A stretch of 64,000 bases of DNA from Methanoregula sp. PtaU1.Bin051 (GTDB lineage: Archaea > Halobacteriota > Methanomicrobia > Methanomicrobiales > Methanospirillaceae): positions 62,001 through 126,000 of the forward strand of contig MVRE01000017.1 in the NCBI GenBank assembly GCA_002067895.1, in the 5' to 3' direction. Made by a program: the position numbers and the translations under genes. Under the pieces are notes generated by a model. That model was not told the DNA's origin, made no database searches, and saw nothing but the letters and a program-made list of their open reading frames with translations. Position 1 is the first letter of the stretch, and each line of letters starts with the position of its first letter. Positions 1 to 64,000 of the stretch are shown here, in pieces.

Positions 1-2
1 AC

Positions 3-1286
3 CGCACGCTCGGCTTCTGGGGGGCGGCAGCGATCGGCATCGGCGCGATCATCGGGACCGGCATTTTCGTCCTCATCGGTGTCGCATCCGGCATTGCCGG
101 GCCGGCTGTCATCCTCTCGTTCTTAATCGCCGGGTTTGTCGCCATGCTCACCGGCCTCTCCACCGCCGAGCTCTCATCGTTCATCCACGAGGCCGGGGGC
201 AGTTTTATCTACACGACAAAAGCGTTCGGGGAGTTCCCGGGCTTTGTGGTCGGCTGGATGAACTCGTTCGACTACATCGTCGGCGCGAGCGCGGTCTCCG
301 TCGGGTTTGCCGCTTATTTTACGTATTTTGCCGGGTTGTCGCCGACGACGGCCTTAATAGTCACTGTCGGGACCGTCTGGCCAATCGTCCTCATGGCGTT
401 AAACCTCAGGGGGATTAAGGAAGCGTCGTGGACCAACAACCTCTTGGTCGCGCTCAAGATCTCGGCACTGATCCTGTTCATCATCGTCGGCGCCGCGTTC
501 CTTGTCACCAGCGGAAACTATGCGAACTACCACCCGTTCTTCCCCACGGGGTTCTCCGGGGTGATGTCGGGAGCCGCCATCATCTTCTTCGCGTTCATCG
601 GGTTCAACACGATCGCCGTCATGGCAGAGGAGGTGAAGGACCCGGCAAAAAACGTGCCGAAAGCGATCCTCTTTGCGTTTGCTGTCTGCACCGCGCTGTA
701 CATCGGGGTCTCCATCGTGGCAGTCGGCATCGTGAACTGGCAGGCCCTCGGAACGTCCAGCGCCCCCCTGGAATTCGCGTTGAAGACGGCCACGGACAAC
801 TTCTTCGTCCTGGAGTTCGTGGCAGTTTCGGCGCTCTTTGCAACGACCTCGGTGATCATGGCCTCCATCATGGGAGGGTCCCGGGCGCTCTTTGCCATGG
901 CGCGGAAAGGGGTGCTCCCCGATGTCCTGTCAAGGATTTCCCGCCAGAATGTCCCGTTCGCAACCATTCTTTTATGCGGGATCGTGATTGGCGGGATCGT
1001 GCTTGTAACGGGCGGCAACCTTGACTGGCTCGCCTCCCTCTTCAACTTCGGGACGCTACTGACATTCTTCTTCATCAACTTAAGCCTGCTCCGGCTGAGA
1101 AGGACCATGCCGGATGCGAACCGGGGCTTTAAGGTCCCATTCTACCCCTACACGCCTATTGCTGCCATGATCAGCTGCGTCGTGCTCGCGTTCTACTTAA
1201 ACGCCAACGCGGTGATCACGGCCTGCATCTTCCTCGTGCTCGGGGTCATCGTCTATTACCTCAATAAAAGACGGAAGGCCGGCTGA
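3..1286 (+). CDS. APC-family amino acid permease, 5' end cut by window edge
   Basis: The reading frame is open from base 3 and starts outside the window, so the N-terminus is missing; the first internal Met is at 144. The opening residues (GFWGAAAIGIGAIIGTGIF) are the classic unwound TM1 motif of the amino acid-polyamine-organocation superfamily (GxG(A/I)xIGTGIF), the substrate backbone-binding loop. About eleven further hydrophobic helices follow, and AEEVKDPAKNVPKA after TM6 is the usual conserved loop. It should be an inner-membrane secondary transporter of an amino acid or polyamine; substrate cannot be told. Length after the cut (about 427 residues) suggests only a short piece is missing. 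It converges on the lycopene-cyclase-like gene downstream. Confidence 0.9.
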   Translation, partial: RTLGFWGAAAIGIGAIIGTGIFVLIGVASGIAGPAVILSFLIAGFVAMLTGLSTAELSSFIHEAGGSFIYTTKAFGEFPGFVVGWMNSFDYIVGASAVSVGFAAYFTYFAGLSPTTALIVTVGTVWPIVLMALNLRGIKEASWTNNLLVALKISALILFIIVGAAFLVTSGNYANYHPFFPTGFSGVMSGAAIIFFAFIGFNTIAVMAEEVKDPAKNVPKAILFAFAVCTALYIGVSIVAVGIVNWQALGTSSAPLEFALKTATDNFFVLEFVAVSALFATTSVIMASIMGGSRALFAMARKGVLPDVLSRISRQNVPFATILLCGIVIGGIVLVTGGNLDWLASLFNFGTLLTFFFINLSLLRLRRTMPDANRGFKVPFYPYTPIAAMISCVVLAFYLNANAVITACIFLVLGVIVYYLNKRRKAG

Positions 1287-1326
1287 AAAGTGCCTGTCCC
1301 GGGCGGGAACTGCCAGGACTGCGGCC

Positions 1327-2064
1327 CTACTCATAGCCGGGGATGTACCGGTCCGGTACTTTTTTCCAGGTAAAGTGCTCGTACACCGTTGACCAGTAGA
1401 ACCCGAACGCGAGGGCAAAGAGCAGCTCCTCCACCGGGATTCCGGCAACGAGGATGCCGGAGATCGCAGGAAGGTTCCAGACCTGCCGGACATACCCCGG
1501 GAAGAGCGCAAGGAGCGTGAGGAAGTATGCAAAATAGAGGCCGAGGAAGAGCACGGCGGAGACAAGCATCTTTTTTACGAGGTCCGGGCGGCAGTATCAC
1601 GTGGAGATTCCACCAAGGCTCATGGCGATTACCGCATCGTAGATCGGGTTTAAGCGGGTCATAACCAGCAGGACAACAAAGATCACCGGCGTCGAGAGGA
1701 GAAGGGGGAGGTGGTACTTGTGCCGGGCGTCGATCCGCTCATCGCGGGTCATCTCCGGCTCGTGCCCGACCGGGAAGATGACCATGTAGAGCGCGTATCC
1801 AAGCCCGCCGATCGCAAACGAGAAGATGAAGCTCTCGAGGTCGAAGCCGGTCTTCCACGCGAGGTCAAAGAGCGACGGGGGGTCCCAGTAGGCCGGGACG
1901 AAGATCGGCTCGGTAAACCCGAGTAGCATGGTGCAGAGGCTCACCACCAGCATCTCGTGCCGGATCTCGCGGCTCCTGATGCGGTACCGTACAATCGCCC
2001 AGATCAGGAGGAGGATAAGACTCCAGGTGAGCCATGCCACGTGCGCAGGGATCGTGTACGTCAT
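1327..2064 (-). pseudogene. Lycopene cyclase-domain membrane protein, interrupted by one TGA
   Basis: Two pieces in the same frame (155 and 80 residues) are separated by one TGA at 1597-1599. The first half has four hydrophobic helices (start MTYTIPAHVAWLTW). The second carries the family hallmark IPVEELLFALAFGFYWSTVYEH, abbreviated here as PVEELLFA...YEH, typical of the CrtYcd/CarR heterodimer-type lycopene cyclase domain found in actinobacteria and archaea. Reading through the stop gives about 245 residues, near the usual length for a duplicated-domain protein. The interrupted position (after ISLGGIST-like residues, before YCRPDL) commonly carries an aromatic residue, so TGG to TGA is the simplest cause. 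Expected role would be isoprenoid or carotenoid cyclisation in the membrane, but no carotenoid genes are nearby. Confidence 0.75.
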
Positions 2065-2093
2065 GATCGTGCCAGCCTGCCGTGAACGAACAA

Positions 2094-4493
2094 TTATCGC
2101 AGGGAGAGCTGGAACTCCTTTGCCATGTCGGCCATCTCCTGCAGCCTCCGGTTGACAAGGTAGTTGACCGTCCCCTCCGGGTACGACCCGTCCGGCTGCC
2201 GCTCCCCCGCCGGCACCCCGGTCAAAAACTCGATGCCTTCGTCAATCGTCCGAACCGGGTACACGGAGAACTTCCCGTCCTTTGCCGCCTGTACGATCTC
2301 CTCTTTTAACATCAGGTTCTCAACGTTGCTTGCCGGGATCATGGCCCCCTGCCCACCGGAGAGGCCTTTTGCCTTGCAGACTTCGAAAAAACCCTCCAGC
2401 TTCTCGTTCACGCCCCCGATCGCCTGCACCTCGCCTTTCTGGTTCACGGAGCCGGTAACCGCGATCGATTGTTTCAGCGGGAGGCCGGCAAGCGCCGAGA
2501 GAATCGCGTACAGCTCCGTGCTGGACGCCGAGTCCCCGTCCACGCCCCCGTAGCTCTGCTCGAAGACGATTTTTGCGGAAAGCGAGAGCGGCTTGTCCTG
2601 CGCGTACTTGTTCGCAAGGTAGCCGCCAAGGATGAGCACCCCCTTCGTGTGGGTCGGGCCGCCCAGCAGCGCCTGCCGCTCGATGTCGATGATCCCGTCC
2701 CTCCCGATCCCGACGCTCGCTGTCACCCGCGAGGGCCTGCCGAACGCGAAGTCGCCGAGCTCCATCACCGAGAGCCCGTTGATCTGCCCGACCTGCGACC
2801 CTTTTGTATCGATGAGGTAGACCCCGCGCGTGATGAACTCCTGGATCTTCTGCTGGATCAGGTTGGACCGGTAGATCTTCTCCTCGATCGCCTTCGTGAT
2901 ATGCTTCACGGTCACGTTCTCCGCCTTCTCCTGCTCGGCATAGAAGTCCGCCTCGCGGATAAGGTCGGCGATGTTCGAGAACCGTGTCGAGAGCTTCTTC
3001 CTGTCCTCAGCGAGCCGCGAGCCGTACTCCACGACCTTTGCGACCGCGGAACTGTCCAGGTGTCGAAGGCCGGACCGCCTGCAGAGCGTGCAGATAAACG
3101 AGGCGTAGCTCTTCGCGCTCCCGTCGTTCCTCTCCATGACCACATCGAAGTCCGCCCGCACCTTGAAGAGCTCGGGGTAGTCGGGGTCCTTCTCGTTCAG
3201 GATCTGGCTGATGTCGGGCGTGCCGATTAAAATGACTTTGATGCCCAGCGGGATCGGGCGGGGCTTGAGCCCCTTCGTCGGGATGAACCCTGCCTGCTCC
3301 CCCGGCTCCTCGATGGACACCTTCTCCGTCTTCAGCGCGGACTTGAGCGCCTCCCACGCCATCGGGTACCGGAAGAGGTCGAGGACCGGAATCACGAGGT
3401 AGCCACCGTTCGCCTTGTGAAGCGAGCCGGCGCGGATCATGGTAAAGTCGGTCGAGAGCATGCCGAACTGGACCTCCTTCTCGGTCTTCCCCAGGAGGTT
3501 CGCGTAGCTCGGGATCTCCGCAAAGACGACCGGCGCCCCTTCGGATGCCCCGTTGTCCACGATCACGTTCACCTCGTACTTCCGGAACGCGAGGTCTTTT
3601 GCGGCCCACTGCCGGAACTGGGGCGGGACCTCCTGCTGCTGCGGCGCCGGTGCAAGGAACACATCCAGGTTCGCAAGGATATCCTTCTTCACGCTCTCCA
3701 CGTACGCGAGCACGTCGGGCACCTTCCCGTACTTCTCGTTAAGGCCTGCAAGGAGGTGGCCGATCGCGTACAGGGCGATCTCGCTGTTGAGCGCGCCGAT
3801 CACCTCCACCACTTTCGCGTCCAGGTCCCTCAGCTTCCGGAACCCGGCCCGCAGCTCCGGGTCGAGGGCTTCCCTCTTCCGGACCATCTCGGCCCGGACT
3901 TCGTCGGGAAGGGCCTCGAACTCCTGCTGCGCGAGCGGCCTGCCCTCGGGAGCCGGGATGACCATGAGGCCGGTCGGCCCCATCTGGATGACAAAGCCCT
4001 GCCGTGCGGCGCTCCCGTTGATCTCCACGACGATCTTCTCCCGCTCCGTGTCGAGTTTTGATAACGCCTCCTGCCGCTTGGTCGCGTAGTCCTCGCTCTC
4101 GAAGGACTTGGGGAGCACCCTCCTCGCCTCGGTGATGAACGAGGCCATGTCCGCCTTCAGCTCACCGGCCTTCCCGGCGGGGAGCCGGATCGCGAGGGGC
4201 TCGTACGGGTCGGCAAAGTTGTTGACATAGACCCAGTCGTCGGCCTTCGGCTTGGTTTTTGCGAGCTCCGAGAGGAACTTCTTTACAGCAGTCCTCCTGC
4301 CGGTGCCCGGCAGGCCGGCGACGTAGATATTGAAGCCCTGCTCCCTGATCCCGAGCCCGAATCTGAGCGCGGTGAGAGCCCTGTCCTGGCCGATGATCTC
4401 TTCCGTTGCGGTCAGCGTTTCCGTTGTCGCGCACCCGACCTTTGATGGCGGGTAGATGGCGCGCAAATCCTTTGCAGGCAATGCCCTGATCAT
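2094..4493 (-). CDS. ATP-dependent Lon-like protease (AAA_32/Lon_C type)
   Basis: A 799-residue protein of the COG1067 Lon-related family. Near residue 55 is a Walker A loop in the form GLPGTGRRT, with Arg-Arg where most AAA proteins have Lys-Thr; this variant is normal in the family. The long middle domain is rich in charged helices. The C-terminal Lon protease domain contains the Ser of GDSASSTELYA (about residue 654) and the Lys of GGVNEKLEGFF (about residue 696), which form the Ser-Lys dyad. No membrane helices are evident, so it is probably soluble, unlike archaeal LonB. Role: ATP-driven degradation of misfolded or regulatory proteins. It stands alone, 30 bases from the lycopene-cyclase-like gene and 113 bases from the aminopeptidase end. 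Confidence 0.92.
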   Translation of the reverse strand: MIRALPAKDLRAIYPPSKVGCATTETLTATEEIIGQDRALTALRFGLGIREQGFNIYVAGLPGTGRRTAVKKFLSELAKTKPKADDWVYVNNFADPYEPLAIRLPAGKAGELKADMASFITEARRVLPKSFESEDYATKRQEALSKLDTEREKIVVEINGSAARQGFVIQMGPTGLMVIPAPEGRPLAQQEFEALPDEVRAEMVRKREALDPELRAGFRKLRDLDAKVVEVIGALNSEIALYAIGHLLAGLNEKYGKVPDVLAYVESVKKDILANLDVFLAPAPQQQEVPPQFRQWAAKDLAFRKYEVNVIVDNGASEGAPVVFAEIPSYANLLGKTEKEVQFGMLSTDFTMIRAGSLHKANGGYLVIPVLDLFRYPMAWEALKSALKTEKVSIEEPGEQAGFIPTKGLKPRPIPLGIKVILIGTPDISQILNEKDPDYPELFKVRADFDVVMERNDGSAKSYASFICTLCRRSGLRHLDSSAVAKVVEYGSRLAEDRKKLSTRFSNIADLIREADFYAEQEKAENVTVKHITKAIEEKIYRSNLIQQKIQEFITRGVYLIDTKGSQVGQINGLSVMELGDFAFGRPSRVTASVGIGRDGIIDIERQALLGGPTHTKGVLILGGYLANKYAQDKPLSLSAKIVFEQSYGGVDGDSASSTELYAILSALAGLPLKQSIAVTGSVNQKGEVQAIGGVNEKLEGFFEVCKAKGLSGGQGAMIPASNVENLMLKEEIVQAAKDGKFSVYPVRTIDEGIEFLTGVPAGERQPDGSYPEGTVNYLVNRRLQEMADMAKEFQLSLR

Positions 4494-4606
4494 ACCGGTT
4501 CACCCTGTTCTGTCATGGTTTTTTTACCCTGCCGATCCGGCAGGTTTTTCACCGGGAAGGCCTGATCCCTCCCGGGCTGTCCGGCTCCCGGCCCGATCCT
4601 GCGGGA

Positions 4607-7438
4607 TCATGCCGGAAGATCCGGGATTTTCCCGTGCTCCTGCTCGTACCGATGCACGGCGTGCGGCGATCCCGCAAGGATGCGGCGGGCCGTGTTGAAC
4701 ACGCTCGGCGTTTTTTGTGCATCGAGCCCCGCGAGGAGGCCGGCGAGGATCGCGACAAGCGGCACCTGGTCTGCCTCCCCCATGGAATCGAGCGGTCCGA
4801 ATACCCGGAGCACCGATACGGCGGAATGCTCGTTGACCGGCGCCAGCCTGAGGAGCGTCCTGTGCAGGAACGATCTCCCCTCCTCCGTCTGGAGGGACTT
4901 CTTCCGGTTTAAAGCGAACCTGCCGTAGAGCGCCCGCTGGTCGTTTGCCTGCTCGATCCGGAACGCACCCGATGTCTCGGCCTGCATAACGAAGGAAAGC
5001 GCGTCCCGGCTGCTGTTGCCGGCAACTGCCGCAAGGAAGTTCTCCCAGCTGACCGGGTTTTTTGCCGACTCTGATCCGAAATCGTCAAGCAGGGCATGCC
5101 GGTCGGCAGCCGAGCTGTCCATGTACAGGCTGAACGCCACAAGCCGGTCGGTCGCGCACTCCGCTCCTTTGAACTGGTCTTTGATGATCGTATGGATCTC
5201 CGGTGTGTCGAGCCGGGAGAGGACGGAGAGCGCGGTGTTCCTGACCTGCCGCCGCTTTATCGCGAGCAGTTCCTGGTGCAGCGTATCCCGCCGTGCGTCC
5301 CGGTAGTGCAGCGACGAGTAAAGGTCGAGCAGCCCCTGCGTATGCTGGGATGCGATGGACGAAAGGATCCGCTCGCGGACATCCCAGAGCGCCTGGTACC
5401 GGTGGGCGTACTGGTTGTCCGGCACGGACTCGAAGATGGTTAAGAACTGCCCGCCGGCCCTCATCATCAGGTCGTTGTCGGTGAGCAGCCGGAAGAAGAG
5501 GTCCGTGCAGGCAGTATCCGGGACTGCCGACGGGTCCTTGAGCATCCGCACCTTCTCCCGGTCCATGATCTTTGTAAAAGCGATGTACCGGCAGACGATG
5601 TCGCTGTCCCGCTCCGCCTGCAGGTACAGCTCCGGAAGCGGCGGTTCGCAATCCACCTTCCCGTAGAAGGAGTACCCCCGGTTCACGGAGATGAACGCGG
5701 GCTGCTGACCGCACTCAAGCGTGACCGTCTGTTCAGCGGCCTCGACACGGACAAGTGTTTCGGCGAGATCATTCCCCTCAGCGTCCACGAGCGCGATTTT
5801 AACCGGGAATATCCAGCGTTTCCCCGGGCTGTCCCCCGACTGCCGGAGGCGCAGGGTTTCGGTTTTCTCGACGCTGTCGTAGGAGGCCGAAACGGAGAGC
5901 GTGGGATAGCCGGTCTGCTTCAGCCACCCTTCCGCCATGGGGGCGAACTCCTGCCCGGAGATCTCCTCCATCGCCTCTACCCACTGGGCCCGGGTCGCGT
6001 TCCCGTGACGGTACCTCCGGTGGTACAGGTCGAGTCCTTTGACGAACTGCTCCTTTCCCATGAATGTCTCGACCATCCGCACGAACTCCGGGGCTTTCTT
6101 GTACGTGATGTCGGTGATCAGCTCGTTGGGGTCGTTGAACCCGTCCGGCTCGACCGGCATGGATGCGGCCCCGGCATCAAGGTCGAGCGTCCCGCTCCCC
6201 GGCGCAAGCAGCATGAGGACGGTCTGCAGCCGGGAGTAGTCCTCCCCGGCATGGAACGCGTGGTACTGGTTCTCGACATGGACGGTGACCGCCTCGTTCA
6301 GCCAGATCTCGAACGGGGACGCGCCGGTCACCTCCGAGCCGTTCAGGTTGTGGTAGAACTCGTGCGCTTTTACCCGGGCGAGGTACTCGTACGACGGGTC
6401 CGTCATGAAGGAATACGGCATGATCCGGTTTGCCGTAATCGTCGTGTTCCCCACGTTCTCCATCCCGCCGAAGTCCGAGTTCTGCATCGCGATCTCGCGG
6501 TAGGTGTCGCCGGTGTATTCGTAGCCGGTGACGATCTCCGCCGAGAGCGAGCGGAGCTCCTTTCTCACGCTGTTCAGCTGCGGGTTGTACGGGTTCTTTT
6601 TTTTCAGGCGGTTCAGGCCGGAGACAAGCTCGTAGATCCGCTCCCGCACTGATAGCGACCCGTACCTGCCCGGGCCGGTGAAGATGTTCACCCAGAGCAC
6701 CGCGTCGTGGAGGATGTCGAGGGCCTGGCCCGCGATCACGGGGTCGGAACCCGGCAGGGATAAGATCTCGAGCCTGCAGGTCCTGCCGTCCGGGTACTCG
6801 CACTCCTGCGAAAATGTCGCGTACGTCCCGCACCCGAGGAAGAAGAGGTAGGGGGCCATCGGGGTGATTGTGTTCGAGTACGTGATCTTATCCCGGCCGG
6901 GCCCGGCCCGCTGCCGCTGCTGCGACACGTCGCCGTTTGTTATCAGGTTCGTATACCGTTCATCCGCGATGATCGTCGTCGTGTACGTGCATTTCGCCGT
7001 CATGTCATCGATGCAGGGGACGAGGCGCTGGAACCCCCACTGCTGGCACTGGGTGATCTGCTGGGGCGGCGCGCCCGGCGGGGTCTCGTCGTAGTACAGG
7101 CCTTCGAGGATGTTCTTCGTCGGGCGGCAGACCGTCTCGGTATGCAGGATGAATTTTGTCTGCGGCGGGACCGGCTGTCCGAACCGGACCGAAAGCAGGC
7201 TTTTTCCGGCATCGTAGGAATACGAGCATGGGTATGCCTCGCAGCGCACGGTAAGGATATCGAGGTTTTTTGCGTTCAGCGCAAGTTCGGAGAGCGGGGA
7301 CTCGCGGGACTCCGCGTGCAGGTCGGAGGTCACCTTCGTGTGGTCGTCGTAGACGTCGAAGGTGAGGTCCATGTGGATGACGCGGACCGGGATCTTCCCG
7401 AAGTCCTCCCTGTAGTACCGGAACATGCGGCTTTCCAT
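4607..7438 (-). CDS. M1 family zinc aminopeptidase (PepN-like)
   Basis: A 943-residue protein starting at MESRMFRYY; a GGGAGG ribosome site lies just upstream of 7438 and a TATA box about 40 bases upstream, so the longer open frame reaching 7993 is not coding. The exopeptidase motif GGMENVGN lies near residue 324, and the zinc site HEFYH followed by LNEAVTVHVE near residue 359 gives the HExxH-x18-E signature of gluzincins. The C-terminal half is a beta-sandwich (DUF3458-like) plus an alpha-solenoid, as in bacterial PepN. Expected function is cytosolic removal of N-terminal residues from peptides downstream of proteasome or Lon. It is convergent with nothing and read divergently from the methyltransferase at 7668. 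Confidence 0.93.
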   Translation of the reverse strand: MESRMFRYYREDFGKIPVRVIHMDLTFDVYDDHTKVTSDLHAESRESPLSELALNAKNLDILTVRCEAYPCSYSYDAGKSLLSVRFGQPVPPQTKFILHTETVCRPTKNILEGLYYDETPPGAPPQQITQCQQWGFQRLVPCIDDMTAKCTYTTTIIADERYTNLITNGDVSQQRQRAGPGRDKITYSNTITPMAPYLFFLGCGTYATFSQECEYPDGRTCRLEILSLPGSDPVIAGQALDILHDAVLWVNIFTGPGRYGSLSVRERIYELVSGLNRLKKKNPYNPQLNSVRKELRSLSAEIVTGYEYTGDTYREIAMQNSDFGGMENVGNTTITANRIMPYSFMTDPSYEYLARVKAHEFYHNLNGSEVTGASPFEIWLNEAVTVHVENQYHAFHAGEDYSRLQTVLMLLAPGSGTLDLDAGAASMPVEPDGFNDPNELITDITYKKAPEFVRMVETFMGKEQFVKGLDLYHRRYRHGNATRAQWVEAMEEISGQEFAPMAEGWLKQTGYPTLSVSASYDSVEKTETLRLRQSGDSPGKRWIFPVKIALVDAEGNDLAETLVRVEAAEQTVTLECGQQPAFISVNRGYSFYGKVDCEPPLPELYLQAERDSDIVCRYIAFTKIMDREKVRMLKDPSAVPDTACTDLFFRLLTDNDLMMRAGGQFLTIFESVPDNQYAHRYQALWDVRERILSSIASQHTQGLLDLYSSLHYRDARRDTLHQELLAIKRRQVRNTALSVLSRLDTPEIHTIIKDQFKGAECATDRLVAFSLYMDSSAADRHALLDDFGSESAKNPVSWENFLAAVAGNSSRDALSFVMQAETSGAFRIEQANDQRALYGRFALNRKKSLQTEEGRSFLHRTLLRLAPVNEHSAVSVLRVFGPLDSMGEADQVPLVAILAGLLAGLDAQKTPSVFNTARRILAGSPHAVHRYEQEHGKIPDLPA

Positions 7439-7476
7439 GGCTGGCCTCCCATCCTGTTGAGTGTGCTCGATGCCGG

Positions 7477-7485
7477 TATATATAT
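7477..7485 (-). promoter_or_regulatory. Probable TATA box of the M1 aminopeptidase
   Basis: TATATATAT in otherwise GC-rich DNA lies 39-47 bases upstream of the aminopeptidase ATG. That places a transcription start about 25 bases downstream, leaving a short leader that holds the GGGAGG ribosome site. The opposite gene at 7668 has no comparable AT-rich box close to it. Confidence 0.55.
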
Positions 7486-7667
7486 GGGTATGGATAGTGC
7501 CGGGACTGGTGCAATGGCATGGCCTGCTCCCCGCCACCTTTATCCCCTCCCTCCGCCCATGCACCCGTGATCTGTCATGGAGATTGTACCGGACATTTAC
7601 GGCGGAAGGCGCAGGAATGGTATGCGGGAAAGAATCGTGGTACAGGTACCAGGAGCAGCGGTGATGC

Positions 7668-8246
7668 ATGGATTTCTTTGGCGCGGCGTATAAGGGCCGG
7701 CCTCCGTGGGACATCGGCCGGCCCCAGAAAGAGTTCATCGAACTTGTCAGAAGGGGGGAGGTGACCGGGCCGGTCCTTGACATCGGGTGCGGGACGGGCG
7801 AGAACGCCCTCTTTTTTGCAGCGGAGGGGTTCGAGGTCTGGGGGATTGATGCAACTCCTCTCGCGGTTGAGAAGGCGCAGGAAAAAGCAGCCGCACGAAA
7901 TCTTGCTGTGCAGTTCCGGATCCTCGACGCACTCAGCCTGACCCGGCTCGGCAGGACGTTTGGCACCGTCACCGACTCGGGGCTCTTCCACACGCTCTCC
8001 GATGAAAACCGCCCGGTCTTTACGGAAAATCTTGCAGCCGTCCTGCCATCTGGCGGGAACTACTTCATGCTCTGCTTCTCCGATCTCGAGCCGCCCGGCT
8101 ACGGCCCGCGGAGGATAAAACAGCAGGACATCCGGGACACGTTCCGTAACGTGTGGTCAGTCAACTACATCAGGCCGGCGGTCTTCGAGAGCAACACCCG
8201 GAAGGAAGGATCAAAGGCGTGGTTCTCATCAATAACAAAAAAGTGA
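7668..8246 (+). CDS. Class I SAM-dependent methyltransferase
   Basis: 192 residues. The SAM-binding motif I is LDIGCGTGENALFF (residues about 37-50), followed by the acidic end of beta2 (GIDATPLAV) and a motif near IDxL (RILDALSL). The N-terminal MDFFGAAYKGRPPWDIGRPQ resembles the thiopurine-methyltransferase-like and tellurite-resistance (TehB-like) methyltransferases, where PWD(I/T)G-rPq is a recurrent opening. Substrate unknown. It is followed at 74 bases by the HIT gene on the same strand and is probably co-transcribed with it. Confidence 0.85.
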   Translation: MDFFGAAYKGRPPWDIGRPQKEFIELVRRGEVTGPVLDIGCGTGENALFFAAEGFEVWGIDATPLAVEKAQEKAAARNLAVQFRILDALSLTRLGRTFGTVTDSGLFHTLSDENRPVFTENLAAVLPSGGNYFMLCFSDLEPPGYGPRRIKQQDIRDTFRNVWSVNYIRPAVFESNTRKEGSKAWFSSITKK

Positions 8247-8319
8247 GCGGCCGGTGCAGGGCTGCCGGCACAACCCTCAAGAGCGATTCGAAACCAACAG
8301 CTACAGGAAGGTGACGGGC

Positions 8320-8739
8320 ATGCCGGGGGAAGGCAGGTGCAGGTTCTGCAAGCCGTACGCGGACGATATCGTAGCGAAAAACGAGCTCTGCTACGCACGC
8401 TGGGACCGGTTCCCGGTCAGCAAGGGCCACCTCCTGGTTATGCCGTTCCGGCACGCGCCGGACTATTTTTCCTTAAATACGGAAGAGAAGCACGCGATGA
8501 CTGACCTCATCGACGTGTGCATCGGGATCCTGAACGGGAATTTCCAGCCCGACGGGTACAACATCGGGTACAATATCGGGGCCGCGGCAGGCCAGAGCGT
8601 GATGCACTGCCACTGCCACATCATCCCCAGGTACCGCGGTGACACGGACAATCCCAAGGGCGGGATCCGGCGCGTGGTCGCCGGCATGCACTACAAGGAC
8701 AACCCGATGCGGAAGGCATCGGACGCACGGTTAAAATGA
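8320..8739 (+). CDS. HIT-family nucleotide hydrolase/transferase
   Basis: 139 residues from ATG at 8320, which has AGGAAGGTG eight bases upstream; a GTG at 8254 in the same frame would add 22 residues without a ribosome site. The histidine triad HCHCHIIPRY near the C-terminus gives HxHxHxx; the middle His is the nucleophile that attacks the alpha phosphate of nucleotide substrates such as Ap4A or adenosine phosphoramidates. An N-terminal CRFC pair may bind zinc as in many prokaryotic HIT proteins. DNPKGGIRRVV is also typical of the family. Confidence 0.9.
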   Translation: MPGEGRCRFCKPYADDIVAKNELCYARWDRFPVSKGHLLVMPFRHAPDYFSLNTEEKHAMTDLIDVCIGILNGNFQPDGYNIGYNIGAAAGQSVMHCHCHIIPRYRGDTDNPKGGIRRVVAGMHYKDNPMRKASDARLK

Positions 8740-8760
8740 AGCCTCCGGGGGCGGGGCGTT

Positions 8761-9597
8761 TCAGCTCACGACAGCCCTGCTGAACGTGCGCAGCGCGATT
8801 GCGAACATGACAAGGGCAAAGAGAACAAGCGCGAGGAACGAGAGTACCACGTCCCCGGCCGTGTACATGTAGTGGTTGCCGAGCGCGTAGAAGTCCGGGC
8901 CGATCGCGAAGTAACGGATGCCGTTGACGAGGTAGGTGAGCGGGTTTGCCGCGGTTGCCGCCTGCAGGAAGGGCGGGAAGGACTCGGCAGGGTAGAGGGC
9001 GTTCGAGACAAAGAAAAGGGGGAGCGAGAGCAGCGTGATCACGGCCTGCAGCCCCTCAGGGCTCTCCATTAATAGCGAGATCGTGGAGGAGAGGAAGAGG
9101 AATCCCAGCGAGAAGACACCGACGAATAGGAGGATCCCTGCAACCGCGACTGCGGCCTGCAGGATCGTAAGGCCGGTGAAGAACTTCACGCCGATCAGCA
9201 GGCCGAAGAGCATGATGATGATGACCTGGATGAACGATTTGGTCATCCCCGAGAGGCTGATGCCGAAGAGCACGTGCGAGCGGGGCGCGGGGCTCGCGAG
9301 GATCTCCCGGAGAAGCCCCCAGAGCTTGTCGAAGAGGAGGCTGATCCCGCCAAAGAGGCTCGTAAAGAGGGTGGTTAACGCCATCACCCCGGCCGCCATG
9401 AAAGTGAGGTACGGGACGGCAACCGCGCCTGCAGGGACCGGGTAGAGGGCAGCGAACCGGTCGAAGCTGCTCGTCATCGCGATCCCGAAGAACGCCATCC
9501 AGAGCGCCGGCTGGACAAGCGAGGAGAAGAGCAGCGCCCGGAACCGGACGAACCGGAGCATGTCGCGCCAGTAGATCGTTGTAAATTCGGTGCCCAT
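8761..9597 (-). CDS. ABC-2 type transporter permease
   Basis: 278 residues with six hydrophobic helices and the ABC-2 layout: an amphipathic N-terminus, TM1 (FRALLFSSLVQPALWMAFFG), a long loop, then helices around residues 60-250. The LPLFFVSNALYPAESFPPFL segment is the conserved late-helix motif of the DrrB/NodJ group. It lies 4 bases downstream of the ATPase gene and forms a complete half-size exporter with it. Substrates for this group include drugs, lipids and polysaccharides; none can be assigned here. Confidence 0.9.
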   Translation of the reverse strand: MGTEFTTIYWRDMLRFVRFRALLFSSLVQPALWMAFFGIAMTSSFDRFAALYPVPAGAVAVPYLTFMAAGVMALTTLFTSLFGGISLLFDKLWGLLREILASPAPRSHVLFGISLSGMTKSFIQVIIIMLFGLLIGVKFFTGLTILQAAVAVAGILLFVGVFSLGFLFLSSTISLLMESPEGLQAVITLLSLPLFFVSNALYPAESFPPFLQAATAANPLTYLVNGIRYFAIGPDFYALGNHYMYTAGDVVLSFLALVLFALVMFAIALRTFSRAVVS

Positions 9598-9601
9598 ACT
9601 C

Positions 9602-10540
9602 TTACCCCCGGATCTCCCTGCCCGTGAAGTGGACGAAGACGTCGTCGAGCGTCGGTTTCTTTAAGTTCGCGGACATGACCTCGATCCCTTCCGCCTTGAG
9701 CCGGTCGAGGATCGCGGGGAGGCACTTCGTGCCGTCTGTCGTGATGATGACCGAGAGCCCGCGGAACGCGGGGCGTATGTCCTTTACCTCTGAAAACGTC
9801 CGGAGAACCGTAGTTGTTTTTACATCATCAGCAGTCTCGATATAGATGATGTCCTGCCCGAGCGCGTTCTTCAGCTCGTAGCTCGTGCCCGAGGCGATGA
9901 TCCGCCCGTGGTCGATGATGCTGATCCGGTCCGAGAGGCTGTCTGCCTCGTCCATGTAGTGGGTGGTCAGAAAGATCGTCGTCCCCTCCCGGTTCACCTG
10001 CCGGATATAGTCCCAGACATGGATCCGGCTCTGCGGGTCGAGCCCAAGCGTGGGCTCGTCCAGAAAGAGCACTTTCGGCCGGGTCATCAGCCCGCGTGCG
10101 ATCTCGAGCCTCCGTTTCATCCCGCCCGAGAGGTGCTTGACGAGCACGTCCCGCTTCAGCTCCAGTTCGACGAGCCGGATCATCTCGTCGATCCTGTTGC
10201 GCCGCTCCGCATGGGGCATCGAGTAGAGCCGCCCGTGGAACTCCAGGATCTCCCAGACGGTCAGGTCACGGTCCAGCGTCTCCTCCTGGAAGACGATCCC
10301 GATCGCCCTGCGCACCTCCTCCGGGTCGGAAGCGACGTCGTGCCCCGCGACACGGACGGTCCCCTGCTGGAGGGCAAGGAGCGTTGTCAGCACGTTGATC
10401 GTCGTGCTTTTTCCGGCCCCGTTCGGCCCGAGGAACGAGAAGATCTCCCCCGGCTTTACGGAGAACGATATCCCGTTGACCGCAACGGTGTCCTTAAAGG
10501 AATGGGTAAGGTTCGCAACCTCGATGACCGGCCCGTCCAT
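9602..10540 (-). CDS. ABC transporter ATP-binding protein (DrrA-like)
   Basis: 312 residues. Walker A is GPNGAGKST (about residue 38), signature is LSGGMKRRLEIARGL, Walker B is VLFLDEPTLGLDP and the switch His is in LTTHYMDEAD. The C-terminal extension after about residue 225 (TTTVLRTFSEVKDIRP... LDDVFVHFTGREI) is the DrrA-type domain ending in the conserved DVF-x-TG motif. It precedes the permease gene in a two-gene operon and supplies the ATPase of a homodimeric exporter. Confidence 0.93.
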   Translation of the reverse strand: MDGPVIEVANLTHSFKDTVAVNGISFSVKPGEIFSFLGPNGAGKSTTINVLTTLLALQQGTVRVAGHDVASDPEEVRRAIGIVFQEETLDRDLTVWEILEFHGRLYSMPHAERRNRIDEMIRLVELELKRDVLVKHLSGGMKRRLEIARGLMTRPKVLFLDEPTLGLDPQSRIHVWDYIRQVNREGTTIFLTTHYMDEADSLSDRISIIDHGRIIASGTSYELKNALGQDIIYIETADDVKTTTVLRTFSEVKDIRPAFRGLSVIITTDGTKCLPAILDRLKAEGIEVMSANLKKPTLDDVFVHFTGREIRG

Positions 10541-10610
10541 GAAAAACTCCTAACAAACGTCTGGCGCAGCTGCTCTTAAACCTGAGGGATGGGGAGGGGT
10601 TCGCCATCCT

Positions 10611-11450
10611 TCAGGAACGGCTACCCTCGCGGTACAGCGCTGCCAGTTCATCCGGACGCAGCGCCCGGTCGTAGATCCTGAACTCGTCGACCTGCCCGGC
10701 ATAGTTCTGCCCGAACGGCCGCCATGACCCGATGGTCATGACCTCCTCGCCCCCCCCGACCGGCATACCGGACGCGGCGTAAACGTTGACAGGGGCCCCG
10801 TTGAGGTACTCGGTGACGTGCGTCCCGTTGTACACGAGGGCCTTATGGTTCCAGCCGGCAGACGGGAGATCGTCCGCGGGCGGGGATGCGGCCTGCGTGC
10901 GGATCGCGTTGCCATCGTCGTCCCAGAGCTCCGAGACCCGGGTGCCAAGCGTCCAGCCGGTCCGGGGTTCGGTGCCCGCTACCGCTCCCGCAATCTCGTA
11001 GTTGTTACCGGCAATCGAACCGCCCGTGAACCAGAGCGAGAACGTAATATTCGTACGCCCCGCCGCCGGGTTCACGGGGCACCAGAGCAGGCCGGTGCCG
11101 GGCAGGAAGACCGAATGGCCTCCGGCGATCCCCGGACCGCTCCTTACAAAGACGCCCTTGACATAGGCATTGTTGCCGTTGCCGGAGGCATCAGGGATCC
11201 AGAGGGTCTGCCCGATCTCTTCCTCGAAATCATACCATACCAGGAGGCCCCCCGGCTCTCTCGGCACAAACGACGTGAGGTGGCTGTCCGGCCGGGTCAG
11301 GCCAGGGAACTGCCCGGAGACCACCTTGTACGCGCCGGCGGGCAGCGTGGGGACGTTGACCGCAAACGGCAGGAGGACACAGAGGATGATCACTACCATA
11401 ACAGTCCAGCCGGTCACGATAGCTGAGAATGTCTCGTCATCGATCTTCAT
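10611..11450 (-). CDS. Membrane-anchored LamG/concanavalin-like domain protein
   Basis: 279 residues. One hydrophobic helix near residues 11-31 (GWTVMVVIILCVLLPF) anchors the protein, with the remainder predicted outside. From about residue 70 a LamG/laminin-G-like fold is recognisable: YDFEE at the start, DASGNGNNA, ITFSLWF, a YLNGAPV turn, and the end motif GQVDEFRIYDRALRPDELAALY, which is diagnostic of Laminin_G_3 domains. These domains bind carbohydrates or proteins. Its ATG overlaps the stop of the kinase gene as ATGA, implying translational coupling and a shared function. The N-terminus resembles archaeal pilin-like helices but no peptidase cleavage site is convincing. Confidence 0.8.
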   Translation of the reverse strand: MKIDDETFSAIVTGWTVMVVIILCVLLPFAVNVPTLPAGAYKVVSGQFPGLTRPDSHLTSFVPREPGGLLVWYDFEEEIGQTLWIPDASGNGNNAYVKGVFVRSGPGIAGGHSVFLPGTGLLWCPVNPAAGRTNITFSLWFTGGSIAGNNYEIAGAVAGTEPRTGWTLGTRVSELWDDDGNAIRTQAASPPADDLPSAGWNHKALVYNGTHVTEYLNGAPVNVYAASGMPVGGGEEVMTIGSWRPFGQNYAGQVDEFRIYDRALRPDELAALYREGSRS

Positions 11451-13000
11451 GCCCCCGCCTCCCCGATCTCCCGGGCAATGTCCCGGGCACGCGCAAGGAT
11501 CTCCGCCGCGTCACCCTCACCGGCAATCGCGTCCCCGATCCTGCGCATCAGCTCGTGCACAGCCCCCCGCCGCCGCCAGCCGGCATAGTTCACCAGCTCC
11601 GAGGCGTACCGGTACCCGGACGTGAAGTCCTCCTGATAAAGGCTTAACAGGAGCAGCGAGCTGCAGCTCCGGGCGGCACCGGCCGTGTCCCTGCCTGCGA
11701 TCGCGGCGGCCAGCCGTGCGGTATGCTCCCGCTGCAGGTACTCAGCGATTGCGGCCCTGAACGCTGCTGCATCAGAAAAACGGCCGTCAGGGTTCTTTGC
11801 AAGGCACTGCAGTATGATCCCATCGAGGCCTTTTGCGGGCGGGGCAAGGGACGACGGCGGCACCGGTTCCCGGCCTATGATGCCTGACAGTATCTCATTG
11901 ATATTCTCCCCGGCAAACGGCAGTTGTGCTGTCACGAGCTCGTAGAAGATCGCCCCTGCCTGCCATATGTCCGTCCGTCCGTCTTTTACCGTGCGGAGGA
12001 CCTGTTCCGGCGCGGCGTACTGCGGAGTAAACGCGGCCTGCGGCGAGGCGACCGGGGACTCCAAGACGACACGGGAGAGCCCCCAGTCGCTGATCTTCGG
12101 GACACCGTTGCAGAGGAGGATATTGGATGGCTTGAGGTCCTGGTGGATCACCTTCCTGCCATGGGAGTATACAAGGCCGGAAGCCACCCCGTGCATCAGC
12201 CATGCAGCCACCGCGGGGTCGAGAGGTTTCTTCAGCGCCGCAAGCGAGCTGTCGCAGAGCTCCATCTCGATGAACGGGACGGGGAGGATGTTGAAGTCGA
12301 TCACCTTCACGATGTTCTCACACTCCATCTCCGTCCAGTTGGTAAGCTCGGAAATGAACATCTTCCCGACCGCCTCGTCGTGAAGCAGCGGAAGCTTGAC
12401 CGCGACCTTCGTCCCGTCCGCCTTTGTCGCAGAGAAGACGCGGGCAAAACCGCCCCACCCGATGAGCTGGCGGTCCCTGTACCGCTCAGCCATCGCCGGG
12501 GGAATCGCGACCGCCTCCGGCACGTCCTTTAACGAGACAAGGCCCGGGATCTCGTCCTCGTCCGCTTCGCTGATAACCTGCCCCGCCGTCCCCTTCCTGC
12601 CCGTGCGGGGCGGGAGGTAGTACAGCTTGAGGTAGTAGAGCGCGAGCGGGATCACCGTATACACACCGGTGATGCTCAGCGCGATCTTGAGCCACCAGAC
12701 ATACTGGTTCATCCGTGTGGGCCTGTCCCCCCACTCGTAGAGAATGACGAACGTCAGCGCACTGTTCAACAGGAACGTAACTAGGGTTATGAGGTAGAAC
12801 GCGGTCTCGGCCGCATTGGCGGGGCTTGCAAGGGTACTGAGGCAGAGGGCCTCAAGCATAAAGAGATAGGTGAGGTCGAAGATGAGCACCGGGGTGAACG
12901 ACCGACGGATCGCAAGGAAGACCCAGACGCCGCAGACAACGATCGCGATGATAAGGACAGCCCATGTAATGGTGAATACCGAGAGGGTGAGGACGGCCAT
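11447..13000 (-). CDS. Membrane-tethered Hanks-type Ser/Thr protein kinase
   Basis: 517 residues. Three or four hydrophobic helices fill residues 1-130, followed by a linker and a bacterial-type eukaryotic-like kinase domain from about 170 to 430. Visible motifs: glycine loop GWGGFARVF, VAVK lysine near residue 200, HQDLKPSN catalytic loop near 285 (HQD instead of HRD), DWG instead of DFG near 303, and AAPEQ activation-segment end. All catalytic residues (Lys, Asp, Asn, Asp) are present, so it is probably active. A C-terminal helical tail follows. The next gene (LamG) overlaps by four bases; the Clp-N-domain gene is divergent. The catalytic domain should face the cytosol. Confidence 0.9.
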   Translation of the reverse strand: MAVLTLSVFTITWAVLIIAIVVCGVWVFLAIRRSFTPVLIFDLTYLFMLEALCLSTLASPANAAETAFYLITLVTFLLNSALTFVILYEWGDRPTRMNQYVWWLKIALSITGVYTVIPLALYYLKLYYLPPRTGRKGTAGQVISEADEDEIPGLVSLKDVPEAVAIPPAMAERYRDRQLIGWGGFARVFSATKADGTKVAVKLPLLHDEAVGKMFISELTNWTEMECENIVKVIDFNILPVPFIEMELCDSSLAALKKPLDPAVAAWLMHGVASGLVYSHGRKVIHQDLKPSNILLCNGVPKISDWGLSRVVLESPVASPQAAFTPQYAAPEQVLRTVKDGRTDIWQAGAIFYELVTAQLPFAGENINEILSGIIGREPVPPSSLAPPAKGLDGIILQCLAKNPDGRFSDAAAFRAAIAEYLQREHTARLAAAIAGRDTAGAARSCSSLLLLSLYQEDFTSGYRYASELVNYAGWRRRGAVHELMRRIGDAIAGEGDAAEILARARDIAREIGEAGA

Positions 13001-13158
13001 TACTGATCGTCTCTGCCGGGCGGGGTAATAAATACCGGGGTCTGCCGGCGTTCCGGCAGTACCGTTTCCCCTGCTGCTAAATGGGGGCCCTGCATCTTCC
13101 GGCCCGTCCCATAATAATATCTCCCGACTCCGGGAATATATATTAAGGGGGCTTTTGA

Positions 13159-14064
13159 TTGAAGTATCCGGAAGATTATGAAAAATATCTGATGCCTGCA
13201 GCGTTTCTTGCGCTGAAGATTGCCGAAGTCGAGGCCCGGAACGCCGGTTCGGAATACATCGAGCCGGAACACATCTTCATCGGTTTACTGAGCCCCGAAA
13301 AGGTACTGGGAAAAAAAAGCCCGTCCGCAAATGACCGGAAGATGGAGAGGGTTGCGGAGGAATGGGAGGCCATCGTAACCCTGCTTGGAATCGCCGGCCA
13401 CAACGCAACAGTGCTCCGCAGGCTTACGCGGGCCGCCCATCCCCGTGGCAAATCTGACAGGGATCGCAGGAGAGTCCCCTTAAGCCAGGCTGGCATAGAA
13501 TGCATCCTGCGGGCCATCCACGCCGCGGGCGGAAGGACTGTGACTGCTGCCGGCCTCTTCTCGGCAGTCATGGTGCAGCCTGGAACCATCATCCACGACG
13601 TGCTCGCCGAGGCACGGAAGTGCATCGCCGCCGACCGAAGGACCGACGTCCTGCTCCCGTCCGTAACGAGCCTGATTGCGGGCGGCAGGCCAATGCCCTC
13701 CCTGAACAGTGATGACATCCGGAATCTTTTCGACGAGATTGGGAGATACCGCAACACGCATAAACAGTGGATGCAAGGGAGCGACGAGTATTCCGCCATC
13801 CGGCTGGCGATCAACCGGAACGTTGCAGCCCTTGCCGTCTCATTCCTGGAGAAGGAGGACTCTGAAGGGCTTATTTCCGCACTCATGCTGGCGGTCCCCA
13901 GTTCCACGGAGGAAGAACTATCATGTGCGGAGATCATCACAGCGATCGGGGAACTCCGGAACGAGGGGAAAACTCTTCCGGACGACCTGAAATCTCGCAT
14001 CAACGAACTGCTGAAGAAGCTGCTGAAGGATGACCGGGGCCGTAAGAAGGAGAGAGAGAAATGA
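13159..14064 (+). CDS. Clp N-terminal-domain-like protein without an ATPase
   Basis: Up to 301 residues. Residues 12-45 (AFLALKIAEVEARNAG, then YIEPEHIFIGLLS) match the Clp_N repeat pattern, in which an EHxLxxLL core follows an amphipathic helix; a second, weaker repeat is suggested around residues 105-150 (GIECILRAIHAAGGRTVTAAGLFSAVM). No Walker motifs occur, so it is not a Clp ATPase. The C-terminal half is charged and helical. Start is uncertain: TTG at 13159 has AAGGGGGC seven bases upstream, whereas a TATA-like ATATATATT at about 13135 sits too close and would better suit the in-frame ATG at 13192. Clp_N domains act as adaptor or sensor modules. It is divergent from the kinase operon. 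Confidence 0.65.
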   Translation: MKYPEDYEKYLMPAAFLALKIAEVEARNAGSEYIEPEHIFIGLLSPEKVLGKKSPSANDRKMERVAEEWEAIVTLLGIAGHNATVLRRLTRAAHPRGKSDRDRRRVPLSQAGIECILRAIHAAGGRTVTAAGLFSAVMVQPGTIIHDVLAEARKCIAADRRTDVLLPSVTSLIAGGRPMPSLNSDDIRNLFDEIGRYRNTHKQWMQGSDEYSAIRLAINRNVAALAVSFLEKEDSEGLISALMLAVPSSTEEELSCAEIITAIGELRNEGKTLPDDLKSRINELLKKLLKDDRGRKKEREK

Positions 14065-14112
14065 TTCCGCTGCCGGCGCCGTGCCGGTGAACAGGGATTA
14101 TAACGGGAGCAT

Positions 14113-14601
14113 ATGGGAAAACTGTTCGTAACCGCCGACTGCCATTTTGGTAACAAAGAGGTGATCCGCATATTTTCCCGCCCGTTTGCAATCGTTGAGC
14201 AGATGGACCGCACCATTGCAGCGAAATGGAACCGCGTGGTCGGGCCGGACGACACCGTGATAGTGATCGGCGACTTCTGCACCGAGCCGGAGGACCGAAA
14301 ACGGCTGCTTAAGGAACTTTCCTGAAACAAGATCCTAATCCGGGGAAACCATGACCGGGGCGGGCCGGAGGCCGGGACCGACCATCTCGTCCTCTCGTAC
14401 CGCGGGCAGGTGGCGTTCCTTATCCACAACCCGGTCCATGTCCCCGCAGGCTGGGACGGCTGGGTGATTCACGGCCACCGCCACGCGGGGGCGCAGGCCC
14501 AACCGTTCATCAACCATGGCCGCAGGACCGCCAATGTCGCCGTTGATTGTACAGGGTACATACCGGTCGGGATCGACCTGATCTTAACGGCGGGTGCCTG
14601 A
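14113..14601 (+). pseudogene. Calcineurin-like metallophosphoesterase, interrupted by one TGA
   Basis: Reading through a single TGA at 14323-14325 gives about 162 residues of a small metallophosphoesterase. Metal-ligand motifs are all present: DCHFGN (D-x-H), GDFC (GD), then after the stop RGNHD (GNHD) and IHGHRHAG (GHxH). The family normally has Gly-containing sequence just before KILIRGNHD, so GGA to TGA is a simple explanation. The ATG at 14113 has a GGGAG-like ribosome site. Related single-domain enzymes hydrolyse phosphodiesters. As sequenced, the first piece lacks GNHD and cannot be active. Confidence 0.8.
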
Positions 14602-14691
14602 CGAAAGGTGCCGGAATAGTACTGGCCACCGCAGCCCGGCCACCGGAGGGACAAAAGTTATATCGTTCCGATCCGCAAGGGATCTCTTCGT

Positions 14692-14871
14692 ATGTGCACG
14701 AGCCCTCCCTGCCCGCACGGCTGCCGGCAGGTCTCCGGGTCAGGCCGGCAGAAGCAGCAGCACATGTTCCGGACCTATATCCGGGTCTATGACAACAACC
14801 GGAAACAGCACGCCGCCCCGGTCGGCTGGTGGTGCCCGGGCTGCCACCTGTTTGTTAACGACTCACGGTGA
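14692..14871 (+). CDS. 59-residue Cys-rich small protein
   Basis: ATG at 14692 with AAGGGA about nine bases upstream encodes 59 residues ending in TGA at 14869-14871. Cysteine groups are at the N-terminus (CTSPPCPHGC) and the C-terminal third (WWCPGCHLF), a spacing compatible with a zinc ribbon; the centre is basic and Gln/Tyr-rich. Methanomicrobiales genomes contain many such small zinc-finger-like proteins, but I cannot assign a family. It sits between the broken phosphoesterase and the zinc-ribbon protein on the same strand. Confidence 0.55.
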   Translation: MCTSPPCPHGCRQVSGSGRQKQQHMFRTYIRVYDNNRKQHAAPVGWWCPGCHLFVNDSR

Positions 14872-14946
14872 CCTGTCCTGCGGCATGAAAACCCGGATCG
14901 CCGAATTTATCTTTTCTCCCGCAATACCCTTTACTGGAACATAAGA

Positions 14947-15624
14947 ATGGCACGAGCGTGCGACAAGTGCGGCGCCCCGGCTGCCGACAACCAGTCACAG
15001 TTCTGCAACCGCTGCGGCGGGCCTGTAAAAGACCTGCCGGACTCGGCGCTTCCCGTCTGCAAAAAATGCGGTTTTCCCGCGCTCGATACAAAGTCCGAGT
15101 TCTGCACCCGGTGCGGTTCGAGATTTACCGGGGAGCCGCAAACAAAGTTACCCGTCTGCAGGAACTGCGGGCACGAGATCCCGGACCCGGAGGCCGGCTT
15201 CTGCAACCGGTGCGGGACACCCTCCCGCGGGCCCGGCGCGGGTGTAAAACCGGCGCAGGCCCCCGAGCCGGTCGTGCTCGCAAAGAGGAGACACGCGGTC
15301 ACACCGGAGACCGCGGCCGACTGGAGCCCCTTTTCCGAGGATGACGAGGGAACGGGCGCCGTCCAGGCGCTCCTTGACAGGAAGAAGAGGGGCCGGCTCC
15401 CGATCGGCCCCGGGGCGGCCGGGGACCTCAACGGCAGCCCACCTGAACATGGCTATCCCTTGGAAAAGAAATACGCCCACCTCCCGCTCGTCTCTGACGA
15501 GATGAGGGCGTTGAAACCGGACGCGGAGTCCCTACTGCCCGATGACGGGAGCAGGGGGGCGAAGAAGACGGACAGTGCCGGGAAAAAAGGGCTCATGAAC
15601 TTTTTTAAGAAGAAGCAGGGCTGA
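14947..15624 (+). CDS. Triple zinc-ribbon protein with disordered tail
   Basis: 225 residues. Three consecutive zinc ribbons, each with two CxxC knuckles about 12-15 residues apart, occupy residues 1-95: CDKCG...FCNRCG, CKKCG...FCTRCG and CRNCG...FCNRCG. The rest (about 96-225) is proline/glycine- and charge-rich, with no predicted fold, ending in a lysine-rich amphipathic stretch (MNFFKKKQG). There are no membrane helices. Double-zinc-ribbon proteins of this kind are common in archaea and mostly uncharacterised; protein-protein or nucleic-acid binding is the usual guess. Confidence 0.8.
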   Translation: MARACDKCGAPAADNQSQFCNRCGGPVKDLPDSALPVCKKCGFPALDTKSEFCTRCGSRFTGEPQTKLPVCRNCGHEIPDPEAGFCNRCGTPSRGPGAGVKPAQAPEPVVLAKRRHAVTPETAADWSPFSEDDEGTGAVQALLDRKKRGRLPIGPGAAGDLNGSPPEHGYPLEKKYAHLPLVSDEMRALKPDAESLLPDDGSRGAKKTDSAGKKGLMNFFKKKQG

Positions 15625-15720
15625 AGAGTACCGCCTGCCTGTTAACCACAGCCGTCCCGGCGTTACCATGCGGCTTGTTTTATTCCGGGAACGGTAACGG
15701 TCTTTCCTCTCCCCAAATCC

Positions 15721-17450
15721 TTACGATCCGATAATCGTGTAGAGGCCGGCAAGAGGCAGCGTGTTGATCACGTCGCCAGCAGCAAGCCAGCCCCGGCGGG
15801 CTGTCGCGATCCCGAGGTCCATGGTGCGGAGACCTTCCGTTTTATGGGCGTCCGTGCCGATCGCGAACTTAACACCGTGCTTTTGGGCGGCCATGCAGGC
15901 AGTATCCGGAAGGTCCAGCCGTGCAGGGTGGGCATTGATCTCCAGACTGACGCGGAGACCGGCTGCGGCCTTTGCAACGGCGGCAACGTCGAACCGTGAC
16001 GGTTCGCGCTGCAGGAGGATCCTGTTGGCCGGGTGGGCGAGGATGTCGAGGTTGTCATTGTGCATAGCGGCGATCAGGCGATCGGTCATGCGCTGCTCCT
16101 CCATATCCGGCGCAGAGTACACGGCAGCGAATACTATATCAAGGTCGGCAAGCAATGCGGCGCTGACATCAAGCACCCCATCCTTTTCGATGCTGCACTC
16201 GATCCCGGCAAGTACGGTTATGCCTTCAAGCACCCGGTTCACCTTTTCGATCTCCGCCCGCTGTTCTGCTATCTTTTCCCCATCAAGCCCACGCGGGAAC
16301 TTATCGCCCTTCGCATGGTCGCAGACAGCGATGTACTCGTAACCGAGGGCTTGCGCAGCTTCGGCCATCTCACGGATGGAATGGGCCCCGTCACCCCATG
16401 CCGTGTGGATGTGGATGTCCCCTTTTACCGCATTGTACGGGAGGATTTCCGGAAGTATCCCGGCCTCCGCCGCTTCGACCTCGCCGCGGTTTTCCCGGAG
16501 CTCTGGCGCGATATAAGCAAGGCCGAGCGCACCGTACATCCCTTCCTCGTCACTGCCGGCAATTACCATGTCGTTACTGCGATCAAAAAGGCCGTACTCG
16601 TTCAGCTTTTAGCCCAGCCCTATCGCCCGCCTCCGGAGCGCTATGTTGTGCTCCTTGGAGCCGGTAAAGTAGAGGAGCGCCGCGCCGTACTGCCCCTCCT
16701 CCACGACCCGCAGGTTGACCTGCAGGCCTGAGCCGAGCACTACCATGCTCCGGGTCGGCCCCCGCTTAGCAACCCGGCCGATCGCAGGCAGCGAGCAGAA
16801 CGCCTCCATCACCTGCTCCGGTGCCGGCGAGATCATGAGGATATCGATATCACCAACCGACTCCTTCCTCCTCCGGATAGACCCGGCAACGCTGATCCGG
16901 CCCGTTGCGGGGTTGCGGGCCAGTGCAGAGACGATCTTCTCCGCAACCGGCAGGATGTCGCCGAGAAGGGGCCGCGCCCCGGGGCGCTGCTGCCCCGGAT
17001 CGTCACTAAGATCCGCCTCTCGTTCTGCTCCCCGAAGCCCGGAAGGTCACGGACCCGCCCGGCTGCGGCCGCCGCTTCCAAGTCCCGGACATTCCTGACA
17101 TTAAACTCCTTAACAAGCACCTTCACCCTCTTCAGCCCGATTCCCTCGATTCCGGAGAGCTCCTGCACGCCCTCCGGCAGCTCCTTTCTCAGCTTTTCGA
17201 GATACGAAAGCCCCCCCGTCCCCACAATCTCGCAGATCTTGGCAGCGATGTGGGTGCCCACTTCGGGGATCTTTTCAAGCTCCCCCGGCCCGCTCACTTC
17301 CGCGATGTCCTCCCGCAGTGCCTCGACGGCCCGCGCCGCCTTCGCGTACGCCTGCGGCTTGAACCGCTCCCCCCTGGCGTTCAGGATCTCGGCGGCCTCG
17401 TACAGGATGGCGGCGACACGGCGGTTGTTCTCTTTTGCAGAGAGGTCCAT
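15721..17450 (-). pseudogene. polX: DNA polymerase X/PHP-domain protein (PolX), with one frameshift and one stop
   Basis: Three collinear pieces reconstruct one PolX of about 575 residues. Piece 1 (from 17450) has the helical lyase-like and helix-hairpin-helix regions (ELSGIEGIGLKRVKVLVKEF). Reading then changes frame near a four-C run at 16993-16996; adding one base there restores RGQQRPGARPLLGDILP. Piece 2 carries the nucleotidyltransferase core GSIRRRKESVGDIDIL. A TAA at 16609-16611 separates it from piece 3 (KLNEYGLF onward), which holds the PHP exonuclease (GDIHIHTAWGDG, CDHAKGD, H-x-H-rich end). Family members fill gaps and process ends in base-excision repair. Either two real lesions or two sequencing errors are needed. 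Confidence 0.82.
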
Positions 17451-17607
17451 GGCAATATACCCCTTGGCAACGGGGGGTAATGAAGGTTCATGGCAGGTGC
17501 ATAACGGCCGCCCCCTTTTTGCGGATCATTCCATAAGCTATTCAAGCTGAAGAGGACGATTATTCAGGCTAAGGACGTGGTTAAGTATCGGGCCGGACTA
17601 TCTCGGC

Positions 17608-18156
17608 ATGGCAGCTATACCGCTTCTGATCCTCGCCGCACGGATCATCGAGACCAGCATGGAGACCATCCGGACCATCTACATCACCCGGGGGCATGCC
17701 GACCTGGCCTCCTACATTGGGATCGTCAAGACCGGCATCTGGCTTTTATCTACAGGCCTTGTGCTTTCCAACCTGCTAGACTACTGGAGCGTGCTTGCCT
17801 ACCTCGCAGGTTACGGGATCGGGACGCTGATCGGGATCCGGATCGAGGACTGGATCTCGATCGGGTACGTGATCGTCCGGATCATCACCCCGGCCGACCC
17901 CCAGCCTGTCACAGCACGCCTCGCGGAGCTCGGGTACGGCATGACCCGGATCGAGGGCTCGGGGAGTTTCACGTCAACCGTCACCATCATTTTCATGATC
18001 GTACCCCGGACCGAACTGTCCCGGCTCCTTGACGTCATCTCGAGGGAGTTTCCCTACCTGCTGTACACCATCGAGGACGTCCGCACGATCCGTGACGGCG
18101 CGAAGATCTTCCACAAGGACGCAAAGAGCCGGATCCTCGGGTTCTTCGGGCTGTGA
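17608..18156 (+). CDS. UPF0316 (DUF5698/DUF2179) membrane protein
   Basis: 182 residues. Three N-terminal hydrophobic helices (to about residue 80) with the conserved ARIIETSMETIRTIYITRG opening, then a cytosolic DUF2179-type ferredoxin-like domain (residues 95-175: VTARLAELGYGMTRIEG, TIIFMIVPR, LLYTIEDVRTI). This arrangement is the UPF0316/YebE-type family found in bacteria and archaea. Function is unknown; DUF2179 domains occur on small-molecule-sensing or transport-associated membrane proteins. It is monocistronic in this window. Confidence 0.85.
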   Translation: MAAIPLLILAARIIETSMETIRTIYITRGHADLASYIGIVKTGIWLLSTGLVLSNLLDYWSVLAYLAGYGIGTLIGIRIEDWISIGYVIVRIITPADPQPVTARLAELGYGMTRIEGSGSFTSTVTIIFMIVPRTELSRLLDVISREFPYLLYTIEDVRTIRDGAKIFHKDAKSRILGFFGL

Positions 18157-18352
18157 GCGGGAAAGCGCCGGATTGCAGGGTCCTGCTGCTTTAAGGTTCA
18201 TGCAGGCAGGTTGCGTGCGGGGAAACGGATATGCTCCTTTGTAAATGTCAATAAGAAAGCACCGGGTTCCTGTTTACAGCCTGTTTTTACGGAAACCGGG
18301 GGACGAGACAGGATCAGAAAAAGTGAGGATGATGAGTATCCGGTCCGCTGCA

Positions 18353-18625
18353 TCACTGAACAGGGTTTCTTCCCCAGAAATCATCCAGAATCCCGGTATA
18401 GGAATCGAGGAGGTTCTGTGTCGCCGAAAGAACCCGCGCCGTGATTGCGATGCTCGTCATCGGATCAAGTTCGATTGCCTTGTTATATGCCTTTATTGCT
18501 TCCTGGTATGTCTGGGTTGATCTGAACACATCAGCCGGTACCGCTCCCTGCCAGGAACCGGACCCCCCGGGAACCGCAGTCAGGGGCTTTATAAAGGCAG
18601 GACCGGAAGGACTGTCCCCCGTCAC
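18353..18625 (-). CDS. Short TPR-containing protein or remnant
   Basis: 90 residues starting at a GTG that overlaps the stop of the upstream gene. It contains one good tetratricopeptide repeat half (YQEAIKAYNKAIELDP), flanked by unremarkable sequence. A single TPR is too little for a stable solenoid, so this may be the remaining tail of a larger TPR protein, or not a gene at all. No ribosome site is convincing. Confidence 0.4.
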   Translation of the reverse strand: MTGDSPSGPAFIKPLTAVPGGSGSWQGAVPADVFRSTQTYQEAIKAYNKAIELDPMTSIAITARVLSATQNLLDSYTGILDDFWGRNPVQ

Positions 18626-18936
18626 ATCTTCGACTGATCCGGGGGCTTTGCCGTGCCGCGGGACTGCGGTTTCATTGCACCGAGGCCGAGCAGCGGGTCG
18701 TGCTTCTTCTTCTTTTGGCCGGCAGATGACTTGTTACCGGCGCCGGCCGGTGCCTTTCCAAGGAAGCACTCCACCAGGTCGCGGCCGCCGGCACAGGTCC
18801 GTTCCTTCAACTCCGTGCAGTCTTCGCAGGAAGGCACCTGAGTCGGCAGCAGCGAGGGGAAGTGGTTCTTCCAGAGCGTCGCGTCGATCAGACCCTCGTC
18901 AAGAAACCTTCGGATGTGCCGCGCCGTGTACTTCAT
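18622..18936 (-). CDS. Hypothetical protein with a Cys cluster
   Basis: 104 residues, start MKYTARHIRRFLDEG. An N-terminal helix-rich part is followed by CEDCTELKERTCAGGRDLVEC (four cysteines across residues about 47-67, possible metal site) and a lysine-rich low-complexity tail. I do not recognise a family. It is followed by the TPR-like fragment with a GTGA overlap. Confidence 0.6.
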   Translation of the reverse strand: MKYTARHIRRFLDEGLIDATLWKNHFPSLLPTQVPSCEDCTELKERTCAGGRDLVECFLGKAPAGAGNKSSAGQKKKKHDPLLGLGAMKPQSRGTAKPPDQSKM

Positions 18937-19055
18937 GCAGGAAGTATTGGGAATTCATTCACCTATGCCCTTTTTCTCAGGCAGCGGGGATCCTTACAGG
19001 CCGGAAACGGGTGAGCAGGAGCTATTGGCTGAACGAAGAAAAAAATGAGTGCCGG

Positions 19056-20354
19056 TTACTTCTTCTCCCACCGGATCAGCTCGGCCACCTTCGAGAGCGT
19101 GCTGCCCCGCCGGATCTCCTCGCGGATCCTCTCCTCGTTCTTGCGCACCTCGAGCGCCCGCCGGGCGACCTCGTAGGCCCGCTCGCGGGGGATCACCACG
19201 ACCCCGCTCTCGTCAGCAATGATCCAGTCCCCAGGACGGACGTACTGCCCGCCGCACTTTATCTCCGCGTTGATCTCCCCGAATCCCTTGGGCTCGCCGG
19301 CATTCGGGCAGACGGCCTTTGCATAGAGCGGGAACTTCATCTTCTTTATATCATCCACGTCCCGGACGGCACCGTCGATTATGACCCCGGCAATCCCCCG
19401 CTTCATGCAGCTTAACGTCGCAAGCTCCCCCCACGGGGCCACGTGCGTGCCGCCGTCATTGTTGATTACAAGGACCTCGCCGGGCTTTGCGACATCGATC
19501 GCTTCGACCGGCTTCGCCCAGTCGCCGGCAAAGGTCTGGACGGTCACGGCTTTTCCCGCAACCCTGACATCGCCGCAGATAGAGACGATCCCTTCCATCG
19601 CACCCTTGCGGTGCATCGCGTCGGTCGCGTTCGGGGCCGAGACCTTTGAGAGTATCTCGAGTATCTGGTCATCGAGCGGGACCTGCTTCACTTTTGCGGC
19701 TTTCGGCCGGTCGATGGCCCTGCGGATCGCCTTTGCCGAGCCGGTCACATCCCGGGAGCGTACAATATTACCCCCGACGATCACGATCGCAGCCCCTGCC
19801 TGCACGGCCTCACCGGCAGAATCAGCGTCAATCCCGCCGGCGACCGCAAGCTCGGCAGATAGCCCTGTGCCAGAAAGCGACCGGAGCAGTTCAAGGGAGC
19901 TCATCCCCTTCATCTGCTGGTCGATGCCGGTGTGGGCGGCGATTATATCCACCCCCATCCGGTCCAGCTCGGCCGCACGCTTCACCGGGTCCGGCGCATT
20001 GATTAAGTCCGCCATCAGCCGGACTCCGTACAGCCGTGCGGCCCGGACCGCCTCCTCCACGACCGCATCGTCCGCGTCAGCAAGGATCCCGACAACGGAG
20101 GCCCCCGCCTTTGCCGCCATCTCCACCTCCAGCGTACCGGTGTCGGCAACCTTCATGTCGGCAACGATCGTGCGGCCCATAAACTTCTCTTTCAGTGCCC
20201 GGACGGCCTGCATCCCCTCGCTCTTGATAAGCGGCGTTCCCGCTTCGATCCAGTCCGCACCGCCGGCTACCGACTCCTCCGCGATCTGCAGGGCTCTTGC
20301 AAGTTCGGTTACATCTAAGGCCACCTGCAGGACCGGTCTCTTCATAAGCACCAT
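19056..20354 (-). CDS. Fusion of 3-hexulose-6-phosphate synthase and RraA-like domain
   Basis: 432 residues. Residues 1-215 are an orotidine-5'-phosphate-decarboxylase-type barrel of the HPS class: LQVALDVTEL, EAGTPLIKSEG, ADMKVADTG and AVAGGIDADS with phosphate-binding VVGGNIV. It should condense formaldehyde with ribulose 5-phosphate or, in archaea, run in reverse to make ribulose 5-phosphate for nucleotides. Residues about 225-432 are an RraA/demethylmenaquinone methyltransferase-like fold (VSAPNATDAMHRKGAM, IIDGAVRDVDDI); a Glu 20 residues before Arg-Asp resembles the metal-site spacing of RraA-like aldolases. Start could be the ATG at 20354 or the one at 20345. Confidence 0.9.
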   Translation of the reverse strand: MVLMKRPVLQVALDVTELARALQIAEESVAGGADWIEAGTPLIKSEGMQAVRALKEKFMGRTIVADMKVADTGTLEVEMAAKAGASVVGILADADDAVVEEAVRAARLYGVRLMADLINAPDPVKRAAELDRMGVDIIAAHTGIDQQMKGMSSLELLRSLSGTGLSAELAVAGGIDADSAGEAVQAGAAIVIVGGNIVRSRDVTGSAKAIRRAIDRPKAAKVKQVPLDDQILEILSKVSAPNATDAMHRKGAMEGIVSICGDVRVAGKAVTVQTFAGDWAKPVEAIDVAKPGEVLVINNDGGTHVAPWGELATLSCMKRGIAGVIIDGAVRDVDDIKKMKFPLYAKAVCPNAGEPKGFGEINAEIKCGGQYVRPGDWIIADESGVVVIPRERAYEVARRALEVRKNEERIREEIRRGSTLSKVAELIRWEKK

Positions 20355-20460
20355 GATGGTTTGAGGGACGGCGAGATAAGGGTTGCCTCAGGAATCACAC
20401 ACACTCCGCCCTGCCAACATTTTATCTGATTGAACGACAGACTTTTTTTCCGCACAGCCC

Positions 20461-21396
20461 ATGGACATCCTGTCGGTCATCTTAATCATCGCCGGCCTCT
20501 GTCTTTTTGAGACGATAAGCTCGATTGACAATGCTATCATCAACGCGGAGGTCCTGTCCACCATGGGGGAACGGGCAAAGCGGTGGTTCCTGCTCTGGGG
20601 CATCCTCTTTGCGGTCTTTGTGATCCGCGGCGTGCTCCCGTGGCTGATCGTGTGGCTCGCGACACCGTCCCTCGGCCCGGTCGGGGCGTTCTTCGCCACC
20701 TTCTCGTCCGATCCAGCCGTGATTTCGGCGATCGAGCAGTCGGCCCCGGTCCTGCTGATGGGCGGGGGAGTGTTCTTAATCTTCCTCTTCTTCCACTGGA
20801 TCTTTTTGGAAGAGAAGCACTACGGGCTCCGGGGCGAGCGGTACATCGAGAGCAAGGGGGTCTGGTTCTTTGCCGTAGTCTCGGTCCTGCTTGCCGCAAT
20901 CGTCTGGTTCGCTCTTTCGGTAAACCCGTTAATGGCGTTCGGGGCCGTGGTCGGATCGACGGCGTTTTTCATCGTCCACGGTTTCCGGCAGAACGCTGAG
21001 CTGCAGGAGAAGAAGATGATGGGGGCTGAAATGTCGGACATCTCCAAGCTCTTCTACCTCGAGGTGATCGACGCGACCTTCTCCATCGACGGCGTGCTCG
21101 GCGCGTTCGCGTTCACGCTCTCTGTGCCGCTCATCCTGATCGGGAATGGCCTCGGGGCATTCGTGGTCCGCGAGATGACCATGAAGAACATCTCCACGAT
21201 TAAGAAGTACATCTTTTTAAAGAACGGGGCCATGTACTCCATCCTGTGCCTTGGGACGATCATGGTGCTTGATGCCTTCGGCCTCCACATCCCGCCCTAT
21301 TTCTCGCCGGTCGTGACGTTTGCCGTCGTCGGGTTCTTTTTGTTAAAATCGGTAAAAAATCTGAAGGAAAACGGCGGGAAGCCGCACGCGTCATAA
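20461..21396 (+). CDS. DUF475/TerC-like integral membrane protein
   Basis: 311 residues with about eight hydrophobic helices. Conserved acidic-rich membrane motifs, ETISSIDNAIINAEVLS near the N-terminus and YLEVIDATFSIDGVLGAFA in the middle, are the hallmark of the TerC/DUF475 superfamily, whose members are linked to tellurite resistance and, in bacteria, manganese export or metallation of exoproteins. The two EV/ID-D motifs probably line the ion path. Start ATG at 20461 agrees with the conserved opening. It converges with the nitroreductase gene. Confidence 0.88.
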   Translation: MDILSVILIIAGLCLFETISSIDNAIINAEVLSTMGERAKRWFLLWGILFAVFVIRGVLPWLIVWLATPSLGPVGAFFATFSSDPAVISAIEQSAPVLLMGGGVFLIFLFFHWIFLEEKHYGLRGERYIESKGVWFFAVVSVLLAAIVWFALSVNPLMAFGAVVGSTAFFIVHGFRQNAELQEKKMMGAEMSDISKLFYLEVIDATFSIDGVLGAFAFTLSVPLILIGNGLGAFVVREMTMKNISTIKKYIFLKNGAMYSILCLGTIMVLDAFGLHIPPYFSPVVTFAVVGFFLLKSVKNLKENGGKPHAS

Positions 21397-21449
21397 ATAA
21401 GAAAAAAGGCAGGCAGGAACTCCTCAGCTTATCGCCACAAAGGTACTAT

Positions 21450-21956
21450 TCACTCTGCCTTGAACTTCTCCCGGAACAGGACCTTCTTTAAGTCCTTCTT
21501 TTGCGCAAACTCAATATCGACCGGGTTTCCCGCGGGGACGAGCGAGACAAGCGCGTAACCGTCCGGCACGTCCAGCAGCTTGCGCACCGGTTCGGCGTAT
21601 TCCTTCTTCTCGCCGGCAACCCAGCAGCTCCCGATGCCGTAGGCCTGCAGGGCGAGGATTATGTTCTCGGTTGCCGCACAGCAGTCCTCGAGGTAATACT
21701 TCGCCTTCTTTTCCCCGAAGATTGCAAAACAGACCGCCGCATCGGCGATATGCTTCCCATGGTCCGTTAAGTCGGCGATCTTTTTCAGCATCGCCTTGTC
21801 CTTAACGACCCCGAACAGCCAGGGCTGTACGTTCATCGCCGTCGGGGCGTGGCGGGCGCACTCGATCACGTCGGCAATCACCGGGTCGGGAATCGGGTCG
21901 GTCTTGAACTTCCGGATGGAATGGCGGGACTTGATCACCGTTGTAACTACGTTCAT
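21450..21956 (-). CDS. Nitroreductase family FMN-dependent oxidoreductase
   Basis: 168 residues. The N-terminal RHSIRKFKTDPIPD is the FMN-phosphate-contacting R-x-S-x-R motif of the family, followed by ARHAPTAMNVQPW and the C-terminal half GSCWVAG. Such enzymes are homodimers using FMN and a reduced pyridine nucleotide (or F420/ferredoxin in archaea); substrates are diverse. It is short relative to NfsB types but matches the archaeal short class. It is a single gene between two unrelated neighbours. Confidence 0.9.
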   Translation of the reverse strand: MNVVTTVIKSRHSIRKFKTDPIPDPVIADVIECARHAPTAMNVQPWLFGVVKDKAMLKKIADLTDHGKHIADAAVCFAIFGEKKAKYYLEDCCAATENIILALQAYGIGSCWVAGEKKEYAEPVRKLLDVPDGYALVSLVPAGNPVDIEFAQKKDLKKVLFREKFKAE

Positions 21957-22005
21957 GGTGCAGGATTAGCATTCCGGCAGATAAAAAATTTCGGGATTGC
22001 GGGGG

Positions 22006-23025
22006 TCAGCGCCGGTGGTAAGAGAACATGACCGCCGCTGCAATGCCGGCAGTCAGGGATAAGAACGCCCCGAATCCCGGGGTACGTGTCGGCGATGTCC
22101 TGGCCGGCGCGGTTGTTGCCGAAGCGGACGTCTCCGGTGCAGCGGTCGTCACTTCCGCCGTCGTTATGGTCATTACGGGAACTGTCGTTGTCACCTTTGC
22201 AGTCGTCTGCGCCGTTGTTACGGTAGTTGCCGTTGTCGTCGCTGTCGTTGCCGTGCCGACAGTTATCAACGGGTTCCTCTCCTGGACGAGCACGGTCACC
22301 TTTGCCGACTTCGTCTTGCCCTCAGCCGGGTAGTTGTCCATCATGCTGTTCGCGTTGCACTCTGCCCATATCGTAAACGTCCCCGGGCCGTACCTGGAGT
22401 TACCGCTGTCCCAGAACTTCCCGGTATAGAACGGGGTCGTCGTGACCGGGATATCGGTCAGCTGGTTGCTGGTGCCGGCCTTGTTGGTCACGGACGACAT
22501 GATTGCACCGGTGGGTGTCTGGAAGTTAATCGTGACCGGGGCGCCTCCACCGGGCACACCCGCCCTCTGCCCTATCGTGTACAGGTTGGTCTCGATCCGG
22601 AACCGTGCCTCGTCCCCGCGGTAGAGCCACTTGTTCGTAACGTCGACGTTGACGTCCGTGTCCTCGACCTTGATCGCAAGGTACGGGTCAGAGACCCTGA
22701 AAGCCACCGCCGCGGTTCCTGCGGTCAGGCCGGGGGCCCACGAATACCAGTTGCCCGTCCGGCTGGAGAAAACCCCGGAATCAACTGAGAAAGCGGTCTT
22801 TGTCGCAGTAACGTCTATCACCTCTTCAGGAACAGCAGATGATGTCGCTGCTGTTGAAGGGAACCACGCGATCTGGTTGTTGGCGCCGAGCCCGGCAGTG
22901 ATGTCAAGACCCTGTTCGCCGATAAAGACATTCCCTCCTGCCGGGACGTCTGTGATGGCGGCCGTGGCCGGCCCTGCCAGCATGAGTAGCCCGGCAAGCA
23001 CGATGATCAGTACAATGTGTTTCAT
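22006..23025 (-). CDS. Secreted DUF3821-type surface protein with C-terminal anchor
   Basis: 339 residues. A signal peptide (MKHIVLIIVLAGLLMLAGPATA, ending near residue 22; cleavage after TAA) precedes a beta-rich domain (FIGEQGLDITAGL) typical of DUF3821, a family seen almost only in Methanomicrobiales surface proteins. Residues about 255-310 are a Thr/Val-rich stalk of TT repeats, probably O-glycosylated. The end (RTPGFGAFLSLTAGIAAAV plus MFSYHRR) looks like a PGF-CTERM-type sorting signal: PGF motif, helix, basic tail. So it should be processed by an archaeosortase and lipid-anchored. Close relatives are S-layer-like. Confidence 0.82.
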   Translation of the reverse strand: MKHIVLIIVLAGLLMLAGPATAAITDVPAGGNVFIGEQGLDITAGLGANNQIAWFPSTAATSSAVPEEVIDVTATKTAFSVDSGVFSSRTGNWYSWAPGLTAGTAAVAFRVSDPYLAIKVEDTDVNVDVTNKWLYRGDEARFRIETNLYTIGQRAGVPGGGAPVTINFQTPTGAIMSSVTNKAGTSNQLTDIPVTTTPFYTGKFWDSGNSRYGPGTFTIWAECNANSMMDNYPAEGKTKSAKVTVLVQERNPLITVGTATTATTTATTVTTAQTTAKVTTTVPVMTITTAEVTTAAPETSASATTAPARTSPTRTPGFGAFLSLTAGIAAAVMFSYHRR

Positions 23026-23123
23026 CTATTGTCCTCCGTACCAGTTCTGTAATGGAAGATTAACGGGCACTAGCAGATAAACCTGAGTGGTTCAGAAAAG
23101 CCCAAAAGACTGAGATTGCAGGT

Positions 23124-24320
23124 TCAGAGGATTCCGGTTGCTGCCTGCCAGATATTGGCAAATCCCTGTGAGATCAATACGCCGGGATCGATGCCCAGCC
23201 ACGGGAAGATGACGATGAAGTACAGGACGGTGCCAAGCGTGCTGCCGACGTTTGCGAGCGCGGCGACCAGGACGACCCTGAAGATCGGTATCCTCCACAT
23301 TTCGGAGAGCGATTCCGCCTCGAAGACCTTCCGGAAATCACCGGGCGCAGGTTTCCGGATCTTCGCCTCCACGATCGCCGAGAACCACCCTGCGGCGAGA
23401 AGGGGGTTTAACGCGGTGAACCAGGAGATTGCAAAACCGGTTAAGGCCGAGAGGGGGTGCCCCCCGGCAGCGAGAGTGAAGGCGGCGGTGAGCATGCCGT
23501 GGAGGAGCACCCAGTAGATGAGCGCCATGAGAAGAACGTCCAGCCCCACGCCCGAGAAAGCAAGCGCCACAATCAGCAGCGCGAAGAGGGCTGTTACCGC
23601 TACGCCAAAGATCTTCCCCCACGGCGGGCTCTTAACGTCTGCCGTGAGCTCGGTGATCGGGGGCAGCAATGCCGGGTTCTCCATGTACCGCTTTACCCCG
23701 CCAACATGCCCCGCCCCGATAACCGCGAGGACGCGGCCGCCCCGGGCGTCCAGCTTGAGCAGCTGGTGGGCGAGGTAAGCATCCCGTTCGTCGATAAGCG
23801 CCCGCGCCCCGTTAGGCGAGAACTTACGGAACTCCTCAAGAGCGAGGGCGATCACGTCGTCTTTTTTCAGGGCCTCGATGTCGATCTCCTCGCCCTCGAC
23901 ACCGGCAACCGAGGCAGAGAGGGCGTAGAACATCTTTAACTTTTCCCAAAGGGACATTAACTTCCAGAACCGGTGGAGCGTGATCCGGATGTCCCGGTCG
24001 ATCAGGCCGATCCCGAGGTTCCGGGCCTCGGCTTCAGCGATCGCCGCCTTCATCTCGGCACCGGGCTCCACCCCCACGTCCATCCCGATCTTCCGCTGGA
24101 GGTAGGAGAGCACCCACTGGACGAGGAGCTGGGTGAAGTTCCCCGCTTCCAGCACCTCGGTGACCGAGGGCTCTGCCGTGCTCTTTTTTAACGCGGCGAA
24201 CCTGGCCGGGTCCAGCTCGACGGCCACGATATCCGGCGAAAACTCGTTGATTGCAGTAATGACCTCGTCCACGCTCTGCTGCGATACGTGCGCCGTCCCG
24301 ACGATCCTGATCTCAGCCAT
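23124..24320 (-). CDS. TraB-family membrane protein
   Basis: 398 residues. The N-terminal TraB/GumN-like domain begins IRIVGTAHVSQQSVDEV with the conserved GTAHxS and later VAVELDPARF and VIGAGHVGG motifs, related to the erythromycin-esterase/EreA and Tiki protease folds. The C-terminal 150 residues contain about four membrane helices (LFALLIVALAFSGVGLDVLL and three more). Enterococcal TraB/PrgY sequesters a mating pheromone; archaeal homologues are unstudied. It overlaps the start region of YkgJ-type gene by 8 bases and is translationally coupled to it. Confidence 0.88.
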   Translation of the reverse strand: MAEIRIVGTAHVSQQSVDEVITAINEFSPDIVAVELDPARFAALKKSTAEPSVTEVLEAGNFTQLLVQWVLSYLQRKIGMDVGVEPGAEMKAAIAEAEARNLGIGLIDRDIRITLHRFWKLMSLWEKLKMFYALSASVAGVEGEEIDIEALKKDDVIALALEEFRKFSPNGARALIDERDAYLAHQLLKLDARGGRVLAVIGAGHVGGVKRYMENPALLPPITELTADVKSPPWGKIFGVAVTALFALLIVALAFSGVGLDVLLMALIYWVLLHGMLTAAFTLAAGGHPLSALTGFAISWFTALNPLLAAGWFSAIVEAKIRKPAPGDFRKVFEAESLSEMWRIPIFRVVLVAALANVGSTLGTVLYFIVIFPWLGIDPGVLISQGFANIWQAATGIL

Positions 24321-24855
24321 CTATCACCTTCATGCCGTCGCTGTCTATAACTGCAAAAGAACCGGCGGGGACGGTATTTTTTGCAAGGACCGCCCGGATA
24401 AGGGCCGCCTCCGCTTCTTCCGCTTCCCTTCTACAGATCAGGTCGCCCGCGATCCGGCGGGCCTCCTCTTCACCTGTCGGCTGGTGAAGCCCGTCGCACT
24501 CAGAGATGACAATCTCATCCCCATCCAGCATGAACGGATACGTGCGGCAGATCCACGGGCGGCTGTCGTAGACCGTGCACCTGCTGTCTTCAAGGAACCT
24601 GCAGGCGCCACCGTTCCTTTTCAGGCACCATCCCAGCGTGTACCTGCCGCCGGATGCATTGCGTATCGTCTCCGGGTACGGTTCGGCGACTTCCTCCCAG
24701 GACAGGCCGGTCACTGCGATAATCGCACGGATCTCGGAAGGAAATACCATGACGAGAGCGGACCCCTCATCATGGCACTGGCAGCAGCGGCCGCAGCGGG
24801 TGCATGAAAAACCGGCCGATTGCACCTGTCTTGCCAGACTTTCAGGAGAGATCAT
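24313..24855 (-). CDS. YkgJ-type zinc/iron-chelating Cys cluster protein
   Basis: 180 residues. The N-terminal cluster CTRCGRCCQCHDEG (Cx2Cx2CC) and later CRFLEDSRCTVYDSRPWICR (with further Cys before and after) form the conserved CxBx CC-C-C-C arrangement of the UPF0153/YkgJ family, thought to bind Zn2+ or an Fe-S cluster. It lies upstream of and overlaps TraB. Function is unknown. ATG at 24855 is supported by the motif position. Confidence 0.85.
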   Translation of the reverse strand: MISPESLARQVQSAGFSCTRCGRCCQCHDEGSALVMVFPSEIRAIIAVTGLSWEEVAEPYPETIRNASGGRYTLGWCLKRNGGACRFLEDSRCTVYDSRPWICRTYPFMLDGDEIVISECDGLHQPTGEEEARRIAGDLICRREAEEAEAALIRAVLAKNTVPAGSFAVIDSDGMKVIDG

Positions 24856-24874
24856 GATGAGTACAGTATCCTGT

Positions 24875-25438
24875 TTATGCCCCGTGTTCGAGGGTTATTG
24901 CATTGAAGTTTTCAAAAAGCCGCTTCCCGTCCTCGGTATGGCTGACCTCCGGGTGCCACTGGACCCCGAAGATGTTCTTGTCCGGAAGCGCGATCGCCTC
25001 CGCCTCGCAGATACCGGAGCGGGCAAGGCGGACAAATCCCCCCGGGATCCGTGCTACCTCGTCGGCATGCGAGGCCCAGACATGGATCGTGCGGGGGTAG
25101 CCGGCAAGGATGTTGTCGTATTCGCAGATCTCGACATCGACCGGCCCGTACCCGCCGCTCTTCCCCGGGTGCACCTCACCGCCAAACCGTGTGGCGATCA
25201 CGTGCAGCCCGAGGCAGATCCCGAGCACGGGGAGACCGAGGTTAAGGTACTTCGCGCTGTTGCCCGCCCGCTCAAGCGCCGGTCCCCCGCCAAGGATGAT
25301 CCCCCGGCAGCCTTCAGCGACCTCTTCTTCCGGCATCGTGTTGGGGACGAGCGAGACGGAGATCTCCGCATCCCTCAGCGCACGGTGGATTAGGTGGTTG
25401 AACTGGCCGAAATTATTGACCACGAAGATGGGACGCAT
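24875..25438 (-). CDS. guaA: GMP synthase glutamine amidotransferase subunit
   Basis: 187 residues; separate glutaminase subunit (GuaAa) as is usual in archaea, whose ATP-pyrophosphatase partner is encoded elsewhere. The class-I amidotransferase triad is visible: Cys in GICLGLH (residue about 76), His and Glu in VQWHPEVSHTE (about residues 164-170). It transfers ammonia from Gln to XMP to make GMP. It is 19 bases downstream of the YkgJ gene's start side on the same strand and probably shares the same transcript direction. Confidence 0.94.
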   Translation of the reverse strand: MRPIFVVNNFGQFNHLIHRALRDAEISVSLVPNTMPEEEVAEGCRGIILGGGPALERAGNSAKYLNLGLPVLGICLGLHVIATRFGGEVHPGKSGGYGPVDVEICEYDNILAGYPRTIHVWASHADEVARIPGGFVRLARSGICEAEAIALPDKNIFGVQWHPEVSHTEDGKRLFENFNAITLEHGA

Positions 25439-25476
25439 TACCTTAGAAGTGTGCGGTTTTGCGCTATAAGCCCTTT

Positions 25477-26487
25477 TCAGCTGTACGCGCTTACCGTGTC
25501 GCGGATCTTCCGCCGGATCTCTTCCGGCGAGTGTCCGAGCAGGTACGCAAGTGCTATCGCGCCTCCCGCACCCATGCCCTCCTTGACCTCGCCGGAGCAG
25601 TAGCGGGCGAGGCCGTCATGGCCGAGGTCGGAAAAGCCGGGATCGACATAGATCATCGCAGCCCCGACCTGCCCGGCGAGCTCCGGCACGTTCGCGCTTG
25701 CGTCGTCCCGCACGAACGAGGTGGTCGCAACGAGCGGCAGCCGGCCGCCCATCGCCTTGAGGAGTGCGGCGACTGCAAGCATCTGCGTCCCCCCGGCAAG
25801 GATGAGCGTTCCCTCGTAGGCGGCTGCGATCCCTGCGGCGACAGGCATCATCGGGTCGCCGGCGCAGCGGACAATATCAAGCGGCGTTCCGGCACCCTGC
25901 TCCCTGACCCGCTCCAGCACTGCACTGCAGACTGATTCCTTGAGGGCCAGAGGGTTTGCAACAAAGCTGCTGCTCACCGAGGCCTGGTACCCCAGCGCCC
26001 GGAGTACGCAGAGCGCGGTCGTCGTCCCGCCGGGCACGGACTCGCCCAGCACGAGAAGGCCGGATGTTTGCGACAGGTACTTCCCGGCCCACTTCCCCCG
26101 CTCAAAGAGCGCTCCGGCACTGGGCACTGCGTCGCAGGTGCGGGGATCGTTTCCGGCACTGCCGTACAGGTCGAGGCAGGGGACGGCGGGGGCATGGGCA
26201 AGCCCGGCGTTGATGAAGAGGGGGGTGATCCCGGTCAGCTCCATCATCGCACGGGTGATCGAGGCAGGGGTCGGGCAGCCGGTCGGGGTGTTGGGCTTTG
26301 CTGCAACGCTGGTTATCGCCCCCTGCACGATCAGCTCCGCATCGAGGTTCGGTGTAAGGAGGGTCGCTTCCGGTGACGGGCCCGCGCCGGAGATCCCCGC
26401 AACTGTTGAGAGCATCGTATTTGCAAGGATCCCGCAGAAGGCGGGGCGTACCGCCTTTATTTCCGGTACTGGGGAGAGGAATGGCAT
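25477..26487 (-). CDS. cobT: Archaeal-type CobT, nicotinate-nucleotide-dimethylbenzimidazole phosphoribosyltransferase-like
   Basis: 336 residues from ATG at 26487; an upstream extension to 26727 has no family similarity and is overlapped by the next gene's promoter. The motifs GISGAGPSPEATLLTP near the start and GGTQMLAVAALLKA later are characteristic of the archaeal CobT-like group (TIGR00303). It activates the lower-ligand base of the corrinoid by forming an alpha-riboside phosphate. It is divergent from cobZ-cobS, whose products act in the same nucleotide-loop assembly branch, so 26488-26604 probably holds both promoters. Confidence 0.88.
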   Translation of the reverse strand: MPFLSPVPEIKAVRPAFCGILANTMLSTVAGISGAGPSPEATLLTPNLDAELIVQGAITSVAAKPNTPTGCPTPASITRAMMELTGITPLFINAGLAHAPAVPCLDLYGSAGNDPRTCDAVPSAGALFERGKWAGKYLSQTSGLLVLGESVPGGTTTALCVLRALGYQASVSSSFVANPLALKESVCSAVLERVREQGAGTPLDIVRCAGDPMMPVAAGIAAAYEGTLILAGGTQMLAVAALLKAMGGRLPLVATTSFVRDDASANVPELAGQVGAAMIYVDPGFSDLGHDGLARYCSGEVKEGMGAGGAIALAYLLGHSPEEIRRKIRDTVSAYS

Positions 26488-26604
26488 GACGTGTTCACTA
26501 GCTCTATGAACGGGGAGCGGGCTTGAAAGTATCGTTTTTCCCAATAAATACCGAAGCCCCGTTCCACAATCTAATAATACACTGCTCGACCACATTCTGA
26601 TCAC

Positions 26605-27039
26605 ATGTTCGAGATTACGCAGAGGCTGGAAAGGAAAGGGGTTTCGGAGGATGCCATAGTTGCGGCCGCGATGGATCTGTATGTCTCCCACGGCATGGAC
26701 GAAAAAGCGGCTGCAGCGGAAATGCACAAAAAGATCAGGAAATACCTTGGCGATCCCAACGTCGCCTCCCTCCTCCTCGGCGCGATCCTTCTCGAAGACG
26801 AGCTCTATGTGAAACGGAAGGACTCGGAGATAAAAGACGACCCTGTCTTCCTCCTCTCCGATGAGATCATCGGGATGGCGATCGCCGAGTGCATCGGTGG
26901 AACCTATGCCCGGTTCGAGTTCACGCGGTACGACCAGAAGAAGCCTGGGATCCTAAAGACCCTTGGGCCGTTCCTCGACGATGCCGTCGCCGGGCTGATC
27001 GCCGGCTGCACATCCCGGCTCTACAGCGAATGTGTATGA
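26605..27039 (+). CDS. cobZ: CobZ-type alpha-ribazole phosphatase
   Basis: 144 residues of the phosphatidylglycerophosphatase A (PgpA)-like helical fold, with the conserved opening (LERKGVSEDAIVAAAMDLY) and a DEIIGMAIAECIGG active-site segment where acidic residues bind metal. In Methanosarcina mazei the homologous CobZ replaces CobC and dephosphorylates alpha-ribazole-5'-phosphate; here it directly precedes cobS with an ATGA overlap, which supports the same role. A lipid-phosphatase role cannot be excluded from sequence alone. Confidence 0.82.
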   Translation: MFEITQRLERKGVSEDAIVAAAMDLYVSHGMDEKAAAAEMHKKIRKYLGDPNVASLLLGAILLEDELYVKRKDSEIKDDPVFLLSDEIIGMAIAECIGGTYARFEFTRYDQKKPGILKTLGPFLDDAVAGLIAGCTSRLYSECV

Positions 27040-27746
27040 GATCAGTTGTCGCCCTCCTCCAGTTCACAACCGTCCTGCCGCTCGGGAAACCTGCGGATTT
27101 CGAAGCATTCGCAAAGCGCTCCTGCCTCTATCCGCTCGCGGGGTACGTGATCGGCGGGATCGCCGCCATTGCCGTGTACTGGATTGCAAACCCGCTGGTT
27201 GCGGCTGCGGTCGCCACAACCATCGTGCTCCTCCTCTCAGGCTGCAACCATTTCGACGGTCTCCTTGATCTCGGCGACGGGCTGATGGCTCACGGGGACC
27301 GGGAGAAGAGGGTCCGGGCGCTCACCGACCGCCAAGTCGGCGCCGGAGGGGTGGCACTCGGGATCACCGTAACCCTCCTCCTCTTTGCAGGCCTTGCCGC
27401 TTCCGCGTCCGCCGCAGTCGCAATCCTCGCCGGGGAAGTCTGCGCAAAGTTCTCGATGGCCTTCCTCACCGCGACCGGCCGGCCATTCAACGAGGGCATC
27501 CATAGCTACCTGTACGGGCACGCCCGCCCGTACTTCCCGTTCATATCGTTCCTCCTCTGTCTGCCGCTTGTCCTGCTCCCGGTAAGCCCGCTCCGGCTCG
27601 CGGCAGCAGCCGCCGTCATGGTCGCGTGCCCCGTCGTCCTGCTCCTTGCATCAAAAAGACTTTTTGGGGGCATCAACGGGGACGTTGTCGGTGCGGGAAA
27701 CGAAATCACCCGAGCGCTGGTCATCCTCGCCCTCGTCATTACTTGA
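27036..27746 (+). CDS. cobS: Adenosylcobinamide-GDP ribazoletransferase
   Basis: 236 residues from ATG at 27036 (overlapping cobZ stop). Membrane enzyme with about six helices. Conserved acidic motif NHFDGLLDLGDGLMAHG (D-x2-D-x3-D, metal binding as in CDP-alcohol phosphatidyltransferase-like enzymes) and the later GRPFNEGIHSYLYG segment identify CobS. It joins the nucleotide loop to adenosylcobinamide-GDP to complete the coenzyme. Confidence 0.94.
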   Translation: MRSVVALLQFTTVLPLGKPADFEAFAKRSCLYPLAGYVIGGIAAIAVYWIANPLVAAAVATTIVLLLSGCNHFDGLLDLGDGLMAHGDREKRVRALTDRQVGAGGVALGITVTLLLFAGLAASASAAVAILAGEVCAKFSMAFLTATGRPFNEGIHSYLYGHARPYFPFISFLLCLPLVLLPVSPLRLAAAAAVMVACPVVLLLASKRLFGGINGDVVGAGNEITRALVILALVIT

Positions 27747-27796
27747 GCCGTCCTGTAACGCCACCTTTTTTACCATTCATTCCCGATGTAGTACCG

Positions 27797-28660
27797 ATGA
27801 AGATCGATACCGGCATTCACATGAAGGGGGGAGTTATCACTGAACGGGATACGGATCTCTGCACGATCCGGATCCGCCTGCCCGCCGGCCAGGCCACGAT
27901 CGATCAGCTACGCGGGATTGCAGCAATAGTAAAGAGGTACGGTGCCGGGACCGTCCACTGCACGACCCGGCAGACAATCGAGATCCCCCACGTCCCCGCA
28001 ACAAAACTCAAAAAGATCGAAAGAGCTCTTATAAAAAACGGGACGCCGATCGGTTCCGAAAAGGACGAGATCGTCAACATCATCGCGTGCCCGGGCACGG
28101 ACCGCTGCAAGTTTGCAAATATCAACACCATCGATCTCGCCCAAAGGATAGATGCAAAACTCTTCGGGAAAGAGATGCCGGTCAAGATGCGGATCGCGAT
28201 CTCGGGGTGCCCGAATGCCTGCACGAGCCCCATGCTCAACGAGATCGGGATCATCGGCCGCGTGCTCCCTGTCAGGAAAGAGGGCATGTGCACCGGTTGC
28301 GGCACCTGCACCAACTACTGCAAGGAAAGCGCGATCCGGGTCAAAAGAGGCGTCTGCGTACTCGATCCGGAAAAATGCGTCCAGTGCGGGGTCTGCATCC
28401 GCTCCTGCCCGTATGGCATCATCCAGGCCGAGCACCGCCACTATCTGGTCACGGTCGGGGGACGGCGGGGGCGCCACCCCCGTATTGGCAGGGAACTAGT
28501 TGAAATCGAGGATGCCAACGACGTTATTACCGTAGTCGACCGGATCGTCAACTGGGTCTACCGCCGTGCCTGGAGCGGCAGGCTGCTATCTGACCAGATG
28601 GACGAGATACGGTTCGAGGCATTCCGGAAAGAGATTTCAGAAACGGTTTTGAGAAAGTGA
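27797..28660 (+). CDS. Small siroheme-type sulfite/nitrite reductase-like protein (Dsr-LP)
   Basis: 287 residues from ATG at 27797 (51 bases after cobS). N-terminal ferredoxin-like half-domain (RIRLPAGQATIDQLRGIAAI, TTRQTIEIPHV), then the siroheme-[4Fe-4S] region, with Cys at CPGTDRCKFA and CPNACTSPM, and two inserted [4Fe-4S] ferredoxin motifs CTGCGTCTNYCKE and CVQCGVCIRSCPYG. This matches the group-I dissimilatory-sulfite-reductase-like proteins common in methanogens, which lack the F420H2 module of Fsr. True substrate is unknown; sulfite or nitrite reduction, or an assimilatory role, are candidates. Confidence 0.87.
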   Translation: MKIDTGIHMKGGVITERDTDLCTIRIRLPAGQATIDQLRGIAAIVKRYGAGTVHCTTRQTIEIPHVPATKLKKIERALIKNGTPIGSEKDEIVNIIACPGTDRCKFANINTIDLAQRIDAKLFGKEMPVKMRIAISGCPNACTSPMLNEIGIIGRVLPVRKEGMCTGCGTCTNYCKESAIRVKRGVCVLDPEKCVQCGVCIRSCPYGIIQAEHRHYLVTVGGRRGRHPRIGRELVEIEDANDVITVVDRIVNWVYRRAWSGRLLSDQMDEIRFEAFRKEISETVLRK

Positions 28661-28673
28661 TTTTCCTGAATTT

Positions 28674-28970
28674 TCAGTACCTCCGGAGAAACCCCTCGTT
28701 TGTATCGTCGGTGCACTCGATAGCGGAGCCGTCCCGTACCAGCGTGTTGAACATCATCGCTGCGTTCATTAAGACCTCGTCCCCGCCCATCCCCCTGCTC
28801 ATTTCGGCAGTCGCCTGCGTCTGGGGGGCCGGCACTGCCCGTTTCCCGACAACAACACTTTTGCAGTGGATGCAGTATGCACAATGGCTGTAGACAGAGA
28901 CCTCCCCGTCGGCACATGCAACGGTGATGCGGTCTTTCTTCTCATCCCGGTGGAATTCCAGTACCTTCAT
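28674..28970 (-). CDS. Small hypothetical protein with CxxC pair
   Basis: 98 residues from ATG at 28970 (MKVLEFHRDEKKDRI). The first part is beta-rich with a CAYCIHC (two CxxC-like spacings) and the remainder is helical with Met-rich stretches (AEMSRGMGGDEVLMNAAMMF). I do not recognise a family. It is convergent with the siroheme protein, its stop lying 14 bases from that stop. Confidence 0.6.
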   Translation of the reverse strand: MKVLEFHRDEKKDRITVACADGEVSVYSHCAYCIHCKSVVVGKRAVPAPQTQATAEMSRGMGGDEVLMNAAMMFNTLVRDGSAIECTDDTNEGFLRRY

Positions 28971-29132
28971 CGTACATCTTCTCTTTACCCGTTGGCCGAT
29001 ATGTGGATTTCGGTTTATGAGAAAGGAAGAAGAAGAATAAATTTCTGGCACATGTACAGGCTCTTTTTCGTGCTTTTTTTCCTGCACTTTTCCCGGCATT
29101 TTTCCGGTATTATTCCGCCGCAACCGAAATGA

Positions 29133-29140
29133 TTTATATA
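29133..29140 (+). promoter_or_regulatory. TATA box of the EF-1alpha gene
   Basis: TTTATATA with a purine-rich CGAAATGA element directly upstream (possible BRE) lies 80-87 bases before the EF-1alpha ATG; the expected start site falls near 29165, leaving a leader of about 55 bases. This is the clearest archaeal promoter in the window. Confidence 0.65.
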
Positions 29141-29219
29141 GGTGGCTTTCCTATAAGTAATACTCGCACAAACTGACTGAAGGGACAGTTTTAGAGCTGA
29201 AATTACTGGAGAAAACATT

Positions 29220-30497
29220 ATGGCATCTGACAAGCCCCACATGAATCTCGCCGTTATCGGGCACATCGACCACGGGAAGTCTACTCTCGTCGGACGGATG
29301 ATGTTCGAGACCGGAGCGGTTCCGGCACACATCATCGAGGCCTACCGGAAGGAGGCTGAGAGCAAGGGAAAGGCGACCTTTGAATTCGCATGGGTCATGG
29401 ACAACCTAAAGGAAGAGCGTGAGAGAGGTATCACGATCGACATCGCCCACAAGCGGTTCGACACCCCGAAATACTATTTCACGGTCGTCGACTGCCCTGG
29501 GCACCGCGACTTTGTCAAGAACATGATCACCGGCGCATCGCAGGCCGATGCAGCCGTCCTCGTCGTCGCAGCCCCTGACGGCGTCATGGAGCAGACCAAG
29601 GAGCACGTCTTCCTCGCACGCACGCTCGGCATCAACCAGCTTATCATAGCCGTCAACAAGATGGACGCTGTCAAGTATGACGAGAAGCGGTACAACGAGG
29701 TCAAGGCGGCAATGTCCGACCTCTTGAAGATGGTCGGGTACAAGCCCGATGAGATCCTCTTCATCCCGATCAGCGCTCTTGCCGGCGTCAACATCAAGGC
29801 CGTTGGCGCAGAGACCCCGTGGTACAAGGGCCCGGCAATTGTCCCGGCGCTCGACACCTTCAAGACACCGGAAAAACCGGTCGACAAGCCGCTCCGCGTC
29901 CCGATCCAGGACGCCTACAGCATCAGCGGTATCGGCACCGTGCCGGTTGGCCGTGTCGAGACAGGCGTCATGAAGAAGGGAATGAAGGTCTCGTTCATGC
30001 CCGCCAACAAGGACGGCGAGGTCAAGTCCATCGAGATGCACCACGAGGAGATCCCGCAGGCAGTCCCCGGTGACAACATCGGGTTCAACGTCCGCGGTAT
30101 CGGAAAGGGCGACATAAGGCGCGGCGACGTCTGCGGACCGGCCGACGCCCCGCCGACCGTTGCGGAGGACTTCACCGCCCAGATCGTCGTACTCCAGCAC
30201 CCGAGCGCAATCACCGTCGGCTATACGCCTGTTTTCCACTGCCACACCACCCAGACGGCCTGCACATTTATCGAGCTCCAGAAGAAGCTTGACCCGCGCT
30301 CCGGCCAGACCAAGGAGGAGAACCCGACGTTCTTGAAGACCGGTGATGCAGCAATCGTCAAGATCAAGCCGAGCAAGCCGATGGTCATCGAGAATGTCAA
30401 GGAACTCCCGCAGCTCGGAAGGTTCGCCATCCGCGACATGGGATCGACGATCGCAGCCGGCATGTGCATCGCGATCAACAAGAAACAGATGAGATAA
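29220..30497 (+). CDS. tuf: Translation elongation factor EF-1alpha
   Basis: 425 residues, the usual archaeal length. GTPase motifs: G1 [10 protein letters not shown]2 region [10 protein letters not shown]3 DCPGHRDF, G4 NKMD, G5 SALAG. Domains II and III follow ([35 protein letters not shown]). Delivers aminoacyl-tRNA to the ribosome. It is followed 24 bases later by uS10, the ancestral str-operon arrangement, although S12, S7 and EF-2 are not upstream. Confidence 0.97.
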
Positions 30498-30509
30498 TTT
30501 TTTTTTTTT
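30498..30509 (+). terminator. T12 tract between EF-1alpha and S10
   Basis: Twelve consecutive T directly after the EF-1alpha stop. Archaeal RNA polymerase terminates on T-runs without a hairpin, so part of the transcripts may end here, giving more EF-1alpha than S10 mRNA. S10 follows at 12 bases with its own GGTG ribosome site. Confidence 0.5.
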
Positions 30510-30520
30510 GGTGATAGAAG

Positions 30521-30829
30521 ATGCAGAAAGCCAGAATCCGCCTGACAGGGACCGATTTCAATAAAGTAGAGATGGTCTGTGAGAGGATAAGGGAGATCGC
30601 AGAACGCACAGGTGTGAATCTGGCAGGCCCGATCCCGCTCCCGACTAAGCGGTTGGTCGTGCCGATCCGGAAGAGTCCCGACGGCGAGGGGACTGCCACA
30701 TGGGACCGCTGGCAGATGCGCGTCCACAAGCGCCTGATCGATATCGATGCGGACGAACGCGCACTGCGCCAGCTGATGCGCATCCAGGTGCCGAAGGATA
30801 TCGGAATCGAGATCGTCCTGGAGAGCTGA
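30521..30829 (+). CDS. rpsJ: 30S ribosomal protein uS10
   Basis: 102 residues beginning [13 protein letters not shown], the archaeal/eukaryal S10 (S20e) opening, with [20 protein letters not shown] in the middle and [13 protein letters not shown] at the end. It contacts 16S rRNA in the small-subunit head. Downstream of EF-1alpha in the same orientation. Confidence 0.97.
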
Positions 30830-30838
30830 AGGTGCGGC

Positions 30839-32509
30839 GTGCCGGCCGCAGGTTTTTCAGGACAGATCAAAAAAATCCTCACCTTTGAGCGGACATTTTT
30901 CCTAATCCTTATCATCGCGTTCATCCTCCGCTTCGCCTTCCTCGACTTAAAGCTCCTCCATCACGACGAAGCGATCCATGCATGGTTCTCCTACAACTTG
31001 CTGACAACGGGGGCATGGTCCTATGACCCCAGCTACCACGGGCCGTTTCTGTATTTCGTGACTGCCGCTATGTTCGCGGTCCTCGGGGCGTCCGACCTTG
31101 TCGCCCGCCTGCTCCCGTCATTCTTCGGCCTCATCTTAATCCCGTTCGTGTACTGGATCTACCGGCTGGGGTATCTCGATAAGAAGCAGACGATCCTTGC
31201 GGCGCTCTTCATAGCCATATCCCCGGACATGGTCTACTTCTCCCGGTTCCTGCGCCATGATATTTTCATGCTCACCTTCACGCTTTTGCTCGTTGTCGCA
31301 CTCCTCGCGTACTTCGAGAAAGGGCAGAGCAGGTACGCCGTACTTGCCGCCATTGCAACCACAGGGAGCCTTGCCTGCAAGGAGGAGATGCCGGTTATCC
31401 TGATCATCTTTGCAGTTTACTTCATCGTCGCCATCCGGCAGAAGCAGTTCGCCCTGCCCCCACAGTGGAAGACGGACCTCCTCTTCTGCGCCCTGTTCGT
31501 GGTTGGGATCCTTGCACTGCTCTATTCGGCATTCGGAGCCCACGTCGATACACTCATCGGGAAGGACTTCATGCTGAACACCACGGGATGGTACCAGGCG
31601 GTCGAGCACTGGGGTGCCATGCACAACCAGCAACGCCTCGGCGGGCCTTTTTACTTCTACATCCCGCTCTACCTGCTGTACGAGGTCCCGATCTTTATCC
31701 TTGCCATCATCGCAACGCTCCAGTTCCTCTTCCCGGTTGAACGGATCCGGGTATTCTTCCGCAGGTTGCTGAACTGGATCCGGTACCGGACTTTCACCCT
31801 CTCAACCGCCGAACTTGCCGGTGCAAGCATCCGTCAATTGTCCGTGCCAAGGGAGGGTACGAGAAAAACCGACGAGTTCATCCGGTTTTGCATCTGGTGG
31901 ATGTTCCTTACCATGGCGTTCTACGCGTGGGTCGGGGAGAAGGTGCCGTGGCTTCTTATCCCCCAGCTCCTGCCTATGATCTTCGTCGCCACGTACCGGC
32001 TCAACCTGGCGAAGATCGCCTTTGCCGCCATCGGCGTAGTATTCTTAATCGGCATGACATGGCACATTGCCTTCGTCCCTGTGGACATAAGCGAGCCGAT
32101 CGTCCAGGTCCAGAATTCAGAGGATATGCGGACCGTGATGGGCCTGATGGACAGGGCGGACCGGGTCGTGCTGGCCTCGACAAGTTACTGGCCGCTGCCA
32201 TGGTACTACCGCGGGGACATATGGAAGGAGAAGATCACCCTGTATGGGGAGAGGAAGGATATGGATGTTCTCACGGCACAAAATCCCGAAATGATCATCC
32301 TTCATGACACGGAGAGTTACGATATGATCGAAGGCTACGACAAGACGACTTACAAGCTCTGCTACTGGTTCTCGTTCTATGACAATGAGCACCGCCTCGC
32401 GGAGTACTATCTCCTGCGCGACGGCAAGCTGGGCAGCATCAACCTCGACGTATTCACAAGAAACGGCTTTGACGCCAATGCCTCCCGCAGCACCGCAGCC
32501 GTGACCTGA
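30839..32509 (+). CDS. Agl23-like membrane protein (flippase-associated, GT39-like)
   Basis: 556 residues with about ten helices. Start taken as GTG at 30839, with a GAAGGTG ribosome site overlapping the S10 stop. The first lumenal loop has LKLLHHDEAIHAWFSYNLLTTG, where an acidic pair after TM1 (DE) marks the GT-C fold of dolichyl-phosphate-linked sugar transferases, and DPSYHGPFLYF; this pattern belongs to the TIGR03663 (Agl23) family, associated in archaea with flipping or extending lipid-linked glycans. It starts directly after S10, 10 bases away, so it may be partly co-transcribed with the translation genes. The envelope/glycan genes continue at 35259. Confidence 0.85.
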   Translation: MPAAGFSGQIKKILTFERTFFLILIIAFILRFAFLDLKLLHHDEAIHAWFSYNLLTTGAWSYDPSYHGPFLYFVTAAMFAVLGASDLVARLLPSFFGLILIPFVYWIYRLGYLDKKQTILAALFIAISPDMVYFSRFLRHDIFMLTFTLLLVVALLAYFEKGQSRYAVLAAIATTGSLACKEEMPVILIIFAVYFIVAIRQKQFALPPQWKTDLLFCALFVVGILALLYSAFGAHVDTLIGKDFMLNTTGWYQAVEHWGAMHNQQRLGGPFYFYIPLYLLYEVPIFILAIIATLQFLFPVERIRVFFRRLLNWIRYRTFTLSTAELAGASIRQLSVPREGTRKTDEFIRFCIWWMFLTMAFYAWVGEKVPWLLIPQLLPMIFVATYRLNLAKIAFAAIGVVFLIGMTWHIAFVPVDISEPIVQVQNSEDMRTVMGLMDRADRVVLASTSYWPLPWYYRGDIWKEKITLYGERKDMDVLTAQNPEMIILHDTESYDMIEGYDKTTYKLCYWFSFYDNEHRLAEYYLLRDGKLGSINLDVFTRNGFDANASRSTAAVT

Positions 32510-32537
32510 AGGCAGCCAGGTGGCCGGCATACCCCTG

Positions 32538-32547
32538 CCCCCCCCCC
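32538..32547. repeat. C10 homopolymer in the convergent intergenic space
   Basis: Ten consecutive C lie in a 233-base non-coding region between two converging genes (Agl23-like and the CetZ partner). The rest of that region holds no convincing gene. Homopolymers this long are rare in the window and are a likely site of slippage or sequencing error. Confidence 0.5.
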
Positions 32548-32742
32548 ATCGTGCAGCGGCTGCCCCGTACCGTATCATCCGGGTCTCTCATGCCGCATGA
32601 CAGATCCCTTTTCATGCACCGTAAACGCCCGCTCGCCAGTGACACGGTGGCGGCAGAGTCAGCTACGGGAGTGAAACAGGAAAAATGCGGGAAGTGCCCT
32701 CGTGCCCGTAACCGGAAAAAAGGATGGAAAAAAGCCGGGGGG

Positions 32743-33888
32743 TTATCCCAGTTCGTCCCACTGGGTCCGTTTGCGGTAGATAACGTAACCAACGACACCG
32801 ATGACCACTACGACAACGACGAGAATAATGGTGAACGATCCGCCGGGGAGCGGAATCTTGATATTGAAATTGGGCAGGAAGCTCCATCCCGACTGGAGCT
32901 GCTTTTTAAGGGCGAGGGCATCGTTGTAAGTCTCGTTCCCCTTGGTGTACGCTTCCGTCGCCTTCTCCCGGGCACGGTCGTAACGGCCTGCGAAGATCTC
33001 GTCGTTCGCCGTAGAAATGAGACCGGCGGCGATCTCCCGCTTGGTCGTGATCCCGGTGAGTGTTGACTTTGGGTCCCCGCTGGTCGCGTTCGGTTTCAGC
33101 CATGTGATCACTTCATCGGCTTTGGTGATCGGCACCTGCGCATCGGCGACCTCCTTTTCCGCCCAGGCCTTGTCAAGGACCTTCTCGCCATCGGAAATTA
33201 TGGTCCCGGCATTATTAAGGCTCGTGATCGCCACCGAGTAAGCGGACGAGGGCTGGGACTTTGCATCGTTAATCGCTGCCTGTGCAGCACTGTATTTCGC
33301 CTCAGCCTCGGCCGTATCGACTTCAAGAGCCCCTTTCTCGTCGATATGGGCTCTCAGTGCCTGGAGTTCGGACTCCCGTGATGCAATAAGCTCGGTGACT
33401 TCCGCGGTGTTGATCACCTTGCGGGTGACTGTCACTACAGAACCGCTGACAGGGGTGAGGCGGTTGTCGAGCTCCTTAATCTCCACAATCGTCTTGTCAG
33501 ACGTGGCAGTGACCTGAGGGGCAACGCCCGTCATGGTGAACTTTAAGTTCATGGCATAGTCAGACGCGGGATAGCTGATCAGCCAGGCATCGATATTCAG
33601 CTGCTTCCCGCTCTCGGCCGCCTGCGGTTCCTCGATGTCGTTCTTGACAATGACATAGTTCCAGACCGCAGAGTCGAGGTCCGTTGACACGACAAGCGTG
33701 TCCGATTCGGGGAACGTATAGTCTCCTGATGACGATAGCTGCACGGTGAACGATGTCGTTACCGCCGTCCCCGGTGTCAGGTCACCGGAGGGGCTGACGG
33801 AAATCCCGGTGACTGTATATGCCGATGCGCACTGGATGCCTGCGAAAATGATGAATGCTGCCAGAATCCCTAATATCAGTCGTTTCAT
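32743..33888 (-). CDS. Type I membrane protein with coiled coil, partner of CetZ
   Basis: 381 residues from ATG at 33888 (AGGGT four bases upstream); a GTG at 33900 would overlap the cetZ stop. Signal peptide of about 22 residues (MKRLILGILAAFIIFAGIQ) ending near ASA. An immunoglobulin-like beta domain (residues 25-145) leads into a long helical, coiled-coil-prone part (about 155-320; EVTELIASRESELQALRAHIDE). The C-terminus has one membrane helix (FTIILVVVVVVIGVVGYVIY) and a very short cytosolic tail RKRTQWDELG. So most of the protein lies outside the cell. Function is not known; coupling to cetZ suggests a role in envelope organisation or shape. Confidence 0.75.
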   Translation of the reverse strand: MKRLILGILAAFIIFAGIQCASAYTVTGISVSPSGDLTPGTAVTTSFTVQLSSSGDYTFPESDTLVVSTDLDSAVWNYVIVKNDIEEPQAAESGKQLNIDAWLISYPASDYAMNLKFTMTGVAPQVTATSDKTIVEIKELDNRLTPVSGSVVTVTRKVINTAEVTELIASRESELQALRAHIDEKGALEVDTAEAEAKYSAAQAAINDAKSQPSSAYSVAITSLNNAGTIISDGEKVLDKAWAEKEVADAQVPITKADEVITWLKPNATSGDPKSTLTGITTKREIAAGLISTANDEIFAGRYDRAREKATEAYTKGNETYNDALALKKQLQSGWSFLPNFNIKIPLPGGSFTIILVVVVVVIGVVGYVIYRKRTQWDELG

Positions 33889-33896
33889 TTTTACCC

Positions 33897-35072
33897 TCAC
33901 TCAAACAGCGGGTCGATGCCCTCATCAAACATAGTCGTTTTTTTATCCTTGGACTTTATAACATCTTCTTTCGTTTCCCTCGCGATATCGAGTAGTTCCT
34001 TGATCCGGGGGGCGTTGCCGACTGTCGCGAGCATGACGACAGCGGCCACGTAGTCACTGTTGACCGGGTAGTCCCCGCCCCGCACCTCCACACCGGCGAT
34101 GTTCTCCTCAACCCAGCTCTTGGCCTTTTCGACGCCCTTGCGGTCCATCTGGTCAGGGGGGCCGGCAATCAGCACGAGGGCCCGTTCGGCCGTGGAATAA
34201 TCGCAGGGAAGGGTGAGCCGGCCCAGCATGGCGCGCCGGACGAGTGCCACGATCTTCGCAGCCTTGTCCTCGCCAAGGAGGACCTCCTCGGTGGCCTCGC
34301 GTTTCTGGAGCTTGTCCTTGATCCCGCCAAGGAGCCCCCGCTTCTTCTTGGTATGGCTGCTTATGACTTCGCTGATCGCGTACCCGACCGAGGTGATCCC
34401 CCCGCCCCGCAGCGTGTTGATGATCTCGCTGGAGTCAACCACCATCTCGCCAACGCCTGCCTTGCTGACCTCCCCGGCACGGAAGAGAACCGCGAACCGG
34501 CGCACGACCTCGTTGTTCAGCCGCTGGAACGCACTTTTGACGCTCTCGCCCTCGTTCTTCCATGCCGAGTTGTCGAAGATAAAGCAGTTGTCGGTCTCGT
34601 TGACAAGCGTGGTTAAGCTTCGTGCCGCATTGTACGAGTACAGGCGGCCCTCTTCGGGAGCAGGGATGATGCCAAGAGCGTAGACCGGTTCCCGGTAGAT
34701 TCTCTTTAAGTGCCGTGCAAGGACCGGTGAACCGCCTGACCCGGTCCCTCCGCCAAGGCCTGCGACGATCACGAATGCATCCACGTCGTGCGTACCGCGG
34801 GTGTCGATCGCGGTGATGATGCTGTCGATCTCATCAGCGGTGACGCGGGCCCCCGTGACGTTATCAGTGCCGACGCCATGGCCCTTGACGAGCGTCTGGC
34901 CGATCAGGATCCGGTCCCGCATCTCGATATGCTTGAGGCCCATCAGGTCGGTGCGGGCAGAGTTGACGGCGATCCCCCGGAAGCTGTTGGTCCCGAGCTT
35001 CTTGTCCTGCTCGATGAACATGTCGACAATTTTGCCGCCAGCCTGGCCAAAACCTATGAAAAATACTCTCAT
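33897..35072 (-). CDS. cetZ: CetZ-type tubulin/FtsZ-family GTPase
   Basis: 391 residues. The nucleotide-binding N-domain opens MRVFFIGFGQAGGKIVD and carries the tubulin signature GLGGGTGSGGSP (residues about 106-117). The T7-loop region reads GEMVVDSSEIINTLRGGG, in which the catalytic acidic residues of DSSE match the CetZ/tubulin form rather than FtsZ NxDFAD. A C-terminal domain and a charged tail (KSKDKKTTMFDEGIDPLFE) follow. CetZ proteins control cell shape and motility in haloarchaea; methanogen members are scarcely studied. The membrane-partner gene follows eight bases after its stop. Confidence 0.9.
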   Translation of the reverse strand: MRVFFIGFGQAGGKIVDMFIEQDKKLGTNSFRGIAVNSARTDLMGLKHIEMRDRILIGQTLVKGHGVGTDNVTGARVTADEIDSIITAIDTRGTHDVDAFVIVAGLGGGTGSGGSPVLARHLKRIYREPVYALGIIPAPEEGRLYSYNAARSLTTLVNETDNCFIFDNSAWKNEGESVKSAFQRLNNEVVRRFAVLFRAGEVSKAGVGEMVVDSSEIINTLRGGGITSVGYAISEVISSHTKKKRGLLGGIKDKLQKREATEEVLLGEDKAAKIVALVRRAMLGRLTLPCDYSTAERALVLIAGPPDQMDRKGVEKAKSWVEENIAGVEVRGGDYPVNSDYVAAVVMLATVGNAPRIKELLDIARETKEDVIKSKDKKTTMFDEGIDPLFE

Positions 35073-35258
35073 CTGAACGACACCATCCTATAGGCCTTTA
35101 GGTACATATCTGTGAGTATAGGTATATGCTTTGTTTTATGAAGTTGATTTCTTCAGTTCAAAAACTTTCTTATAAGTACACGAGGGTTTTTTTCAAAACG
35201 GAGGGTATTTGTCGGAGGCTTTTTCATTTCAGGCAAATAATACTGGGGATAGTACATC
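35073..35258. promoter_or_regulatory. Divergent promoter region, cetZ and FAD oxidoreductase
   Basis: 186 AT-rich bases between divergent starts. On the plus strand TTCTTATAAGTA (about 35168-35180) is a TATA-like element about 80 bases before the FAD gene; on the minus strand TATACCTATACTC (about 35112-35128) is a candidate for cetZ. No operator repeats were clear. The shared region could co-ordinate both operons. Confidence 0.45.
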
Positions 35259-36491
35259 ATGAGGATCTGTATTATCGGGGGAGGACTGACCGGTCTTGTC
35301 GCCGCCCGTGCACTTGCAGGCGGGCACGAGGTTGGGCTTTTCGAAAAGCGGTCATATCCCGGCGGCTGCCTCTCCTCGTACCGGATCGATAATTTTTCAA
35401 TCGAGGAATATTACCACCACTGCTTTTCCGGGGATACGGCACTGTTTTCCCTGATACAATCCCTCGGCCTTACCGATAAGCTGGAATGGTTGAACGGGTC
35501 GACCGGCTATTATGCCGACGGTACAATCTACCCGCTCACAACACCTGTCCAGATCTTGAAATACCCTTACCTGTCGCTTCAGGACAAAGCAAAACTCGCG
35601 TACCTCACGCTGCGGGCAAAGTCCATGCTTGCCGAAAACTATGACGGCATCCCTGCTGAAAAGTTCGTCCGGGACACACTTGGCGACGGTATCTATACCT
35701 CCTTCTTCGAGCCGCTGTTAAACAGCAAGTTCGGTGAGAACAAGAAGAACGTCTCGGCCGCATGGCTCATCTCCCGGATCGCTATCCGGTCAAACCGGGG
35801 GGCATCCGGCGAACGGCTCGGGTACATGAACGGCGGGTTTTCGCAGCTCATCGACGCCCTTGTGGACGATATACGGAAGAAAGGCGGAACGATCCAGGGG
35901 CAGTCCCCGGTCACCGCAATCCGGCGGGATGGCGGGTCATGGGAGGTGAACGGGCAGAAGTACGACACGGTCATCTCTACCATTCCCCCACAGGAGCTGG
36001 CACGGATCGGCGGGCCGGACGCGGGTTTTATCCCGTACCAGGGAGCCGCCTGTGCAACGCTCGGCCTTGACCGGGACGTAACGGGCGGGATCTACTGGTT
36101 GAACATGAAGGACCCTGCACCGTACGGCGCCATTGTTACCCATACAAACTTCGTCCCGAAAGAACGGTTCAGCTGCCATATCGTCTACCTTGCATCGTAT
36201 TTCAGCGGGAGCATGCCGCAGAACATCGATACAGCGATGGTTGCGGATTTCTGCCGGCGCTTCTCGGTTGATAAGGATGAGATCCGTTGGATTAGGATGG
36301 CGGTCGACCCGTTTGCCGGGCCGGTCTATACGCTCGGGTACCGTGCGAAGATCCCGGCCTACGAGTACGGCGGCCTCTTTATGGCAGGCATGTTCTCGGA
36401 ACCGAACTACCCAGAGAGGAGCATGGAGGGATCGGTCAGGGCCGGCCTTGCCGTCGCAGAACGCGTAAAGGCGGTGCAGTCCCGTGGCTGA
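35259..36491 (+). CDS. FAD-dependent amine-oxidase/protoporphyrinogen-oxidase-like protein
   Basis: 410 residues. The dinucleotide fold is at the start (IIGGGLTGLVAARALAGG) with the Glu-ended second strand (LFEKRSYPGG) and a C-terminal FAD motif (YGGLFMAGMFSEPNYPERSMEGSVRAG). In glycan clusters such proteins resemble UDP-galactopyranose mutase-like or desaturase-like flavoproteins; haem or carotenoid synthesis is not supported by neighbours. Its stop overlaps the glycosyltransferase GTG, so the two are coupled. Confidence 0.82.
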   Translation: MRICIIGGGLTGLVAARALAGGHEVGLFEKRSYPGGCLSSYRIDNFSIEEYYHHCFSGDTALFSLIQSLGLTDKLEWLNGSTGYYADGTIYPLTTPVQILKYPYLSLQDKAKLAYLTLRAKSMLAENYDGIPAEKFVRDTLGDGIYTSFFEPLLNSKFGENKKNVSAAWLISRIAIRSNRGASGERLGYMNGGFSQLIDALVDDIRKKGGTIQGQSPVTAIRRDGGSWEVNGQKYDTVISTIPPQELARIGGPDAGFIPYQGAACATLGLDRDVTGGIYWLNMKDPAPYGAIVTHTNFVPKERFSCHIVYLASYFSGSMPQNIDTAMVADFCRRFSVDKDEIRWIRMAVDPFAGPVYTLGYRAKIPAYEYGGLFMAGMFSEPNYPERSMEGSVRAGLAVAERVKAVQSRG

Positions 36492-37197
36492 GCCGGCCGT
36501 CACAGCGATCATCCCGGTATTCAACGACCGTGCCGCCCTCGAAACTGCCATCCCGCAGTCAGTCGCGGTACTTCAGGAGATGACAGGCGGCAGCTTCGAG
36601 ATCATCGTTGCTGAGGACGGGAGCACGGACGGAAGCGCTGAGCTTGTCCTGCAGTTTGCAGAAAAGGATCCCCGGATCCGGCTCCTCCATTCTGACGAAA
36701 GGCAGGGGCGTGGGCGGGCGCTGAACCGGGCGATTGCCGCTGCAGGTGCACCCGTTGCCTGTTACTATGACGTGGATCTTGCAACCGACATGCAGCACCT
36801 GCCGGAACTTATCCGGGCGATTGAGATCGGCGCCGATGTCGCGACGGGCTCTCGGCTCATGCCGGGGAGCGATACGCGCCGGACAGGTGGGCGGGAGATC
36901 GCGAGCCGGGGATTCAACTTCCTCGTCCGGCTCATCCTTAAAAGCCGGGTGTACGACCACCAGTGCGGTTTCAAGTCATTCCGGCGTGAGAAGATCCTGC
37001 CGGTGCTAGCGACGGTCAGCGCCGGGCACTGGTTCTGGGACACCGAGCTTCTCGTTCGGTGCCAGCGGCTGGGACTGACCGTCGCCGAGTTCCCGGTGCG
37101 CTGGCGTGCCGGGAAAGGGACGACGGTAAAACCTAAAGACATAGTCGGGATGGGTTCGTCCATCCTGCGGTTGTGGTGGCAGCTGCATGTACCGTAA
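36484..37197 (+). CDS. Family 2 glycosyltransferase (dolichyl-phosphate sugar synthase-like)
   Basis: 237 residues from GTG at 36484. GT-A fold motifs: PVFNDRAALETAI at the start, EDGSTDGS, and CYYDVDLATDMQHL, which holds the DxD-type metal site. HQCGFKSFRRE and WFWDTELL are conserved in DPM1/dolichyl-phosphate hexose transferases. It should load a hexose from a nucleotide sugar onto a dolichyl phosphate. No C-terminal membrane domain is present; the neighbouring flippase-like protein may provide it. Confidence 0.92.
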   Translation: MAEPAVTAIIPVFNDRAALETAIPQSVAVLQEMTGGSFEIIVAEDGSTDGSAELVLQFAEKDPRIRLLHSDERQGRGRALNRAIAAAGAPVACYYDVDLATDMQHLPELIRAIEIGADVATGSRLMPGSDTRRTGGREIASRGFNFLVRLILKSRVYDHQCGFKSFRREKILPVLATVSAGHWFWDTELLVRCQRLGLTVAEFPVRWRAGKGTTVKPKDIVGMGSSILRLWWQLHVP

Positions 37198-38158
37198 GAT
37201 CGCGGCAATAGTGCTGCCCACACTCTTTGCTGCAATAATCCTCGGCTGGATGCTATTCAGCATCTGGGGGCAGCTGCTTGAGGCGTTCGCCCACATCGTG
37301 CCCCAGTACCTCGCGCTCGCAGTGATCATCTGTTCCGCAGGGTGGGTCATCCGGGGCTGGCGGTACCAGACAATCCTTGTGTCCATGGACAACAAGGTCA
37401 GCCTCCGCACGTCTACCGGCTGCATTCTTGTCAGCCAGACCGTCAACCTCGTCGTTCCCTTCCGGATCGGCGACTTTGTCAGGATCTTCATCTTAAACCA
37501 CGAGTACGATACCCGGTATTCAGACGGGGTCTCCTCGATTGTTGTCGAGCGGGTCTTCGATGTCGCAACGGTCGCGCTCCTGGGCCTTGCCGCACTCCCG
37601 TTCGTTATTGGTGCCGACCCGTCCTATTTCACTGTCATCGTTGCCGTGCTTGGCCTGTGTGCTGCCTTCTTTGTCTTCCTCCTGTTTGCAGGCAGGTTCC
37701 GGTCGGAGAATAAATACATCCGGATCATCCTCTCCATGCTCCACGAGATCCGCAGGGCCTCGCTCTCGTTCCGCTCAGTCATCGTGCTGGGGTGCTCCTC
37801 GGTCGTGATCTGGCTCTTTGATATCTTTGCCTGCATATCGGTAGTTATGATGTTTAAGCAGGAAGTCTCCTTTGCAACCGTAGTCTTTGCAATCGTTGTC
37901 GGGAACCTGATCAAGGCGGTGCCGATTACCCCCGGCGGGCTTGGGACCTACGAGTTCCTCGTCGCCCGGACATTCGCCCTTGCGGGTATGCAGGAACCGT
38001 ATGCAAACCTGATTGCCATCATCGACCACTTGATCAAGAACCTTGTCACCCTTGCGGGAGGGATTATCTCGATGTACTTCTTCGGTGACTGGGTAATGCC
38101 CACGATCAAGAAAGTGTTCCGCACAAGGCTTGACGGGGGGACGGATTCTGGTCCCTGA
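37187..38158 (+). CDS. Flippase-like membrane protein (UPF0104/LPG synthase TM domain)
   Basis: 323 residues with eight or nine helices, of the lysylphosphatidylglycerol-synthase-TM/UPF0104 family. The motif ALVIICSAGWVIRGWRYQTIL-like start, FRIGDFVRIFILN and ITPGGLGTYE are family hallmarks (ALAVIICSAGWVIRG, PFRIGD, TPGGLGTYE). Proposed as glycolipid flippases or polyprenol handlers in archaeal N-glycosylation. Its start overlaps the transferase gene by 11 bases and its end overlaps the YYY gene by 29 bases. Confidence 0.88.
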   Translation: MYRKIAAIVLPTLFAAIILGWMLFSIWGQLLEAFAHIVPQYLALAVIICSAGWVIRGWRYQTILVSMDNKVSLRTSTGCILVSQTVNLVVPFRIGDFVRIFILNHEYDTRYSDGVSSIVVERVFDVATVALLGLAALPFVIGADPSYFTVIVAVLGLCAAFFVFLLFAGRFRSENKYIRIILSMLHEIRRASLSFRSVIVLGCSSVVIWLFDIFACISVVMMFKQEVSFATVVFAIVVGNLIKAVPITPGGLGTYEFLVARTFALAGMQEPYANLIAIIDHLIKNLVTLAGGIISMYFFGDWVMPTIKKVFRTRLDGGTDSGP

Positions 38159-40172
38159 GCTGCAGCAGCTCCTTTCGGTTGCCGCATGGTTTCTCGTCAT
38201 TTCCTTCCTGCAGCTCTCGCTCTACCCGGCGCTGAAGAAGACGTTTGACCGGTACGCGTACCCGGCAGCGTTTGCAGCCTCGCTCCTCGTCTTCACCCTT
38301 GTCTCGTGGTACTGCGGGCTTGCACAGCTCCCAATCCAGCTCGCGCTTGTTCCGTTCATCGCCCTCTTTGCGTACCACGCGGCAACCCTCAGGTACATCA
38401 GAGACGACCTGAAAGCCCAGTGGAGATGGGAGATCGTCTTCCTCGTCTTCTTCTTCCTGATGCTGGAGGTGCGGTTCGTCAACCCGGCCATCAGCTATGC
38501 CGAGAAGTTCATGGATCATGCGTTCCTCGCGTCAGTCATGCGCTACCCGGTCGTGCCGCCGCTCGACCCGTGGTTTGCAGGTGGCGTTATCGACGGCTAT
38601 TATTACCTCGGTTACTGGGCATTTGGCTGCCTTGGGATTGTAAGCGGCGTCCCCTCGAACATCGCGTTCAATCTTGCGCTCCCGACCGTTCTCGGCATCT
38701 CGGCGGTTACCCTGTACGCGACCGGTGATCTGCTCCTCGAACGGTTCCGGTACCTTCCGATCCTCGCGCTGCTCATACCCAACCCGGCCATTGTCTGGCA
38801 GCTTATTACCGGGACTGCCGTGAACCCGGCATACGACCCCTCGCTGAACTGGCTGGGGACCCGGGTGATCACCAACACCATCAACGAGTACCCGCTCTTC
38901 TCTTTTGTCTGGGGAGATGTCCACCCACATGTTGTCGGGATCTTCAACCAGCTCTTCCTCATCTTCATCCTCGCGTACGCGTACAGGAAATGGAGCAGGC
39001 TTTCAGGTACGGCCCGGTGGGGGGTTTGCATCCTTGCCGCCCTCAGCCTCGGCTCGATGCCGGCCATGAACACGTGGGACGTCCTGATCTATGCACCGGT
39101 CGTGCTCATCTTTGGCGTCCTGATGTGGTGGCGGGACCGGGCTGCTTCCGGAAACCTGCGGGCAGCGCAGTTCCTGCTTGCCGTCCCCCCGTTCTCGATT
39201 GCCTGTTACGTCCCGTTCTACTTCACGCTGAAGGCAGGTACCGGTGGCCCTGCCCTCGTTGCCGTGCCGTCCGACCCGGTCCAGTTCCTTTTTGTCCACG
39301 GGTTCTTCATCGCGCTATTCTTCCTGATACTTGCCCGTGACATCGCAAAACGGCCGCATCTCATTCTCGTTGCCGTCCCGTTCGTTGTCGCAGGATACCC
39401 GGCTGCAGCCATTGCAGCTGTCCCTGCAGTCTACCTGCTCGCCCGACGACCGGTCGACATACCGCAGGTCCTCGGGATGCTCGGCTTCATCCTCATCATC
39501 CTGACAGAGTTTGTCTACCTGAAAGACAATATGGGAGACACGTACTTCCGGATGAATACGGTCTTCAAGTGCTACAATGTAGCGTGGCTGCTCCTCTCGG
39601 TCTCCGTCTTCACCATGGCGGGGAAGGCACTCTCGGACTCGGGCCGGATACCGGGATGTACAAAACAGCAGAAGGCCACAGCCGTAATCATGGCCGTCCT
39701 CCTCCTTGCGGCAGCCCCGCTTATCGCGCTCCCCGCATTGAGCTCCGACAGCCACTCGCTGGACGGGCTCATGTATATCGATGAGGCGCACCCTGGCGAT
39801 GCTGCCGCTGTCGCGTGGCTGCGGGCCCTTCCCGCACCTGCAGACATACGGATCGTAGAAGCGGTCGGGGCGGACTACACATACTACTCCCGCATCTCGT
39901 CGTTCACCGGTATCCCGACGATTCTCGGGGAGCCGTTCCACGAGGTCATGTGGCGGGGGCAGCGGGGCGGATGGTATGGCGAACGGACGGACGACGTACG
40001 GGCAATCTACGAGCAGCCGGAGAAGACCCGCGTCCTTATGGAAAAATATAACGTGACATATCTCGTGCTGGGCGAGCCCGAACGGGAGAAGTATAACGTA
40101 ACCGCCATATCAACGGATGTAACCCTCGCTTTCTCACAGGGCGGGACGGAGATCTACCGGCTGGTCGCGTGA
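38130..40172 (+). CDS. YYY (DUF2298) membrane protein
   Basis: 680 residues with about twelve helices. The lumenal loop after an early helix contains FAGGVIDGYYYLGYWAFGCLG, the triple-Tyr motif that defines the Chlor_Arch_YYY domain (TIGR03662/DUF2298) shared by archaea and Chloroflexi, and later VDYTYYSR-like aromatic stretch at the soluble C-terminus (ADYTYYSRISSFTG). GT-C-like layout suggests a lipid-linked glycan transferase. Start is TTG at 38130 by frame; it overlaps the preceding gene. Last gene of the glycan block; a T-rich sequence follows the stop. Confidence 0.85.
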   Translation: MTGGRILVPELQQLLSVAAWFLVISFLQLSLYPALKKTFDRYAYPAAFAASLLVFTLVSWYCGLAQLPIQLALVPFIALFAYHAATLRYIRDDLKAQWRWEIVFLVFFFLMLEVRFVNPAISYAEKFMDHAFLASVMRYPVVPPLDPWFAGGVIDGYYYLGYWAFGCLGIVSGVPSNIAFNLALPTVLGISAVTLYATGDLLLERFRYLPILALLIPNPAIVWQLITGTAVNPAYDPSLNWLGTRVITNTINEYPLFSFVWGDVHPHVVGIFNQLFLIFILAYAYRKWSRLSGTARWGVCILAALSLGSMPAMNTWDVLIYAPVVLIFGVLMWWRDRAASGNLRAAQFLLAVPPFSIACYVPFYFTLKAGTGGPALVAVPSDPVQFLFVHGFFIALFFLILARDIAKRPHLILVAVPFVVAGYPAAAIAAVPAVYLLARRPVDIPQVLGMLGFILIILTEFVYLKDNMGDTYFRMNTVFKCYNVAWLLLSVSVFTMAGKALSDSGRIPGCTKQQKATAVIMAVLLLAAAPLIALPALSSDSHSLDGLMYIDEAHPGDAAAVAWLRALPAPADIRIVEAVGADYTYYSRISSFTGIPTILGEPFHEVMWRGQRGGWYGERTDDVRAIYEQPEKTRVLMEKYNVTYLVLGEPEREKYNVTAISTDVTLAFSQGGTEIYRLVA

Positions 40173-40341
40173 TGCGGCCGTTCATCCACCGCTTTTTCCA
40201 TTATTTTTCCGGTATGATATCCCCTGGACAACAAGGGCTTGAATAACCTTTATTGCCCATCCTGTCGACTTCATATGGCACATCATCAACTGACTGATGA
40301 GTAATGAAGGAGTACTACGCACTCCTGAATGAGGTGAGTTT

Positions 40342-40710
40342 ATGGCAAAAGGCTATGTTAAAACCCAGGTTCCCGACGAGCTCCAGAACAAGGCGCTCGA
40401 AGCTTTGGAAGTTGCACGAGATACCGGAAAGATCAAGAAGGGCTCCAACGAGGCCACCAAGGCCATCGAGCGGAGCACCGCCATGCTGGTCCTGATTGGC
40501 GCTGACGTCGAACCCGAAGAGATCGTCATGCACCTCGGCCCGCTCTGCGACGAGAAGAAGATCCCGTACATCTTCATTAATAAGCAGAACGATATCGGCG
40601 CCGCAAGCGGCCTTGATGTCGGCTCTGCTGCTGCAGCGATCGTCAAGCCCGGGAAAGCAAAGGACGTCATTGACGAACTGGCAAAGCAGCTTGTTGCACT
40701 GAAGGCGTGA
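40342..40710 (+). CDS. rpl7ae: 50S ribosomal protein L7Ae
   Basis: 122 residues, with the conserved kink-turn-binding loop region [24 protein letters not shown] and CDEKKIPY. It binds kink-turns in 23S rRNA and is also a core protein of archaeal C/D, H/ACA RNPs and RNase P. ATG at 40342 follows a GAGGTGAG ribosome site. First gene of the conserved L7Ae-S28e-L24e-Ndk cluster. Confidence 0.97.
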
Positions 40711-40717
40711 GGGTCCC

Positions 40718-40927
40718 ATGGCAGACGATGCAACGCCGGCAGAAGTGATTGAGGTCGTCGGTTCCACCGGCATGCATGGCGAGGCTATGCAGGTCAAGTG
40801 CCGTATCCTCGAAGGCAATAACAAGGGCCGCATCATCACCCGCAACACGGTCGGCCCCATCCGCGAGGGCGATATCGTGATGCTCCTTGAGACCGAGCGT
40901 GAAGCAAAGAAGCTCTCGAGGCGGTGA
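40718..40927 (+). CDS. rps28e: 30S ribosomal protein S28e
   Basis: 69 residues with the family opening [21 protein letters not shown] and the C-terminal [19 protein letters not shown]; an OB-fold protein of the small-subunit head. Seven bases after L7Ae and six before L24e. Confidence 0.96.
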
Positions 40928-40932
40928 AGACA

Positions 40933-41124
40933 ATGGTCGAAAAGCATCCCTGCAACTTCTGCGGGACCATGATCGAGCCGGGCACCGGCAAGATGTTCGT
41001 CAAGAAGGACGGCTCCATCTTCTATTTCTGCGGCACCAAGTGCGAGAACAATCACAAGCTGGGACGTGTCCCGCGCCGTGTCGCATGGACGAGCGCGGGC
41101 AGAAAGGCACGCGGCAAGGAGTGA
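40933..41124 (+). CDS. rpl24e: 50S ribosomal protein L24e
   Basis: 63 residues from ATG at 40933. Zinc-binding CNFCG...FCGTKCENN (Cx2C...Cx3C) and the basic [11 protein letters not shown] tail identify L24e. It lies between S28e and Ndk, the standard archaeal order. Confidence 0.97.
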
Positions 41125-41132
41125 TTTGGCCC

Positions 41133-41585
41133 ATGGAGCGCACTTTCGTGATGGTCAAACCGGACGGTGTCCAGCGGGGGCTTGTCGGGCAGATCGTCTC
41201 GCGTCTCGAGGAAAAGGGCCTCAAGCTTGTCGCGGCACGATTCGAGTCCCTCCCGGAGGCACGCGTCAACGACCAGTACCGGGAGCACCTGGAAAAACCG
41301 TTCTTCCCCTCGCTCAAGAAATACATCATGGGAGGCCCGGTCTTCCTTATGGTCTGGGAGGGGAGGAACGCGGTTGCGATCGTCCGTAAACTGATCGGGG
41401 TGACCAACCCGCAGGAAGCTGCCCCGGGCACCATCCGCGGCGACTATGGGATCGACATCGGGAGAAACGTCATCCATGCCTCCGATTCCGGCGAGAGCGC
41501 CGCCCGCGAGATCGCAATCCATTTCAAGCCGGCAGATATTTCGTCATACACTCGGATTGACTCCGCCGTGATCTACGAGTATTAA
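41133..41585 (+). CDS. ndk: Nucleoside diphosphate kinase
   Basis: 150 residues. Phosphate-binding [13 protein letters not shown] and the active-site loop [12 protein letters not shown], whose His is phosphorylated, are intact. Balances NTP pools. Last gene of the L7Ae cluster; a T7 run follows the stop. Confidence 0.97.
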
Positions 41586-41598
41586 TCCGATTCCTCCC

Positions 41599-41605
41599 TT
41601 TTTTT
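41599..41605 (+). terminator. T-run terminator after ndk
   Basis: Seven T's 14 bases after the ndk stop, in a pyrimidine-rich stretch with no hairpin, typical of archaeal intrinsic termination. The MarC gene begins downstream with its own AT-rich upstream sequence. Confidence 0.45.
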
Positions 41606-41671
41606 ATCAGCATTGAAACTTGTTTTAATGATCCATAAACACTATATCCCCGCCTGTCGCACGGTACGGAT

Positions 41672-42325
41672 ATGGACGGCGATCTGGTGACGTTTGCCCT
41701 TCTGGCCCTCTCGTCACTCATCATCATCGTCAACCCGCTGGGCGCAACGCTTATCTACGTATCACTGACAACGAACCTCGACCGGGTACAGAAAAACGTT
41801 GTGGCCAGAGATTCCTGCCGGTTTGCGCTGCTCGTGCTCCTTGCCGTTGCGGTTCTCGGTGCACTGATCCTGCAGCTCTTTGGGATCAGCCTCGAGGCGT
41901 TCCGGATTGCCGGGGGCATTCTCCTGTTCGGGATCGGTATGGAGATGGTATACGCAAAGACGTCACGCACCAAGCTGACCGCAACCGAGAAGTACGAGTC
42001 GCGGGAGAATGACGATATCGCGCTGATGCCGATCGCCATCCCGATGATCGCGGGGCCGGGTGCGATCACGACCACGATTGTGCTTATGAACGAGGCAGGT
42101 GCGAGGCACATCGCTGCATACGGGATCGTTATTCTTGCGATCATTGTCTCGATTGCAATCACGTACTTTATGATGAAAAACTCCGACTATATCATGACAA
42201 AAGTAGGGCAGCGGGAGTACCGGGCAGTAAACCGCCTGATGGGGATGCTGCTGATCGCAATTGCCGTGCAGTTCATAATATACGGCGTCAGGAACGCCTT
42301 CCCGCTGCTTGCCGGAGGAAGCTGA
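41672..42325 (+). CDS. MarC-family membrane protein
   Basis: 217 residues with six hydrophobic helices. NPLGATLIYVSLT and AIPMIAGPGAITTTIVL (usual P-x-GPG motif) are characteristic of the MarC/UPF0056 family, once named for multiple antibiotic resistance but without a proven function. Its stop overlaps the following small gene's ATG (TGATG). Confidence 0.9.
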   Translation: MDGDLVTFALLALSSLIIIVNPLGATLIYVSLTTNLDRVQKNVVARDSCRFALLVLLAVAVLGALILQLFGISLEAFRIAGGILLFGIGMEMVYAKTSRTKLTATEKYESRENDDIALMPIAIPMIAGPGAITTTIVLMNEAGARHIAAYGIVILAIIVSIAITYFMMKNSDYIMTKVGQREYRAVNRLMGMLLIAIAVQFIIYGVRNAFPLLAGGS

Positions 42326-42537
42326 TGGGCGACTGGGATCTCATATCGATCGGAATCGTGCTGGCCGGATGCAGCATCTGCACGGCGGGCATCATCATGG
42401 CAGCGATCCTGCTGGGGTTTTCGGTACCGAACGGGCCGTTTCTGATGTTCACGGCCATCGTGCTGACCGTGATCAGCGTCGGCGTGATCATCATCGCCCA
42501 GCAGCAGCTTGAGAAAGAAGCGGCAAGAGGGCCGTGA
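42325..42537 (+). CDS. Small two-helix membrane protein
   Basis: 70 residues with two hydrophobic helices (IGIVLAGCSICTAGIIMAAI and FTAIVLTVISVGVIII) joined by a short turn, and a charged tail (QQQLEKEAARGP). Coupled to the MarC gene by a one-base overlap, so possibly a companion. No family recognised. Confidence 0.65.
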   Translation: MGDWDLISIGIVLAGCSICTAGIIMAAILLGFSVPNGPFLMFTAIVLTVISVGVIIIAQQQLEKEAARGP

Positions 42538-42544
42538 TTCGGCG

Positions 42545-43330
42545 ATGAAGTGCTGCTGCGCTCAGATAACAGCCTGCTGGGAGGATCCGAAAGCCACCCT
42601 CGACAAGATCCGCCCGCAGGTCGCAAAGGCTGCCGGTGACGGTGCATCCCTGATCGCTTTTCCCGAGCAGTTCGCGACCGGCTGGGATCCCGCATCGAAC
42701 CAGCATGTTCAGGATCTATCCGGGCCGATCGTCACGGCGCTGAAAGCGTACGCGGAAGAGTACGCGATCGCTATCCTCGGCTCGTACCGGGAAGCACACC
42801 GCCCCCTCCCGTTCAACACAGCGATCGCAATCGGCCCGGACGGCTCCGTCATTGCGCAATACCGGAAGATGCACCCGTTCACGTTTGCCGGCGAGAACGT
42901 CCACTATGCTCCCGGGGACGACCTCGGTATCTTCGATGTCCGGGGTTTCAGGCTCGGGATTGCCATCTGCTACGATCTCCGGTTCCCCGAGCTCTTCCGG
43001 CTCTATGCCGACAAGGGCGTGCACGGCGTGGTCGTGCCTTCCGCATGGCCGGAGAGCCGGCTGTCACACTGGGAACTTTTTATCAGAAGCCGCGCCGCCG
43101 AGAACCAGATGTACGTGATCGGGGTAAACGCGACCGGGACGACACCGGTCGATACGTATGCGGGCACTTCGATGGTCGCCGGGCCGGACGGGTTCGTAAG
43201 TGCCCGGGCCGGCAGCGAGGAGACTTTTCTTACAACAGAACTCGATGCCGGCATTGTCAAGGAGGTGCGGCGGCAGTTCCCGGCACTCAAGGACCAGCGG
43301 GCCGGTATCTACCGGAAGCTTGGGCGGTGA
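42545..43330 (+). CDS. Carbon-nitrogen hydrolase (nitrilase/omega-amidase-like)
   Basis: 261 residues from ATG at 42545. The catalytic triad is seen: Glu in FPEQF, Lys in YRKMHPF, Cys in IAICYDLRFPELF. The latter together with the surrounding sequence places it with omega-amidase/Nit2-like enzymes that hydrolyse short dicarboxylate monoamides such as alpha-ketoglutaramate. It starts MKCCC, an unusual Cys run of unknown meaning. Probably transcribed with the upstream MarC pair (seven bases away). Confidence 0.9.
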   Translation: MKCCCAQITACWEDPKATLDKIRPQVAKAAGDGASLIAFPEQFATGWDPASNQHVQDLSGPIVTALKAYAEEYAIAILGSYREAHRPLPFNTAIAIGPDGSVIAQYRKMHPFTFAGENVHYAPGDDLGIFDVRGFRLGIAICYDLRFPELFRLYADKGVHGVVVPSAWPESRLSHWELFIRSRAAENQMYVIGVNATGTTPVDTYAGTSMVAGPDGFVSARAGSEETFLTTELDAGIVKEVRRQFPALKDQRAGIYRKLGR

Positions 43331-43397
43331 ACAGGCCGGTTCTGCCTGCAGCCTTTCGCCGGATATATTTACCAAGGGCGCACATTGTACGACTACT

Positions 43398-44603
43398 ATG
43401 TACCGGCTCGTGTGCGTCAGCTGCGGGGCCAGCTACCCTCCTGACGAGATCCTGTATAACTGTACCAAATGCGGGCACCTCCTTGCCGTCCGGTACGACC
43501 TGCCGGCACTCGCGGTCTCGCGGAAGATCTGGGACTCACGCCCGCTCTCGGTCTGGCGGTACCGGGAGCTGCTCCCGGTGACGATCGAGCCGGTGACCAT
43601 CAACGAGGGCGGCACCCCGCTCTACCACTTAAAAAGGCTGGGAAAGGAGCTGGGCATTCCCCACCTCTACGCCAAGCATGAGGGGATGAACCCGTCCGGC
43701 TCGTTCAAGGACCGGGGCATGACCGTCGGGGTCTCGATGGCGCTTCAGCTGAAGAAGAAGAGTGTTGCCTGCGCGAGTACCGGCAATACGTCGGCAAGTC
43801 TTGCGGTCTACGCGGCCAAGGCGGGGATCCCTGCCGTCGTGCTCCTGCCGGCCGGCAAGGTTGCGGTCGGCAAGGTGGCACAGGCACTGATGCATGGCGC
43901 AAAGGTCATCTCGATCCGCGGCAACTTCGACCGTGCGCTTGAGATGGTGCACGAGCTCTGCCTCTCGCACGGCCTGTACCTGCTCAACTCCATCAACCCG
44001 TTCCGGCTCGAAGGCCAGAAGACCATCGGGTTCGAGGCGATCGATCAGCTTGGCGGCGTGCCCGACAGATTCGTACTTCCGGTCGGCAATGCCGGCAACA
44101 TCTCTGCGGTCCACAAGGGCCTGCTGGAACTTAAGGAACTCGGCCTTGTCGACTCCCTCCCGATGATGACCGGCATCCAGGCGGCCGGGTCCATGCCGGT
44201 CGTGCGGGCGATCCGCGAGAACCTGCCCGAAGTGATCCCGGAAGGAGACCCGGAGACCGTCGCGACCGCGATCCGGATCGGGGCACCCGTGAATGCGGAA
44301 AAGGCGCTCACCGCGATCCGGACTACAGGCGGGCTTGCGGAGTCGGTGACCGACGATGAGATCCTCGCTATGCAGCGTGATCTTGCGCGGAAGGAAGGGA
44401 TCGGGGTCGAGCCGGCCTCTGCGGCATCGGTTGCCGGAGTAAAAAAACTAATAGAGGCAGGTGCGATCGACCGGTCGGAGCGGATCGTCTGCGTCGTCAC
44501 CGGCCACCTCTTAAAAGACCCTGACACGGTGATCAGGCAATGCGAACCCCCCACCGAAATCGACGCGGATTTGCCCTCGCTGCTTGCTGCACTGCGCTTG
44601 TAG
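43398..44603 (+). CDS. thrC: Threonine synthase
   Basis: 401 residues. An N-terminal zinc ribbon (CVSCG...CTKCG) marks the archaeal-type enzyme. The PLP lysine is in SGSFKDRGM, and the Gly-rich phosphate loop is PVGNAGNIS. Converts O-phosphohomoserine to threonine. The start ATG at 43398 gives MYRLVCVSCG; the longer open frame upstream lies in the nitrilase. Confidence 0.95.
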   Translation: MYRLVCVSCGASYPPDEILYNCTKCGHLLAVRYDLPALAVSRKIWDSRPLSVWRYRELLPVTIEPVTINEGGTPLYHLKRLGKELGIPHLYAKHEGMNPSGSFKDRGMTVGVSMALQLKKKSVACASTGNTSASLAVYAAKAGIPAVVLLPAGKVAVGKVAQALMHGAKVISIRGNFDRALEMVHELCLSHGLYLLNSINPFRLEGQKTIGFEAIDQLGGVPDRFVLPVGNAGNISAVHKGLLELKELGLVDSLPMMTGIQAAGSMPVVRAIRENLPEVIPEGDPETVATAIRIGAPVNAEKALTAIRTTGGLAESVTDDEILAMQRDLARKEGIGVEPASAASVAGVKKLIEAGAIDRSERIVCVVTGHLLKDPDTVIRQCEPPTEIDADLPSLLAALRL

Positions 44604-45163
44604 CTGCGCTTCTTGTCGCACCCTGTGCTGCGCTGCATGCCGAATACTACGTGCTGCCAAACGGCACGGCATACAATGCATCGGTCGATATCGCAGATGC
44701 CGACCGTTTCGAGTTCCACGAGCTGGGTATTCTCGGTGAGCGTATCCCGATAAAGGCGGGCAACATCCAGCTTTCCGGTAACTGCTCGCCGTGCAACTAT
44801 ACCGCAAACGGTTTCTCTGTCATCACGTTTGAGAAGGGCAACTATACCCTCCTATACATGGCCCCCCTGCGGGACTTCCACCTCCAGGCAGCGTTCGACA
44901 AGCCGTATAGCGTGAACGTTACGCTCCCGGAAGGGTTCGATGCGAGAAATCCGCTTCTTGCCGGGATCAGCCCCGCCGGTGCGGCTGTAACCGGGGGACC
45001 TGAAAACTCTACGACGATTGCATGGAACAGGACGGCGGCTGTAGATCTCCGGTTCTATGACCGGAACCGAGAGACTCTCCTCTATTTCTTCGGTAATTTC
45101 TGGATCGTGATCGCAATCGTGCTATTAACACCGTTTTTCCTAACGATGCGAAAGAAGGGGTGA
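44540..45163 (+). CDS. DUF5803-like secreted membrane protein
   Basis: 207 residues. A long basic-then-hydrophobic signal (RGFALAACCTALVAALLVAP) and one C-terminal helix (FGNFWIVIAIVLLTPFFLTM) with a short basic tail enclose a beta-rich outer domain with several N-glycosylation sequons (NGT, NYT, NST, NRT). It overlaps the end of thrC by 64 bases. Resembles the DUF5803 family of methanogens; function unknown. Confidence 0.72.
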   Translation: MRTPHRNRRGFALAACCTALVAALLVAPCAALHAEYYVLPNGTAYNASVDIADADRFEFHELGILGERIPIKAGNIQLSGNCSPCNYTANGFSVITFEKGNYTLLYMAPLRDFHLQAAFDKPYSVNVTLPEGFDARNPLLAGISPAGAAVTGGPENSTTIAWNRTAAVDLRFYDRNRETLLYFFGNFWIVIAIVLLTPFFLTMRKKG

Positions 45164-45228
45164 AAAACAGGAAGCCGGGCAGATTAACCGGAACCGTGCG
45201 AAGAGCGGTAAAAAGAGTATTGAGAAAA

Positions 45229-46173
45229 CTATGCCAGCCCGAACGACTTCAGGACAACGTTCGGGTTGACAGCACCGACATGGTAAACTTTTCCCTCGCT
45301 GAGTTCGTTGATGACGACCTCGGCCGGTGAGAAGAGCGCTGTGTCGATCTTGTAGAAGTCGTAGCCAGCCTCCTTGAAGATGTCGTTGAACGGCTTTCCG
45401 TAGCCCTTGGACTTGTTACTCGGGATCTTCTCGAGGTAGTCCTTGATCTCGGGGGCCTTCATGGTCAGCATGATCCTCCCGTGGTAGATTGTTGCGTCGT
45501 TGGTGACCCCCATCGCGAGCTTCGGGCCGCGTACCGGCGGGAGCGGGGCAGTGCCTATGGCGGCAGTGATCTTCTTCGTGTCAAAGCCGAGCTCGTTCAA
45601 CTTATAGATTGCAGTCTCGACACAGCGGCCGGCAACCTGGATGGACCCGACAAGGGAGGAGGTCGGGGCGACAACCGCACAGGTGTTGCCGACGTCGACA
45701 TGACAGTCCGCAGCGATCTTTTCCATGACCTCGCCGTTAGGCAGGTGGTCGGACTCGAGGCAGATCACAGCGCAGTCATAGTCGTCCTCATACTCGATGA
45801 CCTCATATGTGTGCTTCGGCTTGAGCGAGAGGGCCCGGGCCGGACCGCTTCCCATCGCGAAGTAGTTGCCCACCTTGACGGTCCATCCCGCCTTCTGGGC
45901 GCCGAGGCATGCAATCGACGGGAAATCCGTATTGACGTCGATGAAGGCGACAGGGAGGCCCGCAATCTCCCCCATTCGGAAGTTCACTTCGCCAAGCCCG
46001 CCCATGCAGATCTCGGTGAAGGCCCGGCCCGCTGCGTACCCGCCCCGTGTGCTCACGCCGCAGTCCACAATGCGGGCACCGTTGTCCAGCTCGTGGTAGG
46101 CCGCATTGAACTCCTCGGAAAGTTCGGCAAGGTTGTCAAAAATTTCCAGTGCCAGTTCGTTAACACTCAACAT
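45229..46173 (-). CDS. mch: Methenyl-tetrahydromethanopterin cyclohydrolase
   Basis: 314 residues. Opening LSVNELALEIFDNL and the motifs CGVSTRGGYAAGRAF, CMGGLGEV and IGTAPLPPV are those of Mch. It hydrolyses formyl-H4MPT to methenyl-H4MPT and water in the CO2-to-CH4 pathway, in the cytosol. One of the strongest signs that the host is a methanogen. It is followed (upstream in the strand sense) by the Orc1 gene at 71 bases. Confidence 0.97.
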   Translation of the reverse strand: MLSVNELALEIFDNLAELSEEFNAAYHELDNGARIVDCGVSTRGGYAAGRAFTEICMGGLGEVNFRMGEIAGLPVAFIDVNTDFPSIACLGAQKAGWTVKVGNYFAMGSGPARALSLKPKHTYEVIEYEDDYDCAVICLESDHLPNGEVMEKIAADCHVDVGNTCAVVAPTSSLVGSIQVAGRCVETAIYKLNELGFDTKKITAAIGTAPLPPVRGPKLAMGVTNDATIYHGRIMLTMKAPEIKDYLEKIPSNKSKGYGKPFNDIFKEAGYDFYKIDTALFSPAEVVINELSEGKVYHVGAVNPNVVLKSFGLA

Positions 46174-46244
46174 AATTCAAAATCCCCTGTACCATAACAC
46201 GATGACCGCCGAATAAATAATTCTTGCCAAATGTATGCAAAAGA

Positions 46245-47369
46245 TCAGGACAGGTACTCGAGTACTTTTGCAGGGTCGTACCGGAGGCTGATAAGCCTGG
46301 TACGCCCCCTGCCCTGCCGGTAATGGAGGTTGACGAGGCGCAGGGCATCGAGCTTCTTCATCACCTCGTAAAACCGGGTGTACCCCATGGAGACGGACTC
46401 CTTGACGGTCTTGTAGACCTCCCCCGCGTTCATCTCCTGCCCGCTTTCACCTGCCTTTGCAAGCGCAATAAGGACGCTTTTTTCCTCATCCTTCAGCGTC
46501 TTAACCGTGAACGCAAGGTGCAGGTACTTCGAGACCTCGTACGCGCCGCAGATGTCCTCGCGAAGGACAGCGCGCCGTGCGGCCCGCTCTGCCTGCAGTG
46601 TCGCCCGCTTGATTAAGTCGATCCCGACCCGGAGGTCGCCGCTCTTCTGCGTCTGGTCGATTACAAGGGAGAGCATCTCCTCGGAGAGGACGCCGGGATA
46701 GAGCCCCTGCAGGATCCGTGCCTGCATGATCTCCCGAATCTCGGCATCGGAGTAAGGGGGGAAGTATATCTCGGCCGGGCGGAAGACCGAGAGGACGCGT
46801 GCGTCGACTGCTCTTGTGAAATCGACGTCTAGGTCGCTGATGATCGTAATCACACCGATGCGGACCTTCTCGTACGACTCGTGGGCGCGGAGCAGAGTGT
46901 AGAGCACCTTGTTGATCTCGTTCTCGTACAGGAGGTAGTTCGCATCGTCGAGGGCGACGAGCAGGACGATCTCGTCCTTCACAAGGATCCGCCCAATCGC
47001 GTCGAATAGCTGCTTGAACGAGGTGCCGGAGGCGGGGGGAAGGTGGCCGGTCAGCTTCCGGTAGATCTGGGAGAAGATGGCAAACTTGGTGTTGTCGATC
47101 TGGCAGTTGATATATACGGGCACAAGTTTCTTCGTCGTCTCCTTAATCTCGGAAAACAGCTTGCGGACGCTGGTTGTCTTGCCGGTACCGGGAAGCCCTT
47201 TGCAGATGGAGTTGAGCGGGGTTGCCCCTTTCAGGCCCGGCCTAATCTGGAAGGCAAGCTCGCGCATCTGGGTGTCTCGGAACTGGAACTGCTCGGGCAC
47301 GTAATCGAACTCGAACACCTCGGGGTCCCTGAAAAGCGTCTCGTCCCACATCAGCAGGTTCTTTGTCAT
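46245..47369 (-). CDS. cdc6: Orc1/Cdc6-type replication initiator
   Basis: 374 residues. Walker A GLPGTGKTTSVRKLF, Walker B LLVALDDANYLLYE, and a sensor-1 region IGVITIISDLDVDF, then a C-terminal winged-helix domain (EMNAGEVYKTVKESVSMGYTRFYEVMKK). Archaeal replication origins are usually next to this gene, bound through its winged helix. Here the 295 bases upstream are non-coding and hold a candidate motif. Confidence 0.95.
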   Translation of the reverse strand: MTKNLLMWDETLFRDPEVFEFDYVPEQFQFRDTQMRELAFQIRPGLKGATPLNSICKGLPGTGKTTSVRKLFSEIKETTKKLVPVYINCQIDNTKFAIFSQIYRKLTGHLPPASGTSFKQLFDAIGRILVKDEIVLLVALDDANYLLYENEINKVLYTLLRAHESYEKVRIGVITIISDLDVDFTRAVDARVLSVFRPAEIYFPPYSDAEIREIMQARILQGLYPGVLSEEMLSLVIDQTQKSGDLRVGIDLIKRATLQAERAARRAVLREDICGAYEVSKYLHLAFTVKTLKDEEKSVLIALAKAGESGQEMNAGEVYKTVKESVSMGYTRFYEVMKKLDALRLVNLHYRQGRGRTRLISLRYDPAKVLEYLS

Positions 47370-47664
47370 GTCACACCAGCCCGTTCTTACACAGCCCTGA
47401 ATGGGTTTTCAGGCCGTTCCCAAAGGATCTCATCATTTCTGTTGGTGCAGCACCATATCAAGGTCGCGTAACCGGTCCGGAAATGTACAGCGGATACGAA
47501 TATATTATTCCGGCAACCACATTCCATCACCTGCGCCGGTTAACGGCAGATGATGAAAGTTACCCCCACTGAAAGGTGATGATGCAGGGGACTGATGCCA
47601 ACCGGTACAGGCGGTAAGCACCAATCAGTTATTCCTGGATATAGCCGAGATACATCCTCACGCC
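47370..47664. other. Non-coding region upstream of orc1, candidate origin region
   Basis: 295 bases without a gene, flanked by orc1 and apgM on the same strand. At about 47563-47576 TACCCCCACTGAAAGG reads on the other strand as CCTTTCAGTGGGGG, which resembles the start of archaeal origin recognition boxes (CTTCCAGTGGAAA...GGGG). Only one convincing copy was seen, so the assignment is weak. TATA-like ATATATTATT at about 47509 could instead serve orc1 or another transcript. Confidence 0.35.
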
Positions 47665-48816
47665 TTACGCAAAGAGGAACGGCAGGAAACCGGCCGCGTC
47701 CATCATCCCGAACTTCCCCTTCAGCGCCTCGCGCTCGGTGAACCGTGCCGTCCCGTCAGCACCCTTCCCGCGGACGACGAACGGGACCGGGTCCTTTGTA
47801 TGGGTCTTTACCCGGATAGGTGTCGGGTGGTCAGGAAGCACAGCAACGACCCCGTCGAAACCGTCAAGGATCGTCCCGACAAGCCCATCCACACTCTCGA
47901 TCGCCTTTACCTTCTCTTCGATGCTTCCAAGATGACCGGCCTCATCCGGGGCCTCGATGTGCAGGTACAGGAAATCAAGGCGCCGGATCGCGTCAAGGGC
48001 GTATCCCGCCTTTGCATCGTAATCGGTGTCGAGGTAACCGGTTGCTCCCGGCACACGGATGATCTCCATGCCGGCACCGCGCCCGATCCCGTTTAAGAGG
48101 TCCACAGCCGAGATCATGCCCGCCTTCTTCCCGTACCTCTCTGTAAAGAGCGGAAGCGCCGGCCTTTTCCCACCGCTCCATGGCCAGACCTGGGTTGCTG
48201 GGGATTTCCCGGAGTTCCTCCGCGCCATATTTACAGGGTGGTCCGCAAAGATCCTCCGGCTCTCCTCCATGCAGCGACCGAGAAGCGCCGCGTCGCCACC
48301 GGCCGGAAGGTACCTGGCAACCGGCTGCCCAACGATGTCGTGCGGCGGGGTCGAGCCGCACCCCTTACCATTTGGGACGACGAGGAGGTTCCGGTAGCTG
48401 ACACCTGCCCTGATGACCACCCCGGGCAACGCGCCGGCAAGCGAACCGAGAAGCGCCGCCCCTTCCGCGCTGGAGATGTGGCCTGCGGAGAAATCCTGCA
48501 TCACGCCACCGGTAATCGTCACGAGGTTGCAGCGGTACGCGATGTCACTATCCCGCAGGTCGACTCCCATACTGAGCGCCTCAAGGGGGCCCCTGCCGGT
48601 ATAGTATTCCCGCGGATCGTACCCGAGGACCGACATATTGGCAATATCGCTGCCGGCCTCGAACCCATCGGGGATCGTGCGGAGCATGCCGCAGGCGCCT
48701 TCCCTGGCCATCCGGTCGAAGTTCGGCGTGCGGGCGGCCTCGAGCGGGGTCTTTCCTCCAAGCTCCGGAAGCGGCTCGTCCGCCATGCCGTCTCCGAGAA
48801 CTACGATGTATTTCAT
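47665..48816 (-). CDS. apgM: Archaeal 2,3-bisphosphoglycerate-independent phosphoglycerate mutase
   Basis: 383 residues from ATG at 48816. MKYIVVLGDGMADEP, with the Asp metal ligand, and GSDIANMSVLGYD, containing the catalytic Ser, are diagnostic. It interconverts 3- and 2-phosphoglycerate. It lies 13 bases downstream of galE in one operon. Confidence 0.93.
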   Translation of the reverse strand: MKYIVVLGDGMADEPLPELGGKTPLEAARTPNFDRMAREGACGMLRTIPDGFEAGSDIANMSVLGYDPREYYTGRGPLEALSMGVDLRDSDIAYRCNLVTITGGVMQDFSAGHISSAEGAALLGSLAGALPGVVIRAGVSYRNLLVVPNGKGCGSTPPHDIVGQPVARYLPAGGDAALLGRCMEESRRIFADHPVNMARRNSGKSPATQVWPWSGGKRPALPLFTERYGKKAGMISAVDLLNGIGRGAGMEIIRVPGATGYLDTDYDAKAGYALDAIRRLDFLYLHIEAPDEAGHLGSIEEKVKAIESVDGLVGTILDGFDGVVAVLPDHPTPIRVKTHTKDPVPFVVRGKGADGTARFTEREALKGKFGMMDAAGFLPFLFA

Positions 48817-48829
48817 GCCGCTCCCTCCC

Positions 48830-49765
48830 CTATTGGTTGTCCAGGAGCGCCCGGACGGCCAGCTCCACGCTGTCTCCCGATCCATGGGCCGGTTTCCAGC
48901 CAAGTTTCCGGATCTTTTCTACCGAGAGCTGCATACGGGGCACGTCCCCGACCCAGCCGCGCTCGCCTCCGGTAAACCGGTGCTTTACATTCCTGAGGTT
49001 CATCCCCTTCTCAACGATGCGGGCGATCGTCTCGACATCAATCCAGTCGCCAGACCCGATGTTGAACGTGTTGACCGGTCCCCGGGAATGGCTGACTGCA
49101 AAGAGCATGGCGTCCACACAGTCCTTAACAAGGAGGTAGGACTTTATTTGCTTCCCGTCGCCAAGGATCTCGAGCTGGTCAGGATCGGAACGGAGCTTCT
49201 GCATGAAGTCCGTGATCACGCCGTGCCCGCTGCGTGCCCCGATGATATTTGCGAACCGGAAGTTCCATGCCCGCATCTCAAACGAGTGGGAGTATGCCGA
49301 TATAAGCGCCTCGCATGCAAGCTTGCTTGCGCCGTAAACCGAGACCGGCTCCATCGGTGCATATTCTTCCGGTGTTGGTATCACAGAGGCTTCTCCGTAG
49401 ACCGTGGAAGTAGATGTGAAAGCGATTTCATTAACTCTGTGCTCCCGCATCGCCTCAAGGACCCTGAACGTGGCGAGGATATTATTGTTGACCGGGCTAT
49501 CCGGTGAGACTGCGCTCTGCCGCACGTCAGGGTCCGCGGCAAGGTGCCAGATACGACCGGCCCCCCGGATCGCGTCCTGCCACCCGTCATCCAGGAGATC
49601 GGCTTTGACAAACGTAACGGCCCCATTTTTAACATGGGGCCCGATATTAGCGATCTTTCCTGAGGCAAGCGAGTCGATCACGGTCACGCGGCTGCCACGG
49701 GAGACCAGCGCATCGACAAGGTGGGAACCGATAAAGCCGGCACCGCCCGTTACGACTTCAAACAT
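48830..49765 (-). CDS. NAD-dependent nucleotide-sugar epimerase (GalE-like)
   Basis: 311 residues from ATG at 49765. GGAGFIGSHLVD near the start binds NAD; TSTSTVYGE and PVSVYGASKLACEAL carry the Ser and the Tyr-x3-Lys catalytic pair. Archaeal UDP-glucose/galactose 4-epimerase-like; substrates are not certain (a dehydratase is unlikely). It could supply nucleotide sugars to the glycan block at 35-40 kb. Confidence 0.88.
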   Translation of the reverse strand: MFEVVTGGAGFIGSHLVDALVSRGSRVTVIDSLASGKIANIGPHVKNGAVTFVKADLLDDGWQDAIRGAGRIWHLAADPDVRQSAVSPDSPVNNNILATFRVLEAMREHRVNEIAFTSTSTVYGEASVIPTPEEYAPMEPVSVYGASKLACEALISAYSHSFEMRAWNFRFANIIGARSGHGVITDFMQKLRSDPDQLEILGDGKQIKSYLLVKDCVDAMLFAVSHSRGPVNTFNIGSGDWIDVETIARIVEKGMNLRNVKHRFTGGERGWVGDVPRMQLSVEKIRKLGWKPAHGSGDSVELAVRALLDNQ

Positions 49766-49804
49766 CAATACCTATTATGTCATCCATGCTATAGGATTAC
49801 TGCT

Positions 49805-50677
49805 ATGTTCATCGGGATCGACCACGGCACGACCGCTATGCGTTTTGCCTGTAATTCCGGCCGGTTCAAGTTGTCGCGGGAGGATGCGACTTTGTTTGCC
49901 TTCTTTGACCTTTCAAGGCTCTGTCCGGTCGAAGAGATCGAGGGCATCGCACTCACCTACTCGATGGGAGACAATTTCTCGAAAATCACGTCGATCCAGA
50001 AGCTTGAGAGCCGCGGGCTTGTGAGCCGCGAGGGTGCGGGAAAACACGTCGGCGGCGGTACGCGGGTCTTCGACGAGGTAAGGGCAAGCGGGGTTCCGGC
50101 TATAGTTATCCCGGGGCTCCATGGTGATTCCCCAACCGACCCCCGGTTCAAAGCGTACTCCCACCAGTCCAGCCCCGAGAAAGTCGGGATCGCGTACGAA
50201 GCCTGCCATGACCTCGGGGACGACGTGATCATTTCCGATGTAAGCTCAAACACTGTCACGCTCCTTGTCTCCGGTGGCCGCATCATCGGTGCGTTCGATG
50301 CCTGCATCTTCGCGCCGGGCACCCGCCACGGCGCCCTCGACGTGGACGCGATCCGCCGCATCGATAACGGCGAACTTACGGCAAACGAGGCCTTCCAGTC
50401 CGCGGGGGTCGACTTCACGCTGCCGGAAGGACTTCGGATCCCGACAATTGCCATGTTCTCAGCAATGGAATGCGCCGCGATGCTTCTTCTTAACGAGAAT
50501 GCGAAGATCGCGCTTGCGGGATCCCTTGCGCAGGCGGTCGCCCCTGAATTCAGACGGCTTTTAAGGCGCGATGTGGCGGTCTACGATGAATGGTGCGCTG
50601 CAACCGGCCTTGCCCGGATCGCCCGGGACGTCTTTTCGGGGGAGCGCCGCATCCTCGGGCTCGATGTGGATCTGTAG
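49805..50677 (+). CDS. mmp12: Methanogenesis marker protein 12
   Basis: 290 residues from ATG at 49805. The ASKHA-like opening MFIGIDHGTTAMRFAC and long core (LSREDATLFAFFDLS, PGTRHGALDVDAIRRI) match the TIGR03281 family, found in nearly all methanogens but few other archaea. Distantly related to butyrate and acetate kinases; the reaction is unknown. Adjacent and divergent to galE, followed by por. Confidence 0.88.
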   Translation: MFIGIDHGTTAMRFACNSGRFKLSREDATLFAFFDLSRLCPVEEIEGIALTYSMGDNFSKITSIQKLESRGLVSREGAGKHVGGGTRVFDEVRASGVPAIVIPGLHGDSPTDPRFKAYSHQSSPEKVGIAYEACHDLGDDVIISDVSSNTVTLLVSGGRIIGAFDACIFAPGTRHGALDVDAIRRIDNGELTANEAFQSAGVDFTLPEGLRIPTIAMFSAMECAAMLLLNENAKIALAGSLAQAVAPEFRRLLRRDVAVYDEWCAATGLARIARDVFSGERRILGLDVDL

Positions 50678-50718
50678 ATTTATAATGAATTATCATGTAA
50701 AATTATTGGGGATTTTTC

Positions 50719-51261
50719 TTGAGAGAACTCCGTATCCACGGCAGGGGCGGGCAGGGGTCCGTCACCGCGGCCGAACTGATTGCGGTAGCTGCGTTTGAAG
50801 GCGGCGTCTATGCCCAGGCATTCCCGGCATTCGGCGTCGAACGGCGCGGGGCACCGGTGCAGGCATTCGTGCGGTTCGACGACAAAAAGATCCGAAAACG
50901 GAGCCAGGTCTACGAGCCGGATTACATCATCGTGCAGGACAGCACGCTGATCAAGGACGTAAACGTCTTTTTGGGAGTTAAAAAGGGCGGGATTGTCATC
51001 GTGAATACGGAAAAGGCGCCCGACTACAAGGTACCGGACGGCGTAAAGTTGATCACAATCGATGCAACAAACATCGCGTTAAAGACTCTCGGTGTCCCGA
51101 TCACCAACACGACGCTTATGGGAGCGTTTGCGGCCGCATCCGGCGAGATCAAGTTCGCAGCGCTGGAGAACGCGCTCAAGCGCCGGTTCAAGGGAGAGAT
51201 GGGGACAAAGAACATTGCTGCGGCAAAGCAGGCATTCGATGTTGTCAAGGGGGCGGCATAA
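50719..51261 (+). CDS. porG: Pyruvate:ferredoxin oxidoreductase, gamma subunit
   Basis: 180 residues, starting at TTG (50719); GGGGAT about nine bases upstream supports it. RIHGRGGQGSVTAAELIA is the gamma-domain signature. The por genes are ordered G-D-A-B as in other methanogens. The complex makes pyruvate from acetyl-CoA and CO2 using reduced ferredoxin in autotrophs. Stop overlaps porD ATG (TAATG). Confidence 0.96.
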   Translation: MRELRIHGRGGQGSVTAAELIAVAAFEGGVYAQAFPAFGVERRGAPVQAFVRFDDKKIRKRSQVYEPDYIIVQDSTLIKDVNVFLGVKKGGIVIVNTEKAPDYKVPDGVKLITIDATNIALKTLGVPITNTTLMGAFAAASGEIKFAALENALKRRFKGEMGTKNIAAAKQAFDVVKGAA

Positions 51262-51521
51262 TGGCGCTTGCTGTCGGCTGCCGGGCAAGACCCGGCAAAT
51301 CGCGGGATAATAAGACCGGGTCGTGGCGCGTCTTCCGTCCGGTCTTTGACAATGAGAAGTGCTCGAAGTGCGGGCTGTGCCAGACCGTCTGCCCCGAAGG
51401 CTGCATCCACGAGACGGATGAGGAATTTATGGAGCCTGACTATACGTACTGCAAGGGCTGCGGGCTCTGCGCCGAGGAATGTCCGGGGGGGGCAATCGAG
51501 ATGAAACAGGAGGAGAAGTAG
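51261..51521 (+). CDS. porD: Pyruvate:ferredoxin oxidoreductase, delta subunit
   Basis: 86 residues with two [4Fe-4S] ferredoxin motifs, CSKCGLCQTVCPEGC and CKGCGLCAEECPGG. It carries electrons between ferredoxin and the catalytic beta subunit. Ends in TAG directly before porA. Confidence 0.96.
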   Translation: MALAVGCRARPGKSRDNKTGSWRVFRPVFDNEKCSKCGLCQTVCPEGCIHETDEEFMEPDYTYCKGCGLCAEECPGGAIEMKQEEK

Positions 51522-52676
51522 ATGATGAAGATTACCGAAGGCTCCCACGCTGTCGCGGAGATCGTAGCATTCTGCCGCCCGCAGGTAGTCTCGGCCTACC
51601 CGATCACCCCCCAGACCCATATCGTCGAGGCCCTTGCCGAGATGGTCGCCGACTGCAAACTGGACGCCGAGTACATCACTGTGGAAAACGAACTCTCGGC
51701 CCTTTCGGCATGCATCGGTGCGAGCGCGGCAGGTTCCCGCGTCTACTCGGCTACGACCTCGCAGGGGCTCGCGCTCATGTACGAGGCATGTTTCAACGCG
51801 GCAGGGATGAGGCTTCCAATCATCATGTCGATTGCCAACCGGGCGATGGGCGCCCCCCTATCGATCTGGAACGACCAGCAGGACTCGATCTCGCTCCGGG
51901 ATTCCGGCTGGCTCCAGTTCTACGCGGAAGATAACCAGGAAGCGACCGACCTTCACGTAATTGCCTACAAGGTTGCAGAGGACCATTCCGTCCTGCTGCC
52001 TGCCATGGTCTGCTTTGACGGGTTCATCCTCTCCCATACCTACGAGCCGGTTGACATGCTCTCGCAGGAGGACGTGGACAAGTACCTCCCGAAGTTCAAC
52101 CCGTACGAGAAGCTCGATGCTGCCGACCCCATCAGCTTCGGCATGTACGCAACGCCGGATTACTATCACGAGTTCCGGTACGAGATCGACAATGCTGTAA
52201 AAAGGGCGGGGGGCGTGATCAAGAAAGCCGGAAAAGAGTTCGGCACGATGTTTGGCCGGGACTACTCAAGCATGACCGAGGAGTACCGGATGGAGGACGC
52301 CGATACGGCGATCGTCGCGATGGGTTCGGTCTGCGGGACAATCAAGGACGCAATCGACGAAATGCGGGCTTCCGGGAAAAAGGTCGGCCTCGTCCGGATC
52401 CGCGTATTCCGGCCGTTCCCGTCAGGAGATATCGCAAAGGCGCTCTCAAAGGCAAAACGCGTCGCCGTCCTTGACAAGAACATCTCGCTTGGCGCGAAGG
52501 GGGCAACCGCGATCGAGGTAAAAGATGCAATGTACGGAAAGGCCACCCCCATACTCAATTACATCATCGGCCTTGGGGGGCGAGACGTGCGCAAGAGGGA
52601 TATTGCGGCAATCGTTGCCCTTGCGGAGAAAGGCGAAGGGGATATGTTCTATGGCCTTCGAAAGGAGGTGCTGTAA
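51522..52676 (+). CDS. porA: Pyruvate:ferredoxin oxidoreductase, alpha subunit
   Basis: 384 residues. [27 protein letters not shown] at the start (shortened: SAYPITPQT) and [16 protein letters not shown] identify the pyrimidine-binding alpha domain. A transketolase-like C-terminal domain follows ([13 protein letters not shown]). Its stop and the porB ATG overlap. Confidence 0.96.
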
Positions 52677-53572
52677 TGGTTGACAAATCACTGGAACTCT
52701 TTGAATGCGGCCACCGGGCCTGCGGCGGTTGCGGGGCAGCGCTTGCGGCGCGCCTCGCCATGAAGGGGGCCGGCACCAACACGATCGTCGTCAACTCGAC
52801 CGGCTGCATGGAGGTCTTCTCTACACCTTATCCCGAGACAGCATGGAAGGTGCCGTGGATCCACTCTCTCTTCGAGAACGCATCGGCTGTCGCATCCGGA
52901 GTGGAGGCTTCGCTTAAGAAACAGAGGAGGGGCGAGAAAGTCGTGATCATGGCCGGGGATGGCGCAACCTTCGACATCGGCATGATCTGCATCAGCGGGG
53001 CGTTCGAGCGCGGGCATGACTTCACTTACATCTGCTATGACAACGAGGCGTACATGAATACGGGAATACAGCGCTCCGGCGCAACCCCGTACGATGCTAG
53101 CACCACGACGAGCCCGGCCGGCAAGTGCTCGTTCGGGAACAAGCGCCCGAAAAAGGACATGCCCCAGATCATCGCTGCGCATGGCGCGCCTTACGTGGCA
53201 ACGGCATCGATTGCATACCCGGCAGACCTCATGCAGAAAGTGGAGAGGGCCGTCAATACCAAAGGGCCCTGCTACGTGCAGGTCCATGCACCGTGCTGCA
53301 CCGGCTGGGGGTTCGAGGGCGAGCAGACCCTCGCGATAGCAAAGCTCGCAGTCGAGACCGGCCTCTGGATCAACTACGAGATGGTCGACGGCAAGGTCTC
53401 AAAGGTCAAGAAGGTCGTCAAAAAGCCGGTCGAGGAGTATCTCAAGACCCAGAAGCGGTTCCGCCACCTCTTCAAGCCGGCCCGGCAGGACGCCGAGATC
53501 GCCGCGATCCAGGCAATGGCAGACCGGAACTTCGAGAAGTATGGCATTGAGATCAAGCTGAAGAAGGAATAA
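52676..53572 (+). CDS. porB: Pyruvate:ferredoxin oxidoreductase, beta subunit
   Basis: 298 residues. The thiamine diphosphate motif [20 protein letters not shown] with GDG and later N ([12 protein letters not shown]) plus cluster-binding Cys at [10 protein letters not shown] and CCTGWGFEG identify PorB. The operon ends abruptly here; an IS1595-type element begins six bases after its stop. Confidence 0.96.
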
Positions 53573-53577
53573 CTTTT

Positions 53578-54486
53578 GGTGATTCCTCAATAAGATCCAC
53601 CCAACGTCACATTTTCAACTGGCGCATCACCACATCAAACAGATCGCTGTTCCGGTAATTATACCTGAACTCCAATTCTTTGAGATAGAGCGGGAATTTT
53701 TCTGGGTCAACCCCGTGATACTTCATCAACCGATCTTTGGCAAAGGACCAGAATCCTTCGATACCATTAATGTACACTTTACCGTTCGCGAATTTCAGGC
53801 CATGATCGATCCTCTCATGTTTGAAACCATAGCTCACCAGCCCATCGTAGGATCTGAACTTATCCGTATAGACGAGACTACCCCGTTTCACCTTTTTCAG
53901 AGAGAGGTTCAGGAGAGTATCCCCTTTTACGTCATCAACAACCTCGACCCGGACTTTTCCACCACGTTCCAGGATACCGAACACCGGGATCTTGTTGGGA
54001 GCTCCTCGGCCGCGTTTACCTTTTCTCCTTCCACCGAAGTAACTTTCATCGACTTCGATTTCACCGGAGAACCGGTTGTTGTTCGTTGTAAGGTGAAGGA
54101 TTGTTTTCCGAATCAGGTCGTAGAGAGTGTAAGTCGTGTTGTATGCCAATCCGAGCTGATGTGATGCCTTTCTGACAGATGTTTCCAGCTCGAATAACTT
54201 GACTGCCAGGAGAACTTTCTGGAGAGTTACCCGGTACTTTTCGAGTTTGCTCCCTCTCCTTCGGCTCCATTCCTTCCGGCACTGGTAGCATTTGTAGAGG
54301 CCTCTTCGGATCCTTCCTATCTTCTTTCCGTGACAGTAAGGACATTCATGGAATGTCGGGAGAATCCCTTTCGCCCTCAAGTACTCTTCTGCTGTATCTT
54401 CAGACCGAATGTGTTGTGTTAATTCTACGAGATTCGTTCCTTACACCACCTTGTTACTCGATGGTGGACGATATTAAGTAATCACC
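53578..54486 (-). mobile_element. IS1595-family element (ISXO2-like), apparently complete
   Basis: About 909 bases. Outer ends match inversely: GGTGATTCCTCAATAAGATC at 53578 onward against the reverse complement of the right end (GGTGATTACTTAATATCGTC) with about 19 of 24 matching positions including the distal TCCACC. No 8-base target duplication is seen (TAACTTTT left, TTATTCTA right), so the flank may have recombined since insertion. It lies only six bases past porB and carries one intact transposase. Confidence 0.8.
53607..54380 (-). CDS. IS1595-family transposase, intact
   Basis: 257 residues. An N-terminal zinc ribbon (CPYCHGKK...CYQCRKEW) precedes the DDE-like ISXO2 transposase domain: EVDESYFGGR (first Asp), VYTDKFRSY (second Asp), then NGIEGFWSFAKDRL with the late Asn/Glu. 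Contains no internal stops, so the element may still be mobile. Confidence 0.9.
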   Translation of the reverse strand: MRAKGILPTFHECPYCHGKKIGRIRRGLYKCYQCRKEWSRRRGSKLEKYRVTLQKVLLAVKLFELETSVRKASHQLGLAYNTTYTLYDLIRKTILHLTTNNNRFSGEIEVDESYFGGRRKGKRGRGAPNKIPVFGILERGGKVRVEVVDDVKGDTLLNLSLKKVKRGSLVYTDKFRSYDGLVSYGFKHERIDHGLKFANGKVYINGIEGFWSFAKDRLMKYHGVDPEKFPLYLKELEFRYNYRNSDLFDVVMRQLKM

Positions 54487-54633
54487 TTATTCTAAATTGC
54501 TAAAGAGGATTGCGATTATCTTTTTCTCTCTTCCTCTATTCCAATTTGATCCGATTTTCCTGGTTTAAGGCCCTTACCTCTCCCGAATTCCCTGTATTTT
54601 CTGTCTTTTTCCCTCTTTCTTAGAGAGCTACCG

Positions 54634-55552
54634 CTAGGAGGAGGGCAAGTTGATGGTACGGAGCTGCTGCAGGATAAAGGAAAAGCAGGAGAACAGGTTC
54701 TTCACGTGAACTCTCGCGGAGGTGGTGACCAATGTATGACCGGCACGATACGCTCTCTTCACCACCGCGAAGGCTCGTTCTACCAGAGCTCTGACCCGCA
54801 TGATCGCCCGGTTCCTCCGCTCCTCTTTGATCGACAACGGATGACCTCTCGTACCCCGGTGCATGGTCTTGTCCATGGAGGCCTGAGGCTTTACCCCGAA
54901 GTATCTTTTATCCCGGTAGACCGTCTCCCACTCCCGAGAGAGATCCATCTGGCTGTCGTGGAGGGATGCAGTGGTGGTCTCCATCCTCCGGATCAACTGG
55001 TGCTCCTTATCGACGAGGATGTGAAGTTTGTACCCGAAGTGCGATTTCTTCCCTTTCTTAGCCCAGGTGCCATCCCGGCTCCTCCGGGTCTTCGCCTCAT
55101 CCCCACGTGGAGTGTTCGCAGGTGCGTGACCCGGATCGGAGGTGATGAAGGTCGCGTCCCGAATCACCCCTTTCTTGATCCTGAGGCCCTTCACCTCGAG
55201 CTGCGTCTACAGCTGGTCCCAGATCGCCATCTCCTTACCAGCTTTGATCAGGCGCTCCCGGAAGTACCAGAGAGGAGTGTGGTCCAGTATCTTCTCCGGG
55301 AATCCAAGGAACTTGCGGAAGGAGATACGGTCGTTGGTCTGTCGCTCCATCTCCTGATCCGATAAACCGTAGAAGGACTAGAGTACAAGCATCTTCAGCA
55401 GTAGGATCTCATCGGTGTTCGGGATAGAGTTGACTCAGAATAGGCCGGAATGCCTCCCACTCGATCAGCGACTCCAGCTCAGCGAGCCGGTCTCAGAGTC
55501 TATGGATACGTTTGTACTCCTCGTTCAGGGTAAAATCAGTCAGTGAGTTCGT
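54634..55552 (-). pseudogene. IS5-family transposase, degenerate
   Basis: A clear IS5-type transposase on the minus strand, but broken many times. Its expected start (NSLTDFTLNEEYKR) has ACG where ATG is expected (55550-55552). Stops: TGA at 55493-55495 (RL-stop-DRL), TAG at 55378-55380 (LVL-stop-SFYGLS), TAG at 55207-55209 (QL-stop-TQLEVK). A deletion and frame change occurs near 55425-55435. The downstream catalytic half (DATFITSD, HFGYKLH, LVERAFAVVKR) remains readable over 186 residues. No terminal repeats could be confirmed. Confidence 0.85.
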
Positions 55553-55569
55553 TGCCAGAGAGATCGACG

Positions 55570-56208
55570 AACGGGGTCTACTCTGCAAACGAGTTCCTAA
55601 CGCGTGTCAACCTGATGCATGCAGACAGTTTCCCCGAGTTCGATACGCCCGTCCGGGATGCCGGCAGGGTCGTCGTGGTCGGCGGTGGTAACGTGGCGAT
55701 GGATGCGGCCCGGGTAGCACGGCGGCTGGGGGCCCGCGTCACCCTCGTCTACCGGAGGAGGGAAGTTGACCTCCCTGCCCGGAAGGCCGAAGTTGCACGG
55801 GCCCGGGAAGAAGGGGTAGAATTCGTCACGTGTGCAAACCCGGTTCGTATCGTCGGAGACCAGTGCGTGACGGGAGTCGAGTGCGAGCGCATAGAGATGT
55901 GCGGGGCCGATGAGTCGGGCCGGCCGGAGCCGGTCGCCATAACGGGTTCGAATTTTTCTATCGATGCCGACATGGTCATCGTGGCTATCGGCTAGGGCCC
56001 AAATCCCCTCCTAATCGGGAGGCTGCCGGGACTCACGTATGGCCCCAAGGGAAACGTCCTTGTTGACGGGGAGGGCAGGACAGCCATCCCGAAGGTCTTT
56101 GCTGCGGGAGACGTAGCCACCGGTGCGGCAACGGTGATCCTGGCAATGGGAGGGGCAAAGAGGGCAGCGCGGGCGATCGACCGCATGCTGCGGGACAAGG
56201 AAGGATGA
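55570..56208 (+). pseudogene. Glutamate synthase small-subunit/GltA-like fragment, 5' truncated with a TAG stop
   Basis: Remainder of a GltA/GltD-like NADPH-glutamate-synthase protein. Similarity begins at NGVYSANEFLTRVNLM and covers the second dinucleotide fold (VVVVGGGNVAMDAARVARRLGA) and the C-terminal FAD motif VFAAGDVATGAATVILAMG. The N-terminal Fe-S and FAD half is absent; the broken IS5 transposase lies directly upstream. An in-frame TAG at 55993-55995 falls where the family has Gln (AIG-stop-GPNPLL), a CAG to TAG change. The gene cannot be functional. Confidence 0.85.
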
Positions 56209-56250
56209 GTACTTAGTCTTTTTCTCTTTTGAAGCCCAAAGATCCACACC

Positions 56251-56787
56251 ATGTCGGTCATGGAGATCATCTGGCCATTTCTCTTCCCGCTCCTTGGGGC
56301 ATTCTTTGCCTTTGTCCACATCTCGTGGAAACACCATGCCGGGACCCAGGCCCTTGAGACTTTCCTGGCATGGCAGCTTGCCGTCGGCCTTGGGCTTGGT
56401 TACGTATACGCGGGATTGGGGCACCTCGTGTTTCCCGACATGGTTGCCGCATCGCTTGGATGGCCCCTCCATAGTCCCTTCCAGCGCGAGGTCGGGATGT
56501 GGGACCTCGCGATGGGGATCGTAGGGATCCTGTGCCTGAAAGCACGGTCGACGGGTTTCTGGACCGCAACGATCGTGACGTACGGGATATTCTCCTTGGG
56601 AGCAGGGCTTGGGCACGTCTACGAACTCGTGGTCCACGGTAACGTGTCCGTCAGCAATGCGGGACCAGTCATGTACATGGACATCCTCTATCCGCTCTTC
56701 CTCGGTGCGCTTCTTGCCCTCTACCACAGGAGGAGCGATGGGGCGGGAGGTTCCCCCGGAGAGAACAGGGAGAAAGTAAAGAATTAG
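56251..56787 (+). CDS. DUF6790-like membrane protein
   Basis: 178 residues with about five helices. Family members of this length are found in archaea and bacteria; PFLFPLLGAFFAFVHISWK and YAGLGHLVFPDMVAASLGWP are the recognisable conserved parts. Function unknown. Its TAG stop is the last base before an IS1595-type element, whose target duplication seems to lie in the gene's final codons. Confidence 0.7.
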   Translation: MSVMEIIWPFLFPLLGAFFAFVHISWKHHAGTQALETFLAWQLAVGLGLGYVYAGLGHLVFPDMVAASLGWPLHSPFQREVGMWDLAMGIVGILCLKARSTGFWTATIVTYGIFSLGAGLGHVYELVVHGNVSVSNAGPVMYMDILYPLFLGALLALYHRRSDGAGGSPGENREKVKN

Positions 56788-57639
56788 GGTAAACTACCAA
56801 CTTAGCACCTAATATTCTCCAACAATTGGATGAGTCTCCGAATCTTTATTCTTTCCGAATCGGAACGGTGATTGTATCGCCATACATATTCGCCGAGATA
56901 GGGGGGAGGTTGCTCTCTTCGGATGCCTCCCTGGGAGGCAAGTTTCCGTTTCAGGAAGCCCCAAAATCCTTCTAATCCATTGATATAGTTTCCTTTTCCG
57001 TCAGAGCACTGTTTCTCTCCGTGGTTCATCAGACGATGAACGAATCCCCGAGAAGCGATTCCAGTGTACGCTCTCCAGGTATCAGAGCAGACCACAGAAC
57101 CCGGAGAGACTTGTCGGGTTATAATGGGTTGGAAGATCCCTGCTTCGACATCATTCACAACTTCAGCCCAGACAATTCCATTACGACAGAGGATTCCAAA
57201 AACCGGTTGTTTCTTTGTGCCCCTCCCCTGTTTTGTTCCAGCATCTCTCACAATTTTACGTTTGTTTCTCCACTGGCCTCCGAAATAGGTTTCATCCACT
57301 TCCACCGTTCCAGAGAAGATCTCGGGAACATCCCGGACTAGTGCGCGTCTGATAATTGTGAGAGCTCGAAGAACTCTTCCTCATTCAAGTGAGGTCCTGA
57401 TCGCAATGCTCTGGCTGCTCTGCTCAAGGAGGAACCATCCGATTATATCTTTCCACTGTTCTCTGGTCAAATAGAGGGGAAGACGGTGAGGGGTAAAGTC
57501 ATACCGGCACCGGGCACATCGACGCTTTCCGGTCCCCATCAAGTAAACTTTTTTCGACCTGCATTTTGGGCACTGGATTACTGCCATTCTCCCCTCGTAT
57601 TTTGGTTACGAGATTGGGGGTTAAAATACAGCTATACCC
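56787..57639 (-). mobile_element. Second IS1595-family element, with a decayed 8-base duplication
   Basis: About 853 bases. The ends begin GGGTA (left, 56787) and GGGTA (right, as reverse complement ending at 57639), with partial further identity (about 13 of 23). The flanking 8-mers AAGAATTA and AAAAACTA match at 6 of 8, consistent with the 8-base duplication typical of IS1595 and some drift. Encodes one transposase with a stop. Confidence 0.65.
56802..57587 (-). pseudogene. IS1595-family transposase interrupted by one TGA
   Basis: Two pieces in one frame (68 and 167 residues) are separated by TGA at 57381-57383 (SLE-stop-GRVLRAL), where CGA to TGA or TGG to TGA would restore it. The N-terminal zinc ribbon is CPKCRSKK...CARCRYDF. 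The catalytic half has EVDETYFGG, VCSDTWRAYTG and NGLEGFWGFLKRKL. Different in sequence from the intact copy at 53.6 kb. Confidence 0.85.
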
Positions 57640-57847
57640 AAAAACTAAATCCAAAGAAAGGATTCACTGCACCTTATATCCGCTTCCCGTGGAATGAGAA
57701 TACAAATTTAATAGGCAAGGAAGCGAAGATCTACCAAGTTTCTGATAGTCAATTCGTTGTCACTATTGGAAATGAATCTAAAGGTTTAAACCAGTTTAAA
57801 CCAAACTGCGCGCAATTAAAAGACTCGAAAATTGAAAAGGAGTTACC
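57640..57847. other. AT-rich stretch with an ORF-like frame before tRNA-Val
   Basis: About 208 bases, visibly AT-rich against the surroundings. A plus-strand frame (LIGKEAKIYQVSDSQFVVTI and neighbours) runs on into the tRNA, giving a nonsense peptide across it. No ribosome site or start fits, so I do not call a gene. It may be foreign DNA or simply the tRNA promoter region. Confidence 0.4.
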
Positions 57848-57920
57848 GGGCTCGTGGTCTAGTGGTTTTGACGTCGCCCTTACACGGCGAAGATCGCCGG
57901 TTCGAATCCGGCCGGGCCCA
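57848..57920 (+). tRNA. tRNA-Val (anticodon UAC)
   Basis: A 73-base cloverleaf. Acceptor GGGCTCG pairs with CGGGCCC, and the discriminator A follows (57920). Anticodon stem TCGCC/GGCGA surrounds loop CTTACAC with TAC in the middle; the T-arm contains GTTCGAATC. CCA is not encoded. It is intron-free and lies directly before the FKBP gene of the opposite strand. Confidence 0.93.
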
Positions 57921-57938
57921 TATCCTATCCTGAAAAAA

Positions 57939-58508
57939 TTATTTTCCCGGAGTGAGCTCGATGAGCCGGATCGTGAAAATCAGGTCCTGCCCGGCGAGCA
58001 CGTGGTTCTGGTCGATCATGACGGTATTTTTGGTGAAATTGACGACCTTGACGATGCGGGTTGAACCGTCCGTCGGATTTGTCAGGTAGTAATACATCCC
58101 GGCCACGGGCGTCACGTCGGGGCCGAAGATCGACCTGTTGACGGCTCTGACCAGATCGCTTCTGTACGTGCCGTACGCTTTGTCGACAGGAATAGTGACC
58201 GTCTTTACCTGACCCTTTGTCATCCCGGTTACAGCTTCCTCAAAACCGGGAATCACCGAGTGATCACCGATCCTGAACGTCAGCGGAGTTGAATTCATGT
58301 TCGAATCAAAGATCGTCCCGTTTGGAAGCGTGCCGAGGTAGAGGACGGAGACCGTATCCCCCGTCTTTGCACCCGTCTGGACGAGCGCAAAGAACAGGAC
58401 GATTGCGACAACGACAATGATCACAGCTCCCGCAGCCGCGTACTTCAGGGTCTGTTTTTTCCGTGCCGCTTCCCGCTCCTTCCCTTTAACCTTCTCCGAT
58501 CTCTTCAT
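57939..58508 (-). CDS. Membrane-anchored FKBP-type peptidyl-prolyl isomerase
   Basis: 189 residues from ATG at 58508. A basic N-terminus and one helix (AAAGAVIIVVVAIVLFFALV) anchor the enzyme outside the cell. The FKBP domain reads GDTVSVLYLGTLPNGTIFD, then VIPGFEEAVTGMTKGQ, with the archaeal insert-in-flap region after it, resembling SlyD-type isomerases. It catalyses prolyl cis-trans changes, likely in exported proteins. Confidence 0.9.
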   Translation of the reverse strand: MKRSEKVKGKEREAARKKQTLKYAAAGAVIIVVVAIVLFFALVQTGAKTGDTVSVLYLGTLPNGTIFDSNMNSTPLTFRIGDHSVIPGFEEAVTGMTKGQVKTVTIPVDKAYGTYRSDLVRAVNRSIFGPDVTPVAGMYYYLTNPTDGSTRIVKVVNFTKNTVMIDQNHVLAGQDLIFTIRLIELTPGK

Positions 58509-58623
58509 CCACACGATCTGGGTCGTTATGGGTATTAGGTTCTTGCCGGAAGGTTCTGCCGTACAATCGTTCCGTTACCCTCTTTAAAACCGGCATCCAA
58601 CGTAACCGGCAAAGTGGACGGGC

Positions 58624-59769
58624 ATGATCGGGCGTATCGCGGCCGGTGCGGTATGGCAGGAAGGTACTGCACTCCAGCACCTCATTAAAGGCGAGATCCG
58701 GAGCATGAGGGAGCAGCAGAGGGCACTGCTTGCTCAGGGAAAGACCGGTTACGCTACGATCCTCATCCTGATGTTCTGCATCATTGCAAATGTCGCCCTT
58801 GCCGCCATCCTGCCGGACTACCCTGCTCTCTTCATCGCCGCAAGCATCTATCTCCAGATGATCTACTTCCTGACCCTGCTGGTCCCGTTGGGGGGAGGAG
58901 AAGTCCGTTTCCGTAAAGACCGAATCCGAAAGGCATTTTCCACCCTGTACCATACCGGCATCATCCCATCGACGGATCGGTTCACCCGCATCATGATGGA
59001 CGTCTTTTTTATCAATTCTAGGACCCTTGCAACCGGTTTTATCCTCATCTTCTCCCTCGACCTGTTCTTTACCGCCATTGCCTGGTATTCCGGCATGTTC
59101 TCTGGATCAACTGTGACTGTCATCCTCTTCCAGGTGCTTGCCATCCTTATCTTCTATATCCTTCTTTTCCGCCTGGAACCGGGGACTGCCCGGTTCAGGG
59201 AGGAGATCAAGGGAATGAAAGGGGCATTTACCGGAAGAAAGGTGCCCGCCTGGCTGACTGCCGTCCTGTTCGGCACCGCTGCACTGCTGGTTCTCTTCGT
59301 TATCCTATCGACAATCATCCTCCTTCCAGGTATAACAGTCAAGGCGTTCCTGTCGCTCTCCGGCCTTGAAGACCTGACAAACCTCTTTCTCTTCATCGGG
59401 ATCATCGTGACGAGCCAGTACTTCATCGTCCGCTACTTCCATAGCATATCAAGCATAAAAATGGCAGAACGTTTCTCTGAGCTAAGGATTCTAATCCTAG
59501 AAGCGGCGGGCAGGGTGGACAGGTTGGCGCCTGCCGTAGGAGATTTCCCCAGTACAGCGGCGGATGCCCTGCTGGAATCCAGGATCTACCGGCTCGAGCT
59601 GCGGACACTGTTCGGGACGTTCCCGGTCTACCTCATCAATCCGGACTTCTCAGTACTGTTCGATGAAAAAGTGATCGCCGTCATCACGGGATTCCTCAAG
59701 GGCGCAGGCTCGGCCGGGTTGGAACAGAGCCGAGATCAGGATGTGCGGACAGGGATCCGGCAGGGCTGA
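58624..59769 (+). CDS. Multi-pass membrane protein of unknown function
   Basis: 381 residues. Hydrophobic helices at about residues 45-65, 68-90, 135-160, 163-182, 210-235 and 240-270, with a charged N-terminus and a soluble, helix-rich C-terminal third (AERFSELRILILEAAGRVDR). I do not recognise a family. ATG start, no close neighbours on the same strand except the nifB-like gene 92 bases on. Confidence 0.75.
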   Translation: MIGRIAAGAVWQEGTALQHLIKGEIRSMREQQRALLAQGKTGYATILILMFCIIANVALAAILPDYPALFIAASIYLQMIYFLTLLVPLGGGEVRFRKDRIRKAFSTLYHTGIIPSTDRFTRIMMDVFFINSRTLATGFILIFSLDLFFTAIAWYSGMFSGSTVTVILFQVLAILIFYILLFRLEPGTARFREEIKGMKGAFTGRKVPAWLTAVLFGTAALLVLFVILSTIILLPGITVKAFLSLSGLEDLTNLFLFIGIIVTSQYFIVRYFHSISSIKMAERFSELRILILEAAGRVDRLAPAVGDFPSTAADALLESRIYRLELRTLFGTFPVYLINPDFSVLFDEKVIAVITGFLKGAGSAGLEQSRDQDVRTGIRQG

Positions 59770-59869
59770 ATCCCGCCGATATGATATCCTGTCCGGGGAT
59801 GATAGGGAATCCCGGCTATCATGATTATATGGTATTTATAGATCAAGAACGCACAATGAGGTGTTGAAC

Positions 59870-60766
59870 ATGTCCGGTGATGAAATAAGGGTCGCAGATG
59901 TCGCGGGAAGAAAGGTGCAGTGGGATCCCGCACAGATGCGGAAGATCCAGGAGCACCCGTGTTTCTCGGAAAAAGCCTGCCATGCTTTCGGGAGGTGCCA
60001 TCTCCCGGTCGCCCCGAAGTGCAATATCCAGTGTAATTACTGCATCCGCGACTTTGACTGTGTCAACGAGAGCAGGCCCGGCGTGACAACCCGGGTCCTG
60101 AACCCGGACGAAGCTGTAGCAATGGTCCGTAAAGTCCTTGAGAGATATCCTTATATCAAGGTTATCGGCATTGCAGGTCCCGGCGAGCCGCTGGCTAACG
60201 AGGAGACGATGGAAACCCTGCGCCGGCTTCACGAGGAGTTCCCGAACGTGATCAAATGCATCAGCACAAACGGGCTGATGCTTCCCGAAAAGATTGACCT
60301 ATTGCAGAAATACGATGTCGGTAACATCACCGTTACGTTAAATGCCGTTGATCCGGAGATTGGCGCGAAGATCTACCAGTTTGTCGATTACAAGGGAAAG
60401 CGGTATACCGGGATCGAGGCGGCAAAAATACTCCTTGAAAACCAGCTGAAGGGGATTGAAGAGGCAGTAAAACGCAACATGATCGTCAAGGTCAATACGG
60501 TATACATCCCCGACATCAATGAAGACCACATCCCGGCAATCGCAAAGAAGGTGGGGGAGATGGGTGTTTACACGTTCAACCTCATCCCGCTAATCGCCCA
60601 GTACAAGTTCGCCGATATTACCCCGCCGACACCTGCAATGAAGAAGAAGATGCAGGACGAATGCTCAAAATATGTAAAACAGATGCGACACTGCCAGCGG
60701 TGCCGGGCCGATGCGATCGGGAGACTCGGCCACGATATCCAGTCCTGTATTTACGCAAAAGAGTAA
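59870..60766 (+). CDS. nifB: NifB-type radical SAM protein
   Basis: 298 residues from ATG at 59870 (GAGGTG six bases upstream). The NifB hallmark HPCFSEKACHAFGRCHLPVA is followed by CNIQCNYC, the Cx3Cx2C cluster motif. The last third has two more conserved Cys (CSKYVKQMRHCQRC) as in NifB for its two extra clusters. NafY-like C-terminal domain is absent, as usual in archaea. Makes NifB-co, the iron-sulfur-carbide precursor of the nitrogenase cofactor; no nif structural genes lie in the window. TATTTATA at 59833-59840 may be its promoter. Confidence 0.92.
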   Translation: MSGDEIRVADVAGRKVQWDPAQMRKIQEHPCFSEKACHAFGRCHLPVAPKCNIQCNYCIRDFDCVNESRPGVTTRVLNPDEAVAMVRKVLERYPYIKVIGIAGPGEPLANEETMETLRRLHEEFPNVIKCISTNGLMLPEKIDLLQKYDVGNITVTLNAVDPEIGAKIYQFVDYKGKRYTGIEAAKILLENQLKGIEEAVKRNMIVKVNTVYIPDINEDHIPAIAKKVGEMGVYTFNLIPLIAQYKFADITPPTPAMKKKMQDECSKYVKQMRHCQRCRADAIGRLGHDIQSCIYAKE

Positions 60767-60770
60767 AGGA

Positions 60771-60777
60771 TTTTTTT
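60771..60777 (+). terminator. T7 run after nifB
   Basis: Seven T's four bases after the nifB stop; archaeal intrinsic terminator by position and composition. Confidence 0.45.
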
Positions 60778-60847
60778 GCCAAACACCGGGGCCCGGTCGG
60801 GAAAATTGCGGGCACCCGGAATGTCACATGCCCCGTGCAGCTCCGCC

Positions 60848-61297
60848 CTATCTGCTACTCCGGATTACCTGATCCAACCCGTCAATTAAGGGCTGTAGTG
60901 AGGGGGGATAAGCGGACTCGTCCAGTGTAACCGTTTTCCCCCTGTAGCTGATCGAATAATGGTACAGATCGGCGCTGCCGCGGCGTGCCGGGTAATTGGC
61001 CTGGAGCTGGGGGAACTGCGCATGATCGAACAAAGACGTTATTCCTTCTATGTCAGTTGCATTCATGACGATTTCCGTGCTCACGGTTTTCGTCGCAACA
61101 ACCGCTGCCCCGTTATCGAAAATTACCAGCCTGTCATCAGTATCTGCGGGACCGCCGCTTCGGTGGTAATCGACAAAGACGGCCGGGGCTGGCGGGTGTG
61201 AGACCGGAGGTGTCTTTACACCGAGGCACCCTGCTGCAGATACAACGGAAAAGATCAGGAAAAGGATGCAGATCTGTGCCAATCTTCCTATAGGCAT
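60848..61297 (-). CDS. Secreted lipoprotein of unknown function
   Basis: 149 residues. Signal helix (AQICILFLIFSVVSAAGC) ends in a lipobox-like SAAGC near residue 23, so it is probably an archaeal lipoprotein. A small outer domain of about 110 residues follows, with beta-rich stretches (DDRLVIFDNGAAVVATK; YHYSISYRGKTVTLDE). No family recognised. Confidence 0.65.
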   Translation of the reverse strand: MPIGRLAQICILFLIFSVVSAAGCLGVKTPPVSHPPAPAVFVDYHRSGGPADTDDRLVIFDNGAAVVATKTVSTEIVMNATDIEGITSLFDHAQFPQLQANYPARRGSADLYHYSISYRGKTVTLDESAYPPSLQPLIDGLDQVIRSSR

Positions 61298-61331
61298 CCC
61301 TCCGGATAAACGGTTGTCTCCGGCATCGGTA

Positions 61332-61661
61332 TCAGAGCTGAAGGATGTCGGGTTTGGCTTGTGCTGCTGCAGCCTTGCGTTCAGGAAGGACCTCTTCGAG
61401 GGCCTTTAATAGAACATCAACCTTCTCGTTATTGAATGCCGCGCGGAATGCGGCGAGCTCAGCAGTATTCATGATCATGATCCCTTTCTTCTTCATCGGG
61501 ACACCGTGCTCGTTAACAGGGTTGAAGTCGATCGCAAGGGACGCCGCCCGGTTCTTCGTTTTCGGGAGACGGATGATGGTTACACCCTTGACGCTGGTTG
61601 CCTTCCGCTCCCAGTCCTTCCCTTCATCGATAAAGGTCCTGAGTTGTTCTGTGAGTTCCAT
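61332..61661 (-). CDS. Small conserved-looking protein, probably leaderless
   Basis: 109 residues, alternating strands and helices (VKGVTIIRLPKTKN, SLAIDFNPVNE, DVLLKALEEVLPER). A clear TATA-like TTTAATATATAAA on its strand is centred about 23 bases before the ATG, leaving no space for a leader, so translation may start at the very 5' end of the mRNA. Family not recognised. Confidence 0.65.
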   Translation of the reverse strand: MELTEQLRTFIDEGKDWERKATSVKGVTIIRLPKTKNRAASLAIDFNPVNEHGVPMKKKGIMIMNTAELAAFRAAFNNEKVDVLLKALEEVLPERKAAAAQAKPDILQL

Positions 61662-61716
61662 GCAAGGAACATTTTGATTTATATATTAAAAGCCTATTCG
61701 GTGCTATGCGAATTCG

Positions 61717-61737
61717 TAGGGGGTGCGATCCCCCCTA
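61717..61737. other. Perfect GC hairpin in the divergent gap before the glycosylase
   Basis: A 7-base stem TAGGGGG/CCCCCTA with a 7-base loop, followed 30 bases on by a second pair of inverted repeats (AACCGG at 61767 against CCGGTT at 61795, with an inner GGCAC/GTGCC). The 141-base gap holds no gene. It may be a small RNA, an attenuator for the + strand gene or only chance; no terminator T-run follows. Confidence 0.35.
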
Positions 61738-61802
61738 AGGCGGGATGGCGATAACAGCTCAGACACAACCGGTCATGGCTGCCACGGCACCGTGCCGGTT
61801 TC

Positions 61803-62693
61803 ATGAACCCTAAATACGTCCTGCACCGAACAGTATACCGGATTATGCACGAGCTCACTCTTATGGCAGGTCAGCCGTTCTCGCTCGACCTTACGCTATC
61901 CTGCGGACAGGTCTTCCGGTGGGAAAAGGGATCTGACGGGTGGTGGCGTGGTATCGTTGACAATAACATGATCAGGATTCGGCAGGATGGGGAGGTTCTC
62001 AGGTTTGAAGGCGTTAACAGGCAGTTTATCGAGCACTATTTCTCTCTCGATCATGACCTTAGGGCGATCACGGCTTCTTTTGACCGCGATCCGTTCATCC
62101 ATGCAGCAGTCGAACAGTGCCGCGGCCTTCGCCTGATCCGGCAACCCCCATGGGAGTGCCTGATCTCGTATATCTGCTCGACGAATTCCAATATCCCGAT
62201 GATTAAAAAACGGATCAACCTTATGGCGCAGGCTTTCGGCGACCCCATTGAAACCGACGGGGGGACGTATTACGGATTCCCGAAACCCCGGTCACTCGTA
62301 GGAAGTTGTGCAGCGGTTCTTTCAGAATGCAAGATGGGCTATCGCGGGGGATACGTGAAGAAGACCGCCTGTGATATAACCGACGAAAGAGAATGGGCGC
62401 GTTCGATCAGTTCGCTTCCCTCTGAGGATGCAAGGAAAACCCTGATGGAGTTACAAGGAGTCGGGCCCAAAGCTGCCGACTGCGTCCTCCTTTTCGCCTT
62501 CCAGAAGTACGAATCATTCCCGGTAGACGTCTGGATCCGCCGTATCATGGGGAAGCACTACCTGCCAAACATATGCGGCAGTACCTCGCTCTCGAACCGT
62601 GAATACGACGCGATCCGCAAATTTGCGAAAGACTATTTCGGAACATACTGCGGGTATGCGCAGGAATACCTGTTCGCGGCGCGGGAAGACTGA
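61803..62693 (+). CDS. ogg: 8-oxoguanine DNA glycosylase/AP lyase
   Basis: 296 residues, starting at ATG 61803 or 61845 (MHELTLMAGQPF). OGG1-type opening (LTLSCGQVFRWEK) and HhH-GPD motif LQGVGPKAADCVLLFAFQKY with catalytic Lys, then FPVDVWIRRIM carrying the catalytic Asp. Removes 8-oxoguanine from DNA by base flipping and beta-elimination. The region upstream holds GC hairpins. Confidence 0.92.
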   Translation: MNPKYVLHRTVYRIMHELTLMAGQPFSLDLTLSCGQVFRWEKGSDGWWRGIVDNNMIRIRQDGEVLRFEGVNRQFIEHYFSLDHDLRAITASFDRDPFIHAAVEQCRGLRLIRQPPWECLISYICSTNSNIPMIKKRINLMAQAFGDPIETDGGTYYGFPKPRSLVGSCAAVLSECKMGYRGGYVKKTACDITDEREWARSISSLPSEDARKTLMELQGVGPKAADCVLLFAFQKYESFPVDVWIRRIMGKHYLPNICGSTSLSNREYDAIRKFAKDYFGTYCGYAQEYLFAARED

Positions 62694-62726
62694 GACAAAA
62701 AAAGGTGTATCTGATGATGTCCGTAA

Positions 62727-63953
62727 TCAGGTCCCGATATCCCAACTGCAGAGGTAGTCCTTCTGCTCCTTCGTCATCGTGTCGATAGAGAGATTAAGGG
62801 ACGCGAGTTTGAGGCGGGCGACCTGTTCGTCGATATCATGCGGGACATCGTATACCCCGCCCCTGAGCTTTTTTCCGTTCTTTGCGATATACCTGGCACA
62901 GAGCGCCTGGAGGGCAAAACTTAAGTCCATAACCTCGATGGGGTGACCCATACCTTTCGGGGTTGCGAGATTCACGAGCCTTCCTTCCGCAAGGACGTGG
63001 ATCCGTTTACCTTTAAGGATAAATGTCTCGATACCTTCGCGCTGGATGACCTTATCGGCATTTTCCGCAAGGTAGTCCATATCGATCTCAACATTGAAAT
63101 GGCCGGCATTGGAGAGGATTGCCCCATCTTTAAGCCTTTTAAAATGACGTGCAGAGATAACCGCCGTGTTACCGGTCGTCGTGATGAAAATATCGCCAAT
63201 CTCCGCGGCCTTGTCCATCGGCATTACATGGAACCCGTCCATATGTGCCTCAAGCGCCCTTCGCGAGTCGATCTCGGTAACAACGACCTTTGCCCCGAGC
63301 CCGTGAGCCTTCCGTGCAAGCCCGCGCCCGCAGAAGCCGTAACCGGCGACAACGACATACTTCCCGGCGATCAAGGTATTGGTCGTGATCATTATCGATG
63401 TGAGTGCGCTCTCCCCTGTGCCGTGGACATTATCGAAGTAGCGTTTCATCGGCGTGTCGTTGACCGCTATTACCGGGAACTTCAGTTTACCTTCCGCGGA
63501 CATCGCGCGGAGCCGGTGGATCCCGGTCGTTGTCTCCTCACATCCGCCGATGATATTTTTCAAAAGGTCGCGGCGCTTTGTATGGAGGTAGTGTATCAGG
63601 TCCATCCCGTCATCGATCGTTATGGAAGGAGAGGCATCCAGTACCGAATCGATCGCCGCATAATATTCATCGACAGTGCAGGCACGCTTTGCGTAACAGT
63701 TGACTCCCTTTACTTTATTGAGCGCCGCCGCCACATCGTCCTGCGTCGAGAGAGGGTTGCAGCCGGTGATGTGGACCTCAGCCCCTCCTGCAGCCAGCGT
63801 CGTGACGAGGTTTGCCGTCTTGGCCTCTACATGCAGCGCCATGCCGATTGTCATGCCCGAAAAGGGCTTCTCTTTCACGAACTGTTTTTTAATTGAGGCG
63901 AGCACCGGCATGAACGAGGCCGCCCATTCGATCTTCAATCTTCCGGAATCCAT
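62727..63953 (-). CDS. ahcY: Adenosylhomocysteinase (or S-inosylhomocysteine hydrolase)
   Basis: 408 residues. NAD domain with GYGFCGRGLARKAHGLGAKVV and VTEIDSRRALEAHMDG; catalytic-region motifs HVEAKTANLV and NDTPMKRYFDNVHGTGESAL match the family. It returns S-adenosylhomocysteine to homocysteine and adenosine; several methanogen enzymes prefer the inosyl form after a deaminase, which sequence alone cannot show. ATG at 63953. A-run at 62697-62703 gives T's on this strand after the gene. Confidence 0.94.
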   Translation of the reverse strand: MDSGRLKIEWAASFMPVLASIKKQFVKEKPFSGMTIGMALHVEAKTANLVTTLAAGGAEVHITGCNPLSTQDDVAAALNKVKGVNCYAKRACTVDEYYAAIDSVLDASPSITIDDGMDLIHYLHTKRRDLLKNIIGGCEETTTGIHRLRAMSAEGKLKFPVIAVNDTPMKRYFDNVHGTGESALTSIMITTNTLIAGKYVVVAGYGFCGRGLARKAHGLGAKVVVTEIDSRRALEAHMDGFHVMPMDKAAEIGDIFITTTGNTAVISARHFKRLKDGAILSNAGHFNVEIDMDYLAENADKVIQREGIETFILKGKRIHVLAEGRLVNLATPKGMGHPIEVMDLSFALQALCARYIAKNGKKLRGGVYDVPHDIDEQVARLKLASLNLSIDTMTKEQKDYLCSWDIGT

Positions 63954-64000
63954 TCAATCACCGTAAGGCAGGAAACCTGCCTGCGATCTATCGTTCCATA

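Follow-up and report, generated by a model that had tools for sequence, protein, structure and literature searches.

Whether three adjacent genes encoding a Hanks-type Ser/Thr kinase, a LamG (ConA-like) protein and a Clp_N-like protein act together is the question raised by a locus of Methanoregula sp. PtaU1.Bin051, lying within a 64,000-nucleotide stretch of contig MVRE01000017.1 (hereafter the window). A preliminary description had proposed that a membrane-tethered kinase, a surface LamG protein translationally coupled to it and a Clp_N-only protein read from the facing promoter form a signalling module joining outside ligand binding, phosphorylation and a proteolysis-type adaptor. Our ORF calls and Pfam matches agree with the three genes as described. 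The LamG gene (10611..11450, about 279 aa) and the kinase gene (11447..13000, 517 aa) lie on the minus strand and, as read directly from the sequence, the kinase stop and the LamG start overlap by four nucleotides, ATGA (11447-11450), which bears out the coupling of the pair in one operon. The orphan Clp_N-like gene (13159..14064, plus strand, 301 aa, TTG start) diverges from the kinase gene across a gap of 158 bp. All three ORFs are intact and show coding bias, that of the Clp_N-like gene reaching 0.174 per codon versus -0.048 for the shadow ORF on its reverse strand. The divergent intergenic region (13001..13158) contains a TATA-like element, TAATAAATA (13026-13034), about 26-34 nt upstream of the kinase ATG, two AT-rich elements (13111-13120 and 13134-13144) and the string AAGGGGG (13145-13151), seven nt before the TTG of the Clp_N-like gene. 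Such elements would be promoter parts, and the position of the TATA-like element suggests that the kinase mRNA is possibly leaderless. The divergent arrangement of the Clp_N-like gene is thus as described, while its transcription from a promoter of its own is a possibility that these elements suggest.

The identity of the kinase is clear. Residues 174-409 match the Pfam Pkinase model (2.2e-35, 122.8 bits versus a cut-off of 31.7) and, among solved structures, PknB is the most closely related (6e-31). The claim that the catalytic residues are complete holds throughout, the alignment recovering the GxGG loop, the VAVK Lys, the helix-C Glu, HQD, Asn, DWG and APE. HQD and DWG, which had been noted as variants, retain both aspartates; HQD is indeed unusual, being found among the aligned kinases of the order only in the window kinase and in L087_6, but DWG is ordinary, occurring in 37/37 of them. 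Hydropathy predicts four transmembrane (TM) segments (residues 13-31, 38-56, 69-87 and 106-124) joined by short loops only, with no large outside loop, in keeping with a membrane-tethered kinase. Among 232 genomes of the order, no other yielded this membrane part of four helices; candidates for its conservation in four of them (G089, G182, G219 and G094) were rejected, the gene-called proteins matching only from residue 50-110.

The window kinase is the sole Pkinase match above the Pfam cut-off in its genome. A second, sub-threshold match falls in a 525-aa frame that probably encodes the KEOPS kinase. No PASTA match was found in the window kinase, which scores 162.5 bits versus a cut-off of 450 against the NCBIfam model PknB_PASTA_kin (NF033483). 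Models of anti-phage kinases (PD-T4-6, Stk2, MADS6, PglW) match within the kinase domain region only, the best PADLOC match being PD-T4-6 (6e-49); scores for MADS6 (86.7 versus 460 bits) and PglW (28.3 versus 990 bits) stay below the cut-offs. Coverage confined to the kinase domain is as expected for any Hanks kinase. Scanning GTDB with the kinase alignment yielded generic tail-less kinases only (best, Methanothermococcus, 37%) from a collection in which records near the window are possibly absent.

The product of the second gene of the operon carries a Laminin_G_3 domain (Pfam, 8.7e-16, residues 131-269, 58.9 bits versus a cut-off of 27.6) behind a single N-terminal TM segment (residues 11-29, by hydropathy). 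The domain and the membrane anchor of the proposed surface LamG protein were therefore found; its display outside the cell is probable from this topology, the flanking charges not settling the orientation. LamG is present in 2/232 genomes of the order, that of the window and G126, where it ends a 646-aa multi-TM protein encoded on a contig other than that of the kinase and preceded, as judged by eye for its non-LamG domains, by TPR-like N-terminal repeats.

Kinases of the order are of two kinds, common ones ending at the kinase domain and, secondly, a clade extended by about 95 C-terminal residues (loci L045-L061, L086 and L087 here). The window kinase falls inside this tail clade in the kinase-domain tree (support 100/99), at the tip of the longest end branch (1.25). 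Its tail (about residues 425-517; 11450..11728, minus strand) was found at 4e-7 by a tail HMM built without the window sequence and is common to 23 other kinases examined. AlphaFold2 (AF2) predicts a five-helix bundle (pLDDT 92) for which Foldseek gave no significant PDB fold match, and this C-terminal domain is apparently undescribed. The tail occurs in 25/232 genomes, scattered patchily over five families, in kinases whose kinase domains are about 40-49% identical to that of the window kinase. Their N-terminal parts vary: zinc ribbons with CARDB, PQQ or NHL propellers, TPR, HEAT or TIR. Among these, the kinase L087:7426-9345 carries a fused TIR domain at its N-terminus and is followed by a TIR-TPR protein (L087:9901-11715). 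Tail sequences lacking a kinase domain, in frames of 58-103 aa, were also seen (G188:C25:46750-47884, G086:C1:1717118 and 1742929, G095:C189:30053, G187:C177:3960) and represent either remnants or tail modules kept in reserve. At L056:9184-11355, a TPR/HEAT protein lying between two kinases of the clade matches the tail weakly (4.7e-5) and may carry the tail domain without being a kinase.

Many relatives within this clade keep recurrent company. A PP2C gene lies just downstream of the kinase at five loci, confirmed by Pfam for L045 and assigned by BLAST clustering (cluster 3) for L046, L052, L053 and L059. Coiled-coil proteins of about 200 aa, as a pair or singly, stand by tail-clade kinases at nine loci in nine genomes (L049, L050, L051, L053, L055, L056, L057, L059 and L060); they have no Pfam match and may be ESCRT-III-like. 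At L053 they are followed by a Vps4-like AAA protein (AAA 3e-38, Vps4_C 4e-9), a TIR protein and a TrkA_N-RyR protein, and PPK2 genes are present there as well; companion genes at the other loci were assigned by BLAST clustering only. The neighbourhood of tail-clade kinase and coiled-coil pair looks like an undescribed accessory cassette. Prokaryotic ESCRT-like Snf7/Vps4 neighbourhoods resemble the loci of these relatives, where a Vps4-like AAA gene lies by coiled-coil pairs, but not the window locus (PMC11237479). No PP2C or Vps4-like cassette was found at the latter, nor any PP2C_2 phosphatase or Vps4-like match in its genome, and within the clade the window kinase evolves fast and stands alone, devoid of cassette partners.

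The third gene is a separate orphan encoding a divergent Clp_N-like protein. The Pfam Clp_N match (5.4e-5) spans only 24/53 model positions and corresponds to a first repeat at residues 8-47, the second repeat being degenerate. A ClpB-N HMM scored 14.6 bits, whereas none of 1000 shuffles exceeded 6.5, and nearly all phmmer matches in the PDB, including all the best ones, were N-domains of the Clp family (among them the ClpC NTD), at E-values of about 0.003 and up. Its likeness to Clp_N is thus weak but above chance, so that the label Clp_N-only survives in reduced form, for a protein with one recognisable repeat. The C-terminal part is helical (about residues 208-290) and is the only part modelled confidently by AF2; with a mean pLDDT of 48, the model returned nothing usable from Foldseek. 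A homology of these helices to the kinase tail, suspected by eye, was rejected (-0.1 bits, the top-scoring of 2000 shuffles reaching 7.7). Searches with the full-length protein in the order, GTDB, IMG/VR, phages and plasmids yielded no relative.

Searches of the genome, which is 96% complete, detected no ClpB, no ClpP (controls positive in 12 genomes) and no Clp_N domain other than that of the orphan, and its other AAA proteins have generic Cdc48/PAN-like sizes. That a Clp gene was overlooked is possible but unlikely. The role of proteolysis-type adaptor is consequently left without a visible partner and gains no support. A domain like Clp_N does not have to work for a protease, since standalone Clp_N proteins such as mycobacterial ClpC2 are known. 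ClpC2, a cyclomarin-binding protein that represses the gene encoding it, likewise combines a Clp_N-like domain with an unrelated domain and has no AAA modules, but its domain is C-terminal with two clear repeats, whereas that of the window protein is N-terminal with one recognisable repeat, and ClpC2 works beside ClpC1 (PMC10030653). Elsewhere in the order, Clp_N matches fall mostly in full-length frames of ClpB size (about 870 aa). One genome also encodes a ClpA-like, not ClpB-like, protein (G194:C1:3160515-3160664, L067), possibly acquired or a contamination.

Conservation of the trio was surveyed in 232 genomes of the order, that of the window included. Relatives of the kinase domain occur in 162 of them and the Clp_N-like protein in one, the window genome itself; no genome searched other than this one has the kinase-LamG-Clp_N set, and the expectation that the three genes keep together across relatives fails. 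The nearest relative in the genus that shares the flanking ABC-2 transporter pair (ATPase identity 82%) has other genes following the pair. Because two of the three genes are almost without relatives, conservation is silent on whether they act jointly in this one organism. No tRNA or long repeat flags the locus as an insertion. Beyond the Clp_N-like gene, a metallophosphoesterase-like frame (14113-14613, plus strand) is interrupted by an in-frame TGA (14323-14325), reflecting either a broken gene or a sequence error, and a PolX-type gene with HHH, polymerase-beta thumb and PHP domains (15721-17450, minus strand) is split into three ORFs, its thumb domain being divided between two of them. Between these, a protein with three zinc-ribbon repeats (14947-15624, plus strand; 99-nt period in the DNA) resembles the zinc ribbons that start tail-clade kinases.

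From its anatomy, we give about even chances to a reading of the locus as a split receptor-type Ser/Thr kinase, with LamG outside and the kinase inside. The Hanks kinase, embedded by four TM helices, would have no sizeable outside domain of its own, and the single-pass LamG protein made with it would supply the outside ligand- or glycan-binding part. Binding of a ligand by LamG could then be relayed to the kinase via membrane contacts, the kinase would phosphorylate cytoplasmic targets and its five-helix tail may recruit partners or substrates, in a member of an accessory clade that swaps N-terminal sensors. The 4-nt overlap in an operon, the TM layout of both proteins, the intact catalytic residues and the membership of the tail clade argue for this arrangement. 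Some sister kinases of the order have outside segments between two TM segments and others fused sensors, so that detaching the sensor would be a small step. Against it, the pair of kinase and LamG is found in one genome only and hence gains no support from co-conservation, short gene overlaps are common in prokaryotes and do not prove a shared function, and the genome search gave no PP2C_2 phosphatase that could undo the signal.

The main rival, a substantial possibility to which we nonetheless give less than even chances, is that the genes adjoin by chance: an accessory kinase, either acquired recently or in decay, would lie among unrelated neighbours in a variable part of the DNA that is itself decaying, with LamG acting alone at the surface. 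The different genes next to the same ABC-2 pair in the genus relative, the patchiness of the clade, the broken genes nearby and the long branch of the kinase, which could reflect relaxed constraint, all point that way, while three intact ORFs with coding bias and a full set of catalytic residues speak against decay of the kinase. Inclusion of the third gene, with LamG as sensor and the Clp_N protein as a protease adaptor that the kinase controls by phosphorylation, seems to us unlikely. Clp_N-type domains of bacterial ClpC do bind peptides and phospho-residues, the Clp_N-like signal is above chance and the gene is the divergent neighbour of the kinase, but the genes are not conserved as a group, the kinase tail and the Clp_N protein share no domain, and the genome offers neither a Clp partner nor AAA proteins other than generic ones. 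The signalling module is consequently reduced to the pair, which fits a split receptor. We consider it very improbable that the kinase is of a defence or conflict type now deprived of its partners; its relatives, one of them TIR-fused, may be of that type, since they adjoin Vps4-like AAA, TIR, TrkA_N-RyR and PP2C genes, and its best PADLOC match is PD-T4-6, but such matches cover only what any Hanks kinase would and no partner gene lies beside it.

As a split receptor, the window kinase would have the Hanks fold and membrane anchoring in common with PknB/StkP-type receptor kinases, from which it differs by its four N-terminal TM segments, its C-terminal helical tail, the lack of PASTA domains and a sensor apparently placed on a second protein. 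With its clade relatives it shares the kinase domain and the five-helix tail; many of these adjoin PP2C and Vps4-like cassettes and carry a fused zinc-ribbon/CARDB, propeller, TPR or TIR part where the window kinase has four TM segments and a LamG neighbour. In the literature, which was covered incompletely, we found no report of a LamG-kinase pair or of a TIR/Vps4/kinase cassette. To our knowledge, archaeal Hanks kinases are poorly studied outside the Sulfolobales, and few from methanogens have a candidate outside sensor.

Should kinase and LamG truly form a pair, they would make up a receptor kinase divided between two genes. A broader reading, speculative and on the whole rather doubtful, would place the window kinase, solitary and with its sensor split off, in an undescribed accessory phosphosignalling system of the order. 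In this system, kinases bearing a new five-helix tail and sensors that can be exchanged would act together with PP2C phosphatases, Vps4-like AAA, paired coiled-coil and TIR proteins, perhaps in defence or the repair of membranes. More interesting than the trio itself is the wider clade of kinases, which swaps sensors and is linked to Vps4-like and TIR genes; it is there that a new question could arise.
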